A program made the position numbers and the translations under genes. This document shows, piece after piece, positions 1-64,000 of a DNA stretch of 64,000 nucleotides (the first letter of the stretch is position 1; each line of letters opens with the position of its first letter). This stretch comes from Thiomicrorhabdus immobilis. GTDB taxonomy: Bacteria; Pseudomonadota; Gammaproteobacteria; Thiomicrospirales; Thiomicrospiraceae. The notes below the pieces were generated by a model. That model made no database searches. It was not told the origin of the DNA and was given only the letters and a program-made list of their open reading frames with translations. The stretch is taken from NCBI RefSeq assembly GCF_021654855.1, contig NZ_AP024202.1, forward strand, positions 1,426,001-1,490,000. The letters run 5' to 3'.

Positions 1-759
1 GGCGTCAAAAGCCGCATGATGCTCGGTGTGTCCGTGCATATCCTCATTCTGTTTACGTTCGAATGTTGTGCCGTTTTCACCCCCCATCGGATGCAAACCA
101 CCTTCTGATTTTTGGCCATTGAAGGTGCCACGTTCAAAATGCACCGTCTGCTTTTTAACCGGAATATAGTAAACATTGGGTTTTGTGCCTAAATGGGCCA
201 TTAAGGGTTCTGCAATTCCAGAGTTGATGATTTGCGTCACCGGATCGTTTGGATTATCCAAGTCAGCAAACTGACGAGCATTCCCCACACAGGTTTCCAC
301 ACAAGCCGGTAAACGGTTGTCTTCAACTCGGTCACGACAGAAGTTACATTTATCGACCCCTGGACGTGTTTTTTTCAGGGTTTCTTCACCAAATACCGCT
401 TTCTTCTCGGTATTGTCATCGTAATCCAATGCATAACGGGCATCGTATGGGCAAGCCAAGGTACAGGCTTGACAGCCCATACACATATCGTCATCGACAT
501 CGACAATCCCGTTATCCATCTTGTAAGTCGCACCCGTTGGGCAAACCGTTACACAAGGAGGGTTATCGCAGTGGTTACATAAGCGCGGGAAGAAAACTCG
601 CATGGCATCTTCATCGCTCTTACCCTTAGAAATATCATGTACCTGAGTACGCCATTTATCAGACCAGAACGGCGTTTGGTTTTCTACCGCACACGCCGCC
701 ATACAAGCGTTACAGCCAGTACAAGTGTTTAGGTCAATTAACATTGCATAATGAGCCAT
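1..759 (-). CDS. Four-cluster ferredoxin-like electron-transfer subunit of a molybdoenzyme (3' end outside window)
   Basis: Electron-transfer (beta) subunit of the DMSO reductase/NrfC/PsrB type, passing electrons between the molybdenum subunit upstream and a membrane partner expected beyond the window edge. The 253 visible residues carry four cysteine groups: CTGCNACMAAC near the N-terminus, then CNHCDNPPCVTVC, CMGCQACTLAC and CNFCRDRVEDNRLPAC, enough for four [4Fe-4S] clusters. There is no signal peptide, so export probably happens by hitch-hiking on the Tat signal of the catalytic subunit. The ATG at 759 follows a strong GGAGGT ribosome site and lies 12 bases after the upstream stop, so the two are co-transcribed. 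The frame is still open at base 1. Family assignment is firm; the substrate of the complex is not known. Confidence 0.9.
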   Translation of the reverse strand, partial: MAHYAMLIDLNTCTGCNACMAACAVENQTPFWSDKWRTQVHDISKGKSDEDAMRVFFPRLCNHCDNPPCVTVCPTGATYKMDNGIVDVDDDMCMGCQACTLACPYDARYALDYDDNTEKKAVFGEETLKKTRPGVDKCNFCRDRVEDNRLPACVETCVGNARQFADLDNPNDPVTQIINSGIAEPLMAHLGTKPNVYYIPVKKQTVHFERGTFNGQKSEGGLHPMGGENGTTFERKQNEDMHGHTEHHAAFDA

Positions 760-771
760 CCGTGACCTCCT

Positions 772-3576
772 TTAAACTTTTTCAACTTTGATAGTGAATT
801 CTTGCGAACGGAAACCGGCCACCACTGGATCGACCTTGTAACCAATCACTTTATTGATTGCACTACCAAAACCAACTGCTCGGCTTAAGGCCGCGTTTTC
901 CGTTCCGAAAGAGGAATACATAAAGACCGACTCTGGCTGAACTTGGTTGGTCACATAGGCTTTACCATCGACATTCAAGCTTTCATCTTCCAGGTTGGTG
1001 ATTTTAATTTTGTCACCGGTTTTGATATTCAACTTATCCGCACGGGTTGGGTTAATCCAAATACCGGTGTAAATGTCTTCTTTGAATGTATTGATGGCCG
1101 ACAATACCGGGTTGTTGGCGTTGGTAGAGCCATGCGAAACCGTCGGTGACTTACCATAAGTGAAGTAGAATTCACCGTCACCCAACATGCGGTCTTGTAA
1201 GACTTTCTCACCCAAAATCCCCGATGGGAAATGGGTGGCCAACACACCAAAGTTAGGCGCACGGGTTGTGCTGTTACCACGTATCATTTCAAATAAGCCT
1301 GAATAGAACTCGATACGTCCAGACTTGGTTGGTACGGGCATTTTTTGAGGCATGGCCGCTTCTTCAAGCAGTTCATCCATGGTTTTGATGTAATAAACCC
1401 CTTTTTCACGCAACACTTTCTCAAAAGTTTCCGGCGTTTCACCCACTTCATGTGCCGCATGTTCCATGCTCACACGGCGGTAAGCCGCCGCGATAGGTGC
1501 TGCTGTGCCCTTAGCTTGTTCTTCGGCCACATACTTTTTGGCTTTTTCGGCTGACAGGCCTGCTAGGTTATCGATGGTTTGATAATAGGCTTCAACCCCA
1601 GCTTTACCTGAAATGATTTCTGTCATTTTGAACATCACATCGGTCACTTCTTGGGTATCGTATAAAGGGTCAATCGCTTTGAAACGAGTGGTCAAACCTA
1701 AATCTTGGTTCACCCCGTTGCCGTAAACACCCGGTTCGTCACGCTCTAGATAAGTCGAGTTTGGAAGAATGACATCGGCATAAGCGGTGGTATCAGAAGG
1801 TAAAACATCCATACAGACCACACAACTGACGTTTTCATGGTTTAGCATCTCTTTCCAGTAAGAGTCCGGGAAATAGTGATGTACCGGGTTAGCGCCATTG
1901 ATGAAGAATGCTTTGGTGAGGTATTTTTCACCCTTGTACTCCACCTCACCACGAACCGATTCAAACAGACCGGTATCGGCCATGACCGGTAAAGAGACCC
2001 AAGGTTTACCCGCGGCCTTTTGCTGTTCTGCAAACGCATACGCCCACGCCGGCTTACCATGATTGAAGTTTTTAGGGTTACTGAAGACATCGACCACCAT
2101 CTCGGCGAATGGCATACCTGCCGTAGTGGCTAACGGATGAAGTTGTTTCTCACCTTTCATACGGGCTTCATGTGTGGTGTGCACTTTGTGACGTACTTCA
2201 GCGGCGTTAATCCAACCGCCTTTGCTGTCAATCCCGCCAATCAAGGCCTGCAACATCGCTTGAGTGCGGCGCAACATCTGCACGTTGTTATAACGTGCAC
2301 CCATCCAGCCTGGATCGATAATCGCCGGTTTGATATGTGAGTACTCATAAGCGATACGCACGATATCTTCAGCTGGAATCGTGGTGGTTTTAGCCGCAAA
2401 CTCAGGCGTGACATGTTTGATTTCATCCAACTGGGCTTCAAAAACCGTTTGCACCGCCTTACCTTTGACCATCACCCCTTCAGGTAATCTCAAGGCGGGA
2501 ATGATACGCTGACCGTTAATGTCCAATTCATTGGCGTTGTCGTGCGATTTCACTTTTTGAACCGAAGCCGTGACTTCATCATAAACCGAGAAATTGCCGT
2601 TTTCATCGCGAATAATTTGCCATTCACCCTCCGCGTCTTTTTCAATCAAGAACGGTAAGTTGGTGTGTTTAGTACAGAACGATTTGTCATAGTAATCTTT
2701 AGACATGATTTCATTCATCATCGCCATGGCAAAATCTAAATCGGTACCCGGACGAATGCGCACCCACTCATCGGCCTTGGCCGCGGTTTCCGATAAACGC
2801 GGGTCTAACACCACAATTTTAGCACCGCGCTGAATCCCTTCGGCCGCACGTACCACACGAGCTGTTGAAACAGCCCCCATGGAACCGTTATTGGCGATAT
2901 ACATGATGTAACGTGCATTATCAAAATCAGGTAGGATTTCATCGTGGATATTGAAGTTACCGGTTACCGCATCGGTTCCTAAGTGACCGGTCGTCACACA
3001 ATGCTGCATCGGGGATGCCACAATGTTTGGAATTTGGTTAGCCATGGAGAAAGCTACCGCCCAGTTCATATAGAACACACAGTTGGTCCAGCCGCCTACC
3101 GTGGTCCACTCCCAAGGCTTGACCTCTTTGGTGTTCTTGGCGATGTATTCGTACACCTCTTCCCAAGTTGCTTTACGGAAAGCCATCTCACCACGCTTAG
3201 AGCCTTCAACACGAATCATCGGTGTCTTGAGACGGTCGGTATCGTAAGTTTGGAATAAACCGGATTGACCACGCGCACAAGCACGACCTCGGTTTAGGGT
3301 TGAGTGCGGGTTACCCTCCAACTTAACAATGCGACTGGTTTCACCATCTGTTAAGGAGCGAATCTCGATATTACACAAAGAAGAACAAAAGTTGCAGATC
3401 GTATAATCTAATTTTTCTTTCATCTGTTTGCGCTTGCTGTCCGCAAACATCAAATCATCCCACGAAGGTAGATGTGCTGAAGCGATTTTAGAACCTGATA
3501 AAGCGCCGATTGCTGTTGTTGCAGCAGCACCTTGGATGAAGGTTCTTCGAGTGAGTTTTGGAAATGACCATGCCAT
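772..3576 (-). CDS. Tat-exported molybdopterin oxidoreductase, catalytic subunit (PsrA/PhsA/TtrA-like)
   Basis: Catalytic subunit of a complex iron-sulfur molybdoenzyme, 934 residues. The N-terminus has a twin-arginine signal (LTRRTFIQG, residues 8-16) followed by an Ala-rich stretch, so the enzyme works in the periplasm. Cys61, Cys64, Cys68 and Cys100 form the N-terminal [4Fe-4S] motif. Cys193 in MQHCVTTG is a plausible molybdenum ligand by position. A C-terminal molydopterin-dinucleotide-binding domain (about residues 800-930) is present. It is the first gene of an operon with the four-cluster FeS subunit. In a sulfur oxidiser the likely substrates are sulfur compounds (polysulfide, thiosulfate, tetrathionate or sulfite), but the sequence alone does not settle which. 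Cytoplasmic SoeA is unlikely because of the Tat signal. Confidence 0.88.
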   Translation of the reverse strand: MAWSFPKLTRRTFIQGAAATTAIGALSGSKIASAHLPSWDDLMFADSKRKQMKEKLDYTICNFCSSLCNIEIRSLTDGETSRIVKLEGNPHSTLNRGRACARGQSGLFQTYDTDRLKTPMIRVEGSKRGEMAFRKATWEEVYEYIAKNTKEVKPWEWTTVGGWTNCVFYMNWAVAFSMANQIPNIVASPMQHCVTTGHLGTDAVTGNFNIHDEILPDFDNARYIMYIANNGSMGAVSTARVVRAAEGIQRGAKIVVLDPRLSETAAKADEWVRIRPGTDLDFAMAMMNEIMSKDYYDKSFCTKHTNLPFLIEKDAEGEWQIIRDENGNFSVYDEVTASVQKVKSHDNANELDINGQRIIPALRLPEGVMVKGKAVQTVFEAQLDEIKHVTPEFAAKTTTIPAEDIVRIAYEYSHIKPAIIDPGWMGARYNNVQMLRRTQAMLQALIGGIDSKGGWINAAEVRHKVHTTHEARMKGEKQLHPLATTAGMPFAEMVVDVFSNPKNFNHGKPAWAYAFAEQQKAAGKPWVSLPVMADTGLFESVRGEVEYKGEKYLTKAFFINGANPVHHYFPDSYWKEMLNHENVSCVVCMDVLPSDTTAYADVILPNSTYLERDEPGVYGNGVNQDLGLTTRFKAIDPLYDTQEVTDVMFKMTEIISGKAGVEAYYQTIDNLAGLSAEKAKKYVAEEQAKGTAAPIAAAYRRVSMEHAAHEVGETPETFEKVLREKGVYYIKTMDELLEEAAMPQKMPVPTKSGRIEFYSGLFEMIRGNSTTRAPNFGVLATHFPSGILGEKVLQDRMLGDGEFYFTYGKSPTVSHGSTNANNPVLSAINTFKEDIYTGIWINPTRADKLNIKTGDKIKITNLEDESLNVDGKAYVTNQVQPESVFMYSSFGTENAALSRAVGFGSAINKVIGYKVDPVVAGFRSQEFTIKVEKV

Positions 3577-3695
3577 AAAACTTTTCCCTGTTTTTGACTA
3601 ATAATATGCATTTTGACGTTGTCGAGTATAAGCAGGTGCTTATGACAATTAAAATCACTTATATTAATAAGGGAAAATAAATTTTATGTATAAAT

Positions 3696-3785
3696 AAACC
3701 CAGTAAATAACTGGGTTTTTAATGATAACCCTATGGAATAAGGGTTTCGCAGCTAAAAAAAAACCCAAGATAGAATCTTGGGTTT
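3696..3785. terminator. Cluster of three hairpins between the cytochrome-like gene and the molybdoenzyme operon
   Basis: Three consecutive stem-loops: AAACCCAG/CTGGGTTT at 3696-3718, AACCCT/AGGGTT at 3728-3746, and AAACCCAAGA/TCTTGGGTTT at 3761-3785. The first and third have A-runs on the left and T-runs on the right, so they can stop transcription on either strand. They should end the cytochrome-like gene transcript and make the molybdoenzyme operon a separate unit. Confidence 0.75.
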
Positions 3786-3847
3786 TCTATTCAAGCTTTA
3801 TTTAAAAAGTATTTAAACAAAAACTTGATTGAAAGTAATATTGGAAA

Positions 3848-4603
3848 CTAACCTTTCCAAGTGTTTTCGATAGAGGACTGTCCTTTAAATGGCATGATCC
3901 ACATCTGATAAAGTGACGTGAATAACATGATTGCTGCCGCCACACTGTAACCAAAACCACCAATAATCACAAAGTAAGCAAAGTTGGGGTTCATTTTGGT
4001 TAACCACCAAGAAGCGATATCGACAATTAAGAAAGCGAACGGTATAAAAATAATCACCGCTTTAATCCAAGGTCTAAAACCAACCGCCATAGAGAAGATT
4101 AAACCGACAAAGAAGAAGATAAATGAGATACCGAACAAGTGGATATGAGAAACACGCGTTAATGAGCCGATTTCAGCACCATGGTCTACTGCAGCAATCT
4201 CTTTAATGACATCGTATTTGGTGACATTCGGTAACGTTGGAATATTGACATGACACATGGCACATTTTGCATCAACAATCGGTTTGATTGTTGAGTTCCA
4301 GGTTGCTTCATCTGCACCTTCTCGAGCCCACTTAATCATGGTTAAGTTCTCTTCAGGTGTCGCTTTATCCTTCATGGAGCCATGTAATTTACTTTCAAGT
4401 TTAGAACCATTACGGTTACCGTAGTAACTGTAAACGATGTCATCTACCGATAAACCAAACTTTCCGTCAGCCATACCGTGAGTCAACATGATTTGGGCTC
4501 CCGCCATCATCAATCCCAAACCTACTACAAAAATATACCCTGTAAAAAGAGCCTTCACTGACAAGGACAAGCCAGGTAGGTTCAACCAAGAACTTTCTTT
4601 CAT
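3848..4603 (-). CDS. Membrane-anchored c-type cytochrome-like protein, four TM segments
   Basis: 251-residue membrane protein with one CxxCH haem-attachment motif (CAMCH, residues 114-118). One hydrophobic segment near residues 18-38 precedes a polar, presumably periplasmic domain of about 110 residues that carries the haem site. Three further membrane segments follow at about 150-172, 177-197 and 207-230. The ATG at 4603 has a GGAG ribosome site. It precedes the molybdoenzyme operon but is separated from it by terminators, so a shared electron-transfer role is an inference from position. No named family was recognised beyond a c-type haem membrane protein. Confidence 0.7.
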   Translation of the reverse strand: MKESSWLNLPGLSLSVKALFTGYIFVVGLGLMMAGAQIMLTHGMADGKFGLSVDDIVYSYYGNRNGSKLESKLHGSMKDKATPEENLTMIKWAREGADEATWNSTIKPIVDAKCAMCHVNIPTLPNVTKYDVIKEIAAVDHGAEIGSLTRVSHIHLFGISFIFFFVGLIFSMAVGFRPWIKAVIIFIPFAFLIVDIASWWLTKMNPNFAYFVIIGGFGYSVAAAIMLFTSLYQMWIMPFKGQSSIENTWKG

Positions 4604-4879
4604 ATTAACTCCATTAAATTGGTATGGTTATTAAGTCAGCACTTATGATAAGTCCAAGGTATCGGGTTTTCATAAGCAATTTTTTCTATTCTTTTCTAAT
4701 AAAATTATTAATGAAGAGATAAAGACTTATTCCGCTAGTCTGAAAGCTTCCAGTCACTTTCACCAACTAAACCTTTTTATTAATAATAAAAACTACTTAT
4801 ACCAATAGGATAAATCCACTATTTTTGGAGAGAAATCAACGGCGGGAACCGATCCAACAATCCGAAGATGTAAAGAGAA

Positions 4880-5323
4880 CTAGGGTTTATCGATAATATA
4901 ATCTTCGTAATCAAGTCCTGGACAATCCACCACCACGGGAATGGCACTCAATCCGACCCCCGCCTTTTTCATCGAATTCGCCGTACCGGAAACCAGTGGA
5001 TGCCAGTCAGCCAATCCTTGACCTCTATAAATCATACGATAAGCACAAGTGTCGGGTAGCCAATCAAACTCCGCCACCCGCTCCAAAGTGAGCTGCACAC
5101 ATGTGGGTACATTGACGGAACGGTTTTCATAATCTTTACAAGCCCCTGTCTCCTTATCTGAATAAGGGCAAACGACCGAGGTATAGACAATTTCATCCGT
5201 TTCATCATCTTGCAATTTGGTCAAGCAACAAAGCCCACAGCCATCACACAGCGACTCCCACTCCGATTGTGTCATCTCATCCAAGGTTTTCGTTTCCCAA
5301 AAAGGTTTTTGCTTGCTGTTCAT
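4880..5323 (-). CDS. YcgN family cysteine-cluster protein (UPF0260)
   Basis: 147 residues, close to the usual length of YcgN (about 150). The family signature is visible: CDGCGLCCLTK near the N-terminus, VCPYSD and TGACKDYENR in the middle, PTCVQLT, and LPDTCAYR toward the C-terminus. This cysteine pattern suggests metal or iron-sulfur binding, but the biochemical function of the family is not established. It lies just downstream of the pseudouridine synthase gene on the same strand (37-base gap) and may share its transcript. Confidence 0.85.
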   Translation of the reverse strand: MNSKQKPFWETKTLDEMTQSEWESLCDGCGLCCLTKLQDDETDEIVYTSVVCPYSDKETGACKDYENRSVNVPTCVQLTLERVAEFDWLPDTCAYRMIYRGQGLADWHPLVSGTANSMKKAGVGLSAIPVVVDCPGLDYEDYIIDKP

Positions 5324-5360
5324 AATGCTCTCTGATCGTTATCGGTATTGTGTATTTATC

Positions 5361-6035
5361 TTATTTGAAATAAGTCCAAGGGGTTTGCCACGCCTTCAAC
5401 AATTTTTGGCAGTCGGCCTGTAAAAAACGCTGTCCTTCATCCGGCTGGCAGATAAACTCATAAGGCGTCTGCTGTAGTTCAAAACGTATGGCATACGCAT
5501 GTAGATAGCCTCTATCTTCGAGTTTAGCCCGGTTTGCATCGCCATAACGTGCGTCGCCGCAAATAGGCGCTGAAAGGCTTTTCATGGCGACACGTAATTG
5601 ATGGGTTTTACCCGTTTTTGGTTTTAAAAGGAACAGGCGTTCCCCCGGATGAATCAATGCGCTGATAAATTGCGTCACCGCCGGATTGGTTTGGGTTTTG
5701 GTTAACATCCAAGACCCACGGCGTGCCGCAACCATGTCCCCTTTAATCCAACCTTGTTTCTTTTTAGGTTTTTGATCCGATATCGCAATGTAAAATTTTT
5801 CGACCAAATGGTTTTCAAACATTCGTTGAAACCGTTGCGCCGTCGGCTTATTTAAAGCCAATATCAATAAACCGGATGTCATCTTGTCCAGACGATGTAC
5901 CGGATAGATTTCTGATAAATTCAACTGCTGTTGAACCAACACGACCAGGCCTGGTAGCTCTTCGCTATGGAAATTCACACCGGCAGGCTTATTCACCACG
6001 ATAAAGTCGTTATTTTGATAAAGGATTGAAATCAC
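5361..6035 (-). CDS. RluA-family pseudouridine synthase (TruC-like)
   Basis: RNA pseudouridine synthase of 224 residues, without the N-terminal S4 domain found in RluC/RluD. The conserved core starts immediately (VVNKPAG). The catalytic motif HRLDKMTSG contains the aspartate expected to attack uridine. KPKTGKTHQLRVAM and the ICGDARYGD block are also typical. The short length and absence of S4 resemble TruC/RluA-type enzymes acting on tRNA or rRNA, but the target base cannot be read from the sequence. The start overlaps the end of the AlkC-like gene by 4 bases, indicating translational coupling. An exact ACCAGGCCTGGT palindrome lies inside the gene at 5944-5955. Confidence 0.85.
   Translation of the reverse strand: MISILYQNNDFIVVNKPAGVNFHSEELPGLVVLVQQQLNLSEIYPVHRLDKMTSGLLILALNKPTAQRFQRMFENHLVEKFYIAISDQKPKKKQGWIKGDMVAARRGSWMLTKTQTNPAVTQFISALIHPGERLFLLKPKTGKTHQLRVAMKSLSAPICGDARYGDANRAKLEDRGYLHAYAIRFELQQTPYEFICQPDEGQRFLQADCQKLLKAWQTPWTYFK
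5944..5955. repeat. ACCAGGCCTGGT palindrome, coding copy
   Basis: Exact 12-base copy within the pseudouridine synthase gene; it encodes Pro-Gly-Leu-Val in ELPGLVVLV. Confidence 0.9.
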
Positions 6036-7132
6036 GTGTTTTGGGTATCACTCATTGTCGTTAATGTAAACTCAGCCGTTTGTAGGGTTTGTCCATTAAT
6101 AATTAATTCGATCTTGTGCAGGCCTGGTAAGTAGTTGCGAGTGCTGATTGGCTTGAAGTTATGCTGTAAATGAAACGTACGATATTCCGTTTGATAGTCA
6201 GATTCAGCAAGTTTGAAAACTTTTCGATACGGTACTTGCGACTTTCTTAAAAACCATAATGCATATTCTAACCGCAACAAACCCATCGGTTTGTTGGATG
6301 TTAGATTAAATTGCCCATGTAACTTCTCACCAATGGCCACCTTGGTATCCAACTGCCAGTCACTTAACCTTAAGTGGCTGACGTCACCATAACCCATCAA
6401 CATCAAAGCCCGACTGTCACCTTGTTTCAGCAGGGTTCTTAAACCATGTTTAATGATCCACTGTGTTTCTGTACAAGCATTGAGCATCCAGGTTTCCGCT
6501 AAATCTAAAACCCATTCACGCTGAGTTTTACTTAAATCATTGATTAAATTGGCTACACTTTTTTGCACATAACGACTTGAATCGGATTTTAGATTTTCGA
6601 GGATCGGCCTAACCCAATCCGGATTTTTCGCAATCCACGGTAGATGTGTCGCCCAAGGCAACCTCGGCCGCACTCCTTCACTGGCAAGGCGCCTTAAATG
6701 CGCATCATCACTTTTAGACCAAATTAATAATTGTTGTTTACTCTGTTCCGGATATTGATTGATAAACACCCTTATCGCATATTCGGCCGTACTGTTTTGG
6801 GTAAACAACGCCAAAGCCTGCATAGAAGCCTCAAACTCATCTAAACCATAGAGTTCAACAAAATCCGCAAAAATAAAATGGAACAGACCGGAGAATTCAA
6901 CCGAAACCATCTGTAATAACGACAAAGACTCCCTGTAGGAAGAATTTAAGGAGCGGTTTAACTGCTTAGAGAGTTTTCTAACCCGTTGCTTTAAACCAAG
7001 TTCAGGCCAACTACCATCCAATATCGCGTTTTCAAATTCATTGGCATCGAACTCCGGTTTCAATTGCTTGACCAGGCCTGTCAATTTTTTGATTTTTACT
7101 ACATCGATTTCATTTTTCAACAATTCTGCCAT
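6032..7132 (-). CDS. AlkC/AlkD-type HEAT-repeat DNA alkylation repair protein
   Basis: 366-residue all-helical protein of the AlkD-like superfamily, DNA glycosylases that remove bulky or methylated purines without base flipping. The motif ASEGVRPRLPWA (about residues 150-161) is characteristic of the AlkC branch, and the HEAT-like repeats run to about residue 260. The last 100 or so residues (KHGLRTLLKQGD onward, ending in a beta-rich stretch with KPISTRNYLPG) form the extra C-terminal domain seen in AlkC. No strong ribosome site is visible at the 7132 start. It overlaps the pseudouridine synthase gene by 4 bases. Subfamily assignment is by motif memory. Confidence 0.8.
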   Translation of the reverse strand: MAELLKNEIDVVKIKKLTGLVKQLKPEFDANEFENAILDGSWPELGLKQRVRKLSKQLNRSLNSSYRESLSLLQMVSVEFSGLFHFIFADFVELYGLDEFEASMQALALFTQNSTAEYAIRVFINQYPEQSKQQLLIWSKSDDAHLRRLASEGVRPRLPWATHLPWIAKNPDWVRPILENLKSDSSRYVQKSVANLINDLSKTQREWVLDLAETWMLNACTETQWIIKHGLRTLLKQGDSRALMLMGYGDVSHLRLSDWQLDTKVAIGEKLHGQFNLTSNKPMGLLRLEYALWFLRKSQVPYRKVFKLAESDYQTEYRTFHLQHNFKPISTRNYLPGLHKIELIINGQTLQTAEFTLTTMSDTQNT

Positions 7133-7190
7133 ATAAATTATCTTTTATTTTCAAACAGTTAACATTTAAAAAAGTTATTAAACCTAAAAC

Positions 7191-7206
7191 TGGCACAGCC
7201 CTTGAT
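7191..7206 (+). promoter_or_regulatory. Possible sigma-54 (-24/-12) promoter of the CheZ-like gene
   Basis: TGGCACA-N4-TTGA matches the sigma-54 consensus TGGCACG-N4-TTGC in spacing, but the second base of the -12 GC pair is A. It lies about 90 bases before the CheZ-like start, and sigma-54 control is common for flagellar genes. This is a tentative call. Confidence 0.3.
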
Positions 7207-7292
7207 ATAGGAGGTATTGTAAAAGCAAAAAATATCGTAAAACTGTCGATTAATTGACACTTTTACAGATAAAGAATAAAAGGAAACTCACC

Positions 7293-7739
7293 ATGTCGAC
7301 CATGAATACCACACAAAAAATTCAAACTTGTTTAGAGTTTATCGATCAGCGTTTAGAAACCACTTCTGAACAGACGATTCAAATTGCTGAAATGATTATT
7401 GCCGATATCAAACATTTAACCGAGGGTTACCAAGCGGCCATTGAGAGCGGTAATCTACAAAGTCATTCAGAATTGGTTAGAGCCACACAGATGAACTGGG
7501 TCAATCAATTACATGACATCATTCTGGAACAGACCAACCGCGATTTGAACGGTCAGGTGATTATCGCATTACAAAAATTTGTAAATAGTTTGAATGAAAA
7601 CCAACTCAAACACTACCCTTTTGAACTACCTAGTGCGGTAGCCAGCAAGCAACCACATGAACATGACTATTTAACACAAGACGAAATCGATATCTTGATG
7701 GGTCAGCAAAACCTATTTAACGATATGGTTACTCACTGA
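7293..7739 (+). CDS. Minimal CheZ-like chemotaxis phosphatase with FliM-like C-terminal peptide
   Basis: 148-residue helical protein, shorter than E. coli CheZ (214). Residues 83-89 read RDLNGQV, matching the CheZ active-site helix QDLTGQV; Asp84 and Gln88 line up with the catalytic Asp143 and Gln147. Near the C-terminus, YLTQDEIDILMG (126-137) resembles both the CheZ C-terminal CheY-binding helix and the FliM peptide LSQxEIDALL. The expected role is dephosphorylating CheY-P. The ATG at 7293 has an AAGGAAA ribosome site; an in-frame TTG at 7254 is a less likely start. The gene is alone, with no che operon beside it, and ends at a strong terminator. The link to CheZ rests on these two motifs. 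Confidence 0.6.
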   Translation: MSTMNTTQKIQTCLEFIDQRLETTSEQTIQIAEMIIADIKHLTEGYQAAIESGNLQSHSELVRATQMNWVNQLHDIILEQTNRDLNGQVIIALQKFVNSLNENQLKHYPFELPSAVASKQPHEHDYLTQDEIDILMGQQNLFNDMVTH

Positions 7740-7765
7740 ACAACCTAACGTATCATTGCCGTGAT

Positions 7766-7806
7766 AAAGTCCGCTTGGAGGTTTTTACCATCAAGCGGAC
7801 TTTTTT
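7766..7806. terminator. Terminator between CheZ-like and LysR genes
   Basis: AAAGTCCGCTTG pairs with CAAGCGGACTTT around a short loop and is followed by TTTTTT; it can end both convergent genes. Confidence 0.85.
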
Positions 7807-7827
7807 ATTGGCGCGAATAGATAGCCT

Positions 7828-8733
7828 CTATATAGCATCCCAATAAGGTTTACCCGAAAAATACTCCACCAAAAAGTCGATAAACCCACGTGCACTCTGT
7901 GATAAAAAACGGTTCTGCGGATAAATCGCATAGCCATTTAAAGTCGGTAACTTATAATCGGGCATGACTCTAATCAACTCGCCTGATTGCAGTTCTCGCC
8001 AGCAGACAAACGTGGGGATGACCACCAAACCGTGTCCACCCATCGCCAACATTTTCAAAAAGTCACCATTATTGGATTGCAAACGTCCTTTGATGGCTAG
8101 GGTCTCTTCAGCGCCTTGTTTATCGATTAACGTGAACGTTTCAGCGCTTTCCGCAGAGTAACGTAAAAAGGTTCGTTGACTCAATTCCTTAACCGAATTC
8201 GGTTCCCCCTGGATCTCAAGGTATTCTGGACTGGCACAAATCACCAGCTCTATCGGCAATATCTTTCTCGCTTGTATCGAAGAGTCATGTAACACCCCGA
8301 TTCTAAAAGCGATATCAACCCCTTCTTCCACCAAGTTGATCTCCTTATCGGATAAATCGACTTTGATTTTCAGCTTAGGATGTTTTTTCATAAAAGCATC
8401 GATGACCGGAGTCATATGCAATAACCCGAAAGAGAGCGGTAAAGCCAGATTCAACTGGCCTTCGAAATGTTCACTCGACTTTACCACGACATTATCCAGC
8501 TCTTTAACCGAATCCACCACACCTAAAGCCCTCTCATAGTAGAGTTTACCCGCTTCGGTCAGATTAAAGCGCCGAGTCGTTCGATGAATCAACTTCGTTT
8601 GTAGACGACTTTCCAATTCAGTTAAACGTCGACTTACTGCGGATTTAGCGATATTGAGCTGTTCAGCGGCACGGCTAATGCCGCCAGATTCGACAACTCG
8701 TAAAAAAACCTGGATGTCCTCTAATTGTCCCAT
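7828..8733 (-). CDS. LysR-family transcriptional regulator
   Basis: 301-residue LysR-type regulator. The N-terminal winged helix-turn-helix is clear (FLRVVESGGISRAAEQLNIA...SAVSRRLTELE). It is followed by a linker and an effector-binding domain (about residues 90-295). The start was placed at 8733 (MGQLEDIQVF), which has a GAGGT ribosome site, rather than an upstream ATG seven codons earlier. It is divergently transcribed from the pirin gene with about 160 bases between starts, the usual arrangement when a LysR protein controls its neighbour. That control, and the inducer, are inferred only. Confidence 0.9.
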   Translation of the reverse strand: MGQLEDIQVFLRVVESGGISRAAEQLNIAKSAVSRRLTELESRLQTKLIHRTTRRFNLTEAGKLYYERALGVVDSVKELDNVVVKSSEHFEGQLNLALPLSFGLLHMTPVIDAFMKKHPKLKIKVDLSDKEINLVEEGVDIAFRIGVLHDSSIQARKILPIELVICASPEYLEIQGEPNSVKELSQRTFLRYSAESAETFTLIDKQGAEETLAIKGRLQSNNGDFLKMLAMGGHGLVVIPTFVCWRELQSGELIRVMPDYKLPTLNGYAIYPQNRFLSQSARGFIDFLVEYFSGKPYWDAI

Positions 8734-8891
8734 GATTACCTCGAGTGAAAACAAACGCGTAGTGTTGCCAAAAAAAGAACACTTAATTGAAATTTTGCCA
8801 GTTTATTCTCAATAAAACAACAGTTATGCTATATCTAAATCCATACAGACCTAGTCATGCAATAGACAAGGCTATTCAAGAGGATAAAACC

Positions 8892-9758
8892 ATGCGACAA
8901 ACCTATCGAACCGTTATCGGTAAAACAAGAGGAATGCCTGCTTCCGATGGCGCCGGAGTCCGTCTAACCCGAATTATCGGCAGCCCGGAACTGAACTACC
9001 TAGACCCTTTTTTAATGCTTGATTACTTTGAATCGACAGACCCGAACGACTACATTGCCGGCTTTCCCCCTCACCCTCATAGAGGATTTGAAACCGTGAC
9101 CTATTTACTGGCGGGTAAGATGCGCCATAAAGATAACAAGGGGCATGAAGGCGTGATTGAAACGGGCGGCGTGCAATGGATGACCGCCGGCAAAGGCATT
9201 ATCCACTCTGAAATGCCCGAGCAGGAAGATGGCTTATTGATGGGTTTCCAACTCTGGGTTAACTTGCCCTCTTACGCCAAAATGGTCGATGCCAGCTACC
9301 AAGAGTTCACGCCTGAGAAAATCGCCGTTGAACAGCGCGATGGGGGGACCGATAAAGCCACAACCATCAAAGTGATCACCGGCAAAACCTCTTCAGGTAC
9401 AATTGGCCCAGTCAAAAATGATTACATTCAGCCGTTAATGATAGACGTACAACTACCTAAAGGTGCCGAGTTCACAGAAAGCTTAGATTTCAATGCCAAT
9501 GCTTTCATTTATCTCATTTCCGGTTCACTCAAGGTGCACAATGCAATCCCAGGGGTTGAGCAGATTCAAGCCAAGGAACTGGCTGTGTTAAGTGAAGGCG
9601 AGAATGTCCACTTGAGTGCCACCGCAGACGACACCCGGTTTTTACTGGTCGCCGCCAACCCGATCAATGAGCCGATTGCCAAAGGCGGCCCTTTTGTGAT
9701 GAACACCCAAGCAGAGATTAAACAAGCCATCAGCGATTATAATAACGGCCTGTTTTAA
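8892..9758 (+). CDS. Pirin family protein
   Basis: 288-residue bicupin protein. The first cupin carries the pirin metal site HPHRGFETVTY, with further ligands in ITGGVQWMTAGKGIIHSE-like order (here GGVQWMTAG and GIIHSE). The second, less conserved cupin runs from about residue 175 to 275. Bacterial pirins include quercetinase-like dioxygenases and redox regulators, so function is open. The ATG at 8892 follows AGAGGA; an earlier in-frame start would add a non-conserved 35-residue tail. It is transcribed away from the LysR regulator. Confidence 0.9.
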   Translation: MRQTYRTVIGKTRGMPASDGAGVRLTRIIGSPELNYLDPFLMLDYFESTDPNDYIAGFPPHPHRGFETVTYLLAGKMRHKDNKGHEGVIETGGVQWMTAGKGIIHSEMPEQEDGLLMGFQLWVNLPSYAKMVDASYQEFTPEKIAVEQRDGGTDKATTIKVITGKTSSGTIGPVKNDYIQPLMIDVQLPKGAEFTESLDFNANAFIYLISGSLKVHNAIPGVEQIQAKELAVLSEGENVHLSATADDTRFLLVAANPINEPIAKGGPFVMNTQAEIKQAISDYNNGLF

Positions 9759-9800
9759 TGCTATGATTGGAAAACCGTTGTTTTAAACCAAGATAGAACG

Positions 9801-9839
9801 ACCAGGCCTGGTAAAAACCACTAAACGACCAGGCCTGGT
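9801..9839. repeat. Two ACCAGGCCTGGT palindromes in tandem
   Basis: Exact copies at 9801-9812 and 9828-9839, start-to-start distance 27 bases, each preceded by ACG. They sit between the pirin stop and the next gene's start; this is the only close pair in the window. Confidence 0.95.
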
Positions 9840-9897
9840 TGATTTGATTACAGAGATAACGATTAACGCTAAAACCCAATGCCAAGCAAGAAAACTT

Positions 9898-11067
9898 ATG
9901 CCAAGCCAGCAATATCAAATCAAGATTCATTCGCGGATTTCTGAAATCCCAGCAGATCAATGGAATGCTTTAGTCGAGAATGACCACCCATTCATTAAAT
10001 ACGCTTTTTTGCACGCCTTGGAAGAGCACCATTGTGTGAGTGAAGATTATGGCTGGATTCCGCATCATATCGCTATCTACAACAGTCAAAACCGATTGGT
10101 GGCAGGCATGCCACTGTATGAAAAACACAATAACTACGGCGAATTTGTATTCGACCAGGCCTGGGAACAAGCGTGGAACCAGATTGGCTTACCCTATTAT
10201 CCCAAATTGGTTTCTGCTACCCCTTACACCCCGGTTTTAGGACAACGATTGTTAATCGACAGCCAATTACCGGCTGAACAACAAAACCAACTGTTAACCC
10301 TATTGTTCGACAGTATGACCGGGTTTTGTGAACAACAGAATATGAGTGGTGCCCATATTTTGTTTGCCAAACCGGAACAGCAAGCGTGGTTGGCCAAACA
10401 GGAGAATCCAAACAGCTACATTCGGCATGATTGTCAATTCCATTGGCACAACCGAAACTACCGCCATTTTGATGATTTTTTAGCGCAACTCAAACCGAAA
10501 AAACGCAAAAACATCCGTCAAGAACGCAAAGCCATTCAACAGACAGGCATCCGCTACCGTGTATTAGATGGGCATCAGGCCACTGAAAAAGATTGGCAGG
10601 ACTTTGACTTCTTTTACCAAAAGACCTTCATTGAAAAATGGAGCACCCCAACCCTCAATCTGGAATTTTTTAAGAAAATTGGTGATTCCCTGGCCGACAA
10701 TATCGTTTTGGTATTGGCTGATCATCAAAACGAATGTATCGCCGGCGCATTGATGTTTAAATCCGACACCCACTTATACGGTAGACATTGGGGGGCGGCA
10801 CATGAGGTCAAACACCTGCATTTTGAAGTCTGTTTTTACCAAGGTATTGAATATGCCATAGAACATGGCTTAAAAGTTTTTGAACCTGGCGCGGGAGGTG
10901 AACACAAAATTGCCCGAGGCTTTAGTCCGGTTGCGATGCAATCCACCCACTGGTTAACGGTAAACCCATTTGAGCAAGGGATCAGCCGCTTTATTGAGCA
11001 CGAAAAACAGGCGATTGAAGATTATATGCAAGAGTGCCGACAACACTCACCATATCAATCCGATTAA
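9898..11067 (+). CDS. GNAT/FemAB-like acyltransferase (DUF482, COG3146)
   Basis: 389-residue protein of the family often annotated as peptidogalycan biosynthesis protein. Recognisable blocks are HPFIKYAFLHALEEHHCV near the N-terminus, FDDFLAQLKPKKRKNIRQERK (about 200-220), GRHWGAAHEVKHLHFEVCFYQG and FEPGAGGEHKIARGF toward the end. The fold is a GNAT-like acyltransferase and the substrate is unknown. ATG 9898 was chosen over a TTG at 9844 because it matches the family N-terminus and keeps the two palindromes outside the gene. A one-mismatch palindrome copy lies inside at 10154-10165 (coding for Gln-Ala-Trp). Confidence 0.8.
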   Translation: MPSQQYQIKIHSRISEIPADQWNALVENDHPFIKYAFLHALEEHHCVSEDYGWIPHHIAIYNSQNRLVAGMPLYEKHNNYGEFVFDQAWEQAWNQIGLPYYPKLVSATPYTPVLGQRLLIDSQLPAEQQNQLLTLLFDSMTGFCEQQNMSGAHILFAKPEQQAWLAKQENPNSYIRHDCQFHWHNRNYRHFDDFLAQLKPKKRKNIRQERKAIQQTGIRYRVLDGHQATEKDWQDFDFFYQKTFIEKWSTPTLNLEFFKKIGDSLADNIVLVLADHQNECIAGALMFKSDTHLYGRHWGAAHEVKHLHFEVCFYQGIEYAIEHGLKVFEPGAGGEHKIARGFSPVAMQSTHWLTVNPFEQGISRFIEHEKQAIEDYMQECRQHSPYQSD

Positions 11068-11169
11068 GGAATTGGATTAAGGAATTGGACTAAGCAACCA
11101 GATTAAGCAATCCAATCAAATCCGAGCCTACAATCTTTATGCGAGACAACCTTTGTCTGATAGGACATT

Positions 11170-11181
11170 ACCAGGCCTGGC
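11170..11181. repeat. Degenerate ACCAGGCCTGGT (11/12)
   Basis: ACCAGGCCTGGC between the acyltransferase and GlcG/HbpS-like genes; one mismatch at the last base. Confidence 0.7.
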
Positions 11182-11332
11182 AGGATTTAAACACTCATCA
11201 AATCAACGGCTTGATTATGTATGTTTCGTATGAATGAAAAGCAATCTCAAACGCTAAACCATCATTATCATTAAACAACAACATACCCTTTCAAAACAAT
11301 TATTTATTAAACAATGTTAATGTAGATTAAAA

Positions 11333-11857
11333 TTAAAAAACCAAACGATCCTCTAGCTTTTCCAAGGCTTTTAAAACACAAGCCTCATCCTTTTCACCAC
11401 CCGGTGCACCGCTCACACCAATCGCACCGATTCTCGCGCCACCGCTGACAATCGGCACACCACCCACCATCATCAAAACGCCATCTACGTGGTTCAATTC
11501 CGGACGGATATCCCCTCTTTTAGCTCTGAAATCACCCGATTTCAAACCCGACATAATGGTCGCATTCGCTTTTTCTTCGGCGATCTGCAGGGTGAATTTA
11601 GAGGCGAAATCATCACGTAAGGCAACACGCTGGTTACCATGCTTATCAACCACCACGGCACTTACCGAAAAACCTTGCTGACGGCAGGCCATAACCGCTT
11701 CGCTGGCTAAGTCTCGTGCTAGTTCCATACCGATGTTTTTCTCTTCCAACACATCCTCGGCATAAATCTCCGTCACCGGGAAAAGCAGGCTCAAGCCCAG
11801 AATAAAACCGGCTGTATAAGACGTTTTGTTTTTAATGCTATCCGCTAGACACTGCAT
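11333..11857 (-). CDS. Exported GlcG/HbpS family protein
   Basis: 174-residue protein with an N-terminal hydrophobic export signal (cleavage probably near IYAED, residue 35) and a GlcG/HbpS domain. The pattern is typical: SVSAVVVDKHGNQRVALRDD, then KANATIMSGL, then GGVPIVSGGARIGAIGVSG and a Cys-containing C-terminal helix. HbpS-type members bind haem; GlcG members sit in glycolate operons. Neither context is present here, so the ligand is unknown. The start has an AGGAG ribosome site. Confidence 0.82.
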   Translation of the reverse strand: MQCLADSIKNKTSYTAGFILGLSLLFPVTEIYAEDVLEEKNIGMELARDLASEAVMACRQQGFSVSAVVVDKHGNQRVALRDDFASKFTLQIAEEKANATIMSGLKSGDFRAKRGDIRPELNHVDGVLMMVGGVPIVSGGARIGAIGVSGAPGGEKDEACVLKALEKLEDRLVF

Positions 11858-11912
11858 GGCAACACTCCTAAAAACGATTCATTATTTAAAGCTTTGATTA
11901 TTCAAAGATGGG

Positions 11913-12236
11913 CTATTTAACGCAATCATAAATGGCAAACTCCATTCTGCCATCTTGCAAAGGTGAAATGGCTACAATGGTGTCGCCACGCATATTCACG
12001 GCCTCATTTTTTGCCAATAAGATCAAATCTTTTTTGATAGCCGCCGTATCTCTATCGTAAAGCCCCACATGACTCAATACAGAAGACGTTGTGGTACCGA
12101 GTTTAGTACACCCCGTCACATCCTTCTCTTCAAGTAAAGCGACGTTAAACGCGCCTGGTAGAGGTTGAATCCAACTACAAGCGGACAGTAAGAAAACCGA
12201 AGATAAGCCCATGCCGAGCAATAAGATTTTTTTCAT
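11913..12236 (-). CDS. DUF4156-like lipoprotein
   Basis: 107-residue lipoprotein: MKKILLLGMG followed by the lipobox LLSACS. The mature part (DVTGCTKLGTTTSSVLSH ... LAKNEAVNMRGDTIVAIS) resembles DUF4156, small outer-membrane lipoproteins with two conserved cysteines (here in DVTGC and IYDC). Start 12236 is preceded by GGAT; upstream in-frame starts would bury the signal peptide. It is likely monocistronic. Confidence 0.75.
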   Translation of the reverse strand: MKKILLLGMGLSSVFLLSACSWIQPLPGAFNVALLEEKDVTGCTKLGTTTSSVLSHVGLYDRDTAAIKKDLILLAKNEAVNMRGDTIVAISPLQDGRMEFAIYDCVK

Positions 12237-12371
12237 GTTGATATCCATTATTGAAATAGTAACAACACTATAAACCAAAGTTTTATTTGCTTAAAGCGAA
12301 ACAAGAATTTAACTTAAGCTTATAAATAGACCCACACCACAAAGTCGATTGATATGCATGCCAGGCAACCC

Positions 12372-13232
12372 TTATTTCAATTTCTTGTCGGCATTCACTT
12401 TGGTATAAAAGGCTAGGGATAAAATAATCAAAGCGATACCAATAATCAAATACAGCGCGTAAAGCATCTGTGATGCATCATGCAAAGCCATCTTGAAGAC
12501 CACCATCAACGCTTCAATGGATAAGGCGATAATAATCGCCGTTAAAAACTTGGATAACAGCCTTGCCTCGTCTTTTTTATCCGAATAAGCCTTATAAACC
12601 ACCTCTCTTTCCAATAGGGTCTTGGCTAAATCAAATATCGCCAAGCCCATTGTCAAAGCGATAATCGGTTTAAAGACACTTTCCAGGGTATATTCCGAAG
12701 GGTTGACCAATTGTAAAAAGTAGTCGTAAAACGCATAACCAATCGACATAACCGAAAAGAACATCAAAGACACACCAATACCGAAATAGAACGCCTTGGT
12801 AACAAAGTTGAAAGTAGGATGGCGTTCTACCAGGCCAAAACGGGATAACAGGCTGCTTAAATTGAAGTCAAAAAAGAAGTTTTGATTATTGGTAAACACC
12901 ATCATGGTGATACAGGATTCACCGGTTGCCGAACTCATATAAGGCGCACTGATAAACACCCCCTCCTCTTTTTTAACCATTTGGGTAGCTAAATAACTGC
13001 GGTTTTTACCTCTTGCCGTAGTCAGAAGTTTATGTCTAAAGATATTCGGGGATGTCTGTTTGAACTTGTCATCACTGACATAAATCAGCTCTAAACTGGG
13101 GAATATTCCAAAAAAACTTTTAATCGTGCTCACATCGCTTGTCATATATTGTGCGTTGTTGCGCAACGTCTCAAACAGGAACTTTTCAATTCCCGATTTA
13201 TGTTCGTTATAGATACTGATAAACTCTTGCAT
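12372..13232 (-). CDS. Membrane protein with N-terminal PDC-like domain and four-helix membrane module
   Basis: 286 residues. The N-terminal 135 or so residues resemble a PDC/Cache-type sensor fold (SIKSFFGIFPSLELIYVSDD ... EGVFISAPYMSSATGESC), though no export signal precedes it. The C-terminal half has four membrane segments (about 145-168, 187-205, 225-245, 255-277). This half is clearly related to the stand-alone 153-residue protein at 42619-43080: both share FDxxKxLLExEV, then LLKF/LSKF, SxEALxxxF, and DxSQxxY. The start has AAGGAGA. No function is known; a signal-sensing membrane protein is the best reading. Confidence 0.6.
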   Translation of the reverse strand: MQEFISIYNEHKSGIEKFLFETLRNNAQYMTSDVSTIKSFFGIFPSLELIYVSDDKFKQTSPNIFRHKLLTTARGKNRSYLATQMVKKEEGVFISAPYMSSATGESCITMMVFTNNQNFFFDFNLSSLLSRFGLVERHPTFNFVTKAFYFGIGVSLMFFSVMSIGYAFYDYFLQLVNPSEYTLESVFKPIIALTMGLAIFDLAKTLLEREVVYKAYSDKKDEARLLSKFLTAIIIALSIEALMVVFKMALHDASQMLYALYLIIGIALIILSLAFYTKVNADKKLK

Positions 13233-13643
13233 GGTAATTCTCCTTAATTACCGTCTTTATAGCGACCAAAACGCCAAAATCATATTCATTTTAAAATTCA
13301 ATCAGTTAACCGAATAACATCTTATTTGAGGGAAATCCCCGTCGTCTGCATATCGAAAAAGGTGCTAATTTGGTGCAACTCAAGCCATCTAATAGCTCTG
13401 TCTATCACCGCATTGCGGCTCGCTCTTTCGAAAACATCCGAGTACCTCACCAGGCCTGGTAAGTCTTGTTGAATCCATGCTGAAGAGTTCGCTTTTTATT
13501 TTTATCTTTGCGATAAACGCAACACAGTTTTCATCAACTAAACGTGATGCATCTTATTCGGCCGTGTTACTATTTTTATGTTGAAAAAAAGCCCAACAGA
13601 GTTGTTGCTTTGTCGGTCAAATAAAAAAAATCACGAGGTTCTC
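13233..13643. other. Intergenic region between divergent genes
   Basis: This 411-base stretch separates the divergent starts of the PDC-like membrane protein and the Old Yellow Enzyme. It should hold promoters for both, but none was convincing enough to place. An exact ACCAGGCCTGGT palindrome is at 13449-13460. Confidence 0.6.
13449..13460. repeat. ACCAGGCCTGGT palindrome
   Basis: Exact copy in the divergent intergenic region. Confidence 0.95.
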
Positions 13644-14750
13644 ATGAAAGACCAGATGCAAAACCAGGCGAAAAGCCAGTACCCAAGCCTATTCACCCCC
13701 ATAAAACTCGGAGCCATCGAATGCCCAAACCGTATTTTCATGGCGCCGCTTACCCGTGCCCGCGCAGGTGAAATCCATCAACCCAATGAATTGATGGCGC
13801 AATACTATGCACAACGTGCCAGCGCTGGCTTATTAATTGCCGAAGCGACTATGGCGATGGAGGGGTGTAGCTCCTTCTGGAAGGAGCCAGGCATCTACTC
13901 TCAAGCGCAAATCGATGGCTGGAAAAAAGTCACCGATGCGGTACACGAAAAAGGCGGTCGAATCTTCCTGCAGATTTGGCATGGTGGCCGTACCTGTCAC
14001 CCGGCACTCAACCAAGGTAAAACACCGGTGGCTCCTAGTGCCATCGCCGCTGAAGCTGAAGTACATACCCCAGAAGGAAAGCTGCCTTACAGCGTGCCCC
14101 ACGCACTGACTTTGGAAGAGATTCCAACGGTTATCCAGGGTTTCAAACAAGCGGCGATCAATGCCAAAGCCGCCGGATTCGACGGCGTTGAAGTGCATGG
14201 TGCCAATGGTTATTTAATAGACCAATTCTTGCGTGACGGAAGCAACCACAGAACCGATAGCTACGGAGGCTCCATTGAAAATCGTGCCCGTTTCTTGTTA
14301 GAAGTGTTACAGACAACCATTGATGTTTGGGGCAGTGATCGTGTAGGGTTGAGAATTTCACCCCTCAACAGTTACAACGACATGCGAGACAGCAATCCAA
14401 TCGCCCTAACGGAATGGTTATGTAACAAACTCAATGATTACAACCTGGCTTATCTACATATCATGCGAAGCGACTTTTTTGGCCTTCAAAAAGAGGAAGT
14501 TCTCGAGGTATGTGAAAAAAATTATCAAGGCAACCTAATTAGCAATATGGGATACGATGCCGATGAAGCCGAAGCCGCCATTGCCAACAGCAACATTGAT
14601 GCGATTGCCTTTGGGGTAAGCTTTTTGGCCAATCCTGATTTGCCAGAACGTATTCAAGCCGGCGTAGCCTTGAACGAGGCTGATCCAGACACCTTCTACA
14701 CGGAAGGGCCTGAGGGTTATACCGACTACCCATTCATGAATCAGGCATAA
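13644..14750 (+). CDS. Old Yellow Enzyme family NADH:flavin oxidoreductase (NemA-like)
   Basis: 368-residue FMN-dependent ene-reductase of the OYE family (TIM barrel, cytoplasmic). Diagnostic motifs are FMAPLTRARA near residues 32-41, LQIWHGGR, FDGVEVHGANGYLIDQFL, and SNHRTDSYGGSIENR. The C-terminal phosphate-binding region is SNMGYD ... DAIAFGVSFLANPDLPERI. Such enzymes reduce activated alkenes, nitro compounds or nitrate esters. The start at 13644 follows GAGG; the reading frame is open further upstream but without family similarity. Confidence 0.93.
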   Translation: MKDQMQNQAKSQYPSLFTPIKLGAIECPNRIFMAPLTRARAGEIHQPNELMAQYYAQRASAGLLIAEATMAMEGCSSFWKEPGIYSQAQIDGWKKVTDAVHEKGGRIFLQIWHGGRTCHPALNQGKTPVAPSAIAAEAEVHTPEGKLPYSVPHALTLEEIPTVIQGFKQAAINAKAAGFDGVEVHGANGYLIDQFLRDGSNHRTDSYGGSIENRARFLLEVLQTTIDVWGSDRVGLRISPLNSYNDMRDSNPIALTEWLCNKLNDYNLAYLHIMRSDFFGLQKEEVLEVCEKNYQGNLISNMGYDADEAEAAIANSNIDAIAFGVSFLANPDLPERIQAGVALNEADPDTFYTEGPEGYTDYPFMNQA

Positions 14751-14772
14751 TCCAGTTCATTAGAAATCAACG

Positions 14773-14809
14773 CAAATTACCAGTCCAACTTAGCTGGCCT
14801 GGTAATTTG
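14773..14809 (+). terminator. Hairpin after the OYE gene, built on a split ACCAGGCCTGGT palindrome
   Basis: An 11-bp perfect stem CAAATTACCAG/CTGGTAATTTG with a 15-base loop follows the OYE stop, then a T-rich tract. The stem contains ACCAG and GCCTGGT, the two halves of the repeated palindrome separated by 13 bases. Confidence 0.6.
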
Positions 14810-14861
14810 TTTGGTTTGCTATACAATTTCAGCTATCAGAGATTCATAGAGCAAGCCCAAC

Positions 14862-15590
14862 ATGCAGATACAACCGCCTTATAACAAACCTTTTTCACAA
14901 TCCAGTGAAGAAAACAAAGACGTTATCCTGAAGATTATCGCCCCGCTTCTGGCTGATAGACAAACCCTATTGGAAATTGCCAGTGGTACCGGGCAGCATG
15001 CGGTATTTTTTGCGGAACAAATGCCGCAATTGACTTGGCAAACCTCCGACTTGCTTGAGTCCCATTCGGGCATAAAACAATGGCTTAATGACGCGAACTT
15101 GCCCAATGTGCTCCCTCCCTTTCAACTGAATGTTTCAGAAGATACCTGGCCTAACACTCGATATGACGCCGTTTTCAGTGCCAATAGTTTTCACATTATG
15201 GGCGAACACAATGTGGAGGATTTCTTTAAAAACGTCTCCAAAGTTCTGAATGACAATGCTCTCGTCCTGATTTACGGCCCTTTCAACTACAACGGCCAAT
15301 TCACCAGTGACAGTAACGCCAACTTTGATATTTGGCTCAAAAACCGCAACCCTCAAAGTGGTATTAAAGATTTTGAATGGTGTGACGCTTTAGCCAATAA
15401 AGCGGGATTAACCCTGCTTGACGACTTTGAAATGCCGATGAACAACCGAATTTTAGTTTGGAAAAAATCAAAAAAGAGACTCCCTCAACGTGAAATTGAA
15501 AAAATGAACCGGATTATCAATGAGGCAAATAAAAGGGGAATATCAGTGTCTGAACTGGCTGATGAAGTTTTTAGAGAGATGTTCGAATAA
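14862..15590 (+). CDS. DUF938 (UPF0585) class I SAM-dependent methyltransferase with C-terminal extension
   Basis: 242 residues. The first 200 match DUF938: PPYNKPFSQSSEENKDVI at the N-terminus, the SAM motif LLEIASGTGQHAVFFA (about 36-51), and FSANSFHIMGEHNVEDFF. Substrate is unknown for the family. Residues 203-242 (KKRLPQREIEKMNRIINEAN...) form a charged helical tail beyond the usual end of the family. The start at 14862 lies about 110 bases after the OYE stop, beyond a hairpin, so it is probably a separate transcript. Confidence 0.82.
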   Translation: MQIQPPYNKPFSQSSEENKDVILKIIAPLLADRQTLLEIASGTGQHAVFFAEQMPQLTWQTSDLLESHSGIKQWLNDANLPNVLPPFQLNVSEDTWPNTRYDAVFSANSFHIMGEHNVEDFFKNVSKVLNDNALVLIYGPFNYNGQFTSDSNANFDIWLKNRNPQSGIKDFEWCDALANKAGLTLLDDFEMPMNNRILVWKKSKKRLPQREIEKMNRIINEANKRGISVSELADEVFREMFE

Positions 15591-15617
15591 CATCATAAAT
15601 CAATCTTCGATTGATAA

Positions 15618-15648
15618 AAACACCTGATGTTGCTCATATCAGGTGTTT
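15618..15648. terminator. Bidirectional terminator between convergent genes
   Basis: AAACACCTGAT pairs with ATCAGGTGTTT over a 9-base loop, between the methyltransferase and dUTPase genes. Confidence 0.75.
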
Positions 15649-15717
15649 AAAGCCATCAAGAAGGTAATTGCGGTTTTATAGCGTCCAGATTCAAAATACG
15701 TGTTGACGGCAAATAGA

Positions 15718-16416
15718 TCAAACAGGGAGATTCTTATAACTTTCTTTAAGACGGATATATAACTCATCACCCGAAAAGTCAGTCATCTCGGCAATGATTT
15801 CAAACATCACCACATTATCCTCTTTGCCATGCCACTCTTTAATGTAAGTCCCCTCTTTATATCCGTGGTCTTGGCGGAATTGATTCAACACATTCTTGGC
15901 CATGTAGATTTGATACAGCTGTGTAAAGCTCAAGTCGGCCATGCTGCATGAATCGACAAAAGCCTTTGTCAAACGCTCTAAATAGCCCTCAGAAACCTCA
16001 CCAGCTTCTAACGCGGTGGCCAGCATCTTTTCATGCACTTCTACTTGTTCAATCACCGACAAAGAAGCGGTATTTTGAGCTGGGTTCCCTTTTGAGGATA
16101 ACACCTGCGCCAGGATGGTTGCGGCTCTCTCCAACTCAAAATGCTCAAGTACCAGGCTCTGCAGAAAATGCCAAATATCCACCAGCTCAACCCGCACGTT
16201 TTCCATATCGGTTTTTGCATCCACTGCCTTCCAGTGCTTCCAAGGGTAGCTGTCAATCAACTCTGCAGTCTCCATGACGATACAGCGACGCCAATTGATT
16301 GGTTTACCCAACACAGTCACACCTGAACGCCAATCCACGCCATTGGTGGCCTCATTTAAGGTATTTTGCATAGTGAGCATTTCATTGATTGAGTCTACGA
16401 TTTGTGGGTTTTGCAT
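15718..16416 (-). CDS. Dimeric all-alpha dUTP diphosphatase
   Basis: 232-residue all-helical NTP pyrophosphatase of the dimeric dUTPase family, which hydrolyses dUTP to dUMP and so keeps uracil out of DNA. Signature elements are GVDWRSG, the metal-binding helix CIVMETAELIDSYPWKHWK (about 45-63), VRVELVDIWHFLQS, and in the second half KNVLNQFRQDHGYKEGTY. This family is unrelated to the trimeric Dut of most gammaproteobacteria. A 24-base perfect palindrome lies just upstream at 16443-16466. Confidence 0.88.
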   Translation of the reverse strand: MQNPQIVDSINEMLTMQNTLNEATNGVDWRSGVTVLGKPINWRRCIVMETAELIDSYPWKHWKAVDAKTDMENVRVELVDIWHFLQSLVLEHFELERAATILAQVLSSKGNPAQNTASLSVIEQVEVHEKMLATALEAGEVSEGYLERLTKAFVDSCSMADLSFTQLYQIYMAKNVLNQFRQDHGYKEGTYIKEWHGKEDNVVMFEIIAEMTDFSGDELYIRLKESYKNLPV

Positions 16417-16442
16417 AAAATTCCTGAGTATCTAGTTAACTG

Positions 16443-16466
16443 GCACACTTAAAATTTTAAGTGTGC
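16443..16466. repeat. Perfect 24-base palindrome upstream of the dUTPase gene
   Basis: Half-site GCACACTTAAAA followed immediately by its reverse complement. It lies between the stop of the 16506 gene and the dUTPase start, so it could be a transcription-ending hairpin for the former or an operator for the latter. No T-run follows. Confidence 0.6.
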
Positions 16467-16505
16467 TTCAGTGTGGTAATTCACCTTTGAGTGGATCAAA
16501 TCGCA

Positions 16506-17156
16506 TTAGGCTCTTAAGGGTTTTACATTCAGTAAAGAGACAAAAAGCGAGATGACAATCGTTCCAAACACAAAACAAAACATGCCTTGTGCGGTGGTTA
16601 ACCACCAAGTAAAGAGGTTATCGGGTGTGAATGCGCCGGACATGGTAAATTGCACATTCAAGGAATGCACTAGGCCAGCCACTGGCCAAGCATTCTGCAA
16701 ATAGTCAGGCGCATCGTTGAACACGCCGTTCATCTGATACAAGCCAGCAAACAGAAACATCGCGGTTAAAAAATTGACCATCGCCAATACGATGACTCGA
16801 CCCGTGGCTGAGACCATCGAACCTTCGGTGATTTTACAAATGCCAAACAGTATCACCCCCAACTCTTTATTGACGATTCCAAAGATTCGCACCATCATCA
16901 ACAGCATTATCCATTGCGGCCAATGAATCGATGGAAACAAGACGGTTGCCACCGTCACCACCACGGACAATCCCAACCAACCCACGATATAAAACTCAGA
17001 CAAGAACAGACGTTTATCGCGGATTTTTTGCCATGCGTCAGATTCGGCAACAAACTCACTCTCTCGGCGTTTGTAATAGCTATCCAACCAAAAGTACGGT
17101 GAAAATGAATAGAAGAAACGAATCAGCTGCTTTACGAATTCTGCGGTATTTAACAT
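16506..17156 (-). CDS. Hypothetical four-TM membrane protein
   Basis: 216 residues, not recognised. An amphipathic, aromatic-rich N-terminus (residues 1-50, FFYSFSPYFWLDSYYKRRES) precedes membrane segments at about 54-72, 80-105, 117-142 and 178-205. The segment before the last helix (LNVQFTMSGAFTPDN) together with its flanks looks like the pore-loop/TM arrangement of two-TM ion channels, but no selectivity-filter motif is evident. The ATG at 17156 with AAAGGT upstream was preferred to the adjoining TTG. No functional partner is evident. Confidence 0.6.
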   Translation of the reverse strand: MLNTAEFVKQLIRFFYSFSPYFWLDSYYKRRESEFVAESDAWQKIRDKRLFLSEFYIVGWLGLSVVVTVATVLFPSIHWPQWIMLLMMVRIFGIVNKELGVILFGICKITEGSMVSATGRVIVLAMVNFLTAMFLFAGLYQMNGVFNDAPDYLQNAWPVAGLVHSLNVQFTMSGAFTPDNLFTWWLTTAQGMFCFVFGTIVISLFVSLLNVKPLRA

Positions 17157-17192
17157 CAAATTGACCTTTAAGAACTTTAGATTAATGAGTGA

Positions 17193-17927
17193 TTAAAATG
17201 TGATACGTTGCGAGGCCACTAATAATGGCAAGGATAAAAATTCCTGTTGAACCTGCGATGCAGTCAACCCATGACCGATGATATAAGCATTGGCCTTAAG
17301 AACGTCTTTTAATTCAGCAAAACTGGCATGCCAGGTATTGGGCTTCAGCCTTGCATCGAAAATACAGACCTGGGCTTGTTGTATAAAATCATATAGACCG
17401 CTATCCACACAACTGTCTCCGGTGTAACCCAAGCGCGCTTGACCTTGCTGGTCGCGTAATACAAAACCATAACTCAGTTCAGAATGAAACCCCGGATAAA
17501 ATTCAATCGTAAGACCATGACTTAATTCAACACTTTGGAAAGGTTCGATTTCAGGCCAATCCGCCAACTCTTCAACGGAAAGTTGTTGTAAGTGTTCCGC
17601 CATACGATAGGTTTGCAATCGCCTAGAAACCTCTTTAGCGGCAAAGACTTGCATCTTGTTACCACGGGCTTGCTCAACCCGCAACACCACAGGTAAATCA
17701 CCAGAGTGATCAGAATGGTTATGGGTGATGATGACATTACGCGGAAATTGCGAAAACTGCGGAAATTGTGTAACCACTTCTCGTCCAACCCCCAGCCCCA
17801 AATCTACCAGGCAAAAAGGTGTTCCCTGATGTAACAACATAAAACTGCTACTGGCCAAGCCATCATAAATAGCCGACGCTCCACCACCGGTTCCCAATAC
17901 CACTAATTCAAATTGACTGTCTTGCAA
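17193..17927 (-). CDS. MBL-fold metallo-hydrolase (RNase Z-like group)
   Basis: 244-residue metallo-beta-lactamase-fold hydrolase. The metal-binding motif THNHSDHSGD lies at about 68-77, with further ligands in GFHSEL, YTGDSCVDSG and IGHG near the C-terminus. The N-terminal LGTGGG resembles RNase Z and PhnP-like enzymes. It lacks an exosite arm, so tRNA processing is unlikely; the substrate is unknown. The start appears to be a TTG at 17927 with GAGAG upstream; no ATG lies nearby. Confidence 0.82.
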   Translation of the reverse strand: MQDSQFELVVLGTGGGASAIYDGLASSSFMLLHQGTPFCLVDLGLGVGREVVTQFPQFSQFPRNVIITHNHSDHSGDLPVVLRVEQARGNKMQVFAAKEVSRRLQTYRMAEHLQQLSVEELADWPEIEPFQSVELSHGLTIEFYPGFHSELSYGFVLRDQQGQARLGYTGDSCVDSGLYDFIQQAQVCIFDARLKPNTWHASFAELKDVLKANAYIIGHGLTASQVQQEFLSLPLLVASQRITF

Positions 17928-18031
17928 AAGGCTCTCTCTAAGTTAAAGAAAATATTAAATTTCAATGCAATTCTACTCGATTAATACCGCTCGGTCTTAA
18001 GTAATCCCCCCCATATCCATATAAAAATACT

Positions 18032-18058
18032 TAAAGAAATGTCCTTTTCGGCCGAAAC
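18032..18058 (+). promoter_or_regulatory. FliA (sigma-28) promoter of the flagellin gene
   Basis: TAAAGAAA-N11-GCCGAAAC matches the sigma-28 consensus TAAAGTTT-N11-GCCGATAA with exact spacing, 46 bases before the flagellin ATG. Confidence 0.8.
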
Positions 18059-18104
18059 AGAACTCAGGAATATCTAAATTATAAATAAACGGAACTTTTT
18101 TAAC

Positions 18105-19362
18105 ATGCCACTCATTATAAATACCAATGTACAATCCTTGAGTGCAATCAATGTGTTGAATCAGACTCAATCCGGCCTAAATCAAAGTATGCAAACCCTA
18201 AAGCACAGGTCTGAGAATTAATGCAAGCAGGGATGACGCTGCTGGGTCAAACATCATTTCAGGCCTGACCCGAATGGTGATGGGGAATCAACAAGCTCAA
18301 GTCAATACACTGCATGGTGTTTCCGTCGCCCAAACCATGGATGGCAGTGTTCAAGAAGTTAACACCCTCTACCAACGTATGCGAGAACTTGGCATTCAGT
18401 CGCTCAACGGCACCTACAGCAATGACGATCGTGAACAGATGGATTTAGAGTTCCAAGCACTCTATAAAGAGATTGGTCGAATTGGCAACAGCGTGACGTT
18501 CAATGGGCATAATCTACTCAATACCGATGGTGAAATAGGCATTCAAGTTGATTTTGAAGTTAGTCAAGGCAATAAAGTGCCGGTTAAAACCATCAATATC
18601 GGTAACTTAGACGCCCTATCAAGCAATCCGACACCGACTAGCTTTGCCAAAAGCCAAATCAATCAACCAACCGGCTTTGATGGGATAATCAACGTTCTCG
18701 GGATTCCATTAGGTGACAGTGTCAATATATCTTTGGCAGGTGAAACCTTAAACATCAGTTACGATATTGCCAATGGTTTATTGGCTCCCAATACCGCAAC
18801 CGCCAACAATGGTGCTGGGTTTAATAGTGTCCTTGCCAACTGGGTCAATACCAACTCCGCATTACAAACCGCTGGTTACAGCGCTGCTTTCAATAGTGGT
18901 GATGGTTCGATTGTACTCAGTAATAGTAATGGCGATGTCTCCACTGGCGCGATGAGTTTTAGTGCGATTGATGGCCCATTGGGTGCACCGTTTAGTATTT
19001 CACAAACCTCAATTCCCGCTGGCACACCACCACCGGAACCTGAACCACCCGGTTCAGCAATGGATATCCGTACCCAAGCGAGTGCCACGACTTCAATCGA
19101 TACCATCGATCGGCGTTTAGGGGTTTTGACCGACTTCTTAACTGAAACCGGTAGCACACTTAACCGCTTGCAGCAGGTTCACCATAGCTTACAAAGCAAA
19201 ATCGAAATCGACAAAGGAGTTCGCTCAATAATACAGGATGCCGACTATGCCAAAACCGTGGCAACCTATACTAAAGAGCTGATCTTAAATCAATCCGCGA
19301 CAGCGATGTTGGCTCAATCCAAAAACGTTCCACTCAACATAATCAATAACCTACTTAGATGA
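18105..19362 (+). pseudogene. Flagellin gene with a one-base frameshift
   Basis: The gene opens with a typical flagellin N-terminus, MPLIINTNVQSLSAINVLNQ, but runs into TAA at 18219 after 38 codons. The remaining flagellin (GLRINASRDDAAGSNIISGL..., then QTMDGSVQEVNTLYQRMREL) continues in the +1 frame. Removing one A from the AAA at 18200-18202 restores QTLSTGLRIN and a protein of about 419 residues. The C-terminal D0 region is intact (DADYAKTVATYTKELILNQ ... MLAQSKNVPLNII). A short variable region with EPEPPG lies before it. A FliA-type promoter is preserved upstream. It may be a recent mutation, a phase switch or a sequencing error; from 18274 an ATG could give an N-terminally truncated 362-residue product. 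Confidence 0.85.
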
Positions 19363-19635
19363 TTGCCCAATGATGATTTATCAAGACCTTGATTCATAAT
19401 CATCCTCCCCAAAAATCCGATTAAAATGCCAACAAAATAACAACCCTTTTCTATTTTGTTCGATACATTTTGTTCAATGCATTAGGGGCCGAGTTATAAA
19501 TGACAAAAACACCACCCTATTTTCAGTTCCCGATTTTAATTTACACAAATTAAATCAATAGCGCGTATAGTAAATGCTTTGCCGTAGCGATTTTTAACCA
19601 GGTTTGTTGCGTTCTTTTCCCAAATAGAGGTTTAA

Positions 19636-20286
19636 ATGCCAACACCGCGTATCCGCTACCAAACCATTGAATTCGATAACCAAGATATTCATTTACGTTG
19701 TCTTAGAGATAAACAGCAATTTTCTGACCCTTTAGGTGAAGCCCACTCTTTGGGTATCTCTTCCGCACAATGGTCACTATTCGGTGTGGTATGGGAATCC
19801 AGTCAAATCCTTGCCAATAAAATGCAAGACTTTGATATCAAAGGTAAACGAATCTTGGAACTCGGCTGCGGTATCGGTTTATCCAGTATATTGCTCAACA
19901 CCCGCAATGCCGACATCACCGCAACAGACTACCACCCTCAAGCCGGTAACTTTTTAGCTAAAAACGTAACATTGAATAATGGTAAAGAGATTCCATTTTT
20001 ACGAACCGACTGGAAAGACGAACATTTAGGTCTAGGGAAATTCGATTTGATTATTGGTTCTGATTTATTGTACGAAAGAAATCATATTGACCTATTATCT
20101 AAATTCATCAATCAACACGCCAATCCAAAGTGTGAAATCATCTTAGTTGATCCAGGTCGTGGCAACCACAGTCGTTTTAGTAAAAAAATGGTTGAATTCG
20201 GTTATAAACACAGCCAATACAAACCCGATATTTCCGATGAATCCATACCGTTCAATGGCTTTATTTTGAGTTATAAACGAGATTGA
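19636..20286 (+). CDS. Class I SAM methyltransferase, protein-lysine methyltransferase-like (Methyltransf_16 type)
   Basis: 216 residues. SAM-binding motif I is RILELGCGIGLSSILL (about 74-89), followed by ADITATDYHP. LIIGSDLLYERNHIDLL matches the D-L-L-Y-E block typical of METTL21-like lysine methyltransferases, and an upstream SLFGVVWESSQILA segment also fits. The protein substrate is unknown. The gene stands alone, with an exact palindrome 11 bases after its stop. Confidence 0.78.
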   Translation: MPTPRIRYQTIEFDNQDIHLRCLRDKQQFSDPLGEAHSLGISSAQWSLFGVVWESSQILANKMQDFDIKGKRILELGCGIGLSSILLNTRNADITATDYHPQAGNFLAKNVTLNNGKEIPFLRTDWKDEHLGLGKFDLIIGSDLLYERNHIDLLSKFINQHANPKCEIILVDPGRGNHSRFSKKMVEFGYKHSQYKPDISDESIPFNGFILSYKRD

Positions 20287-20296
20287 AAACAAAACT

Positions 20297-20308
20297 ACCA
20301 GGCCTGGT
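20297..20308. repeat. ACCAGGCCTGGT palindrome
   Basis: Exact copy immediately downstream of the methyltransferase stop codon. Confidence 0.95.
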
Positions 20309-20394
20309 CATTTCAGGTCATGTAGTTATAAAATCTATCGTTACAAAACCTATGGTTACAAAAATACCGATACCAACCTAACAAACACCACCAG

Positions 20395-20859
20395 TCATAC
20401 CGTTTCGGTGTCAATGGCTTCATAACCGCTATACTGACTTTGAAAATGGGTTTTGCCATTTTTTAAAAAGTCATCGAAAGACCACTTTTTGTTATCTAAC
20501 ACATCGATAAACTCAGTGCGAATCACATAAGTCTCAGCCATTAAGGTAGAACCATTTTCAAGCTGCACTGCAACCCACTGCCGCTGATACTGTTCACCCT
20601 CAAAAACATCTAACCGCCGCCAAGCTTGTGATGAAACATCCAAATACAGGACTCCTTCAACTGTATCCTCGGTACTGGCGAGGATTCCAGGATAATACTC
20701 ACCTTGTATACATCTGCGGCTAAAACCGGTTATTTGGCCTGGCACGGAGTGGAAGCTATCGCCACAGACTTCTTGCATAATCTCTTGGCACATTAAGGTG
20801 CCATAGGTAAAACAGTGATTCATAGGCGATTTGCAGGTAATGCGACCTTTTACCCTCAT
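20395..20859 (-). CDS. Gamma-glutamylcyclotransferase-like (AIG2/GGCT) protein
   Basis: Small GGCT-fold protein. The signature FTYGTLMCQEIM lies just after the N-terminus, followed by GFSRRCIQGEYYPGIL and VEGVLYLDVS, then DVFEGEQYQRQWVAV with the catalytic-type glutamate in FEGEQY. Members act on gamma-glutamyl amines or are uncharacterised. The start at 20859 has a well-placed AAGGA; an internal ATG at 20823 (MNHCFTYGTL) matches the usual family N-terminus better but lacks a ribosome site. 154 or 142 residues accordingly. Confidence 0.8.
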   Translation of the reverse strand: MRVKGRITCKSPMNHCFTYGTLMCQEIMQEVCGDSFHSVPGQITGFSRRCIQGEYYPGILASTEDTVEGVLYLDVSSQAWRRLDVFEGEQYQRQWVAVQLENGSTLMAETYVIRTEFIDVLDNKKWSFDDFLKNGKTHFQSQYSGYEAIDTETV

Positions 20860-20940
20860 AATTCCTTGAACGAAATAAACCCTTCAATGGAGATTTTTAA
20901 CCTAGTAACGCCTGTTATTCATAAACTTGGCAATAAGCGT

Positions 20941-23900
20941 TCATCTTTTAGAAAAATCTATCTCATTAAAAGGCAGCGGCTTACTGAAAAAGTAACCTTG
21001 GATATAGTGACAGTTATTTTGTTTTAAAAACTCGAGTTGCTCTTGGGTTTCGACCCCTTCGGCAAGTATTTCCAAGCCGAAATTTTGCGCCAAACCGATT
21101 ACCGTCTGAGTAATCATCTCATCATCTTTATTACCTGGCACTCCTTTGATGAAAGACTGGTCAATTTTCAGTTTATCAATAGGCATGTGTTTAAGTCGTG
21201 ACAAGGAGGAATACCCTGTCCCAAAATCATCAATCGAAAGTCGGATACCCAAGGCTTTAAATTCATGTAGCACCGAAATATAACGGTCTTCCTGCATAAT
21301 GGTACTTTCTGTTATTTCAAGTTCCAAATAACGTGCATCCAACCCAGAAAAATTCAGCGCATCCCTCACCGTCCTAACAATATTTTTATCAGAGAGCTGT
21401 CTTCCTGAGATATTGACCGCTATATGCGATAACTCAATACCTTCAGAAAGCCAGGTTTTCATTTGTAGGCATGCCTTTTTCAATATCCAGGCTCCTAAAG
21501 GCACAATCAATCCAGTGTCTTCCGTCAAAGGAATGAACCGGTTTGGCGCAACCAGCCCGGTATCCGGACTCAACCAGCGTACCAGGGCTTCGGTACCGAC
21601 TATTTTGCCTGTTAGGCTGTTTACCTGCGGCTGATAATAGAGGACAAACTCCTCATTCTCTAATGCCTTGCGTAAGGCACTATTCAAATACATCAATTCA
21701 AAGTTGGCGGTTGCCATCTCTTCCGAGAAGAACTCGTAGTTATTTCGGCCTTGTTCCTTGGCTCGGTATAATGCCGTATCCGCTTTCTTCAATAAATCGA
21801 CCGATTGTGTGCCATCATCGGGACTTATTGCGATACCGATACTTGTCGTTACTCTGAAGTTATGAATATCGATACTCAATGGGGCGGAAAGGCGTTCTAA
21901 TATACTTTGGGCGATTTGCGTTATGACAGGTATATTTTTAATGTCTTCCAAGATAACGACAAATTCATCGCCACTCACCCTGGCAACCGTATCCTGTTTA
22001 CGTGTGGTTTGCTTTAACCGACTTGCGACCTCAATTAACAACTGATCGCCAACCGGGTGACCAAAACTATCATTAATCTCTTTGAAACGATCCAAATCTA
22101 TAAATAAAATCGCCGTACTGGTATGAGAACGGTTGCTACGCTCTAAAGAGTGGGACAAACGCTCCTCCAACAACAAACGGTTGGGCAGTTTCGTCAAGGC
22201 ATCATGATGAGCCATAAACCTTAACTCTTCTTCGGTTTTTTTGATGGAACTGATATCGGTAAACACCGCTACATAGTTAAGCACTTCACCTTTTGAGTTT
22301 TTGATGCTACTCACCGCCAGCCATTCATGATAGAAAGAACCGTCCTTACGGCGATTCAGCACCTCTCCTTGCCATTGACCTTTTAGGGAGAGTTCTTGCC
22401 ACATCTGTTGGTAAAAACTAGAATCATGCAGACCCGATTGCAATAAATTCGGCGTTTGGCCTATCACCTCATCTAACGAATAACCGGTAATCCTGGTAAA
22501 TGCCGCATTCACATTGAGTATTTTATTCGCCGTATCCGTTATCAAGATCCCTTCGGCGAGGTTGTCGAATATCGAGGCGTACTGCTGAAGCTGAGCCTCT
22601 TTTTGTTGCTGTTCGGTAATATCCTGAACCGTACCGAAAAAGTAAACGGGTTCACCTTGTTGATTGAATTCCGCTTCAACAGCCACGTTCACCCAGCGAA
22701 TATCGCCATTGGGGTGCACTAAGCGGTACTGAAAAAATCCCAACTCCTCATTGGGTTTTAAATCCAATAAGTTCTGCATGTATTGATCATGGCTTTCCCT
22801 GTCGGCGGGGTGAAGCCAGGAGATGAGAGTTGGGTAATCTAAGAAATCCTTAACCGGTTGTCCGAAAATACGAAACAACTCCTCTGACCAAACAATCTTT
22901 TGGGTACTGACCTCGTAGGACCAGTTGCCTAATTTTGCGATTTTTTGTGCTCGGGTTAAATCTTGAGAGGTATGTTGCAGATGGTTTTCAGCCATCTTTT
23001 GAGCGGTAATATCCTGGACGGTCCCAATGGTCTTGATTGGTAATCCGGTTTCGTCAAAAGAGGTTTCACCACGCTCTTTTACATACTTGATGCTGCCATT
23101 ATTCAACAATAAACGGTGTGTGAGTTCATAGATAGACCCCGTTGAGATCGCATTTTGATACTCTTGCTCCACACTCGCCCTATCATCAGGATGAACAAGG
23201 TCAAGAAAATTCTCGAACGATGGTTTGAAATGCTTTTGGTCACAATTGAAAATATTGAACACTTCTTTTGACCAATACAGCTCTTGCGTTCTATGGTTGA
23301 ACTCCCAACTGCCAATTTTGGCGATACGTTGTGTCTCACTCAAGAGTCGCTGTAATTGGTTGGCACGTCTTTCTCGTTCCAGTTCTTTCTCAAGAACATT
23401 CACCGTCAAATTTTTTTTCTGTAATTGCTGCTGTAAAAACTCTATCTGGCTACTACGTAGACTTTCTACCACCTCATGCCTACTTAACAGACCAACCGCG
23501 TTTTTGGTATGGTCAACCACCACTAAACGGCGCACCTGTTTTTGGTCCATTTGTTTGATGGCATCAGACACCGAAGCGTTGACAAAAATAGTGCTGACTG
23601 GTGAACTCATCACCTCTTTTAGCGGACTTGAGAAAACCTCATCATAATGCTCATCAAGGTTAACCACATCGCGCTCGGTATAGATTCCGATAGGAATTCC
23701 GTTTTCTTGGATGACAACACTGGATATCTGCTGTTCCGACATCAAATTAATGGCATCAATCACGGTATCATCGGGCTCAAGCATCAGTACCCTAGCGTTC
23801 ATCAGGCTTCCGACTTCCTTAAATTGGATGAGATATTCGGTACCAATATTTTTTAGGAAGTCACTTTCACTGATAATGCCGGCTAGTTTGCCGAGTTCAT

Positions 23901-24216
23901 CGACAATAACCAAATGACGTAAACCGCGGTTTGACAACAACTCATAAGCTTCTAGATAACTCATGTCTTGAGTGACACAAAACAAATGTGACGACATTTG
24001 CGACTCGACGCTAATCTGTTGTAAATTCGGTTTTTGCTGAACTAAAAGAATGGCATCCCGTTCGGTGAAAATGCCGATTGGCTTTTCATTTTCGACAATA
24101 ACGATAGAGCTGATTCTGTTCTTTTGCATCAGATGCATCACATCCGCCATACAGGTGTCTTTCGCAACCGTTGTGACTTGAGAAGTCATGATTTGACTAA
24201 CAGCTAACGCCGACAT
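20941..24216 (-). CDS. CBS-CBS-CBS-CBS / PAS x3 / GGDEF / EAL c-di-GMP signalling protein
   Basis: 1091-residue cytoplasmic hybrid. Four CBS motifs (about 1-255) make two Bateman modules, which in other proteins bind adenine nucleotides. A coiled segment (about 260-300) leads to three PAS domains. The GGDEF domain has SGDEF in place of GGDEF (RVSGDEFVVIL). The EAL domain looks complete: TEALVRW, NISGRQL, LEITEST, IDDFGTGYSS, KIDQSFI, AEGVET and a Gln in YIQGYFF. So phosphodiesterase activity is likely, while cyclase activity is uncertain. Start 24216 has a strong GGAAGGAA site; an earlier in-frame ATG at 24297 lacks one. Confidence 0.9.
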   Translation of the reverse strand: MSALAVSQIMTSQVTTVAKDTCMADVMHLMQKNRISSIVIVENEKPIGIFTERDAILLVQQKPNLQQISVESQMSSHLFCVTQDMSYLEAYELLSNRGLRHLVIVDELGKLAGIISESDFLKNIGTEYLIQFKEVGSLMNARVLMLEPDDTVIDAINLMSEQQISSVVIQENGIPIGIYTERDVVNLDEHYDEVFSSPLKEVMSSPVSTIFVNASVSDAIKQMDQKQVRRLVVVDHTKNAVGLLSRHEVVESLRSSQIEFLQQQLQKKNLTVNVLEKELERERRANQLQRLLSETQRIAKIGSWEFNHRTQELYWSKEVFNIFNCDQKHFKPSFENFLDLVHPDDRASVEQEYQNAISTGSIYELTHRLLLNNGSIKYVKERGETSFDETGLPIKTIGTVQDITAQKMAENHLQHTSQDLTRAQKIAKLGNWSYEVSTQKIVWSEELFRIFGQPVKDFLDYPTLISWLHPADRESHDQYMQNLLDLKPNEELGFFQYRLVHPNGDIRWVNVAVEAEFNQQGEPVYFFGTVQDITEQQQKEAQLQQYASIFDNLAEGILITDTANKILNVNAAFTRITGYSLDEVIGQTPNLLQSGLHDSSFYQQMWQELSLKGQWQGEVLNRRKDGSFYHEWLAVSSIKNSKGEVLNYVAVFTDISSIKKTEEELRFMAHHDALTKLPNRLLLEERLSHSLERSNRSHTSTAILFIDLDRFKEINDSFGHPVGDQLLIEVASRLKQTTRKQDTVARVSGDEFVVILEDIKNIPVITQIAQSILERLSAPLSIDIHNFRVTTSIGIAISPDDGTQSVDLLKKADTALYRAKEQGRNNYEFFSEEMATANFELMYLNSALRKALENEEFVLYYQPQVNSLTGKIVGTEALVRWLSPDTGLVAPNRFIPLTEDTGLIVPLGAWILKKACLQMKTWLSEGIELSHIAVNISGRQLSDKNIVRTVRDALNFSGLDARYLELEITESTIMQEDRYISVLHEFKALGIRLSIDDFGTGYSSLSRLKHMPIDKLKIDQSFIKGVPGNKDDEMITQTVIGLAQNFGLEILAEGVETQEQLEFLKQNNCHYIQGYFFSKPLPFNEIDFSKR

Positions 24217-24414
24217 AAATTTCCTTCCTTGTTTGGCAACCCTGCTTACAGAATAGTGTTCATAACAATCACCACCTATCGCAAAGTACTTTAACAATCA
24301 AAACACGCTACAATCCATCTTGAATCCAATTTGCTGAAATCATTCTAAATCATTCTAAATTATAACGATTTATAACAAAATCATACTCTTTAATACTTAA
24401 ACCTACCAGGCCTG

Positions 24415-24426
24415 ATCAATGTGACA
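24415..24426. repeat. Degenerate ACCAGGCCTGGT (11/12)
   Basis: ACCAGGCCTGAT between the CBS-PAS-GGDEF-EAL gene and the KtrA-like gene; one mismatch. Confidence 0.7.
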
Positions 24427-24475
24427 TGAATCAAAATTCACTCTAACACCAACAATTCAACGTTTCTTGTGGGGA

Positions 24476-25153
24476 TTATTCAGGAGACACTTTTTTCTTA
24501 TTACTGCTATCCAAATCTAGCTGGGCATGCAACTCTTCAAGGTTTTTCTGGTAGGTAATGACAATCACCTCATCCCCCTCTTCAATCTCTTCAGCTTCTT
24601 GAGGAATAATCAGTTTTTCATTTCGGTAGATGCAAATTATCCGACTGGATTTAGGTAGTTCTAATTCGTTAATTGCTCCAGCATGCTGTTGCCGCGCAAC
24701 AAATGAAATGGTGGATGCATCGTAACGAAACATGGTAGAGAGTTCAAACGAGTCACGACCTTCAAACATGTCGGCCAAGTGGCGACTAATCGTACGTGAA
24801 GGAATTATGGTGGCTTCTAGTCCCAGCTCTATGCAGATATGTTCATAACTCGGGTCTTCAATTTTGGTCACCACTTTGTCAAACCCTAATGAACGGCCAA
24901 CCAAGCTGGCAATAATATTTGTCTGATCATGACCTGTCAGACAGAAAAGCATATCATCTTCTTGCGGATTGGTTTCCCGTAAAATTGACGGTTTACTGCC
25001 ATCTCCGTGTAGGAAACCGCAGTCGAATTCAGTGGTTAACGTATCGATTTTTTCTTTATCTCGTTCAATAATAATCACTTCATGGTTTCGTGCTAGCAGA
25101 GATTTTGCCGTCATGATGGCCGTCGGGCTTGCCCCAACAAAAATTGCTTTCAT
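24476..25153 (-). CDS. KtrA/TrkA-type potassium channel regulatory subunit (RCK)
   Basis: 225-residue cytoplasmic RCK protein with one TrkA-N and one TrkA-C domain, as in KtrA. The Rossmann nucleotide-binding site starts at IFVGASPTAIMTAKSLL, and an acidic residue ends the second strand (VIIIERDKEK). TrkA-C spans about 135-205 (LPKSSRIICIYRNEKLIIP ... GDEVIVIT). Its start overlaps the channel gene by 4 bases (ATGA), so the two are translationally coupled. It gates potassium uptake in response to nucleotides. Confidence 0.88.
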   Translation of the reverse strand: MKAIFVGASPTAIMTAKSLLARNHEVIIIERDKEKIDTLTTEFDCGFLHGDGSKPSILRETNPQEDDMLFCLTGHDQTNIIASLVGRSLGFDKVVTKIEDPSYEHICIELGLEATIIPSRTISRHLADMFEGRDSFELSTMFRYDASTISFVARQQHAGAINELELPKSSRIICIYRNEKLIIPQEAEEIEEGDEVIVITYQKNLEELHAQLDLDSSNKKKVSPE

Positions 25154-26607
25154 ACTAATTCCTTACGTTTACCAATCCAATTTGGAAGATACAAGACGAC
25201 GAGCAAAGCAATAATTTCCAGTCGTCCAAACAACATATCCAGAGATAAAACCAACTTCAATACCTCTGGCATGTCCGCGGAGGTGATACCCGAACTTAAC
25301 CCCACCGTGGCCGTGGCCGATACTACTTCAAACAAAGCATCCATGGGCGGGTAGCCATACAGCAAAAAAAACAACCAAGAAACCACAATGACACCGATGA
25401 ACAACAAGACTAGCATAAGCACACGCTGTATATCTGAACTTTCCAGTAACTTGCCACCTAACCTAGGCTCGTTTACCGCATGCGTCGGCATCGTTGTCCG
25501 TTGCAACATAACTTGAATGAGTCTAAATAAAATCACTAAACGTAATAGTTTTATGCCACCGGATGTAGAGCCCACACTACCACCAACTAACATGGAGATA
25601 ATCATGCCCAATTTGGCGCTATCGTCGATTGTGCTTAGATCTAGAGTACTAAAACCGGTTGTGGTTTGTGCGGAAATCCCAAGAAAAAAAGCATGGCCTA
25701 ATGCCTCTTGTGCATCCATCCCCGAACGCATATAAAAAGAAAAAAAGAGTAGAGAAGTTATCAAAAAAATCGCTATAACCAGCGCCAGTAACTCTGTATC
25801 TTGAATACCTTTTCGCCAGTTTTTGGAAAAAATCACCGCATAGAGCAACAAAGGTAAAGCGCCACACAAACTTATGCCAATAATTGTGAACCGAATAGAC
25901 CAACTGTCAACACTTTGCAAACTCATGTCAAAAGAAGAAAAGCCACCGGTTGATACCGCTGCCAGCACATGGTTGATTGCCAATAAGAAATTACCCGATA
26001 GCATCCAAACAACCATAATACCGACTACTGTCATTACACCATAAATCGCCAATACACGGCGTGCATGGCTACGGGTGGTGGTTGCTAAGGATTCACCACC
26101 CAAAGGCTCACTAAGGCTGCGGTTAACAATCTGATTGCCCATCATAATAGCAACAGACAACACCACAATTCCCAAGCCGCCATACCATTGCATCCAAGCA
26201 CGAGCAAATAAAAAGGTTTCCGGCCTGTTTGCCAAATCAGTGGTCATAGACAAACCGGTGGTTGTAATGGCCGATACCGCCTCAAATAATGCATCGGAAA
26301 AGGATAAACCGCTGCCCATAAAAGCAAAGGTCATCAACAAGGGTGAACCGATAAAAGCCAACGCAACAATGGTTAGCGCCTCATTTTGTTGAATTTGCCT
26401 AGGTTCTTCAATAGTGCGTGAAAGCCCCCAAAAAATAATGAGTACCGCAATAACAATCAAGTAACGTAATGTAATTTGGTAATCTTGAAAAAGCACTGAA
26501 GCAATGAGCGGTGCAAGCGTCAGTAACGCCAACATAAACGCCAGTAAACCAAGGTATTTCAATAATACCGGCATACGAACGGCATAGCTCATTTTAGATG
26601 AAAGCAT
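25150..26607 (-). CDS. TrkH/KtrB-type potassium transporter subunit
   Basis: 485-residue membrane protein of the SKT (superfamily of K+ transporters) group, with four repeated TM-pore-TM units. Pore-loop motifs include AITTTGLSMT, VSTGGFSSFD, AQTTTGFSTL and SATATVGLSSG, each with the central Gly of the selectivity filter. GGSVGSTSGGIKLLRL before the fourth unit is also typical. With the RCK partner encoded downstream it should form a sodium- or proton-linked potassium uptake system in the inner membrane. TrkH versus KtrB naming is uncertain. Confidence 0.9.
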   Translation of the reverse strand: MLSSKMSYAVRMPVLLKYLGLLAFMLALLTLAPLIASVLFQDYQITLRYLIVIAVLIIFWGLSRTIEEPRQIQQNEALTIVALAFIGSPLLMTFAFMGSGLSFSDALFEAVSAITTTGLSMTTDLANRPETFLFARAWMQWYGGLGIVVLSVAIMMGNQIVNRSLSEPLGGESLATTTRSHARRVLAIYGVMTVVGIMVVWMLSGNFLLAINHVLAAVSTGGFSSFDMSLQSVDSWSIRFTIIGISLCGALPLLLYAVIFSKNWRKGIQDTELLALVIAIFLITSLLFFSFYMRSGMDAQEALGHAFFLGISAQTTTGFSTLDLSTIDDSAKLGMIISMLVGGSVGSTSGGIKLLRLVILFRLIQVMLQRTTMPTHAVNEPRLGGKLLESSDIQRVLMLVLLFIGVIVVSWLFFLLYGYPPMDALFEVVSATATVGLSSGITSADMPEVLKLVLSLDMLFGRLEIIALLVVLYLPNWIGKRKELV

Positions 26608-26650
26608 AGATAGCTAGACTCGGCATCAATGGATTATCTTGATTTTCTCT

Positions 26651-26902
26651 TTAGGCTTTTTTAAGTATGCGAATCAAATACAATAAAATAACCGCACCAA
26701 TAACGGCCATAATGATAGAACCTACAAATCCACCGCTTGTGATACCCAGCAAACCGAACAAAAAACCACCCAAAACTGCACCAAAAACACCGACAATCAT
26801 ATTGCCGATAACACCAAATCCACCACCCTTGGTTAAGTTACCAGCAATCCAACCGACTAACGCACCTACAGCTAAAAAGATTATTAAACTTATGATATCC
26901 AT
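26651..26902 (-). CDS. GlsB/YeaQ/YmgE family small membrane protein
   Basis: 83-residue, glycine-rich protein with three predicted TM helices, of the family also labelled transglycosylase-associated protein. Typical features are LVGWIAGNLTKGGGFGVIGN and VGVFGAVLGGFLFG. Members are often stress-induced; the biochemical role is unknown. It is followed upstream on the same strand by a DUF3185 gene only 13 bases away, so the two form an operon. Confidence 0.88.
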   Translation of the reverse strand: MDIISLIIFLAVGALVGWIAGNLTKGGGFGVIGNMIVGVFGAVLGGFLFGLLGITSGGFVGSIIMAVIGAVILLYLIRILKKA

Positions 26903-26915
26903 GTTTCCTCCAGTT

Positions 26916-27107
26916 TTAATTTTTAATGGTAAGGTATAAACCTACAAAAAAACTAACCGCACCAACAAGGTATAAAGTCATTACTTTATCCGTATCGGAA
27001 CCGGTAATGGCTTGTGTTATTTCTGATTCGACTGAACCCGATAATTGAACTCCCCATAACCCAAGACCAACACCTATAACCAACAAAGCAATCCCTATAA
27101 TTTTCAT
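26916..27107 (-). CDS. DUF3185-like small membrane protein
   Basis: 63 residues with two TM helices (about 3-21 and 43-60) joined by a polar loop carrying the DUF3185-type stretch SGSVESEITQAITGSDTDKV. Function unknown. The start is preceded by AGGAGGAT. First gene of a two-gene unit with the GlsB-like gene. Confidence 0.82.
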   Translation of the reverse strand: MKIIGIALLVIGVGLGLWGVQLSGSVESEITQAITGSDTDKVMTLYLVGAVSFFVGLYLTIKN

Positions 27108-27468
27108 CCTATCCTCCTAGTTTCATATCGTAGTTCACTCTATGTTCACTACAGAATAACTTTTAAGATTCCCCTTACGGGGTCATTTACTTAAACCATA
27201 TCATCAAGATGATATTAGTTCTGATTTGTATATAGAGCAATCTCTTCTTAGCTGAAATAAACATCCAATGAGTATTTAACAACCCAGCGGCGGCTGATTT
27301 TTGATAAAAAACCCGCTTAAAAACCGGACTTTTTGGGTTAGTTCTTTTAAAGAAATAAAACCGACCAGGCCTGGTAAATTTACAATGGTTTTCTCCCTCA
27401 CTTAAGAATACATTTAAATATTAGAAAAACATTTAATATTGGCTGGAATCCTATTTTGGAAAATGACC
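27108..27468. other. Intergenic region
   Basis: 361 bases with no credible gene. An exact palindrome is at 27364-27375, and the tail of the truncated diguanylate cyclase reading frame extends in another frame to about 27414. Confidence 0.55.
27364..27375. repeat. ACCAGGCCTGGT palindrome
   Basis: Exact intergenic copy. Confidence 0.95.
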
Positions 27469-28326
27469 TTATTTGGCTTTAGCTTTATACATATCAACAT
27501 CGGCTGTAGTAAGTAAACGGTCGATTGTTGTGCCATCTTCAGGATAGATTGCAACACCGATACTACAACTGATTGCAAGCTTTTCACCATTGAAAATGAA
27601 CGCTTCATTTAAGGCCTTGGCGATGTTTTTAATGATTATCGAGACATCATTCTTGTTGGAGATGTCTTCCAATAACAGGACAAACTCATCACCACCAATT
27701 CTGGAGACCATATCTGAATGACGAATGGACTGTTTAAGACGGGAAGCGGTTTCAATCAAAACATAATCGCCGCATGTATGGCCTTTGGTATCGTTGATAA
27801 CCTTAAAATCGTCCAAGTCAATGAAAAGTAATGCGAAGTGACTTCCAGCCCTTTCTGATTCTGGAATCAAACTTTCAAGACGCTCAAGCAAAAGAAAACG
27901 ATTGGGAACTTTTGTAAGGTAATCGTAATGAGCCAACTGTTCCAGCCGCTCGGTTTCCTTTACACGTTCAGTGATATCCCGGTTGATTCCTAATGCACCT
28001 ATCATCCGTTCATTTTCATCATAAATGGGTACACACATCGATTCGATCCAACCAATATCACCATTTTTATGCAACATCCTGATTTCACCGGACCATTTTC
28101 CAAATTCCTCAACCGCCGAGATAACTTCAGAGGTAATACGTTCAGAATCTTCGGGAACATGTAAAATGCTAACGAGTTGACCAATCGCCTCATCTTTAGA
28201 GTAACCATACAGGGCTTCAGAACCTTTATTCCAGTCGGTAATAATGCCTTGTAAATCCGTTACTACCACAGCATCGAACAGGTAGTCAAAAGCCTTAGCG
28301 CGTTGTTCAAGTATACCTAAACTCAT
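27469..28326 (-). CDS. PAS-GGDEF diguanylate cyclase, C-terminus slightly truncated
   Basis: 285-residue cytoplasmic protein: one PAS domain (about 10-120, with DAVVVTDLQGIITDWNKGSE and GINRDITER) and a GGDEF domain with an intact RIGGDEFVLLL signature. Active diguanylate cyclase activity is plausible. The protein ends abruptly at MYKAKAK, where relatives continue with a Gly-Arg-Asn-type tail. In another frame the following bases encode NKVIFQN, which looks like that missing tail, so a small deletion probably shifted the frame at the very end. The lost part is not catalytic. Confidence 0.85.
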   Translation of the reverse strand: MSLGILEQRAKAFDYLFDAVVVTDLQGIITDWNKGSEALYGYSKDEAIGQLVSILHVPEDSERITSEVISAVEEFGKWSGEIRMLHKNGDIGWIESMCVPIYDENERMIGALGINRDITERVKETERLEQLAHYDYLTKVPNRFLLLERLESLIPESERAGSHFALLFIDLDDFKVINDTKGHTCGDYVLIETASRLKQSIRHSDMVSRIGGDEFVLLLEDISNKNDVSIIIKNIAKALNEAFIFNGEKLAISCSIGVAIYPEDGTTIDRLLTTADVDMYKAKAK

Positions 28327-28631
28327 AATATTGCAACCATCAGAATATATTCATCATTGTTAATAAAACCCTGTTCTTCGAGTCCATTTTCCAGGCACCA
28401 TAAAATTTAAAACGCTGACCACTCACCTTTAAAAATTTCGGGTATTTCATAAGAATAAACCTAATATACGCTATAACCGGTCAGATTAAACAATAAAACG
28501 GCTGTTAACCGAAATCCTAAACAGGTTTCTATCAACATGACCAGGCCTGGTGAATTGAATGTTTTTCAAACTATTTATTTTCATTTTCTTATGTAGAACA
28601 CCATCCTTGAACCGGTCACTTATTGATGCAT
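28327..28631. other. Intergenic region
   Basis: 305 bases without a credible gene; contains an exact palindrome at 28540-28551. Confidence 0.55.
28540..28551. repeat. ACCAGGCCTGGT palindrome
   Basis: Exact intergenic copy. Confidence 0.95.
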
Positions 28632-29915
28632 CTATTTAACCATTGAATCTAGAATCCCTTTGATGTTCGGGTCATCCCATTCAATCGCCGCATTCACCGA
28701 ATAACGCAATTGACCTTGTGCATCAATAATGAAAGAGCTCGGAAAAGAAAAAATCTCATATTGGTCGGAGACCTTGCCGTCTAAATCGATGAGCACAGGA
28801 AAATCCACCTGCACTTTTTTTAAAAATGCGGCGATGGTTTCCGGGCTTTCTTTGAAGTTCACAGACACAATTTCAAACTGATTCGCATCGAACGATTCTG
28901 CAAGACGGTTCATAGAGGGAATTTCTTTGACACAAGGTGTACACCAACTCGCCCAAAAATTCAGTAATATCACCTTGCCCTGTTTCTCTTGTAAATTAAT
29001 CGACTTGCCCGCAATATCGGTCAATTCAAAAATGGGCGCTGGGCGTTTATCAATCGGAACCAACCCTTTTACACTGACGGTTGCCTGTTTACTTACCAAA
29101 AATTCAACAGGCTTAAAAGTCGTTTTTTCTGAAACCTGCCCCGCTTTCAACCAAAGTTCAAACTGTTCTGCAATCTTGTCACCTGCCTGCTTCTCTAACT
29201 CGGTCGGTTCGCGCCTTAAAAAATACCCATCTCTAGCATTTGCTACAGAAACGATGGCCACTTGGCTCTGTGAATTTTGCAAAGCGTCAATCATCTCGGG
29301 TAATTTCCACTTATAAGTCCCTTCGGTGGGTTGTACGATGGTAATCGGCAAACTGCTTGCCGAAACGATAGGAAACAATTTCGGTGCATCTCCGGCTTTT
29401 TGCGGCGCATCAAACACATTGGGGAAAAACACCAACACTTGCTTAAGCGCACCAACCCCATTTTTTGGGTTATGATCAAGCTGCCATAAACGGCTACCAC
29501 GCAACAACACCAAACTCATGCGCCCCGAGCTAATCGCTACAAACATTCTGCCTTGTTGATTGCTTTTTCGAGCCACATATTCATTTGCCTTTTGCAATAC
29601 TGCCGCAACACCTTCACCCGTTAGACCACGAATATTGATTGGTGTACGTTCAATAAAATAAGACTCCAATAAATCGACTTGCCAAAATTCATAGCCTAAA
29701 TCATTGAATTGGGAAATGAGTTGTTTATAGGGTGTTCGGCTGGCATAGCCTTCGGTAAACCAAATCAATAGCGGCTTTTCAGGTTCAGCAAAAGTCGCTG
29801 GATAGACGGTAACCGAGACCTCATCTCCCGAATCGAGAGATAAATTAAAACCCTCACTTGCCTGTACGGAAGAAAGGCAGAAAAAAATCCCAATAAAACC
29901 AAACCAAATACGCAC
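28632..29915 (-). CDS. Periplasmic fusion: alpha/beta-hydrolase-like domain plus TlpA-type thioredoxin
   Basis: About 427 residues. The signal peptide RIWFGFIGIFFCLSSVQA directs export. The first 250 residues resemble an alpha/beta-hydrolase fold (PLLIWFTEGYASRTPYKQL, later FVAISSGRMSLVLLRGSR), with SSGRM in the position of a nucleophile elbow. The C-terminal 140 residues are a TlpA/ResA-like thioredoxin with the active site WASWCTPCVKEIP and a cis-Pro region FSFPSSFII. The start is probably GTG at 29915 with AAAGGG upstream; an ATG at 29951 has no ribosome site. A periplasmic rhodanese gene lies 220 bases upstream on the same strand. The role of the fusion is unknown. Confidence 0.72.
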   Translation of the reverse strand: MRIWFGFIGIFFCLSSVQASEGFNLSLDSGDEVSVTVYPATFAEPEKPLLIWFTEGYASRTPYKQLISQFNDLGYEFWQVDLLESYFIERTPINIRGLTGEGVAAVLQKANEYVARKSNQQGRMFVAISSGRMSLVLLRGSRLWQLDHNPKNGVGALKQVLVFFPNVFDAPQKAGDAPKLFPIVSASSLPITIVQPTEGTYKWKLPEMIDALQNSQSQVAIVSVANARDGYFLRREPTELEKQAGDKIAEQFELWLKAGQVSEKTTFKPVEFLVSKQATVSVKGLVPIDKRPAPIFELTDIAGKSINLQEKQGKVILLNFWASWCTPCVKEIPSMNRLAESFDANQFEIVSVNFKESPETIAAFLKKVQVDFPVLIDLDGKVSDQYEIFSFPSSFIIDAQGQLRYSVNAAIEWDDPNIKGILDSMVK

Positions 29916-30171
29916 AAATAAACCCTTTAAGTAAAGAGAAACAACAATCATATTATCGTTAAAGATTCTATCTTGAAAGCGGTATTTTTAACGCACAGAA
30001 TCACACGCTCTAACCCCTTGCCTCCCTAAATAAAAACCCCGTTTAACAAAATAATAGCTAAACGAGTTATTTTGGCGGGTTCTTTGGGGCAGTTACGACA
30101 GCCCTCAAAGTGCGATAAAAGCCTGGTTACTTTTTAATTAAGGTCAGAAGTACCGTTTTTTAATGGCCTGA

Positions 30172-30837
30172 TTATGGCTGGACGGTGGTCAGTCCAAGCG
30201 CATTCCAAGCTTGCATACCACCGCGATACCAATGAATTTTATGCGCAGGATACCCCATATTGACCAAAGCTTTAATATTGGTTGGAGACTGGCCACACCA
30301 AGGCCCGTTACAAAAAAACACCAACGTTTTGGCTGATCCGAAATCCCAAATATTATCGCTCACAGAGGCACCGAATTGTAGCGTTAGAATTCCTTCCACC
30401 TCAAGCGGCTCATAAGTTGAAGATTGTGGAAACAGCTTTGTCCAAGGGATATTTATCGCGCTGGGAATAGTCCCTTTCTCCACCCAATCAGATGTACGTG
30501 AATCAATAATCAAAATAGGTTCACCTGCGGCCTTGCGCTTGAGAAAATCCAACATCTCCAATTCACCAATGGTTTTCACGCCCGGCAATAAATCCATCGG
30601 TTGAATACAGAACGGCGGGCAAGCACGGGAGGTTAAAGCGAAATCCTCAGCAATGGTATTGGCTTGGTCTTGATTGCGCTCGATAGTAACGGTTTTACCA
30701 TTGTGCTTAACGGTAATCCCAGTCAAATCATCGGTGATTTTCACTTTCAGGTCATTTTTGGAATTTTCTGCAGACCAGGCTTGAACTGAGAAAAACATTA
30801 ACACGGTGGTACATATCAATATGATTTTATGAGTCAT
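30172..30837 (-). CDS. Periplasmic rhodanese-like sulfurtransferase
   Basis: 221 residues with a signal peptide ending near AWSAEN. Residues 105-215 form one rhodanese domain: ILIIDSRTSDWVEKGTIPSAINIPW, and the active-site loop FFCNGPWCGQSP with the candidate catalytic Cys. An upstream segment TSRACPPFCIQPMDL holds a second Cys pair that precedes the rhodanese domain. It should move sulfane sulfur in the periplasm, in line with a sulfur-metabolising host. The start has AAGGAGA. A neighbouring thioredoxin fusion could act as its reductant (inference). Confidence 0.85.
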   Translation of the reverse strand: MTHKIILICTTVLMFFSVQAWSAENSKNDLKVKITDDLTGITVKHNGKTVTIERNQDQANTIAEDFALTSRACPPFCIQPMDLLPGVKTIGELEMLDFLKRKAAGEPILIIDSRTSDWVEKGTIPSAINIPWTKLFPQSSTYEPLEVEGILTLQFGASVSDNIWDFGSAKTLVFFCNGPWCGQSPTNIKALVNMGYPAHKIHWYRGGMQAWNALGLTTVQP

Positions 30838-31173
30838 TTTATTCTCCTTAATGAGATTGGTTTGACTATAAGTTCAATAGTGATATTAACAGAGCTGGAT
30901 GAAAAACCAAATTCCTGACACTCAGTAAAAAAGTCAACCACCCGCTGTTACCGAGAAAATCAGGTTAGGTATTCGATTCTTGGTAAAGTTGGTGTGACAT
31001 TAATCGGCAACATCATTAACACCATACAAACACAAGAAAAAACCCACCTAGCTGAATGCCGAGCAGGTTCCATACAAAAGATTAACTTCCAGGCCTGGTA
31101 GGTTTGAAAATCAATTAGGTTTGTCCAATTAAATCTGTTCAATTGATTTGACCTATTGATTTCTATTGGATAT
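30838..31173. other. Intergenic region
   Basis: 336 bases with no supported gene; a one-mismatch palindrome copy (TCCAGGCCTGGT) is at 31088-31099. Confidence 0.5.
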
Positions 31174-32523
31174 TCAAGCCTCGGAGTTAAGCTCGCTGTA
31201 ACAGACTACCTGGTTCCGACCTTTGTGCTTCGCGGCATATAAAGCTTGATCCGATTGAGCTAAAACATCTTCCAAAGTAAAGGTTTCTGGATCGGCTTCA
31301 ATTACACCAAAACTAGCACTACTGGTAATGATTTGTCCTTCGTAGTCCACCTGAACGGTCATAAATGCCTGACGAATTTTTTCCGCTAACAACCTAGCTC
31401 CTTGCTCGTCTGTCCGGGCTAGAATGAGGGCAAATTCTTCGCCGCCAAGTCTTCCCGTCAAATCCGAACTACGAACCAGCGATGAAATCGTTTGGGCAAA
31501 AGTTGCAAGCACTTTATCTCCAGCCGAGTGACCATAGGTATCGTTAATGGATTTAAAGTGGTCTATATCCATCATAATCATACTCAAACGATCACCACTA
31601 CGTACGGCTTCATTGAAGAGATGATTGCCAATTTCAAAAAAGGCACGCCGTGTATTCAAGTTGGTCAACATATCTGTAGAAGCGAGTAATTCAGCCTCAT
31701 CTTTAGCCTTTTCAAGCTGCTGCGTGCGAACTTTGACCATTTGATCGAGCTCGGCATTAAGTGTCACCAACGCTTGTCGTTTAGCATTTAGCTCTGCAAT
31801 CATTTGGTTATAACTGTCTTTTAGAACCTGTATTTCATTTTTATCGGACCAGGGCAGTTCTAAAGTAATGGGTTTAGGTTCGTTTATATCTTGATTCTTG
31901 ATTTTATCGGTAAACTCATTCAGAGGTTTTCCCAAATAGCGCTTGATAAAATAAAAGATGATCAACCAAAGTGCAAAGGTTTTGACAACCGAGTTAATCA
32001 GAATCAAAAAGAAACCGTATTTCACCCGTTCAAAAACCAGACGTTCATTAGAATAGAGAGTCACTTGCCCCAAATATTGCGGATCTTTGAACGCGGGCCC
32101 GTTATAAGTGATTGGAAAAGTGTGGCCGAAGAGCGATGATGAGCCCAACCCGGTCTCAGTTGGTTGTGAAATCCTTCCTTGACTGTCATAAAATAGTGGA
32201 CGTGATTCATTGTCCAATACCGCACCGATTTTATAATCCATTTTGTGATCGGCAGATTTCACTTCAACTCCGACCACAATCGGGATGTTGTAGACACCTT
32301 TTAGAATGGATTCAAGCAATTCTTGATTATAAGTCCAGACAGAGTCGCTGATCCCCTGGCTAAAAGTAGCCGGCAATAACTGGATTTCTTCATAGAAGAT
32401 TTTTTTAGTGTTTTCGTACTCTTTATAAAGCTGAATGGTCGTAACCAATAGCGTCACAATAAAATAAAAACCGAAAATAACCACCAATAAATGTAGTGCA
32501 ATGGAGTGGCGAAATTGGAACAT
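31174..32523 (-). CDS. Membrane diguanylate cyclase with periplasmic sensor domain
   Basis: 449 residues. TM1 (about 9-30) and TM2 (about 168-192) flank a periplasmic domain of 135 residues. A HAMP-like/linker segment and coiled coil (about 230-275) follow, then a GGDEF domain with the active variant GGEEF (RLGGEEFALIL) and an RxxD-type inhibitory site region upstream (RSSD). It should make c-di-GMP in response to a periplasmic signal. The gene for a periplasmic solute-binding protein lies 17 bases upstream in the same operon and may deliver the signal. Confidence 0.88.
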   Translation of the reverse strand: MFQFRHSIALHLLVVIFGFYFIVTLLVTTIQLYKEYENTKKIFYEEIQLLPATFSQGISDSVWTYNQELLESILKGVYNIPIVVGVEVKSADHKMDYKIGAVLDNESRPLFYDSQGRISQPTETGLGSSSLFGHTFPITYNGPAFKDPQYLGQVTLYSNERLVFERVKYGFFLILINSVVKTFALWLIIFYFIKRYLGKPLNEFTDKIKNQDINEPKPITLELPWSDKNEIQVLKDSYNQMIAELNAKRQALVTLNAELDQMVKVRTQQLEKAKDEAELLASTDMLTNLNTRRAFFEIGNHLFNEAVRSGDRLSMIMMDIDHFKSINDTYGHSAGDKVLATFAQTISSLVRSSDLTGRLGGEEFALILARTDEQGARLLAEKIRQAFMTVQVDYEGQIITSSASFGVIEADPETFTLEDVLAQSDQALYAAKHKGRNQVVCYSELNSEA

Positions 32524-32540
32524 AATCGTCTAACTAACGC

Positions 32541-33350
32541 TTAAGGTTGCCAATCTTGTATACCATAAGCCGACAAGATTTTTTGCAACTGACCACTTTG
32601 ACGCATCTTTTCAATTTCCTCTTCTAAAATCTGGGCATAATGCTTAGATTTTGGAAGCGCTGGCGAGAATCCTGAGTAAACATTAATCACGGCGGAAGTC
32701 GAGCCAGAGACCACAACCTGATCGGCATGTCCCATCTGCTGTATTTTGTATTCCAGAACCATTTTATCGTCAATAACCGCAGTCAAACGTCCCGACAATA
32801 ACATCTGCAGCAGTCTTTCCAGAGGCTTTTCGCCGGTAATTTCCAAAACGTTGCTCGGGTGTTGATTAATATAATCCATGACCACAGGATCGACATAGTC
32901 ATAACCTTTAATCACACCAATCATTTTAGCTTTCTTAAGAGAGTCTAGCCCTTGATAACGCCAAACATTGTCTTTACGACTAAAAAAAGTACTATTGCTT
33001 ATTCCTTGAACCGCATTAGAAAAGACAAAATCGGGCGCTTCCTCTCTAAAACAAGCCATCGTAGCATCCAATTTGCCTTCTCTGACCAGTTCCAAACCTC
33101 TGGAATAGGAAACCTCTACAAACTCAACTTGATGCCCCCTATTCTGCATGGCGGCGACCAAAAGATCGCCCATATAACCGACTTTGCCATCATTCTGGGC
33201 GGCAATACAGTCGTAAGGACACCATTCATCCGTTGCGATTCTTAAGGTATCCGCCATGCTTTGTTGCGGCACAAATAAAATCAAACTGAAAATAAAGGTT
33301 ATAAGGTGTAATTTGAACATTCTCTGCAAGGTAGCAATCTGGCTCATCAT
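32541..33350 (-). CDS. Periplasmic solute-binding protein (SBP_bac_3 family), partner of the diguanylate cyclase
   Basis: 269 residues with a long N-terminal signal ending near QSMADT. The mature part is a type II periplasmic binding domain: LRIATDEWCPYDC at the start, KVGYMGDLLVAAMQNRG, GKLDATMACFREEAP, and LSGRLTAVIDDKMVLEY in the second lobe. No transporter genes adjoin it. Its position directly before a membrane diguanylate cyclase suggests ligand sensing rather than uptake. The ligand is unknown. Confidence 0.82.
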   Translation of the reverse strand: MMSQIATLQRMFKLHLITFIFSLILFVPQQSMADTLRIATDEWCPYDCIAAQNDGKVGYMGDLLVAAMQNRGHQVEFVEVSYSRGLELVREGKLDATMACFREEAPDFVFSNAVQGISNSTFFSRKDNVWRYQGLDSLKKAKMIGVIKGYDYVDPVVMDYINQHPSNVLEITGEKPLERLLQMLLSGRLTAVIDDKMVLEYKIQQMGHADQVVVSGSTSAVINVYSGFSPALPKSKHYAQILEEEIEKMRQSGQLQKILSAYGIQDWQP

Positions 33351-33704
33351 CGCCTCTTTAATGTATTTAATTTAAAAAAATTATTCATCCTATCCTAAAC
33401 AACACTTAGTTACAAACAAACTGAATCACGCCGAGAAAAGAATACATGAGTTCGTAGAACAATAGGTTAGAGCAATGAAGTCGAATCGAAAATCAACCAT
33501 CTCTAACCCTATTGATTTGTTATCCACCATAAAGTGTTCTAAGTGTCCCTTTTCCAAAATTCTACCCCTCTTGCAAGAGGAAAATAAAGGAAAGTTCACC
33601 CTGGTCTATACATTTGTACATTTTGAATTCATAGAAAACAACCAGGCCTGGTTACTTTAAATAAGTTAAGCCCAACAAACCCGACCAGTCTGGTTTTTGG
33701 AAGC
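33351..33704. other. Intergenic region with palindrome
   Basis: 354 bases between the binding protein start and the response regulator stop. An exact palindrome is at 33641-33652, with a looser ACCAGTCTGGT copy at about 33684. CCTCTTGCAAGAGG near 33566 is a small perfect palindrome of unknown meaning. Confidence 0.55.
33641..33652. repeat. ACCAGGCCTGGT palindrome
   Basis: Exact intergenic copy. Confidence 0.95.
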
Positions 33705-34391
33705 TTATTTTGGAAGCGAAAAACGATACCCGCGTCGTGGCACGGTTTCGATTGAATCAATGCCGAGCCGTTTATCGATTTTTTGGCGTATCTGGTTTAT
33801 CGCCGCCTCAATCACATTGGGGGTCACCAGCTCGGGTTCTTCCCAAATGGCATCCAGAATCTGTTCCTTAGAGACGATCTGTTCTGGTCGCTGCACCAGG
33901 TAACACAATACTTCCAACGGCTTACCGGCCAATTCTGCTGTATTGCCGTTATAACGGACTTGTGCCTGCTCTATATCAATCTCTAAACCCGCGTAATTTA
34001 AAAATTGGTTGCCAATACCTAACCGTTGCAAAGAGTGTTTGATCCTTGCCATCAAGACATCTTCATTAAATGGAATACGCAGGTAATCATCCGCGCCTTG
34101 CTCAAGCGCGGCTATTTCGATTTGGCTATCATCGGTTGCCGCCATGACAATCACTGGGCTTGGTTTGCGGTGGTTCTGTGTCATCTCAAGTAGACCGTCA
34201 TCTTTGGCAAACTGCCACTGCGCAAGAATCAAATCGTAACGTCTTATATCTAAGTAATAGGCCGCATCTTCAGCGTTAGACACCAAATCATACACATAAC
34301 CTTCTGAATTCAATCGGTTACCCAGTTGATTGGCCAATTCACCCTCTTCAATCACAACCAGCATTCTCATCATGTTGTCCCATATCCCCAT
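33705..34391 (-). CDS. OmpR-like orphan response regulator with degenerate receiver
   Basis: 228 residues: receiver domain (about 8-120) and OmpR-type winged helix (about 130-226, KPLEVLCYLVQRPEQIVSKEQIL and VPRRGYRFSLP). The receiver lacks the key residues. The phosphoacceptor Asp is Gln58 (YDLILAQWQ), the Thr/Ser switch is Ala84, and the invariant Lys is Ile106 (DDYLRIPF). It should therefore work without phosphorylation, as do atypical regulators such as HP1043 and ChxR. No histidine kinase gene is nearby. Start 34391 or the in-frame ATGs at 34373/34370 are all possible. Confidence 0.85.
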   Translation of the reverse strand: MGIWDNMMRMLVVIEEGELANQLGNRLNSEGYVYDLVSNAEDAAYYLDIRRYDLILAQWQFAKDDGLLEMTQNHRKPSPVIVMAATDDSQIEIAALEQGADDYLRIPFNEDVLMARIKHSLQRLGIGNQFLNYAGLEIDIEQAQVRYNGNTAELAGKPLEVLCYLVQRPEQIVSKEQILDAIWEEPELVTPNVIEAAINQIRQKIDKRLGIDSIETVPRRGYRFSLPK

Positions 34392-34514
34392 CGTTCAATA
34401 TCTTCTTCAAAAATCTATCTGTCTAGAATCTTACCAAGCTTGCAAATAAAGTTGTGTAATTATGCTTAGTATTCATTAAAATAACAGCCCATCTTATGCC
34501 GCTAGGAAAAAACC

Positions 34515-35081
34515 TTGCAAGAATTCCTCAATCTACTCACTGCCGACCTTGTTAATTTGATTTTCCTGATTATCGCCATGATTCTCATGGTGCTTACTTT
34601 CAAACTAAAGGACTGTATTTTTAGAAACAAGTTCATCGCCTTTTATAAATATGATTTTTTAACCAATTTAGAACTCAGACAAGATTTAGACCAAAAAATC
34701 AGCAGCTTATTTAACACTCAAACACCTTTCTTTTTCACGCTCATTGACATCAACAATCTGCATATCATCAATAAAACGCAGGGTTACCGAGCAGGCGATA
34801 AAGTCATACAAGAGGTCGCAAACGAACTCAAACTGCTGATGAAAAAGCAAAAGACCAGTCATATCTACAGAATTGGCGGTGATGAGTTTGTTATTATCTC
34901 CACCCAGGACATTTCAAATGCTTTAAACCCACTTAAAAAAGCCTCTTTTTGTAGTACCTTCTATAACAATGATAAAACCTACAACGACTTATTTGATGAA
35001 GCCGATAACCAGCTCATGCAAATCAAGCAGAAAAAGATTCAACAAGGCGAGTTCCTAGACAGACGTAAGTCTTACCGTTGA
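34515..35081 (+). CDS. Short membrane-anchored GGDEF protein
   Basis: 188 residues: one TM helix at about 12-31 and a compact GGDEF domain with an intact signature RIGGDEFVIIS. The domain is shorter than usual after the signature, and the usual metal-binding block is FTLIDINNLHIINKTQGYRAGD. It may be a weak cyclase or a c-di-GMP/GTP sensor. The start appears to be TTG at 34515 with TAGGAAA upstream; the first ATG lies inside the TM helix. It is divergent from the degenerate response regulator, with 123 bases between starts. Confidence 0.75.
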   Translation: MQEFLNLLTADLVNLIFLIIAMILMVLTFKLKDCIFRNKFIAFYKYDFLTNLELRQDLDQKISSLFNTQTPFFFTLIDINNLHIINKTQGYRAGDKVIQEVANELKLLMKKQKTSHIYRIGGDEFVIISTQDISNALNPLKKASFCSTFYNNDKTYNDLFDEADNQLMQIKQKKIQQGEFLDRRKSYR

Positions 35082-35124
35082 TGTTGGAAATTGAGAGTTT
35101 ATAGAGATTGATTTGAATATGAAA

Positions 35125-35144
35125 AACCCGCTAAAAAGCGGGTT
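35125..35144 (+). terminator. Terminator after the short GGDEF gene
   Basis: AACCCGC/GCGGGTT stem with a 6-base loop, followed by CTTTGTTTT. Confidence 0.8.
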
Positions 35145-35162
35145 CTTTGTTTTGCTGAAGTT

Positions 35163-35174
35163 ACCAGGCCTGGT
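35163..35174. repeat. ACCAGGCCTGGT palindrome
   Basis: Exact copy between a terminator and the next convergent gene. Confidence 0.95.
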
Positions 35175-35199
35175 TGATTATCTTTATAAAGCGTTAAAC

Positions 35200-35412
35200 T
35201 TAAGCCTGTAATAGAAGTCCGATAACAAGATAAACCAAAAAAGCCAAACCGCCGCCGTAGACGATTAACCAAGCAATACTACCAAACCATAATGCAAGTT
35301 TTGAAGGCGGCTTAGCGTTTTGGCTTGAAATGCTTTTTGCCAACTCTAAAAAGTCTGTTTTTTGCGAATTCAATTTATCAATCGATTCATGACTGCTATA
35401 TTCATCTTGCAT
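35200..35412 (-). CDS. Hypothetical small membrane protein
   Basis: 70 residues: a polar N-terminal half (MQDEYSSHESIDKLNSQ) and two hydrophobic stretches at the C-terminus (LALWFGSIAWLIVYGGG and LAFLVYLVIGLLL). Not recognised. It lies downstream of the PAS-GGDEF gene on the same strand (57-base gap) and may be co-transcribed with it. Confidence 0.55.
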   Translation of the reverse strand: MQDEYSSHESIDKLNSQKTDFLELAKSISSQNAKPPSKLALWFGSIAWLIVYGGGLAFLVYLVIGLLLQA

Positions 35413-35469
35413 ATCTGACGTTAGAACCGATTATTACAAAAAAGGCTCTGCCCTCTTTTCTTGACCATC

Positions 35470-36462
35470 TTACTCAAACGTGAAATTGTCTTTGCCTTTA
35501 TTTTTCGATTTATACAAAGCTCTATCCGCACGTTGAATGATTGAATCTACATCATCGGATTCCTTATACACAGCACCACCAATACTCAAGGTTAAAAGCC
35601 CAACCTTTTCAAATTCATGTTGTTTTATATTCTTCTGAAGGGTGTTTACCAAGTGCAAAATGGTCTCTCTGGAAGCTTTAGGCACAATAATCAAAAACTC
35701 ATCCCCTCCCCATCTACCCGCAATATCGGTTTGACGGATGGACTGTTTCAAAACATCGGCAAATTCCACCAAGACTTTATCACCAATAACGTGACCTAAA
35801 GAGTCATTAATAGTCTTAAAATTATCGACATCCATTAAAATCAAACCAAAGCAATTACCATAACGTTTAGCAAAATTAATCTCATTAGTTAACTCATCAT
35901 CTAACTTATGGCGATTGTAAAGCTTAGTCAATTTATCGTAGATTGAAATCTTCTCCATTTTTTGGAGCGCTTCTTCCAGCTCTTTAGTTCTGGCCTTGAC
36001 TTTTTCTTCAAGCCTTTCATTAGCCAGCTTCAATTGCTCTTCTATACGTTTAAGTCGGGTAAACTCACGCGAAATACCAAAAACACGTTGCTCACCAGTT
36101 TGTTCATCAATAATCGGAAGAAGCATGGTTTCCCAATAGCGAACTCCACCAGAGTCATCAAGAACATGACTTTCCTCATAATGAACAGCAGCGTTATTTT
36201 GTAAACAATCGTTATACCGTTGCGCAATTTTTTGAAAGGCCTCTGCGGGAAGTAGCGCTTTTAGAGAGGAGCCCGACGCCTGTTCAGGAGTGAATTGAAA
36301 AAGCTTTACCAAAGCAGGATTGGTACGTTCGGTAATAAAGTCCCCATCCTCTGTTTTCAAGACGATGAAAAGGTTGTCTTCCGAATTATTCCAAACGGCT
36401 TTAAAAAACCTAAGTTCATCTTCACATGAAACCGTCTTATGTTCGTTAACCTGCTTTATCAT
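35470..36462 (-). CDS. PAS-GGDEF diguanylate cyclase
   Basis: 330-residue cytoplasmic protein: PAS domain (about 17-138, ending FGISREFTRLKRIEE), a coiled coil (about 139-172, LANERLEEKVKARTKELEEAL) and a GGDEF domain with RWGGDEFLIIV and a complete C-terminus (ALYKSKNKGKDNFTFE). A catalytically active c-di-GMP synthase is likely. Sensed signal unknown. Start 36462 has GGAT upstream. Confidence 0.88.
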   Translation of the reverse strand: MIKQVNEHKTVSCEDELRFFKAVWNNSEDNLFIVLKTEDGDFITERTNPALVKLFQFTPEQASGSSLKALLPAEAFQKIAQRYNDCLQNNAAVHYEESHVLDDSGGVRYWETMLLPIIDEQTGEQRVFGISREFTRLKRIEEQLKLANERLEEKVKARTKELEEALQKMEKISIYDKLTKLYNRHKLDDELTNEINFAKRYGNCFGLILMDVDNFKTINDSLGHVIGDKVLVEFADVLKQSIRQTDIAGRWGGDEFLIIVPKASRETILHLVNTLQKNIKQHEFEKVGLLTLSIGGAVYKESDDVDSIIQRADRALYKSKNKGKDNFTFE

Positions 36463-36621
36463 TAATCCGCTTTTTTATAAATGTTTTTTAACCAATACCA
36501 ACTGGTTTAAATAGTCATAAATGACAATCAAAGAAACTACATGATAAAACAAAACAACCTAGTTAAGAAATGATTTTACAATCAGGAAATAATAGGTAGC
36601 ATCCCCTTTACTTTAAAGACA

Positions 36622-36633
36622 ACCAGGCCTGCT
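36622..36633. repeat. Degenerate ACCAGGCCTGGT (11/12)
   Basis: ACCAGGCCTGCT; one mismatch, just outside the insertion element. Confidence 0.7.
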
Positions 36634-36747
36634 AGGTTTTGAAAGAATGGTTAGCTTAGGTTAGGGTAGATGAATTCAATTGCAAATTAAAAAAGCCGAG
36701 TTACCTCAAAAAGATATGAAGTGACCCCAAAAAGTTGGACATTTTAG

Positions 36748-37602
36748 TTAAGCGGCACTTAAGGCCTGATTTCGATATTCTATCGGAGTCAGGCCTTTTA
36801 GTTTCACCTTGATTCGTTTTGTATTGTAATACTCAATATAATCTTTAATCTCTTCCATCAGATGCTCAGCACTATTGAATTTCTTGCGATGGTACATCTC
36901 TGTTTTTAAAATCCCAAAAAAGTTCTCAGCAACTGCATTATCTAAGCAGTTCCCTTTTCTTGACATACTCTGAGTTAATCCATTTTCTTTCAGTAGCTTC
37001 TGTACATCACTATGCTGATACTGCCAGCCTTGATCACTGTGGAATATGGGTTTGACTTTGCCTGTTAACTTATTGATTGCTTCTTTAAGCATGTCGGTCA
37101 CCAGTGGTAGCCGTGCACTCTTAGCCACTCGATAACTAATCACTTCTTGGTTAAACAGGTCAATCACCGGGGATAAGTAAACTCGCTGTTCTCCGACTTT
37201 AAACTCCGTGACATCGGTGACCCATTTTTTATCCGGTGCATCAACATGGAAGTTTCTTTGAAGCACATTCTCGGCAATTCGGCCTACTTGACCTCTATAG
37301 GATCGGTAACGCTTTGGCCTGACGAATGACTTCAAGTTCAGTTCTTGCATTAAACGTTGAACGGCCTTCTTGTTTAAAAAGTGACCTAAGCGTCTTAACG
37401 CATAGGTCATGCGTCGATACCCATAACGACCTTTATGTTCATTAAAGAGTTGTTGAATCGCTCTTTTAACGTCCGCATAACGATCAGGCAGCGCACTGCG
37501 CGCCTGATGGTAATAAAACACACTTCGTGCAAGCCCTGCGGCCTTGAGAAGATGTTTAAGTGGATAGAACTTTCTAAGCTTATCTATGAGCCCTGCTTTT
37601 TC
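36748..37602 (-). CDS. IS3-family transposase OrfB (DDE catalytic part, made by -1 frameshift)
   Basis: Integrase-type DDE transposase domain. The N-terminal HTH_21 region reads KGRYGYRRMTYALRRLGHFLNKK. The catalytic residues lie in KKWVTDVTEFKV (first Asp), IFHSDQGWQYQ (second Asp) and LDNAVAENFFGILKTE (Glu). The frame has no good start codon near its beginning and runs back to overlap orfA. OrfAB is probably made by -1 slippage at GAAAAAG (37602-37596). A separate start at 37521 is possible but would lose conserved residues. Confidence 0.92.
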   Translation of the reverse strand, partial: EKAGLIDKLRKFYPLKHLLKAAGLARSVFYYHQARSALPDRYADVKRAIQQLFNEHKGRYGYRRMTYALRRLGHFLNKKAVQRLMQELNLKSFVRPKRYRSYRGQVGRIAENVLQRNFHVDAPDKKWVTDVTEFKVGEQRVYLSPVIDLFNQEVISYRVAKSARLPLVTDMLKEAINKLTGKVKPIFHSDQGWQYQHSDVQKLLKENGLTQSMSRKGNCLDNAVAENFFGILKTEMYHRKKFNSAEHLMEEIKDYIEYYNTKRIKVKLKGLTPIEYRNQALSAA

Positions 37603-38096
37603 TTGCTTTGGCGTTCTTTTTCCTGAAGCAGGGCATCGAGCTTTTTTAAATAGGCATTCTCCGCTCGACGGTATTCGAGTTCTTCTCGTAACTCTTCTAG
37701 GCTCATTTGTTCGGTTGGTTTAATGGTTTCTTGCTTTTGGTTTTTTTTCATTTTTCTACCCTGCTTTTTAGGTTGTAAGCCTGAAAGGCCGAACCGTTCG
37801 AATTGAGTGAGCCAAGTAGAAATCGTACCCGCAGAACTCATGTTATAGACAATACTGGTATAACTAATAGACCAGTGATTTTCACGCATGTGTTTTAGGA
37901 TACGATATTTGTCTTCAAAAGAGTATGGTGTGTTACGTTTGATAAACGCATTTTGACCATGGAAACGATAGACTTGTGTCCAGTAACGGATATAGCGATC
38001 TGGAATACCGAGTCGCTTGGAAATGGACAGACTGGATTCATGAGAAAGGCATTGCTTAGCAATCGCCAGTTTAAATTCTCGATTGTATTTGGACAT
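37584..38096 (-). CDS. IS3-family transposase OrfA (DNA-binding part)
   Basis: 170 residues with a helix-turn-helix near the N-terminus (FKLAIAKQCLSHESSLSISKRLGIPDRYIRYW), a second such segment (ISYTSIVYNMSSAGTISTWL), and a C-terminal leucine-zipper-like helix (LEELREELEYRRAENAYLKKL). The length and double HTH match the IS150 subgroup. The slippery A-run lies just before its stop. GGGGG precedes the ATG. Confidence 0.9.
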   Translation of the reverse strand: MSKYNREFKLAIAKQCLSHESSLSISKRLGIPDRYIRYWTQVYRFHGQNAFIKRNTPYSFEDKYRILKHMRENHWSISYTSIVYNMSSAGTISTWLTQFERFGLSGLQPKKQGRKMKKNQKQETIKPTEQMSLEELREELEYRRAENAYLKKLDALLQEKERQSKKKQGS

Positions 38097-38178
38097 GAAA
38101 AACCCCCAAAGTTGGTGTCCAACATTTGGGGGTCACTTCAATAACCCGGCTTTTTATAAGCATTATTCAAATAAGCAA

Positions 38179-38307
38179 CTAAGCAGTTGCTATTGGCAAT
38201 ACAATTTGACTAATCAATGTAATTGGAGCCAGCAAAAGCAATGCACCAATAATGCCATATTTAATCCATGAAGCCGCTTTAATTTTGTTTTGATTTTTAT
38301 CAGACAT
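38179..38307 (-). CDS. Small membrane peptide, 42 residues
   Basis: Translation begins MSDKNQNKIKAAS and continues with one hydrophobic segment (WIKYGIIGALLLLAPITL ...) ending PIATA. A basic N-terminus followed by one TM helix suggests N-in topology. GGGTGA precedes the ATG. Its own terminator, just downstream, has been split by the IS. Not recognised; the coding call rests on the clean TM pattern, start signal and terminator. Confidence 0.55.
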   Translation of the reverse strand: MSDKNQNKIKAASWIKYGIIGALLLLAPITLISQIVLPIATA

Positions 38308-38551
38308 TTTTTTCACCCGTTTTTATTTCGGGCAGAATCTTATAATATTTTCTTATCCAACTTAATCATAATAATTTATGGCCGAACAAAAATAACCAAT
38401 ACCTTGATTGTCGACTTTTATTCCCTTAAAGTAAAAAACAATCAACATATCACCCCGTTTTACCTGCTTCCCTAACCGACAGGGTACATAAAACCACACC
38501 GATATGCACCGCTGGAAGTTCAGGATGTTTTCTTTTACTTAACGTCAATTA

Positions 38552-39793
38552 TCATCTTCGTCTCTTGGATTTACCTCGTCCTCGGCGATGATGCTTGGGT
38601 TTGGCATTTGGCTCAAAACTTCCGTACTCGGAATCATCAAACACACTTGCTGGCGCTTTCTCGGTCGGCATAAATCCACGCAGAATCTTGCGCTCAAACT
38701 GCATCCCAATAAACTCCTCAATAGACTTCAACTGTTTATATTCATCCTCACTCACCAATGAAACCGCTAAACCAAAAGTGCCAGCACGACCGGTACGACC
38801 AATGCGATGCACATAGTCTTCTGCCACGTAAGGCAAGTCAAAATTCACCACGCAAGGCAGTTGGCTTACATCAATCCCTCGGGCGGCAATATCCGTGGCG
38901 ACCAAGGCCACCACCTTACCATTTCTAAAATTCTCCAAGGCCTCGGTACGCGCGTGCTGGCTTCTATCGGCATGGATGGATGCGGCACGAATACCCACTT
39001 TTTCCAGCTCGCTGACCAAACTATCCGCCCCTCTCTTAGTACGACTAAAGACCAACACTTGATGCCATTTATTCCTTTTAATCAATTCAATCAACAGCTC
39101 GCTCTTACGATCCTTGTCAACGGGATGAATGACCTGTTTGATCGAAGCCGCGGTAGTATTGGCGGCAGCCACTTCAATCAAAAACGGGTTATTGAACATG
39201 CCTTCCGCAAGTGACTTGACGGCTTCAGAAAAGGTCGCTGAAAACATCAAGGTTTGGCGTTTTTCCGGCAGCAACCTTTGGATATGACGGATATCGTCGA
39301 TAAACCCCATATCCAACATGCGATCCGCCTCATCCAAAACCAATATCTCAAGCTGATCAAAGTTAATCGCCCCTTGGTTATAAAGATCAAGTAAACGACC
39401 CGGTGTGCCAACCAGCACATCTAAACCGGCCTGCAACTCAGCAATCTGCGGCTCAATCCTCACCCCGCCAAACACCGCAGCACAGCGAATATTCAGATGG
39501 CAGCTATAGTTCTGAACACTTTCGGTCACCTGGGCAGCCAACTCACGGGTTGGCGTAATCACCAACGCACGCACCTGCAAACTCTGAGGACGAGCGCCGC
39601 CCGACAATCGCTGCACCATAGGCAAGGTAAAGCTCGCCGTTTTGCCCGTACCGGTATGCGCCGCCGCCATCACATCACGCCCACTCAACACCGCAGGAAT
39701 CGCTTCAAGTTGTATCGCCGTTGGCGTGGTATAACCTTGTTCGGCAATCGCTTGCAATAGCTCATCACACAAGCATAAAGAGGCAAATGACAT
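38552..39793 (-). CDS. rhlE: DEAD-box ATP-dependent RNA helicase RhlE
   Basis: 413-residue cytoplasmic helicase that unwinds RNA in ribosome maturation and RNA decay. Ordered motifs: Q-motif TTPTAIQLEAIP, Walker A AAHTGTGKT, TPTRELAAQV, DEAD in VLDEADRMLDMGF, SAT in FSATFS, then ATDIAARGID and HRIGRTGRAG. A basic C-terminal tail (KPKHHRRGRGKSKRRR) favours RNA binding. The MSFASL start (39793) fits the RhlE N-terminus and the AAGGA site better than the ATG three codons earlier. Confidence 0.92.
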   Translation of the reverse strand: MSFASLCLCDELLQAIAEQGYTTPTAIQLEAIPAVLSGRDVMAAAHTGTGKTASFTLPMVQRLSGGARPQSLQVRALVITPTRELAAQVTESVQNYSCHLNIRCAAVFGGVRIEPQIAELQAGLDVLVGTPGRLLDLYNQGAINFDQLEILVLDEADRMLDMGFIDDIRHIQRLLPEKRQTLMFSATFSEAVKSLAEGMFNNPFLIEVAAANTTAASIKQVIHPVDKDRKSELLIELIKRNKWHQVLVFSRTKRGADSLVSELEKVGIRAASIHADRSQHARTEALENFRNGKVVALVATDIAARGIDVSQLPCVVNFDLPYVAEDYVHRIGRTGRAGTFGLAVSLVSEDEYKQLKSIEEFIGMQFERKILRGFMPTEKAPASVFDDSEYGSFEPNAKPKHHRRGRGKSKRRR

Positions 39794-39891
39794 AAAAAAC
39801 ATTCCTTGGAATTGTTACTAGAAAATAGATAAAAAAAGATGAGAATAAAGGAAAATAAAAAAGTGTAGAGTCCCGTTTTCTAATGAAAATC

Positions 39892-40101
39892 TTATTTTCT
39901 TAACGGACCAAGAAGGTGCTTTAAACCATTGTGATCTAACTCCTGCATTAGAGCCAACAACTGCCCTAAATTACCCGAAGGAAAGCCTTCACGCGCAAAC
40001 CAGTTAAGGTAATTTCCTGGCAAATCAGCAATAATCCAACCCTTATATTTTCCATAAGGCATCGTGACTTCTGTAAGTTTTTTTAAGTTCTCTGGATTCA
40101 T
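39892..40101 (-). CDS. DUF3820 family protein
   Basis: 69 residues with the family core MPYGKYKGWIIADLPGNYLNWFAREGFP followed by GNLGQLLALMQEL and NGLKHLLGPL. DUF3820 proteins are small and of unclear function, with some annotated as virulence regulators. It lies about 100 bases upstream of rhlE on the same strand and may be part of its transcript. Confidence 0.85.
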   Translation of the reverse strand: MNPENLKKLTEVTMPYGKYKGWIIADLPGNYLNWFAREGFPSGNLGQLLALMQELDHNGLKHLLGPLRK

Positions 40102-40240
40102 AAGTTAACGTATAGAGATAAGCATTTATTTAAGCATTTTGACCTTTAGTATACAGATGCATCTTACAGTAGAGTTTAAGGGTAGCGTAACCAATAATCC
40201 AATTAACCAAAAGTGAATATCACTCTTTGGTTTCAAACCT

Positions 40241-40252
40241 ACCAGGCCTGGT
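40241..40252. repeat. ACCAGGCCTGGT palindrome
   Basis: Exact copy, 11 bases from the RAYT-type inverted-repeat element. Confidence 0.95.
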
Positions 40253-40263
40253 AACTTTTAATT

Positions 40264-40337
40264 GGAGTCAGAGTAAAGTAATTTTAAATTAAAACTGTAT
40301 TTTCAACAGGTTATGGATTTAATTTTACTCTGATCCC
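40264..40337. repeat. RAYT/REP-like miniature inverted-repeat element
   Basis: 74-base AT-rich segment bounded by GGAGTCAGAGTAAA and its near complement TTTACTCTGATCCC. The ends resemble those of the RAYT-derived elements at 41921 and 43252, but there is no coding remnant. Confidence 0.6.
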
Positions 40338-40359
40338 TTTAATTTTAAGAACCGCTATT

Positions 40360-41802
40360 CTAGACCTTTACATTTTCTGGAGTCAGTACATCTAGCCCTG
40401 TTTTTTCACGAATATCTTCATGTAGCGATTCCTCTTTCAGCTCTTCTTTAAAAGTTAACTTTGAGCCTACCCATCGATCCATAAGTTTCGCTGCAACTAG
40501 ATCACCCGTGACGTTAATCGCAGTACGGCTCATATCAAGAATTCGATCTACACCCATAATTAGAGCAATACCTGCTGGTGGTATCCCAACCGAGTTAAGA
40601 ACCATTGCCAACACAACTATTCCAACCCCTGGTGTGGCAGGAGCACCGATAGAAGCGCCGACTGATGTCAATATAATCAACACCATTCCACTGAGCCCAA
40701 TTTCAATGCCAAACACTTGAGCCAGAAACAATGCCGCAACACCTTGATAAAGAGCTGTACCATTCATATTAATTGTAGCCCCCAAAGGAATCACAAACTG
40801 AGAAACCGATGGCCGGACATGTAATTTTTCTTCTGCCGTTTTAATTGAAAGCGGCATTACCGCAGCAGAACTGGATGTTGAAAAAGCTAACAACATCACA
40901 TCTCGTATAGAGCGAATAAAACTCAACGGATGCTCTCTAGCAATAAAAAATATCATAATTAAATAGGTAATAAACAATATGAATAACGCAAGTAATACCG
41001 TCCCAACATAAACGGCCATCCCCAACAACGCATCCATACCTAATTTTGCAGTTAATTGTGCTAATAAACCAAAAACCGCAATAGGCGCCAGAACCATAGC
41101 CCAGCGCACAACGGTCATACAGACTTCTTGCAAAGAGCCCAATAAGTCAAGCATCGGCTTTGCTTGTGCTGGTGCCATCATGACTAATGCAACCCCTACA
41201 ACCATTGCAAAAATAACCACCTGCAACATATTGCTTTCAACCATAGAATTTAAAGGATTTGAAGGCAAAAGAGAGACTACCTTTTGCGGTAATTCTGAAA
41301 TATTAATACCCTGAGAAGAGGCTTGCTCTACCACTACAGGCGCAATGGACATATTTGCTTGCAATAACTCGCTATCAATATAAGTACCAGGTTTTATAAT
41401 CGAAGCTACAGTCAGACCAATAATAATTGCCAGTGCCGTCGTAGCGACAAAAAACATGACAACACGCAATCCCATACGGCGAAGTTGTTCAAGATCCTCT
41501 GTGGCAGCTAACCCTCGTATAATAGATGCAAAAATGAGTGGTATCACAATCATCTGAATCAATGCTAAAAATAATTTACCAGGAAAAGCCAACCAATCTC
41601 CCACCAAGGTTGCAATAGCAGGCTCAATCAATCCAACCGAAGGACCAATTATAACTCCTGTAACAATACCTAAAATCATTCCAATCAAAACCTTGAGCCA
41701 TAAACGACCACGCACCATAGATTGAAGATAGCTTGTCAGATACTTTAGAGAGCGAGGATATAATGAATCCATCGAATAAGTTTGTTTGGTACTTTCTTTC
41801 AT
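40360..41802 (-). CDS. Dicarboxylate/amino acid:cation symporter (DAACS, GltP/DctA family)
   Basis: 480-residue inner-membrane symporter for glutamate/aspartate or C4-dicarboxylates with Na+ or H+. Family motifs are the serine-rich hairpin AFSTSSSAAVMPLS, MNGTALYQGVAALFLAQVFG, GAPATPGVGIVVLAMVL, and DRILDMSRTAINVTGD. Eight TM helices and two re-entrant loops are expected. The substrate cannot be set from sequence alone. It is transcribed alone. Confidence 0.92.
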   Translation of the reverse strand: MKESTKQTYSMDSLYPRSLKYLTSYLQSMVRGRLWLKVLIGMILGIVTGVIIGPSVGLIEPAIATLVGDWLAFPGKLFLALIQMIVIPLIFASIIRGLAATEDLEQLRRMGLRVVMFFVATTALAIIIGLTVASIIKPGTYIDSELLQANMSIAPVVVEQASSQGINISELPQKVVSLLPSNPLNSMVESNMLQVVIFAMVVGVALVMMAPAQAKPMLDLLGSLQEVCMTVVRWAMVLAPIAVFGLLAQLTAKLGMDALLGMAVYVGTVLLALFILFITYLIMIFFIAREHPLSFIRSIRDVMLLAFSTSSSAAVMPLSIKTAEEKLHVRPSVSQFVIPLGATINMNGTALYQGVAALFLAQVFGIEIGLSGMVLIILTSVGASIGAPATPGVGIVVLAMVLNSVGIPPAGIALIMGVDRILDMSRTAINVTGDLVAAKLMDRWVGSKLTFKEELKEESLHEDIREKTGLDVLTPENVKV

Positions 41803-42127
41803 GACTTAACCCTACATTAGTCAAAACTAATCATAATTAAACATAATTCCAGAAAAAAACATAGAAAAATCATTAAGCTTAATAAAGGCCTTAATAGAAA
41901 TGAAATAACTTTAAATAAATAAAAGAGGGGGTCAGAGCCAATTATTACGACCACGCTGAACAACATGGTTAGGTACATCTGGCAAAAAGAAGCGCTATTT
42001 TCTAAGCATAAAAACAACTTAACAATACATTTTCAAATAAAAAAGTTATTCAACATTAAAGGACACTGACCTTTTAATTTCTCTAACCATAATTATTCAG
42101 AACAGCCCTTTTCAGGGCTAAAACAGC
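41803..42127. other. Intergenic region holding a RAYT-derived element
   Basis: 325 bases with no functional gene; most of it is the decayed element described at 41921-42075. Confidence 0.6.
41921..42075 (-). mobile_element. Internally deleted RAYT-type element
   Basis: Left end GAGGGGGTCAGAGCCAATTA and right end ATTAAAGGACACTGACCTTTT resemble the ends of the element at 43252-43679. Inside, bases 42009-41932 encode MLRK-stop-RFFLPDVPNHVVQRGR, the first 21 codons of the same transposase. Codon 5 is TAG, and the rest of the gene is deleted. It looks like a non-autonomous derivative. Confidence 0.75.
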
Positions 42128-42409
42128 CTAGCGTTGTGATGCTTTGATATACTCACGAGCGCGCTCAACTTTATCGATACAATTTGGATATTTGCCGAAT
42201 TGTTGTTGAATTTTTGCTGCACCTAACAAACTTGCAGCCTTGGTGTATTCGACCGTTCCATCGAAACCATTAGTCTTAGCATAATCGAGTTCTTTATAGG
42301 CAATATTCAAACCGTTTTCACACTGCATCGCTAACGAAGTATTAGGGGTACCAGCACAACCGACCATTAAGAACGTAAACAAACTGACTATCAGCATTTT
42401 TGTGCGCAT
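42128..42409 (-). CDS. Small lipoprotein
   Basis: 93 residues: signal peptide MRTKMLIVSLFTFLMVGCAG with a good lipobox (MVGC), then a helical mature part of about 75 residues (LNIAYKELDYAKTNGFDG, SLLGAAKIQQQFGKYPNCIDKVERAREYI). The repeated helices with Ala, Tyr and Lys suggest a TPR-like or DUF4398-like lipoprotein. Function unknown. Confidence 0.72.
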   Translation of the reverse strand: MRTKMLIVSLFTFLMVGCAGTPNTSLAMQCENGLNIAYKELDYAKTNGFDGTVEYTKAASLLGAAKIQQQFGKYPNCIDKVERAREYIKASQR

Positions 42410-42618
42410 ATTAACTACCTCGACTTAATATTGATAAATTTTTAATGTAAATCACTTTAATCCTAACCCACTCACGCAAAACATACAATTAGTCTTTTAT
42501 GATTACAAAGTACGGTAAGTTTTACACTGAAAAACATACTAAACCTTGTTATCTCACATGTATGAAATCCAAACCCAGACTACGATGATTGTTTCTTTCT
42601 CTGAATATTGGCCATGAT

Positions 42619-43080
42619 TTACTTACCTTCTCCCTGAGTCAGCTTTTGATAAATTCCCAAACCAACCACTACCAAAACAGCAGCAATTAATAAGAATGTT
42701 GGGTAGATCAACTGGCTCACATCTTTTTTCCCTGCATCAAAAATAAAGACCAATGCTTCCAAACTGACCGCAATAGCAATGATGACAAGAAACTTTAATA
42801 ACGTCATCCTCTGTTTTGCTGGTGATTTCGTCCCACCACTGCTAAAAACTTCTTCTTCGAGCAAGAATTTAGAAACATCAAAAACCGCCATTCCAATCAC
42901 GATCAAACCGATGGCATCGAGAAGTGATTTTACCAGCAAGGTTTTTTCATGTAATGAAATCCAAACCTCCCATAATGCTGCGGCCATCATGGTTAAACTG
43001 ATAATACCCAAACTAAAACTGATAAGACCATACACAATCCGCCCCACACAATCAGAGTAATTTTTTACTTTATTCATCAA
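42619..43080 (-). CDS. Four-TM membrane protein, stand-alone form of the 12372 module
   Basis: 153 residues with four predicted TM helices (about 13-35, 50-68, 90-110, 122-143). It is clearly related to the C-terminal half of the protein at 12372-13232: both have FDxxKxLLExEV after helix 2, SxEALxxxF at the end of helix 3, and DxSQxxYxxxLxI leading to helix 4. No known function. The start has GGG upstream (AGAGAGGGGTTG) and the gene is transcribed alone. Confidence 0.62.
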   Translation of the reverse strand: MMNKVKNYSDCVGRIVYGLISFSLGIISLTMMAAALWEVWISLHEKTLLVKSLLDAIGLIVIGMAVFDVSKFLLEEEVFSSGGTKSPAKQRMTLLKFLVIIAIAVSLEALVFIFDAGKKDVSQLIYPTFLLIAAVLVVVGLGIYQKLTQGEGK

Positions 43081-43251
43081 CCCCTCTCTTTTTAGGTTTA
43101 AATTGCTGTCTCAGACTAATCACGATAGCTAATCATCAATCATGTCAAATCCATTGACTAAATAGAAGCATACTTGATATTAACATGGAACTTGAATAAT
43201 ACGTTAGTCCCTAATTTTTCAATAAGTTACATACGGACTCTACATAAAAAT

Positions 43252-43679
43252 AAAAGGGGGCAGAGCTAATTAATGTTAGTAATTCTAATCAGAAACTTTG
43301 CCCCCCCCCCTAAACACTGCCCGTAAATTCATATTTCTTATTAACATAGGGGGGACATAAAAACGCCCGATATACTACATGACTTGGCTAACACCTCGTT
43401 CATCTTTAGCCGTCATTAACAAGTGAATATGATTCGTCATCAGAACATAGCTATGCAAAAAAACATCATATTTCGATAAAACTTCACGTAATTTTTCTAA
43501 ATAGAATAAGTAATCGGTGGATTCAAAAAAGACAGGCTCACGACTACGACGACCACGCTGAACAACATGGTTAGGTACATCTGGTAAAAAGAAGCGAGAT
43601 TTTCTAAGCATAAGAACACCTTAAAAAGGAATATTCAAATAAACACGTTATTCATATTAAAGGACTCTCCCCCCCCCTT
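43252..43679 (-). mobile_element. Decayed REP-associated tyrosine transposase (RAYT) element with poly-C ends
   Basis: Left end AAAAGGGGGCAGAGCTAATTA, right end ATTAAAGGACTCT followed by a C9 tract (43669-43677) and TTT; an internal C10 tract lies at 43301-43310. The element contains the broken transposase at 43351-43611 and shares ends and N-terminal codons with the copy at 41921-42075. Confidence 0.7.
43351..43611 (-). pseudogene. Broken RAYT (Y1_Tnp/IS200-like) transposase
   Basis: The open part (79 codons from 43611) matches the N-terminal half of REP-associated tyrosine transposases: PNHVVQRGRRSREPVFFE, then the HUH motif VLMTNHIHLLMTA. It stops with TAG where relatives have Gln in the VMQYIGRxYV motif; the bases beyond the stop still encode YIGRFYV before similarity ends at about 43351. 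So it carries a nonsense mutation and then a truncation removing the catalytic tyrosine helix. Full-length members are about 150-250 residues. Confidence 0.85.
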
Positions 43680-43707
43680 TAATTAGAACAAACTCAATCA
43701 GATATAA

Positions 43708-44040
43708 TCAAATTGAAATTCCAGGCTCAGTAGCCGCAGCTTTATCCCACATAACATCGCAGCCTTGCTCAGCAGCGGCCTTTAATAATTCAATTAAAGG
43801 CATAGCTCGACTTTGCTGACTGACACTCTGATCATCCCAAGCATTTTTCTCGGTCTCGGTGCTTGTACCAGCTTCCGTTTTAATTGCATTGGTTAAACGA
43901 TCAAGCACAGCGGGAACATCCTCAGCAAGGATTGCACCGGGTATTGTTTCACTGTGTCCCATCTTTTTCAGCATGAGTTTTGCAACGTCACCAAACATGG
44001 TTATACCTGCATGAGCTTCCGTTTTAAAAGTAACTAGCAT
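43708..44040 (-). CDS. DUF1840 family protein
   Basis: 110 residues with the DUF1840 pattern: MLVTFKTEAHAGITMFGDVAKLMLKKMGHSETIPGAI, then VPAVLDRLTNAI, and a C-terminal RAMPLIELLKAAAEQGCDVMWDKAA. The family is small, conserved in beta- and gammaproteobacteria, and of unknown function. The start is preceded by AAGGAGAA. It is monocistronic. Confidence 0.87.
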   Translation of the reverse strand: MLVTFKTEAHAGITMFGDVAKLMLKKMGHSETIPGAILAEDVPAVLDRLTNAIKTEAGTSTETEKNAWDDQSVSQQSRAMPLIELLKAAAEQGCDVMWDKAAATEPGISI

Positions 44041-44176
44041 TGATTTTCTCCTTGTCCAATTCTAATAATTAAGAACAGAGTAAACTTAAATAACCCTAAA
44101 GCTATTCAATCATCATACACTCAAAGGACGTAATAAAATTATTAAAAAAACACATAAAATAGGCTTAATTAAAACT

Positions 44177-44188
44177 ACCAGGCCTGGT
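44177..44188. repeat. ACCAGGCCTGGT palindrome
   Basis: Exact intergenic copy. Confidence 0.95.
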
Positions 44189-44240
44189 AGGTTTTAAAAG
44201 AAGAGTTACTTTTTCTTTAGCAAACTCAAGACACAAAAAA

Positions 44241-44258
44241 ACCGCCAAAAGGCGGTTT
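44241..44258 (-). terminator. Second terminator downstream of lpd
   Basis: ACCGCC/GGCGGT stem with AAAA loop; an A-run to the left gives the T-tract for minus-strand transcripts. Confidence 0.75.
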
Positions 44259-44330
44259 CATCAGATTAAGAATAAAGTTTTAGACACAACCCAAATTACT
44301 TACATTAGTAAAAAGAAAAATTTCTGAGAA

Positions 44331-44412
44331 AAAAAGCCCAAATTCAAGGCTATGAAATGTGAGGCTACAATGAGTAGCTGACCATTTCAATAACGAAGAA
44401 GTTGGGCTTTTT
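44331..44412 (-). terminator. Long structured hairpin just after lpd
   Basis: Outer stem AAAAAGCCCAA/TTGGGCTTTTT (44331-44341, 44402-44412) encloses TGAAATG/CATTTCA (44353-44359, 44383-44389) and GGCTAC/GTAGC (44363-44368, 44374-44378). It begins 10 bases after the lpd stop, so it should end the pyruvate dehydrogenase operon. It is larger than an ordinary terminator. Confidence 0.65.
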
Positions 44413-44422
44413 AGCCAGAAAT

Positions 44423-46195
44423 TTACTTTTTACGCTTAGGTGGCATTAAGTCGGTAATTGTCCCTTCCGCCATCTCTGCCGCAAAACAAAGCGTTTCACT
44501 TAGCGTAGGATGCGGATGAATCGTCAATCCGATATCTTGCATATCCGCACCCATCTCAATCGCCAACATCGCTTCTGCAATCAGTTCACCGGCGTTTGGC
44601 CCGACCATTCCACATCCTAGTAAACGGTGTGTTTTGGCACAGAACATCGCTTTGGTTAGCCCTTCGTCACGTCCTAGACTTAAGCTACGACCTGAAGCCG
44701 CCCAAGGGAATGCGCCTTTTTCGTACTCAATGCCTTCGGCTTTAAGCTCTTCTTCGGTTTTACCTGCCCAGGCAACCTCTGGATCGGTATAGGCAACCGA
44801 TGGAATAGACATTGGGGTAAATGCGCTTGGCATGCCGTTAATGACTTCTGCCGCGACTTTACCTTCGTGTACCGCTTTGTGCGCCAACATTGGCTGACCA
44901 ACGATGTCACCGATAGCATAGATATTAGAAACATTGGTTTCTTGGCGTTCGTTGACTTCAATGAAGCCCCAATCGTTGACCGCCACACCAGCTTTTTCGG
45001 CATCAATCAATTTACCGTTGGCGGCACGACCCACTGCAACTAAAACACGGTCGAATAGATCCGTTTCTGGGCAATCTTTACCTTCAAACGTGACCAATAA
45101 ACCTTCTGGTTTGGCTTCAACGTTAGTAACTTTTGATTTTAAGAAAACGTTTTCATACTTTTTCTTGATTTTCTTCAACAGTGGCTTAGTGATGTCTTTA
45201 TCCGCACCTGGAATAATGGTATCACCTAGTTCAACCACAGTGATTTTTGAGCCTAAAGAGTCATAAACCTGCGCCATTTCTAAACCGATGATTCCGCCAC
45301 CAATAACCAATAGACGTTCTGGAATTTCTTCTAAAGCCAAGGCATCGGTTGAGTCCATGACACGTGGATCATCATGTGGAATGAACGGTAATTTGATAAC
45401 ACGTGAACCTGCGGCGATAATCGCTTTTTCAAACGCAATGGTCTTTATAGAGCCATCGTCAGCTTCTACAGAAACCGTATTACCTGAAGTGAATTTACCG
45501 TAACCAGTGACCACTTCGACTTTACGTGCTTTGGCCAGGCCTGATAAACCACCCGTTAATTTGTTGATCACACCGTCTTTAAAAGCACGAATCTTATCAA
45601 TATCGATTTGTGGCTCGGCAAAAGTGATTCCGTGAGCGCCCATCTCTTTGGTTTCGTTTAACACCACCGACATGTGCAATAACGCTTTAGACGGAATACA
45701 ACCTACGTTTAGGCACACTCCACCGATATTGCTGTAACGCTCAACCATGGCGACCTTTTTACCCAGGTCAGCCGCACGGAATGCCGCGGTGTAACCACCA
45801 GGGCCTGAACCTAGAACCAAGACTTCACATTGGATGTCGGCTGGCGGTAAATCGCTTGCCGATACAGCCTGCGGTGCTGGTGTTTCAGTTTTTGGTGCTT
45901 CTACTTCAGCAGGTGCAACACTCTCTTCTACGTTCGCTAAAACGGTATCGTGAGCGGCAATTTCCATTGTGCCTAAAATAGAACCTTCTTTGACCTTATC
46001 GCCCACTGTGGCTGAGAAAGAGACAATCTTTCCAGCAAACGGTGCAGGGATTTCCATAGTGGCTTTATCTGATTCCAATGTCACTAAAGAGTCATCTTGC
46101 GCGACCTCTTCACCAGCGGCAACCAATACTTCGATAATATCGACTTCAGCGAAATCGCCGATGTCTGGAACTACGATGTCAATAATCTTACTCAT
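44423..46195 (-). CDS. lpdA: Dihydrolipoyl dehydrogenase with N-terminal lipoyl domain (pyruvate dehydrogenase E3)
   Basis: 590-residue FAD enzyme that reoxidises dihydrolipoamide with NAD+. A lipoyl domain (about 1-80, lysine in LESDKATMEIP) is joined by an Ala/Pro/Glu linker to the reductase. FAD-binding site VLGSGPGGYTAAFRAADLG, redox disulfide GGVCLNVGCIPSKALLH, NAD site LVIGGGIIGLEMAQVYDSLG and catalytic HPHPTLSE are all present. The extra lipoyl domain is found in E3 of several proteobacteria, such as Neisseria. Last gene of aceE-aceF-lpd, 12 bases after aceF. Confidence 0.95.
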   Translation of the reverse strand: MSKIIDIVVPDIGDFAEVDIIEVLVAAGEEVAQDDSLVTLESDKATMEIPAPFAGKIVSFSATVGDKVKEGSILGTMEIAAHDTVLANVEESVAPAEVEAPKTETPAPQAVSASDLPPADIQCEVLVLGSGPGGYTAAFRAADLGKKVAMVERYSNIGGVCLNVGCIPSKALLHMSVVLNETKEMGAHGITFAEPQIDIDKIRAFKDGVINKLTGGLSGLAKARKVEVVTGYGKFTSGNTVSVEADDGSIKTIAFEKAIIAAGSRVIKLPFIPHDDPRVMDSTDALALEEIPERLLVIGGGIIGLEMAQVYDSLGSKITVVELGDTIIPGADKDITKPLLKKIKKKYENVFLKSKVTNVEAKPEGLLVTFEGKDCPETDLFDRVLVAVGRAANGKLIDAEKAGVAVNDWGFIEVNERQETNVSNIYAIGDIVGQPMLAHKAVHEGKVAAEVINGMPSAFTPMSIPSVAYTDPEVAWAGKTEEELKAEGIEYEKGAFPWAASGRSLSLGRDEGLTKAMFCAKTHRLLGCGMVGPNAGELIAEAMLAIEMGADMQDIGLTIHPHPTLSETLCFAAEMAEGTITDLMPPKRKK

Positions 46196-46207
46196 CTTAA
46201 GCTCCTA

Positions 46208-47542
46208 TTAAAGAATCAACTGACGTAAGTCAGATAGGTAGTTGCCAACCGTGGTGGTGAAACGTACACCTTCTGCCCCATCAATGGCACGGTGGTCGTA
46301 AGACACACTGAACGGCATGATTAGACGCGGAATGAATTCCGAACCATTCCAAACCGGCTGCATTTTGGCTTTAGACAGACCCATAATCGCCACTTCTGGC
46401 GCGTTTACGATTGGCGTGAACTGCGTGCCACCGATACCACCTAAACTCGAGATGGTGAAAGTGCCACCCGCCATATCGGCAGGCCCTAACTTACCATCAC
46501 GCGCTTTAGCGGAGATTTCCATTAGGTCGCGAGAAAGCTCATAAATGCCTTTCTTATCCACGTCTTTGACCACTGGTACCATTAGGCCATTTGGTGTGTC
46601 TACCGCGATACCGATATTGTAGTAGCCTTTTTTGATGATGGATTGACCATCCGCAGACAATGACGCGTTGAAACTTGGGAAGTCTTGTAAAGCCTTAACC
46701 ACCGCTTTCATAACAAATACCAGCGGCGTTAATTTGATGCCCTGCTTCTCAGCCGCGGCTTTTTGGTCTTTACGGAACTGATCCATCTCGGTGATGTCAC
46801 TTTCGTCAAACTGGGTAACGTGAGGAACATTCAACCAACTGGCGTGTAGGAACTTGCCGGAAATTTTCTTGATTCTGCCTAGCTCTTCAGTAGTGGTTTC
46901 ACCAAACTTGCTAAAGTCCACTTCTGGAATTGGAGGAATACCCGTGCCACTCATAGCGGCTTGTCCAGGAGCGGCAGTAGCACCTGTCATCACCGCTTTA
47001 ATGGCCGCTTCAACGTCGGTCTGCAGAATACGCCCTTTAGGACCATTACCGCTCACATTCGTTAAATCGACCCCTAACTTACGGGCAAACGCACGCACCG
47101 ATGGTGAGGCGTGTGATTTAGCACCCATGTCTTGTGCGTTAACCGGTATGTTTGCCGCAGCCGCCACAATCGGAGAGGTTTCAACAGAAGCATGGTTTGT
47201 TGCTGGTGCTTGAGGAGCAGAAGCGCTTTCAACTTTTGGCGCAGGTGCCGCTTCGGCAACCGGTGCTGGTTGAGATTTTTCTTCTGCTGGAGCAGATGCA
47301 TCATCCGCAACTTCGATATCTAGAACGTAATCGCCTTCCGATACACTTGCACCCATTTCAACGGCGATTTTAGTCACGATTCCGGCAACCGGAGATGGAA
47401 TCTCCATGGTCGCTTTGTCCGATTCCAATGTTAATAAAGAGTCATCCACTGCGACGGTATCGCCAACAGAGACTAAGATTTCAATGATTTCAACTGCATC
47501 GAAATCACCAATATCAGGAATAGTAATTTGCTGTATAGCCAT
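46208..47542 (-). CDS. aceF: Pyruvate dehydrogenase E2, dihydrolipoyllysine acetyltransferase
   Basis: 444 residues. One lipoyl domain (about 1-78, lysine in LESDKATMEIP), an Ala/Pro/Glu-rich linker, the peripheral subunit-binding domain (SVRAFARKLGVDLTNVSGN ... GRILQTDVEAAI, about 143-180), and the catalytic domain ending in SYDHRAIDGAEGVRF with the active His and Asp. A single lipoyl domain contrasts with three in E. coli; the lipoyl domain on E3 may compensate. It acetylates CoA within the complex core. Confidence 0.95.
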   Translation of the reverse strand: MAIQQITIPDIGDFDAVEIIEILVSVGDTVAVDDSLLTLESDKATMEIPSPVAGIVTKIAVEMGASVSEGDYVLDIEVADDASAPAEEKSQPAPVAEAAPAPKVESASAPQAPATNHASVETSPIVAAAANIPVNAQDMGAKSHASPSVRAFARKLGVDLTNVSGNGPKGRILQTDVEAAIKAVMTGATAAPGQAAMSGTGIPPIPEVDFSKFGETTTEELGRIKKISGKFLHASWLNVPHVTQFDESDITEMDQFRKDQKAAAEKQGIKLTPLVFVMKAVVKALQDFPSFNASLSADGQSIIKKGYYNIGIAVDTPNGLMVPVVKDVDKKGIYELSRDLMEISAKARDGKLGPADMAGGTFTISSLGGIGGTQFTPIVNAPEVAIMGLSKAKMQPVWNGSEFIPRLIMPFSVSYDHRAIDGAEGVRFTTTVGNYLSDLRQLIL

Positions 47543-47669
47543 TTCAAAGTTTCCTTTGTATAGAGGAATTAACCTCTCGAATTCTGTTTAGAGGGTATTC
47601 TGTTTTCTGTTTGAATACCCTAATGAAAAAGCCGTTAGACCATTTTATGAGGACTAACAACTTGTAACA

Positions 47670-50330
47670 TCACGCGTGTACTGGGTAGGTTTTTTCGCTA
47701 TCAATACCATATTTTTCAATGGCTTGCTGAACGACGTCTGCCTTGATTGTACCCGCGTCGGCTAAAGCTTTTAGCGCTTCAACCACAACATATTCGCTGT
47801 TTACTTCAAAGAATTTACGTAGCTGTTCACGTGTATCCGAACGACCGAATCCGTCCGTACCTAATACATAGTATTCACCTGGAACGTATTGACGAATACG
47901 CTCTGGGTAATCACGGATGTAGTCAGTCGCAACAATAAACGGCCCTTCGGCACCTTGAAGTTTTTCAGTTACAAAAGGTACTTTTGGTGTTTCAGTTGGG
48001 TGCATGGTATTCCAACGTGTGGTTTCAATACCATCGCGACGTAGCAAGTTGAAACTTGGTACACCCCAAATGTCAGCCGCCACATCCCAGTCGTTTTCAA
48101 GCATTTCAGCGGCCTTGATCACTTCACGGAAGATGGTTCCTGATCCCATTAACTGAACACGGTTTTTGTGTTTCGCTTCAGAATCTTTAAGCTTGTACAG
48201 ACCTTTCAGAATATCGTCTTCTGAACCTTCTGGCATGGCCGGGTGAGTATAGTTTTCGTTCATCGCAGTGATGTAATAGAAAACGTCCTCTTTTTCATTA
48301 AACATACGTTTAATACCGTCACGAATAATCACCGCCATTTCAAAGGCAAACGTTGGATCGTAGGTCATACAGTTAGGCACGTGGTCATACTGAATCAAGT
48401 TATGACCATCCTGGTGTTGAAGACCTTCACCTTCTAAAGTTGTACGGCCTGCCGTACCACCAATCAAGAAACCACGTGCACGCGAATCACCCGCAGCCCA
48501 AGCCAAATCACCAATTCGCTGGAAACCGAACATCGAGTAGTAGATGTAGAAAGGAATCATGCTTACACCATAGTTGGCATACGCCGTAGAAGCCGCAATC
48601 CAGTTTGCCATCGCGCCCGCTTCGTTGATACCCTCTTCAAATACCTGACCGTTTGAAGACTCTTTGTACCACATCAACTGGTCGTTATCCATCGGCTCAT
48701 AAAGCTGACCGGCTGGATCATAGATACCCACTTGACGGAATAGACCTTCCATACCGAAAGTACGCGCCTCATCCGGAATGATTGGCACAACACGCGGCCC
48801 GATTGTCTTATCACGCAACAGGATAGACACTAAACGCACAAACGCCATAGTGGTCGACATTTCACGGTCGCCGGTACCATCGGTCAACATTTTGAAGGTT
48901 TCTAAATCAGGAACCGGTAACGGCTCTGCGTTATCTTGGCGTGCTGGTAAAGAACCACCTAAGGCTTCACGACGCTCTCTCATGTACTTCATTACGTCAG
49001 AATCTTCATCTGGCACGTAGAACGGTACTTGCTTCTCTAAATCATCATCTGAGAACGGAATCGCAAAACGGTCACGGAAGTACTTATAGCCTTCGTAATC
49101 CAGTTTTTTCTGTTGGTGGGCGGTGTTAGCCGATTCACCGTAAGGCCCCATTCCGTAACCTTTAACCGTTTTAGCCAGGATAACACTTGGCTGACCTTTG
49201 GTTTCTTCGGCACGTTTATAGGCGTTGTAAATCTTACGAGGCGAGTGTCCACCACGAGAAAGTTTAAAAATTTGGTCATCGGTCATATCTGCAACCAATG
49301 CAGCGGTTTCAGGGTATTTACCAAAGAAGTGTTCACGTACGAAAGCACCATCTTTGGCTTTGTAAGCCTGGTACTCACCATCAACCACTTCACCCATACG
49401 CTCAATCAGCTTACCGGTAGTGTCTTTTTGTAATAGACGATCCCAACCTGAACCCCAAATGACTTTAGTAACTGCCCAACCAGCACCACGGAACACACCT
49501 TCAAGCTCTTGAATGATGCTGTCATTACCACGAACCGGACCATCTAAACGCTGTAAGTTACAGTTGATCACAAACACCAAGTTATCCAATTTTTCGCGTT
49601 TGGCCAACTGTAGAGCACCACGTGATTCTGGCTCATCCATCTCACCATCACCTAGGAACGCCCAAACCTTACGGCCGGCAGTCTTGGCTAACCCTCGAGC
49701 TTCCATGTACTTCATGAAACGTGCTTGGTAGATGGCCATTAAAGGCCCTAGACCCATAGATACCGTTGGGAACTGCCAGTAGTCACTCATCAACCAAGGA
49801 TGAGGGTAAGAAGAAAGACCGTTACCACCGACTTCTTGACGGTAGTTTCTTAACTGCTCTTCCGTTAAACGGCCTTCCATAAATGAACGGGCATACATTC
49901 CAGGAGCCGTGTGCCCCTGGAAGAAAATCATATCAGCGCCTAATTCGTGCTTAGGACCTTTGAAGAAGTGGTTCATCCCTACTTCATATAAAGTACAGCT
50001 TGATGCATAAGAGGCTATGTGGCCACCTACACTGGTGTTTTTGTTTGCACCCGAAACGATTGCCATTGCGTTCCAACGCAACATGGCACGAATCTTCTGC
50101 TCTAAATAGGTATTACCAGGGTAGTGAGCCTGCTCTTCTTCAGCAATGGTATTGCAGTAAGGAGTATTGGCTGCATAAGGAATATCAATTCCGTGAACAC
50201 GCGCTTTTTCAATTAAAGTCGCAATAATGTGCTGTGCTTTATCAGACCCTTCATAAGAGACAATGGCTTCTAATGCATCTAGCCATTCTTGGGTTCCTTG
50301 TGGATCTTGGTCGACGAAATTTTCGCTCAT
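47670..50330 (-). CDS. aceE: Pyruvate dehydrogenase E1 component, homodimeric type
   Basis: 886 residues, the usual length for AceE (about 887). ThDP/Mg2+-binding block GDGEMDEPESRGAL ... NCNLQRLDGPVRGN (about 228-268), and the conserved stretches HTAPGMYARSFMEGRL and YHSMFGFQRIGD-like YYSMFGFQRIGDLAWA. It decarboxylates pyruvate and acetylates the E2 lipoyl group. First gene of the operon; the 128-base gap to aceF holds no terminator. The E1-E2-E3 set links glycolytic carbon to acetyl-CoA. Confidence 0.96.
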   Translation of the reverse strand: MSENFVDQDPQGTQEWLDALEAIVSYEGSDKAQHIIATLIEKARVHGIDIPYAANTPYCNTIAEEEQAHYPGNTYLEQKIRAMLRWNAMAIVSGANKNTSVGGHIASYASSCTLYEVGMNHFFKGPKHELGADMIFFQGHTAPGMYARSFMEGRLTEEQLRNYRQEVGGNGLSSYPHPWLMSDYWQFPTVSMGLGPLMAIYQARFMKYMEARGLAKTAGRKVWAFLGDGEMDEPESRGALQLAKREKLDNLVFVINCNLQRLDGPVRGNDSIIQELEGVFRGAGWAVTKVIWGSGWDRLLQKDTTGKLIERMGEVVDGEYQAYKAKDGAFVREHFFGKYPETAALVADMTDDQIFKLSRGGHSPRKIYNAYKRAEETKGQPSVILAKTVKGYGMGPYGESANTAHQQKKLDYEGYKYFRDRFAIPFSDDDLEKQVPFYVPDEDSDVMKYMRERREALGGSLPARQDNAEPLPVPDLETFKMLTDGTGDREMSTTMAFVRLVSILLRDKTIGPRVVPIIPDEARTFGMEGLFRQVGIYDPAGQLYEPMDNDQLMWYKESSNGQVFEEGINEAGAMANWIAASTAYANYGVSMIPFYIYYSMFGFQRIGDLAWAAGDSRARGFLIGGTAGRTTLEGEGLQHQDGHNLIQYDHVPNCMTYDPTFAFEMAVIIRDGIKRMFNEKEDVFYYITAMNENYTHPAMPEGSEDDILKGLYKLKDSEAKHKNRVQLMGSGTIFREVIKAAEMLENDWDVAADIWGVPSFNLLRRDGIETTRWNTMHPTETPKVPFVTEKLQGAEGPFIVATDYIRDYPERIRQYVPGEYYVLGTDGFGRSDTREQLRKFFEVNSEYVVVEALKALADAGTIKADVVQQAIEKYGIDSEKTYPVHA

Positions 50331-50362
50331 ATTGTGATTTCCTCATGGGTTGGATCAATTTT

Positions 50363-50417
50363 CTTTAGGTGCTGGGTAAGCCTAAAGGGTTCGGTACAAG
50401 TAGGTCTTACCTGTACC
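50363..50417 (-). promoter_or_regulatory. Two stem-loops in the aceE 5' leader
   Basis: CTTTAGG/CCTAAAG (50363-50387) and GGTAC/GTACC with an inner AGGT/ACCT (50393-50417) lie 33-87 bases before the aceE start. They could form a structured leader. No known riboswitch class was recognised. Confidence 0.35.
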
Positions 50418-50568
50418 GCCAACATTTGTTTACTCTGGGTTCCAGCTACTTAGTATTTCCAAAGCATTCTCTTTTTATGCGTTACGCATGAACGAGCGCA
50501 ATTTAGACTCAAAAAGAGACAATAAAATTCTGTGAATAATAACATTTTTTGATTAAAAATACATTCTA

Positions 50569-50580
50569 ACCAGGCCTGGT
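50569..50580. repeat. ACCAGGCCTGGT palindrome
   Basis: Exact copy; symmetry extends to 16 bases (TA on the left, TA on the right). Confidence 0.95.
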
Positions 50581-50753
50581 TAAAGCTTTGCAAGGCAAAA
50601 TCAAAGATAAGCCATTGAAAGCTAATCATTTATGGCCATTCGTATTTTTATCCAAAACCTCAAAAAAGCCATTTCAACAGCTGGTTCAAGCAATCTGAAC
50701 ATCCTAAAAGACATCTAAATCCAAATCGTAAGCCGATGTATTTCAGACATAAA

Positions 50754-50778
50754 AAAACCCATGTTTTAAATGGGTTTT
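50754..50778 (-). terminator. rppH terminator
   Basis: AAAACCCAT/ATGGGTTTT stem with a 7-base loop and an A-run on the left, suitable for minus-strand transcripts from rppH. Confidence 0.8.
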
Positions 50779-50853
50779 CAAAGCTTTAATCTCTTTTGAT
50801 AAGAAGTCCGTCATGTATTGACGATTAACAGCAAAACTACCAACAAACCAAGC

Positions 50854-51345
50854 TTAGGCTCGGTTCAACCAAAAGGTATTAATAGATTCTTCCAGTTCGG
50901 TCAATGCTTGGTGATAAACCGCTTGTTTAAAACTCACCACCTCTTGAACCGGACGCCAATAGTCAACCCAATCCCAATCTTCAAATTCAGGCGTTTCATG
51001 CTGATTGAGATTAATGCTCGATGCATCACTCTCCAATCCCAGCATAAACCAGATCTGTTTTTGACCGACACAAATCGGCTGGCTATAGTGGCGGATAAGG
51101 TGTTTCGGCAAATCGTAACTGATCCAATCTTGCGTACGCCCTAATACCCGGACATCGGAGGGCTCTAACCCCACCTCTTCTTTTAACTCTCTAAAAACGG
51201 CTTGCTGTGGTGTTTCATTATCGCGAATACCGCCCTGGGGAAACTGCCAAGCATCTTGTTGAATGCGCTTTCCCCAAAACAACTTACCCTCTTTATTGAC
51301 GATAATGATACCGACATTCGGCCGATATCCATCTGAATCTATCAT
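50854..51345 (-). CDS. rppH: RNA pyrophosphohydrolase RppH
   Basis: 163-residue Nudix hydrolase that removes pyrophosphate from mRNA 5' ends and starts decay. The N-terminus MIDSDGYRPNVGIIIVN is characteristic of RppH, the Nudix box reads GGIRDNETPQQAVFRELKEEVGL, and WFMLGLESDASSINLN follows. The C-terminal arm is short. It stands alone with its own terminator. Confidence 0.95.
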   Translation of the reverse strand: MIDSDGYRPNVGIIIVNKEGKLFWGKRIQQDAWQFPQGGIRDNETPQQAVFRELKEEVGLEPSDVRVLGRTQDWISYDLPKHLIRHYSQPICVGQKQIWFMLGLESDASSINLNQHETPEFEDWDWVDYWRPVQEVVSFKQAVYHQALTELEESINTFWLNRA

Positions 51346-51566
51346 GTGAACCTTGTACTAAATTTTTTGATTAGCCTAATAGTGCCTAAAATTTGTGGTT
51401 TTTTCAATCTATAAAGAAGGCTTTATTAATATTTAATTACAAATTGTGAATTTCAATTCTCGTTTTAAGCGCTTCTTTCTTGTTTGCGAACCCGGTTTGG
51501 ATTAGGATTACCCGCTTAAGCGAAACCACAGATTATTCATAAAAACAGAATTGAGATTAAAAGATT

Positions 51567-52220
51567 ATGGCACTAGCAATTTTTGATTTAGACAACACCC
51601 TGATTGGCGGTGATAGCGATTTCCTTTGGGGGGAATTTCTAGTGCAAAACGGCTATGTGAATGCCGAACACTTCTCTGAACAAAACGCCCAATTTTATGA
51701 GGATTACAAACGCGGCAATCTCGATATCATGGCCTATCAACGTTTTGCTTTGAAGCCGCTCAGCAAACAGAGCATGCAAACCCTGGCGGTTTGGCACAAC
51801 CAATTCATGCAAACCTTTATCGAACCGATTGTTTTACCTAAAGCGCTAGCCTTGGTTGAGGAACACAAGGCCAAAGGCGACCGAGTCATGATTATCACCG
51901 CCACCAATACTTTTGTGACCCGCCCGATTGGCATGCGTTACGGAATTACTGAACTATTGGGTACTGAAGGTGAAATCAAAAACAATCGTTATACCGGTGA
52001 AGTGGCGGGAATCCCGACTTTTCAATCTGGCAAAGTGACCCGTCTGAATGAATGGTTACAGCAAGAACACGAAACCCTCGAAGGCAGTTATTTCTATTCA
52101 GATTCTTTTAACGATTTGCCGCTGCTTGAAATAGTAGACAATCCGGTCGTAGTAGATGGCGATGACAAACTGCTCGCCATCGCCAAAGAGAAAAACTGGC
52201 CAAGTATTTCATTACGTTGA
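51567..52220 (+). CDS. HAD-superfamily hydrolase, subfamily IB (SerB-like)
   Basis: 217-residue phosphatase. Motif I is FDLDNTLIGGDSD at residues 5-17 with the nucleophilic Asp, motif II is MIITATNTFV, and motif III/IV is YFYSDSFNDLPLLE. A helical cap lies between I and II (about 18-85). Members include phosphoserine-like phosphatases; HAD-IB proteins of this length often act on histidinol- or glycerol-phosphates, so the substrate is open. Starts with GATTAAAAG before ATG. Confidence 0.88.
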   Translation: MALAIFDLDNTLIGGDSDFLWGEFLVQNGYVNAEHFSEQNAQFYEDYKRGNLDIMAYQRFALKPLSKQSMQTLAVWHNQFMQTFIEPIVLPKALALVEEHKAKGDRVMIITATNTFVTRPIGMRYGITELLGTEGEIKNNRYTGEVAGIPTFQSGKVTRLNEWLQQEHETLEGSYFYSDSFNDLPLLEIVDNPVVVDGDDKLLAIAKEKNWPSISLR

Positions 52221-52240
52221 TTCTTTAGTAATTTAAAACA

Positions 52241-52252
52241 ACCAGGCCTTTA
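52241..52252. repeat. Degenerate ACCAGGCCTGGT (diverged right end)
   Basis: ACCAGGCCTTTA: left nine bases intact, right end diverged. Confidence 0.45.
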
Positions 52253-52320
52253 TACCTTTTTCAGACAGTAGCAAGATTTAAAAATCAGCCTGTAATTTTC
52301 TTAACTTCTGAAAAAGCAAA

Positions 52321-52354
52321 AAGCCGTTTATATCTCAATGGATATAAACGGCTT
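52321..52354. terminator. Bidirectional terminator between HAD hydrolase and flavodoxin
   Basis: A 14-bp stem (AAGCCGTTTATATC and its complement) with loop TCAATG, A-run on the left and T-run on the right. Confidence 0.9.
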
Positions 52355-52381
52355 TTTATTGGAAAATCCGAAGCTTTTGAA

Positions 52382-52897
52382 TTATAAATCCATCTCTTCT
52401 TTGATTTGCTCAACCCAGTCATCCACACGACTTGCAGTCATTTCTGGTTGTTGATCTTCGTCAATACCTAGACCGACAAAGAACTCTTCATCTTCGGTCA
52501 CCGCTTTTGACTCATCGAACTCAAAACCATCGGTTGAAGTATAACCCGCTGGGGTTGCGCCGTTCTCAATAGCGATGTCGTGCATCAGACCCATCGCATC
52601 TAAAAAGTATTCAGAGTAATCGGCTTGGTCACCCAAACCAAAACAAGCTACAGTCTTACCGGTAAAGTCGATACCTTTGAAGTCATCCCAAAAGTCATCC
52701 CAGCTACTTTGAAGCTCACCGTAATACCAAGTCGGCTGGCCTAAAATAATCTTGTCGTATTTTGCAAAATCATCTGCACTGGCAGAAGCGATATCATAAA
52801 CATCGACGATATCCGCGCCGATTTTGTCTTTTATCATATCTGCCACACGTTCTGTATTACCTGTATCCGTTCCGTAGAATAGGCCAACTTTGCTCAT
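52382..52897 (-). CDS. fldA: Flavodoxin (long-chain FldA)
   Basis: 171-residue FMN electron carrier. The phosphate-binding loop is FYGTDTGNTERVADMI (residues 7-22); the isoalloxazine-contacting loops are LGQPTWYYGELQSSWDDF and FGLGDQADYSEYFLDAMG. The 20-residue insert after GYTSTDGFEF marks the long-chain type. It donates low-potential electrons to reductive enzymes. Its own terminator follows. Confidence 0.94.
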   Translation of the reverse strand: MSKVGLFYGTDTGNTERVADMIKDKIGADIVDVYDIASASADDFAKYDKIILGQPTWYYGELQSSWDDFWDDFKGIDFTGKTVACFGLGDQADYSEYFLDAMGLMHDIAIENGATPAGYTSTDGFEFDESKAVTEDEEFFVGLGIDEDQQPEMTASRVDDWVEQIKEEMDL

Positions 52898-53114
52898 TTT
52901 ATTACCCTTTTGAAAACCTAAATAATTTTAGTAGAATTTGTTTTTAGTAACTATTACATAACTTGTTTACTTTTTGAACACGTCAAATCAAGTTTTGAGT
53001 GCTTAAATGTCAAAATAGCATTTACTTGTGCTTAATAATAATTACTTATGACTTGTGTTTTGAATAATAGCACAGTTTAATAATTTGAGAATTTACTTAT
53101 TTTTATACCGAAAC

Positions 53115-53327
53115 ATGAAAAAAACTAATCCAATCGACTGTTTTAAATGCAAACACTTCTTTGTCACTTGGGATACAAACGCTCCCCGTGGCTGCAGGGC
53201 ATTCGGATTCAAAACCCGACGCATGCCAAGCGACATCGTATTTGAAACCTCGGGTGACGAGTGTCTGAAATTTACCCCTAAAGACACGCCTAAAACAGAA
53301 ACCAAAAAAACAGGTTGGATTGCCTAA
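53115..53327 (+). CDS. Small Cys-containing protein (CxxC zinc-ribbon-like)
   Basis: 70 residues with CFKCKHFFVTWD near the N-terminus, then PRGCRAFGFKTRRMPS, and a later GDECLKFTP. The C-x2-C ... C ... C spacing suggests a single metal-binding knuckle. Relatives of this pattern are sometimes labelled uracil-DNA glycosylase in databases, but the protein is far too short for that fold. ATG 53115 (MKKTNPIDCF) was preferred over a start 10 codons upstream. Function unknown. Confidence 0.65.
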   Translation: MKKTNPIDCFKCKHFFVTWDTNAPRGCRAFGFKTRRMPSDIVFETSGDECLKFTPKDTPKTETKKTGWIA

Positions 53328-53548
53328 CATTTCGCCCGGTCAACTTCATAACGCACCCAATTAGTGCACTGTTTAAGTGCATCATCTAGCAACACCGTTC
53401 TAGAACTAAAAATCGCATACAATTTCATTCTCCACTACCATTGAAAAGCATTTGAATTTTAAGGCATATTTCTTAATAAGAAACAGTTGGAATACTGTTT
53501 GCTTTAAAGGCTTCATTAAAATCATTTTATGGAAAAAGTAACTCGGAT

Positions 53549-55561
53549 ATGTCTACACAAAATAAGTTAAAAGAATATAACGCATTCATTCAATACCTTC
53601 CTGAAGTAAAAGCGTATATTGCCGAATTGGAGCATCAAGACTTATGGTGGTCGACAGTTGGAATGGTTGGCAAAATCAACAATGAAAACATTGATAGCCA
53701 ATTACTTGAATCTATAGTGGAAACCCAAAAGGAGTTTCAAAACCTACGTGACATCATGATTGAAGAACTGATTGGTCGCTACTTGAACCAAGCCAATAGC
53801 GAAATCATGCTCAAAGCGCAAACAACCATCGATATTTTAATCCGCAACCTGTTTGAACGAACGGCGGATGTAGGATTTTTAGCCACTGACGATGATATCG
53901 TCGAGTATATGGCGAATACGGACTCCTCCCCTTCAGACGCAGCATTTATTGACCAGCGCATTCAAGAGTATGTGGCTAAGTACAGCGTTTATAACGATAT
54001 TTTATTAGTCACCCCTACTGGCGACATTAAAGCTAAATTAAACAAGTCAAACCCGGTTGAACACAGTTTAGACCCGCTCATCAACCACACCCTAAAGACA
54101 AACGATGATTATGTGGAGATATATCGATATTCAGACCTTTTTCCAAACCAACCTGTAAGCCTCATTTATGCCAAGAAAATCACCCAGGTAAGTGAATCTG
54201 GTGGCACGAAAGACGTTGGTGTCTTATGTTTAAGTTTTAGTTTTGAGGATGAAATGCAAGGCATATTCAACACCTTAAACATCAATAGTGAGCATGGACT
54301 GATGCTTTTGAATCAGAACGCCGAAATCATTGCCTCAAATAGCCCTAAAAAACACCCCGTAGGTCAAAGAATCCGTGCGTTGAGCGATACCACAAAACCT
54401 GAAAAAAACGGTAACAACCTACGTTTTTCCATAAAGACGACCGGCTATCAAGAGTTCTACGGATTACCTTGGCAAGGATATGTGGATATCGATGTCAACC
54501 AGGCCTTCGCAAAACGCACCACCAATGATTTAGGGGTCAAGATTCCCAAAGAATCGCCTTTGTATCTACATGCGTTAGAAGAGGTCAATATCAAGGTAAG
54601 CACGCTATTATTAACCGTGATTCTTAACGGTAAAATAATGTCGCTTAAGCGCAAGGTACAATCCTTCTTACCCATTTTGGACCGTTTCCAAATCATCAGC
54701 TTGGAGATTCAAGAGATCTTCTCTCGCTTTATCCACCACATTCACCAGGTTTTGGTGGATACCATCCAATCAAAGGTTGCCTTTAGCGCCACCCTAGCGG
54801 TTGAAATCATGGATAGAAACCTTTACGAACGAGCCAACGACTGTCGATGGTGGGCATTGAACAGCAGCTTTAGAAAAATACTGTCTGACAAACATAATAA
54901 CGGCTCTATCAGCCATACTCAAAGCCAAAAACTGACGGATATACTTGAATACATCAACAGCCTATATACGGTGTACACCAATATTATCTTATACGATGCC
55001 AATGGCGAGATTCTCGCTGTTTCCAACAAAGCCGAAAGCGATTTGGTCGGTACGCTATTGCCGCGCAGAAACGATACCACCCGCTGCTTATCGTTACATG
55101 ACACCCAAAGCTATATTGTGTCAGACTTTCATAAAACCGAACTTTACGGTAATGACTATAGCTATATTTATCATGCGGTGGTTAAAGACTGGGAAAACAT
55201 GGAGAAAAACGTCGGCGGTATCGCTCTGGTATTTGACTCCACCCCAGAGTTCAAGGCCATGTTAGATGATACCGAACCTAAATACTTGAACGACTCAATC
55301 AACAAAACCACTTTCAGCGCTTTTGTTGACCGCGATGGACAGGTCATCTCCAGCACGAGCCAGGAATTTGCCATCAATGACATTATCGACATTCCCAAAG
55401 AGGTGTTACTTGCCCCGAACGGTCAAAATGACTGCTTTGCTTGGAAATGGAACAACACCACCTACTTGGTAGGCTACAAGGTCAGTAGCGGTTATCGGGA
55501 GTACAAAAATGGCGATGGTTATACCAACGATGTGATCGCCTTAGTTTTCACCGGCATCTAA
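53549..55561 (+). CDS. Soluble tandem Cache (PDC-like) domain protein
   Basis: 670 residues with no signal peptide and no clear TM helix. Two similar modules are visible. The first begins near residue 101 with LFERTADVGFLATDDDIVEYM and continues through VYNDILLVTPTGDIKAKLN and VGVLCLSFSF. The second begins near 425 with NLYERANDCRWWALNSSFRKIL, then VYTNIILYDANGEILAVSN and GGIALVFDSTPEF. Each has the strand pattern of PDC/Cache sensors, which are normally extracytoplasmic. No output domain is attached. Perhaps it serves cytoplasmic chemotaxis or signalling; no partner lies beside it. Confidence 0.6.
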   Translation: MSTQNKLKEYNAFIQYLPEVKAYIAELEHQDLWWSTVGMVGKINNENIDSQLLESIVETQKEFQNLRDIMIEELIGRYLNQANSEIMLKAQTTIDILIRNLFERTADVGFLATDDDIVEYMANTDSSPSDAAFIDQRIQEYVAKYSVYNDILLVTPTGDIKAKLNKSNPVEHSLDPLINHTLKTNDDYVEIYRYSDLFPNQPVSLIYAKKITQVSESGGTKDVGVLCLSFSFEDEMQGIFNTLNINSEHGLMLLNQNAEIIASNSPKKHPVGQRIRALSDTTKPEKNGNNLRFSIKTTGYQEFYGLPWQGYVDIDVNQAFAKRTTNDLGVKIPKESPLYLHALEEVNIKVSTLLLTVILNGKIMSLKRKVQSFLPILDRFQIISLEIQEIFSRFIHHIHQVLVDTIQSKVAFSATLAVEIMDRNLYERANDCRWWALNSSFRKILSDKHNNGSISHTQSQKLTDILEYINSLYTVYTNIILYDANGEILAVSNKAESDLVGTLLPRRNDTTRCLSLHDTQSYIVSDFHKTELYGNDYSYIYHAVVKDWENMEKNVGGIALVFDSTPEFKAMLDDTEPKYLNDSINKTTFSAFVDRDGQVISSTSQEFAINDIIDIPKEVLLAPNGQNDCFAWKWNNTTYLVGYKVSSGYREYKNGDGYTNDVIALVFTGI

Positions 55562-55614
55562 ACATTGTTGGGTTAACCGTTTTTGAAACCACCGCTTGGA
55601 TAGATTGAATTTGC

Positions 55615-56211
55615 CTACGCCTCGGTTTCTGTCAAACGATTCAAAGAACTCCATAAAAAATAGTCTCCTGGATCGGTTTTTCTGCCGGGAGCGATATCAC
55701 TGTGACCGACCACTTTCCGATCTTTTAAAGATGGATAAGCCTGCCAAAGCGCTTTTATGAGACCGGCCAAGGCATGGTATTGGGAAGCGGTGTAACAAGT
55801 TGAATCGGTTCCTTCAAGCTCAATCCCGATTGAAAAATCATTGCAACGCTCACGGCCTTCATACTCAGAAAGCCCGGCATGCCATGCTCGCTTATGGAAT
55901 GGAACATACTGAATGATTTGTCCATCGCGTCTAATCAAGGCATGAGCAGAAACGGTCAAATGCTGAATCGTTTGATAATAAGGGTGTTCTTTTGGATTCA
56001 GCGTATTGGTAAACAATTGGGTTATCCCCTCGCCTCCAAACTGGTTTGGCGGTAAGCTAATACCATGAACAACCACCAGGCCTGGTAACTCATCATTTGG
56101 ACGCAAGTCTTGATTGGGACTTTCAATAAATTGTCCGCCCTCAATTAAGCCTGTTTGATTATCCACCCTTAATTTGAGGGTCTGGAATGAGTTAAGCGAG
56201 TTGTTTTGCAT
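55615..56211 (-). CDS. ampD: 1,6-anhydro-N-acetylmuramyl-L-alanine amidase AmpD
   Basis: 198-residue cytoplasmic zinc amidase that recycles murein by cutting anhydromuropeptides. Zinc ligands are visible in LVVVHGISLP (first His), and VGHSDIAPGRKTDPGDYF (His and Asp). RAWHAGLSEYEGRERCNDFSIGIELEG is a further signature. An exact palindrome lies within at 56075-56086, encoding Pro-Gly-Leu-Val just before the first zinc His. Confidence 0.94.
   Translation of the reverse strand: MQNNSLNSFQTLKLRVDNQTGLIEGGQFIESPNQDLRPNDELPGLVVVHGISLPPNQFGGEGITQLFTNTLNPKEHPYYQTIQHLTVSAHALIRRDGQIIQYVPFHKRAWHAGLSEYEGRERCNDFSIGIELEGTDSTCYTASQYHALAGLIKALWQAYPSLKDRKVVGHSDIAPGRKTDPGDYFLWSSLNRLTETEA
56075..56086. repeat. 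ACCAGGCCTGGT palindrome, coding copy
   Basis: Exact copy inside ampD, encoding PGLV. Confidence 0.9.
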
Positions 56212-56361
56212 TTTTATACCGTTTTATGAAGCGATTGAACTGATTTCATAGTGAATTTGGGGATTGGTTTCGTACTGAAAAACTATTTGGGTATAATACC
56301 CTCCATTAATCAAATTACGCAATTTAATGCGTAACTTCACCCTAAATAGACCAAAACCATT

Positions 56362-57210
56362 ATGAATGATATCAACTACTTTGAAAACATTGAAACGACT
56401 GTAGCCAACGCCCTTGACGAAGACATAAAAACCGGGGACTTAACAGCCGGTTTGATTCCTGAAAACATACAAGCCACCGCCAATATTTATTGTCGTGAAA
56501 AAGCGGTAATATGTGGACGACCTTGGTTTGATGAGGTTTTAAGGCAAGTGGATGAAAATGCTCACGTAGAATGGTTATGCGAAGAAGGCGAAACCGTTGA
56601 AAAAGATCAGCTTATTTGCATCATCACCGGTTCGGCACGCAATATTTTAACCGCAGAACGCACCGCCTTGAATTTCTTACAAACCCTTTCTGGCACAGCG
56701 ACAACCACCTCAGAATATGTGAAGCCGTTGCAAGGTAGCAAAACCAAGCTGCTTGATACCCGTAAAACTTTGCCTGGCTTAAGATTGGCGCAAAAATATG
56801 CGGTAGCCTGTGGTGGCGGTCAAAACCACCGTATCGGATTGTATGATGCTATCCTTCTTAAAGAAAACCACATCATGTCTGCTGGCGGAATTGCTGAAGC
56901 GATTGGCATAGCCAAGTTTCAACATCCAGGAAAAACCGTAGAAGTGGAAACCGAAAACCTGGAAGAAGTACAAGAAGCGTTAATGGGTGGCGCGGATATC
57001 ATCATGCTGGATAACTTCACCTTAGAGATGATGTACGAGGCGGTCGATATCGTCAATGGTAAAGCGAAGTTAGAGGTTTCAGGTAATGTCGAAATCGGCG
57101 ATTTGGAAAATTTGGCGAAAACCCAGGTAGACTTTATCTCTACAGGCGCAATCACCAAACACTTGCGCTCGATAGATTTATCGATGCGTTTTAAAATGAA
57201 AAAAGCCTAA
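56362..57210 (+). CDS. nadC: Quinolinate phosphoribosyltransferase NadC
   Basis: 282 residues. It converts quinolinate and PRPP to nicotinate mononucleotide in de novo NAD synthesis. Motifs are GDLTAGLIP (residues about 23-31), CREKAVICGRPW, NILTAERTALNFLQTLSGTATTT, LLDTRKTLPGLRLAQKYAVACGGGQNHRIGLYDAILLKENH, and the C-terminal AKLEVSGNV and STGAITKH. It is divergent from ampD, as in many gammaproteobacteria. No operon partner. Confidence 0.96.
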   Translation: MNDINYFENIETTVANALDEDIKTGDLTAGLIPENIQATANIYCREKAVICGRPWFDEVLRQVDENAHVEWLCEEGETVEKDQLICIITGSARNILTAERTALNFLQTLSGTATTTSEYVKPLQGSKTKLLDTRKTLPGLRLAQKYAVACGGGQNHRIGLYDAILLKENHIMSAGGIAEAIGIAKFQHPGKTVEVETENLEEVQEALMGGADIIMLDNFTLEMMYEAVDIVNGKAKLEVSGNVEIGDLENLAKTQVDFISTGAITKHLRSIDLSMRFKMKKA

Positions 57211-57270
57211 AACCTTATTTGAAACAGTTAGACAGAGTTCAACCTTTTAATTTTCCATGAGATACCCATT

Positions 57271-59265
57271 GTGACCGAACACATATTACTGCATGTTGTT
57301 TTACTGCTAACCATTGCCGTCATCACGGTATCTCTGTCTAGAAGATTGCACTTCCCGCCCATTCTTGGCTATATCATTGTCGGTATAATCGTTGGTCCGA
57401 ACGGTTTCGGCTGGATTCAAAAAGAAGAAAACATCGAACTGCTAGCTGAGTTTGGCATTGTTTTTCTGTTATTCGCAATTGGTTTAGAGTTCTCTTTTTC
57501 GCAAATGTATGCCATGCGCAAACAGGTATTCGGTCTGGGCACGGCTCAGGTTTTCACCACCGCCGGGGTAATCTACCTAATCGGCACTTTAGCAGGCCTG
57601 GATACCAATACAACAATCGTCATTGCCGGTGCTTTTGCTCTATCCTCAACGGCGATAGTCATCAAGCAGCTCACCGAGCAATCTGAAATCCAATCAAGAC
57701 ATGGGCGCTCGGCAGTCGGCATCTTGATCTTTCAAGACATCATGGCCATCCCTTTATTGATTTTGATTCCGACTTTGGCGTTAAGTGGCGGTGATGATGG
57801 CGTACTGACCTGGGCGTTGACCATGGCCTTTTTAAAGGGTGTTTTAGTCGTCGTGATTATGCACCTGATTGGTAAGTACCTTTTAAGACCTCTTTTTCAT
57901 GAAGTCGCATCCGCTAAATCACAAGAACTCTTCACCCTGACCGTCTTAACGGTAGCGTTGAGTGCCGCCGCATTTACAGAAGGAATGGGACTATCCATGA
58001 CCTTAGGTGCTTTCTTAGCGGGTATGATGTTGAGTGAAACCGAATACCGCCACCAAATCGAATCGGATATTCGCCCTTTCCAAGACATTCTGTTAGGACT
58101 GTTTTTTGTAACGGTTGGTATGCTCATCTCGATTGAGATTCTAGCCAGTCACTTCTGGATGGTCATCGCGGTCACCCTAGCCATTTTCATTATCAAAGGT
58201 GCCATACTCTATTTAGTCTCCAGACTATTCAAGAAAGAAGGCGGGGTTTCTCTACGCATCGCCCTCTCGCTCTCCCAAGTAGGGGAATTCGGGCTGGTGT
58301 TGATGACCCTGGCCTTCACCTACAAATTGCTACCCGAAGAGATTGGCAATATCCTACTGACAGCAGCGGTGTTAAGCATGTCGATTGCGCCGTTCTTAGT
58401 GAAATTCAACGGCAAAATCGCCAAAAGACTGCACAAGTCCTCTTACACAATGAGTCATCACGAAATCGAAAACACCATCGCAGAAGACAACAAGCACATT
58501 CAAGATCACGTCATTCTCTGTGGTTTTGGGCGTGTAGGTCAGACCGTGAGTCGTTTTTTACACAACTCAAACAATCGTTTTATCGCTTTGGATATGGATA
58601 TCAAACGTGTTCACGAAGCTCGTGCTGCAGGGGAAAGTGTATATTATGGAGACGCCTCTAAAGAAAACATTTTAAATGCGGCCTCCTTAAGTAAAGCCAA
58701 ATCGGTGATCATCACCTTCAGTGACTTCCATGCCTCAATGAAAATTCTGAAAACGGTTCGTAGACTTGATCCCAACATCCCTATTTTGGTGAGAACGTTG
58801 GATGATCAGCATGTTAACGAGCTCACTGAAGCGGGTGCCAATGAAGTGGTACCGGATACCTTCGAATCCAGCATCATGCTGGCATCGCATCTGTTATTGA
58901 TGATTGGCGAACCACCTAGCCAAGTATTAAAACAGACCCGAAACATCCGTAAGAACCGCTACAAGACCTTGGAGAACTTCTATCCAGGGGAAGATGATAA
59001 CCCGTTAGAACAACACCAGGTTATGAAAGGGATCATTCATACGGTATTGATTGAAGGCTCGATGTTTTCGGTTGGCAAAACCTTGAAGGAATTGAAGCTT
59101 ACCGACTTTAATGTCCACGTGGAGGCGATAAAACGCGGGCATATTCGTGGCGAAAGGCCATCCGTAGAGACCGCTTTAAGACTAGACGATCATTTGGTAT
59201 TGAGCGGTTTACCAGAAGATATTGAACGCGCGGATAAGTTTCTTAAAACGGGCAGGCAAAATTAA
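57271..59265 (+). CDS. Kef-type K+/H+ antiporter or CPA2 cation:proton antiporter with RCK domains
   Basis: 664 residues. Membrane part (about 1-395, 12 predicted TM) of the CPA2 family: GYIIVGIIVGPNGFGWI, FAIGLEFSF, ALSSTAIVIKQL and TEGMGLSMTLGAFLAGMMLSETEYRHQIE. A TrkA-N domain follows (HVILCGFGRVGQTVSRFL, about 410-530) and a TrkA-C domain (about 575-660). Most like YbaL/KefB proteins of potassium efflux or pH control. A GTG start at 57271 is used. It follows nadC by 60 bases and could be co-transcribed. Confidence 0.9.
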   Translation: MTEHILLHVVLLLTIAVITVSLSRRLHFPPILGYIIVGIIVGPNGFGWIQKEENIELLAEFGIVFLLFAIGLEFSFSQMYAMRKQVFGLGTAQVFTTAGVIYLIGTLAGLDTNTTIVIAGAFALSSTAIVIKQLTEQSEIQSRHGRSAVGILIFQDIMAIPLLILIPTLALSGGDDGVLTWALTMAFLKGVLVVVIMHLIGKYLLRPLFHEVASAKSQELFTLTVLTVALSAAAFTEGMGLSMTLGAFLAGMMLSETEYRHQIESDIRPFQDILLGLFFVTVGMLISIEILASHFWMVIAVTLAIFIIKGAILYLVSRLFKKEGGVSLRIALSLSQVGEFGLVLMTLAFTYKLLPEEIGNILLTAAVLSMSIAPFLVKFNGKIAKRLHKSSYTMSHHEIENTIAEDNKHIQDHVILCGFGRVGQTVSRFLHNSNNRFIALDMDIKRVHEARAAGESVYYGDASKENILNAASLSKAKSVIITFSDFHASMKILKTVRRLDPNIPILVRTLDDQHVNELTEAGANEVVPDTFESSIMLASHLLLMIGEPPSQVLKQTRNIRKNRYKTLENFYPGEDDNPLEQHQVMKGIIHTVLIEGSMFSVGKTLKELKLTDFNVHVEAIKRGHIRGERPSVETALRLDDHLVLSGLPEDIERADKFLKTGRQN

Positions 59266-59267
59266 AA

Positions 59268-59292
59268 AAGCACCTTAAAAGTCTAGGTGCTT
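59268..59292. terminator. Terminator after the antiporter gene
   Basis: AAGCACCT/AGGTGCTT stem over a 9-base loop directly after the stop; A- and T-rich flanks allow both directions. Confidence 0.8.
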
Positions 59293-59359
59293 CTCTAAAA
59301 ACGTTTATGGTAGTGAAATAGCCATGAATCGAACCATCAAGTGCCTATTTACAAGGCTT

Positions 59360-59764
59360 CTAGCAATACTTTTGACAAAGCCCTTTCAATACCAGGTCGG
59401 TTAAACTCACCATACCGACGATTTTTCGGTTCTCCATCACAGGGGCACGAGATAAACCCAGACGTTTAAAAAGTCGAGCACAATAACGAATATCCATTTC
59501 CGGGTCGACACTCACCACGGGCTTGGTCATGATTTCATAGACATTCACCCGCTCTGGTGAACGGTCTTTCCCCAGTACTTCGGTGGCAATATCATTCAAC
59601 AAGACAATGCCATATTCATCATTTTCATCACGACGCTGCACGATAATCGATTTATTCTGTTTATGCTCCATCGTCCTTAAAACATCCGAAACAGTCATCA
59701 TGCCGTCAACCACGTCAACATCCACCTTCATGACGTCCTTGACTTTAATTACCTCTGAACTCAT
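59360..59764 (-). CDS. Two-CBS-domain protein of the DUF1538 operon
   Basis: 134 residues forming one Bateman module: CBS1 (about 8-65, VKDVMKVDVDVVDGMMTVSDVLRTMEH) and CBS2 (about 75-130, VYEIMTKPVVSVDPEMDIRYCARLF ... GMVSLTDLVLKGL). The C-terminus has two cysteines (CQKYC). Such modules usually bind adenine nucleotides. It overlaps the PII-like gene by 4 bases (ATGA) and is the last gene of the DUF1538 operon, so it may regulate the membrane proteins. Confidence 0.82.
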   Translation of the reverse strand: MSSEVIKVKDVMKVDVDVVDGMMTVSDVLRTMEHKQNKSIIVQRRDENDEYGIVLLNDIATEVLGKDRSPERVNVYEIMTKPVVSVDPEMDIRYCARLFKRLGLSRAPVMENRKIVGMVSLTDLVLKGLCQKYC

Positions 59765-60111
59765 ATCTCATCCTCTACTAATTCAGTCAACTTTTGCACC
59801 TGATGGCCAAGCCCTACAGCATCTTCAACATCGACTTGAATGGCGATACCCGTGCCAGGCGAATCATCAAACTCACCCACTTCGGCAATCCGTTCCAAAA
59901 TCTTTCGGCTAAGATGTTCTTCGACCAAAAACAGCGCAACTTCACGTTGAGTTTCCAAACTCAAACCAAAAAAAGTAACCGGTGAATCCAAACCTTCACC
60001 ACGAGCATTACTAATCACCGTTGCCCCTGTTGCCCCGGCATCTCTGGCACCAGCCATAACCGCTTCTATTTTTGAGTCTTCCACAAACGCGATAATCAGT
60101 TTAAATTTCAT
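59761..60111 (-). CDS. PII-like protein of the DUF1538 operon
   Basis: 116 residues with the ferredoxin-like PII fold pattern: FKLIIAFVEDSKIEAVMAGARDAGATGATVISNARGEG at the N-terminus (compare GlnB ITGMTVTEVRGFG), and later FLVEEHLSRKILERIAEVGEF. The T-loop lacks the uridylylated Tyr of GlnB, and the end is non-canonical (GIAIQVDVEDAVGLGHQ). It is therefore a PII-like regulator rather than a nitrogen PII. It lies between the DUF1538 genes and the CBS gene. Confidence 0.78.
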   Translation of the reverse strand: MKFKLIIAFVEDSKIEAVMAGARDAGATGATVISNARGEGLDSPVTFFGLSLETQREVALFLVEEHLSRKILERIAEVGEFDDSPGTGIAIQVDVEDAVGLGHQVQKLTELVEDEI

Positions 60112-60166
60112 CTCTCTTCCTCCGAGTGATTGAAAGCCTATAAGGGATATTCCGTTTAAAAATAAG

Positions 60167-60991
60167 TCATTCTTTGGACTGGCTGCCAGCCAAAAGTTGT
60201 TGCTGTGTTCGTTGCTGTTTTATTGCCCGATATTCGGCTATTTGCGCATAAGCCATGACCGACATGATTGGGAACAAGCTCGCAAACGCAATCAGACCAA
60301 AACCATCAATCAGAGCACTTCTTCCCGGCACTGTTTCAGCCAATCCCAGGCCAAGCGCAGCAACCAACGGTACCGTTACGGTCGAGGTGGTCACCCCGCC
60401 AGAGTCATAGGCTAAGGGCACTATCATGCGCGGTGCATAAAAAGTTTGGATTACCACCACAATATACCCTGCAATAATAAACCAATGTATAGGGTAACCG
60501 GTAACAATTCTAAAGGTACCCAATGAAATCCCTAGCGCCACACCTAAAGCGACCGCAATACGTAACCCCCAAGTACCGATGGCACCCCCGGAAACCTCTT
60601 GAGCTTTAAGGGCAACGGCTAACAATGAAGGCTCGGCGATGGTGGTACTAAAACCTATAGCAAAGGCGAAAATATACACCCAATAATAATCTTGCCAACT
60701 GAACACAAAACCTTCTACCAGGGTTTTACCAAAAATGAACTCCGGATTGGTGAGCTGCTCAGCCATTAATCGTCCAATTGGAAACAGGGTTTGCTCCAAG
60801 CCTTGTAAAAAGAAGGCTAGGCCAACCAACACAAATACAAACCCGGTCGCCACTTTCTTCAGATTAGGAATCTTTTGCTTTAACACCAACACCTGAAAAC
60901 CGAGCAAGATGCCTAGAATCGGCAGAACATCAAAAACGGTATCAAACAGAATGCTGATAAAACGCGCTACATAGAGTAATAAGGTTTCCAA
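60167..60991 (-). CDS. DUF1538 membrane protein B
   Basis: 274 residues, six or seven TM helices. Shares with its neighbour GFSTTIAEPSLLAVALKAQEV, RIAVALGVALGISLGTFRI, PIHWFIIAGYIVVVIQT and [26 protein letters not shown] followed by [24 protein letters not shown]. The duplicated Gly/Thr/Pro-rich segments flanking helix breaks look like substrate or ion sites of a transporter. A C-terminal Gln-rich tail (RTQQQLLAGSQSKE) is cytoplasmic. Function not established. Confidence 0.8.
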   Translation of the reverse strand: METLLLYVARFISILFDTVFDVLPILGILLGFQVLVLKQKIPNLKKVATGFVFVLVGLAFFLQGLEQTLFPIGRLMAEQLTNPEFIFGKTLVEGFVFSWQDYYWVYIFAFAIGFSTTIAEPSLLAVALKAQEVSGGAIGTWGLRIAVALGVALGISLGTFRIVTGYPIHWFIIAGYIVVVIQTFYAPRMIVPLAYDSGGVTTSTVTVPLVAALGLGLAETVPGRSALIDGFGLIAFASLFPIMSVMAYAQIAEYRAIKQQRTQQQLLAGSQSKE

Positions 60992-61005
60992 TCAGTTCAC
61001 CATAC

Positions 61006-61740
61006 CTAAATAGCCATTCCATAGGCCATAACAAAAATCATCGGTGTCAAGGAAGCAAAGGCAATCAGACCAAAGCCGTCTATCATCGGGTTACGCCCTT
61101 TGATGGAGGATGCCAACCCAACCCCTAATGCCGTCACTAAGGGCACGGTGATTGTTGAGGTCGTCACTCCACCTGAGTCGTAAGCGATACCGATAATCTC
61201 TTCTGGAGCGAAGCTGGTCATAATCACGACCAGGATATAACCACCGATAATAAACCAATGGATTGGCCAGCCTTTTAAAATCCTCAAAACGCCTAAGACT
61301 ATCGCAAAGCCGACCGATAACGCCACGGTTAGGCGTAAACCATCCGCATAACCTTGTTTGGCGGCGGTAGCATTGGCTATGACCCCACCGGTTGCAGCTA
61401 CTTTAGCGGCTTCATCAGCCACCGCTATCAGAGCGGGTTCTGCCACTGTCGTACCAAACCCCAATGCAAAAGCAAACAACAGCAACCATAAGACCGAGCC
61501 CTTTTTTGCGAAGGCATAAGCCATGGTTTCGCCAATGGGGAAAAGCCCCATTTCCAGACCGTAGACAAAAAAGGTCAACCCCAACACCACAAAAAAGGTA
61601 CCGAACAATAGGTCAAGCATATTGGGTAAAGGTTGTTGCAGTACAAGCAACTGAAAGAAAGCGATAACGACAATAATCGGTAATAGATCTCGTAGCGATG
61701 AGACCATAGAGTGAAAGAGTGCAATCAAGGATTTTTGCAT
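61006..61740 (-). CDS. DUF1538 membrane protein A
   Basis: 244 residues, about seven TM helices. Paralogous over its full length to the downstream protein: [70 protein letters not shown] and [23 protein letters not shown]. An insert of about 12 residues ([18 protein letters not shown]) distinguishes it. First gene of the four-gene unit (A, B, PII-like, CBS), 14 bases before B. The pair probably forms a heteromeric membrane complex, perhaps a transporter; this is an inference. Confidence 0.8.
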
Positions 61741-61884
61741 TTGCTCAAAAGCTACCGAAGTTGGGAAGAATGAATTTAATTAGAGTTGAATTTAACTAAA
61801 AACCATACAAAAAGTATATAGAAAACCCTTCATCGCTTTGATGAGAAAGCTTGTAAATTGAATAAAACTTAACTGAAAACAACT

Positions 61885-62628
61885 TCAGTTCTCAATCCAG
61901 ATCATCGAGGCCATACGCCCTGTTTTACCGTCTCTTCGATAAGAGAAAAACTCCGTTTGATTTTCAAAGGAACACAGCTGGCTAGCGTAGATTTGCGACA
62001 CGCCTAAATTTTGCATTTCGAATCTTACCAGGCCTGGTAAGTCTGCCAAGTATTTGGCTTTTTGCTGCGGCTCAGCATGGAAAAAACGTTTATTTTCAAT
62101 ATTTTGATTGACAAAGGCATCATAAACATCTTGCCCTACTTCAAACTGTCTGACCGAAATGGCCGGGCCAATCCACGCCATCAACTCACTAGACTGCACG
62201 GGCATGGCTTGAATGGTCTTGCTCACTATCTTATCCGCCAACCCTTTCCAACCCGCATGAATGGCGGCGACACAACTACCCTGTTTATCGGTTAACAAAA
62301 TCGGCAAGCAATCTGCGGTCATGACCACTGAAACTACGTTTACGGATTGAGTCCAGCTGGCATCGGCAATGGGCGGCTCGTCAAAAACGGTGGTTGAGGA
62401 GAGCGGCAAAGCGATATCGGTATGCTGTTGATTGAGCCAAATTGGCTCACTCGGAAGATTAGCTTGCCGTTTGATTATGGCGCGGTTCTGCAACACATGC
62501 TGAAGATCGTCTTCAACATGGGTCGCCATATTCAGAGAATCGAATGGCGGCTGGCTGACACCGCCTTGTCTTGTAGTGCATAAAGCTTGGATATTATCGG
62601 GTTTTGGCCAATTTGGGGTGATAAACAA
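61885..62628 (-). CDS. pgeF: Purine nucleoside phosphorylase/laccase-like YfiH/PgeF
   Basis: 247-residue family (YfiH, YlmD, PgeF) of copper- or zinc-dependent enzymes reported as peptidoglycan editing factors and purine nucleoside phosphorylases. Conserved blocks are CTTRQGGVSQPPFDSLN, NQQHTD, VVSVVMTADCLPILLTD, VAAIHAGWKGLADKIV and AWIGPAIS, with metal ligands His, Cys and His. An exact palindrome lies inside at 62027-62038 (PGLV). It follows rluD on the same strand, a conserved pairing, but 78 bases apart. Confidence 0.92.
   Translation of the reverse strand: MFITPNWPKPDNIQALCTTRQGGVSQPPFDSLNMATHVEDDLQHVLQNRAIIKRQANLPSEPIWLNQQHTDIALPLSSTTVFDEPPIADASWTQSVNVVSVVMTADCLPILLTDKQGSCVAAIHAGWKGLADKIVSKTIQAMPVQSSELMAWIGPAISVRQFEVGQDVYDAFVNQNIENKRFFHAEPQQKAKYLADLPGLVRFEMQNLGVSQIYASQLCSFENQTEFFSYRRDGKTGRMASMIWIEN
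62027..62038. repeat. ACCAGGCCTGGT palindrome, coding copy
   Basis: Exact copy in pgeF; symmetry extends to 18 bases (CTT on the left, AAG on the right). Confidence 0.9.
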
Positions 62629-62706
62629 AACAGAAACCTTTCATGTTCAAGCGTGTTTTTTAACAATGCTTTGTAACAAGCTTGTTAGATGCATTGTTAA
62701 GCGTCA

Positions 62707-63750
62707 TTAATCCGGGATGTCTTCATCGGTTACCCACTCCACTTCAACCCCATAATCGTAATCAAAGTCATCGTAACCTAATTGAGCATTTTCATACTCT
62801 TCCATATCTTCACGCAACACATCGACCAGCTCGAACAGGTCATCTGGCATCGGTGCCTTCCATTTCATGGTTTTACCGGTCACAGGATGGGTTAAGCTTA
62901 GAGCACCCGCATGCAGGGCTTGGCGATGGAAACCACGCAAGAAATGCACAAACTCCTCATTCATGCGTTTTGGGATTCTAAAACGTGAACCGTAAACGGG
63001 ATCACCGACCAACGGAAACCCTAAATAGGCCATATGCACACGAATCTGATGGGTACGTCCGGTTTCCAGTTTAACGCGGATACGGGTATGCTCTCGGAAG
63101 TGTTCCAATACACGATAGTGTGATATCGCTTCTTTACCCCCCATCGCACGCACAGCCATCTTTTTTCTGTCCGCAGGACTGCGACCGATTGGTTTATCGA
63201 TTGTTCCGCCGCGAGCCATCTTACCGACAACCACCGCGTCATAAATACGCTCCACCGCATGACGCTGCAACTGCTCCACCAAGCTGGTTTGCGCAGGAAC
63301 GGTTTTGGCAACCACCATCAAACCTGAAGTATCTTTATCCAGACGATGCACAATCCCCGCTCTAGGGACTTCTCGCAGAGCAGGATTATAGAACAATAAG
63401 GCATTCATCAAAGTTCCGTCTGGATTTCCTGCACCTGGATGAACCACCAGGCCTGGTGGTTTATTAATCACCATAATCGCATCGTCTTCGTAAACGATTT
63501 CCAGATCGATGTCTTGCGCCGGAATTTCCGTGGCATTTTCAAGTTCCACCAATAGCTCAACCTTTTCTCCACCCAATACCGATTGGCGCGGCTTTTTCCA
63601 AACCTCGCCATCGACCTTTAAATTACCGTCTTTAATCCATTGCTGGATACGGTTACGAGAATAGTCTGAAAATAACGGGCAGATAGCAACATCCAGGCGT
63701 TCACCTAAAGCGTCATGCGGGATGGTTGCGGTAAGAATTTGTTGACTCAA
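62707..63750 (-). CDS. rluD: 23S rRNA pseudouridine synthase RluD
   Basis: 347 residues: S4 RNA-binding domain (about 13-75), then the RluA catalytic fold with HRLDKDTSGLMVVAKT and KLETGRTHQIRVHMAYLG. It modifies positions in helix 69 of 23S rRNA. A C-terminal acidic tail of about 40 residues (DVLREDMEEYENAQLGYDD) is longer than the usual ending. An exact palindrome copy lies inside, encoding KPPGLVVHPG. It is divergent from bamD, and pgeF follows, a common gammaproteobacterial arrangement. Confidence 0.94.
   Translation of the reverse strand: MSQQILTATIPHDALGERLDVAICPLFSDYSRNRIQQWIKDGNLKVDGEVWKKPRQSVLGGEKVELLVELENATEIPAQDIDLEIVYEDDAIMVINKPPGLVVHPGAGNPDGTLMNALLFYNPALREVPRAGIVHRLDKDTSGLMVVAKTVPAQTSLVEQLQRHAVERIYDAVVVGKMARGGTIDKPIGRSPADRKKMAVRAMGGKEAISHYRVLEHFREHTRIRVKLETGRTHQIRVHMAYLGFPLVGDPVYGSRFRIPKRMNEEFVHFLRGFHRQALHAGALSLTHPVTGKTMKWKAPMPDDLFELVDVLREDMEEYENAQLGYDDFDYDYGVEVEWVTDEDIPD
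63446..63457. repeat. ACCAGGCCTGGT palindrome, coding copy
   Basis: Exact copy in rluD; symmetry extends to 20 bases (AACC on the left, GGTT on the right). Confidence 0.9.
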
Positions 63751-63915
63751 AAGATAACCTTTTTTAACTAAGTGGCTTTACGAATTTAATCCATAAACAA
63801 ACCGAAGTTGTTTGATGGCTTTTTATGCAAAGGCAGTCATTGAATATTCAATATTTGTGATACAATCGTTTGCAATTTATTAAACGTATATTGTACCTAA
63901 GAGTACCAAATAAAC

Positions 63916-64000
63916 ATGAAAAAAACGCTACTATCCTTAATGTTAGTTTCAGGCCTTGCTTTACAAGGCTGTTCAACACTTAATGGCTTGATTGAAAAGC
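63916..64000 (+). CDS. bamD: Outer-membrane assembly lipoprotein BamD, 5' end only
   Basis: 28 residues are visible: MKKTLLSLMLVSGLALQGCS with a lipobox (LQGC) and then STLNGLIEK. A lipoprotein divergent from rluD is BamD (ComL) in most gammaproteobacteria. The TPR domains lie beyond the window, so the call rests on position and lipobox. Confidence 0.7.
   Translation, partial: MKKTLLSLMLVSGLALQGCSTLNGLIEK

Follow-up and report, generated by a model that had tools for sequence, protein, structure and literature searches.

The window analyzed here, a 64,000-nucleotide stretch of the Thiomicrorhabdus immobilis genome, contains on its plus strand a CDS (positions 7293 to 7739) for a short CheZ-like protein of 148 amino acids plus a stop codon; a preliminary description had proposed a 148-residue protein at this place, and the frame was found there. 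The ATG at 7293, which is preceded by AAGGAAACTCACC, was picked as the start codon since the alignment of relatives begins there. Residues 83 to 89 (positions 7539 to 7559, plus strand) read RDLNGQV and are, by sequence and profile alignment, the counterpart of the catalytic helix of CheZ; as had been numbered correctly before, the counterparts of the catalytic Asp and Gln are Asp84 (codon 7542-7544, plus strand) and Gln88 (codon 7554-7556, plus strand). Closer to the C terminus, residues 127 to 137 (positions 7671 to 7703, plus strand) read LTQDEIDILMG and form a FliM-like, putative CheY-binding peptide. In most members of the protein group, the tail is followed by a conserved C-terminal His, often as RH, TH, or HH (positions 7719 to 7736 in the window). 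Three patterns composed after the short protein had been inspected, DLxGQV and loose ones for the CheZ helix and for the FliM peptide, each had one match in the six-frame open translation of the window (85,147 residues), and all of these matches were in the short protein.

Using a 24-member profile (E ≤0.01), we identified the short form in 42 of the 62 genomes of the family to which the window genome belongs, a family of sulfur-oxidizing-type bacteria, and in 35 of the 50 family genomes with a completeness of ≥90% and a contamination of ≤5%. An order-level search covered the same 62 genomes with the same tally, and among 369 genomes sampled from the class, none outside the family showed the short form. 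Of the named genomes, Thiomicrorhabdus sp. Milos-T2 has the closest relative (95% identity), and the 13 loci in named genomes carry the labels Thiomicrorhabdus, Thiomicrospira, Hydrogenovibrio, or Thiotrichales. Among the 148 codons, 54 silent and 8 amino acid-changing differences separate the window gene from its nearest relative, L019, and 62 and 25, respectively, separate it from L021. This excess of silent over amino acid-changing differences supports that the gene is under constraint at the protein level.

The short gene stands alone and lies divergently beside RluA-type pseudouridine synthase and YcgN-like genes in 12 of 12 loci with upstream sequence; the thirteenth locus, L012, starts 68 bases before the short gene and is outside this count. 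No che gene was recognized beside it in a non-systematic comparison with the window proteins and sequence starts, in agreement with the earlier view that it is encoded away from the che genes. Downstream, a terminator-like element read from the sequence (positions 7767 to 7806, plus strand) comprises an 11-base inverted repeat (AAGTCCGCTTG / CAAGCGGACTT; positions 7767 to 7802) with a 14-base loop, and a T run; our terminator scan, which had a loop limit of 8, did not report it. The repeat suggests a single-gene transcript.

Upstream of the gene, we identified a sigma-54-like element, TGGCAC-N5-TTGAT (TGGCACAGCCCTTGAT; positions 7191 to 7206, plus strand), which is conserved in relatives and matches TGGCA[CT]N5TTG[CA][AT], a pattern with no second match on either strand of the window. 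In the upstream regions of 40 of the 42 members (those of L030 and L103 were too short), TGGCA[CT]N5TTG was present within 200 bases in 31 and on the reverse strand in none, while shuffled upstream sequences gave a mean of 0.03 and the regions downstream of the 42 members had no match on either strand. The possible sigma-54 promoter of the preliminary description is thus backed by these 31 upstream regions. The nine members without the site are all seven of genus group g5, L040, and L091. The usual last element of a sigma-54 promoter is TTGCT; the window site ends in TTGAT, and several sites in the flagellar cluster end in TGCT.

The aligned sigma-54-like sites show a second block, a GTCA...TGAC palindrome, approximately 50 bases further on. 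In the window, this FleQ-box-like palindrome is GTCGATTAATTGAC (positions 7245 to 7258, no strand assigned), which matches 11 of the 12 informative positions of GTCAATNNATTGAC and is the sole site with at least 11 matches in the 64 kb. With a box pattern that was tested after the alignment had already revealed the palindrome, at least 10 of 12 positions matched upstream of 23 of the 40 members (shuffle mean 0.43, maximum 4) and downstream of 1 of 42, and at least 9 of 12 matched upstream of 33 of 40 (shuffle mean 3.8, maximum 10) and downstream of 3 of 42. The FleQ box described in PMC10723142 has GTCAAT and ATTGAC as inverted repeats with a two-base spacing, and PMC6120874 calls the FleQ consensus unreliable in Pseudomonas fluorescens. 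The combined sigma-54 and box pattern occurred once in the genome, at the short gene; a backwards control pattern also occurred once. Going by the title of work by Jyot from 2002, FleQ can reportedly bind downstream of an RpoN site. One flagellar sigma-54-like site, at 864460, has a 10/12 box 42 bases on; the other listed flagellar sites are mostly without one.

The window genome encodes four sigma-54 activators at E ≤1e-20, of which two lie inside the flagellar cluster. In this cluster, L165:3315-4421 (C1:883315-884421) is a 369-amino acid frame whose sigma-54 activator domain lies close to the start; a likely kinase and then a response-regulator activator come next. The frame looks like an FlrA/FleQ-type master regulator that has no N-terminal FleQ domain, consistent with the finding that the FleQ-domain family PF06490 had no match in the window genome at E ≤0.001. 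Flagellar sigma-54 control of the short gene is plausible; the identity of the palindrome as a FleQ box is not secured and serves only as a lead.

Against Pfam CheZ (PF04344), the window protein scored 18.5 bits, i.e., under the curated cut-off of 30.7, and no short form exceeded this cut-off in a profile search of a 58-genome set. Against the NCBIfam CheZ model (cut-off 257), it scored 17.8, and the normal CheZ of the same genome, at 104.5, is also under that cut-off. For the Pfam and profile comparisons, 40 of the 42 members were aligned (L091 and L097 were left out), and 34 of these matched Pfam CheZ at E ≤1 (best, 2.2e-6). The second family was GIT1_C, an unrelated helical family that matched 23 of the 40 (best, 8e-5), so part of the CheZ score may be a generic helix signal. 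The FliM domain (PF02154) had no match in the window protein among the families listed, and CheC, CheX, and FliY domains were absent from the four Pfam families listed for it at E ≤1. The best PDB sequence match was E. coli CheZ (1kmi; E 0.047), with which SPT16 ties, and BLASTP with the genome's own CheZ gave E 0.004 for that single pair, over the catalytic helix. The most divergent member, L091:1318-1818 (minus strand), was matched by the short-form profile but not by Pfam CheZ; its catalytic pair is D/Y, and the tail is missing.

Such weak single-sequence scores and the matches to other helical families would fit an unrelated helical protein in which the CheZ and FliM motifs are alike by chance. 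The profile-level data argue against this explanation. In a profile-profile comparison with 38 canonical CheZ sequences (E 5.4e-6, probability 85.7), residues 10 to 103 of the short protein aligned with residues 66 to 155 of CheZ, numbered according to the genome's own CheZ (L042:9538-10185), with the catalytic helices in register; the 38 rows had been selected by D[LIM]T[GA]Q[VI], and their catalytic conservation is no evidence. Nothing in the short protein corresponds to CheZ before residue 66 in this alignment, and about the first third of CheZ is missing. An unbiased profile search of the 369 genomes of the class matched four genomes at E ≤0.001, i.e., the window genome, a second genome from its family, and two from elsewhere in the class (L092 and L093), and the latter two matches are full-length CheZ proteins above the Pfam cut-off (50.7 and 250.9 bits, respectively). 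Outside the family, this search therefore met only CheZ. A weak match of the CheZ profile at genome position 300613 was discarded as a diguanylate cyclase. With the motifs also conserved across 42 genomes, a chance resemblance was already disfavored, and we regard it as very improbable. Together, these comparisons support that the short protein is a remote relative of CheZ, as the preliminary description had proposed with a profile search as the check, and not a PF04344 member by Pfam's own rule.

Using AlphaFold2, we obtained a first model from 24 sequences (mean pLDDT 57.2) and a second, single-chain model from 40 sequences (mean pLDDT 67.7), in which helices are predicted at residues 6 to 52, 55 to 81, 83 to 103, and 129 to 142. 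Helix 1 (residues 6 to 52; positions 7308 to 7448, plus strand) would form the first arm of a hairpin, and helix 2 (residues 55 to 103 with a break at 82; positions 7455 to 7601, plus strand) would form the second arm, in which the CheZ profile alignment places the CheZ motif. pLDDT was approximately 90 in the hairpin region (residues 31 to 70) and below 55 in the tail, so the helix at 129 to 142 is of low confidence. The predicted layout, at middling confidence, is an upper CheZ hairpin followed by a linker and a C-terminal helix. Structure prediction had been suggested earlier as a check; the single-chain hairpin fits the upper portion of the CheZ bundle at middling confidence only. Foldseek with the predicted model gave no match at E ≤0.001, and VIA-align returned generic helical hairpins with no CheZ among the matches listed, which is uninformative either way.

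The FliM-like tail, as detected with a fixed pattern, is present in 28 of the 42 members, in keeping with the C terminus described earlier. The FliM of the same genome starts with MDDILSQDEVDALLKG, its CheZ ends with ESQDDIDDLLNDLGI, and all 30 pattern-picked FliM N termini from the same family read LSQDEVDALL or, once, LSQDEVDALM. Based on simple position scores, the window tail scored 15.8 on the FliM table versus 9.6 on the CheZ table, and 15 of the 21 distinct short-protein tails were closer to FliM and 6 closer to CheZ; both peptide sets were picked by pattern, and one CheZ row was out of register. Judged by sequence only, the C-terminal peptide also qualifies as a counterpart of the CheY-binding helix of CheZ, and we consider it a putative binding peptide. 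In L092, a gammaproteobacterium from outside the family, the full-length CheZ (L092:1510-2163, minus strand) ends in NQDEIDDLFG, which is FliM-like and does not finish in the customary LGF; such a tail is thus found on a full-length CheZ as well as on the short form. In five members of genus group g6 (L094, L095, L098, L102, and L103), the tail is swapped for an unrelated conserved end, e.g., PFKNLM...KH or YHALLEAEV...HH, and these conserved ends may be a different binding motif.

The window genome also encodes a normal 226-amino acid CheZ; its gene lies between a cheY, which it directly follows, and a cheA-like gene, with a run of flagellar genes upstream. The preliminary description had named a second, normal CheZ next to che genes, in combination with a lack of CheY binding by the short protein, as grounds against its proposal; the first half is what we found. 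Because this CheZ lies beside cheY in the same genome, the short form is an extra protein and not a CheZ substitute, and the idea of a CheZ stand-in was abandoned. In a search of relatives in the 58-genome set, 22 of 24 short-form genomes also had a CheZ above the Pfam cut-off; the two without, G007 and G010, are 88% and 86% complete, respectively. FliM was found in 39 of the 42 short-form genomes, the other three being 83 to 88% complete, and in one place only in the window genome, in the flagellar cluster. The complete genome G035 is without FliM, CheZ, and the short form. With a normal CheZ present, the need for a second phosphatase is unexplained.

In the alignment of the 42 members, positions 84 and 88 are D/Q in 32, E/Q in 4, D/E in 3, and V/E, S/Q, and D/Y in 1 each; the conservation of Asp84 and Gln88 on which the earlier proposal relied therefore applies to most members but is not universal. 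Both the catalytic pair and the tail are present in 28 members, neither in 10, the residues without the tail in 4, and the tail without the residues in none. Two of the four members with the residues only, L077 and L078, read LTQEQIEALM and could be counted as tailed. The joint loss of the D/Q pair and the tail is striking by rows but would stem from few independent events, as the tree has just 4 and 5 changes with 3 independent pairs (sign test, p 0.5), and so has no statistical power. In the 10 members with an altered D or Q, the helical core is still recognizable, suggesting that there the core has another use or is decaying.

Based on these data, we consider it somewhat probable that the short protein is an accessory CheY-P phosphatase derived from CheZ and tethered by a motor-like peptide. 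The persistence of the helical core without the D/Q pair would also fit a non-catalytic CheY-P sink or motor competitor, in which the tail holds CheY-P and the hairpin merely dimerizes or anchors to a partner. The tail is the part of the protein closest to a known binding peptide, and phosphatase activity is already supplied by the normal CheZ. However, a pure binder has no need of the catalytic pair, and all 28 tailed members keep both Asp84 and Gln88, while the members that lost either residue are without the tail; we find a sink unlikely. The same chemistry could also serve another receiver, such as CheV, a second CheY-like protein, or the receiver of a flagellar two-component regulator. 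The gene is away from cheY and beside no recognized partner, and among the other receiver proteins encoded in the flagellar cluster are a CheY-like protein (L042:13679-14107) and a response regulator (L165:5589-7010). Against this explanation, which we judge to be improbable as well, the tail closely resembles the FliM peptide found in these genomes, whose expected partner is the flagellar CheY. Nothing was found that points to c-di-GMP or to the c-di-GMP adaptor role raised in the preliminary description.

In CheZ, the catalytic Gln positions the attacking water, and the Asp contacts a lysine of CheY. For an accessory CheY-P phosphatase of the kind that we favor, two chains would pair their hairpins to form a short four-helix bundle, and the FliM-like tail would capture CheY-P through the face with which CheY-P ordinarily docks on the motor. 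Gln88 would then place water for attack on the phospho-aspartate, with Asp84 contacting the CheY lysine. Given the resemblance of the tail to the peptide of the motor itself, the short protein would both dephosphorylate CheY-P and compete for it with FliM. Expression of the short gene would track that of the flagellar genes. We tentatively propose, as a possibility that we hold with considerable doubt, a second, flagellum-programmed CheY-P phosphatase in which a minimal CheZ hairpin with a copy of the motor's docking peptide competes with the motor for CheY-P, destroys the CheY-P that it captures, and sets the switching threshold of the motor independently of the receptor-linked CheZ. If the protein is active, about half the bundle length suffices for the CheZ catalytic unit, and this lineage has supplemented its normal CheZ with a second CheY-P phosphatase that carries a motor-like docking peptide. 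The minimal needs of CheZ catalysis and the competition between phosphatase and motor for CheY-P would then be testable with a small natural protein, for which the natural variants without the D/Q pair and the tail are built-in controls.

We found no account of a short CheZ-like protein in the open PubMed Central literature on CheZ. A survey of CheZ (PMC2829493) used E. coli CheZ as the query and required >180 aligned positions in its table, a threshold by which a 148-amino acid form would be missed. Divergent, remote CheZ homologues away from the main che genes are described for Campylobacterota in PMC9321776. Compared by description only, those homologues are treated as the CheZ of that group, whereas the short form coexists with a normal CheZ. 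Among the proteins compared here, the short form shares with CheZ (PF04344) the catalytic D/Q helix, the preceding helical arm, a linker, and a C-terminal peptide of the CheY-binding type, but differs in its length (148 versus 226 amino acids in this genome) and in its stand-alone gene. CheZ is approximately 214 amino acids at full length. Compared with the CheZ tail ESQDDIDDLL, the tail of the short form starts with L and reads DEID and is nearer to FliM. The similarity to the FliM N-terminal peptide (LTQDEIDILM in the short form, LSQDEVDALL in the FliM of the same genome) extends to the peptide, which in the short form sits at the C terminus of an otherwise unrelated helical protein. The CheZ of L092, which was found by the short-form profile, shares the FliM-like tail with the short form but, unlike it, has about full CheZ length.
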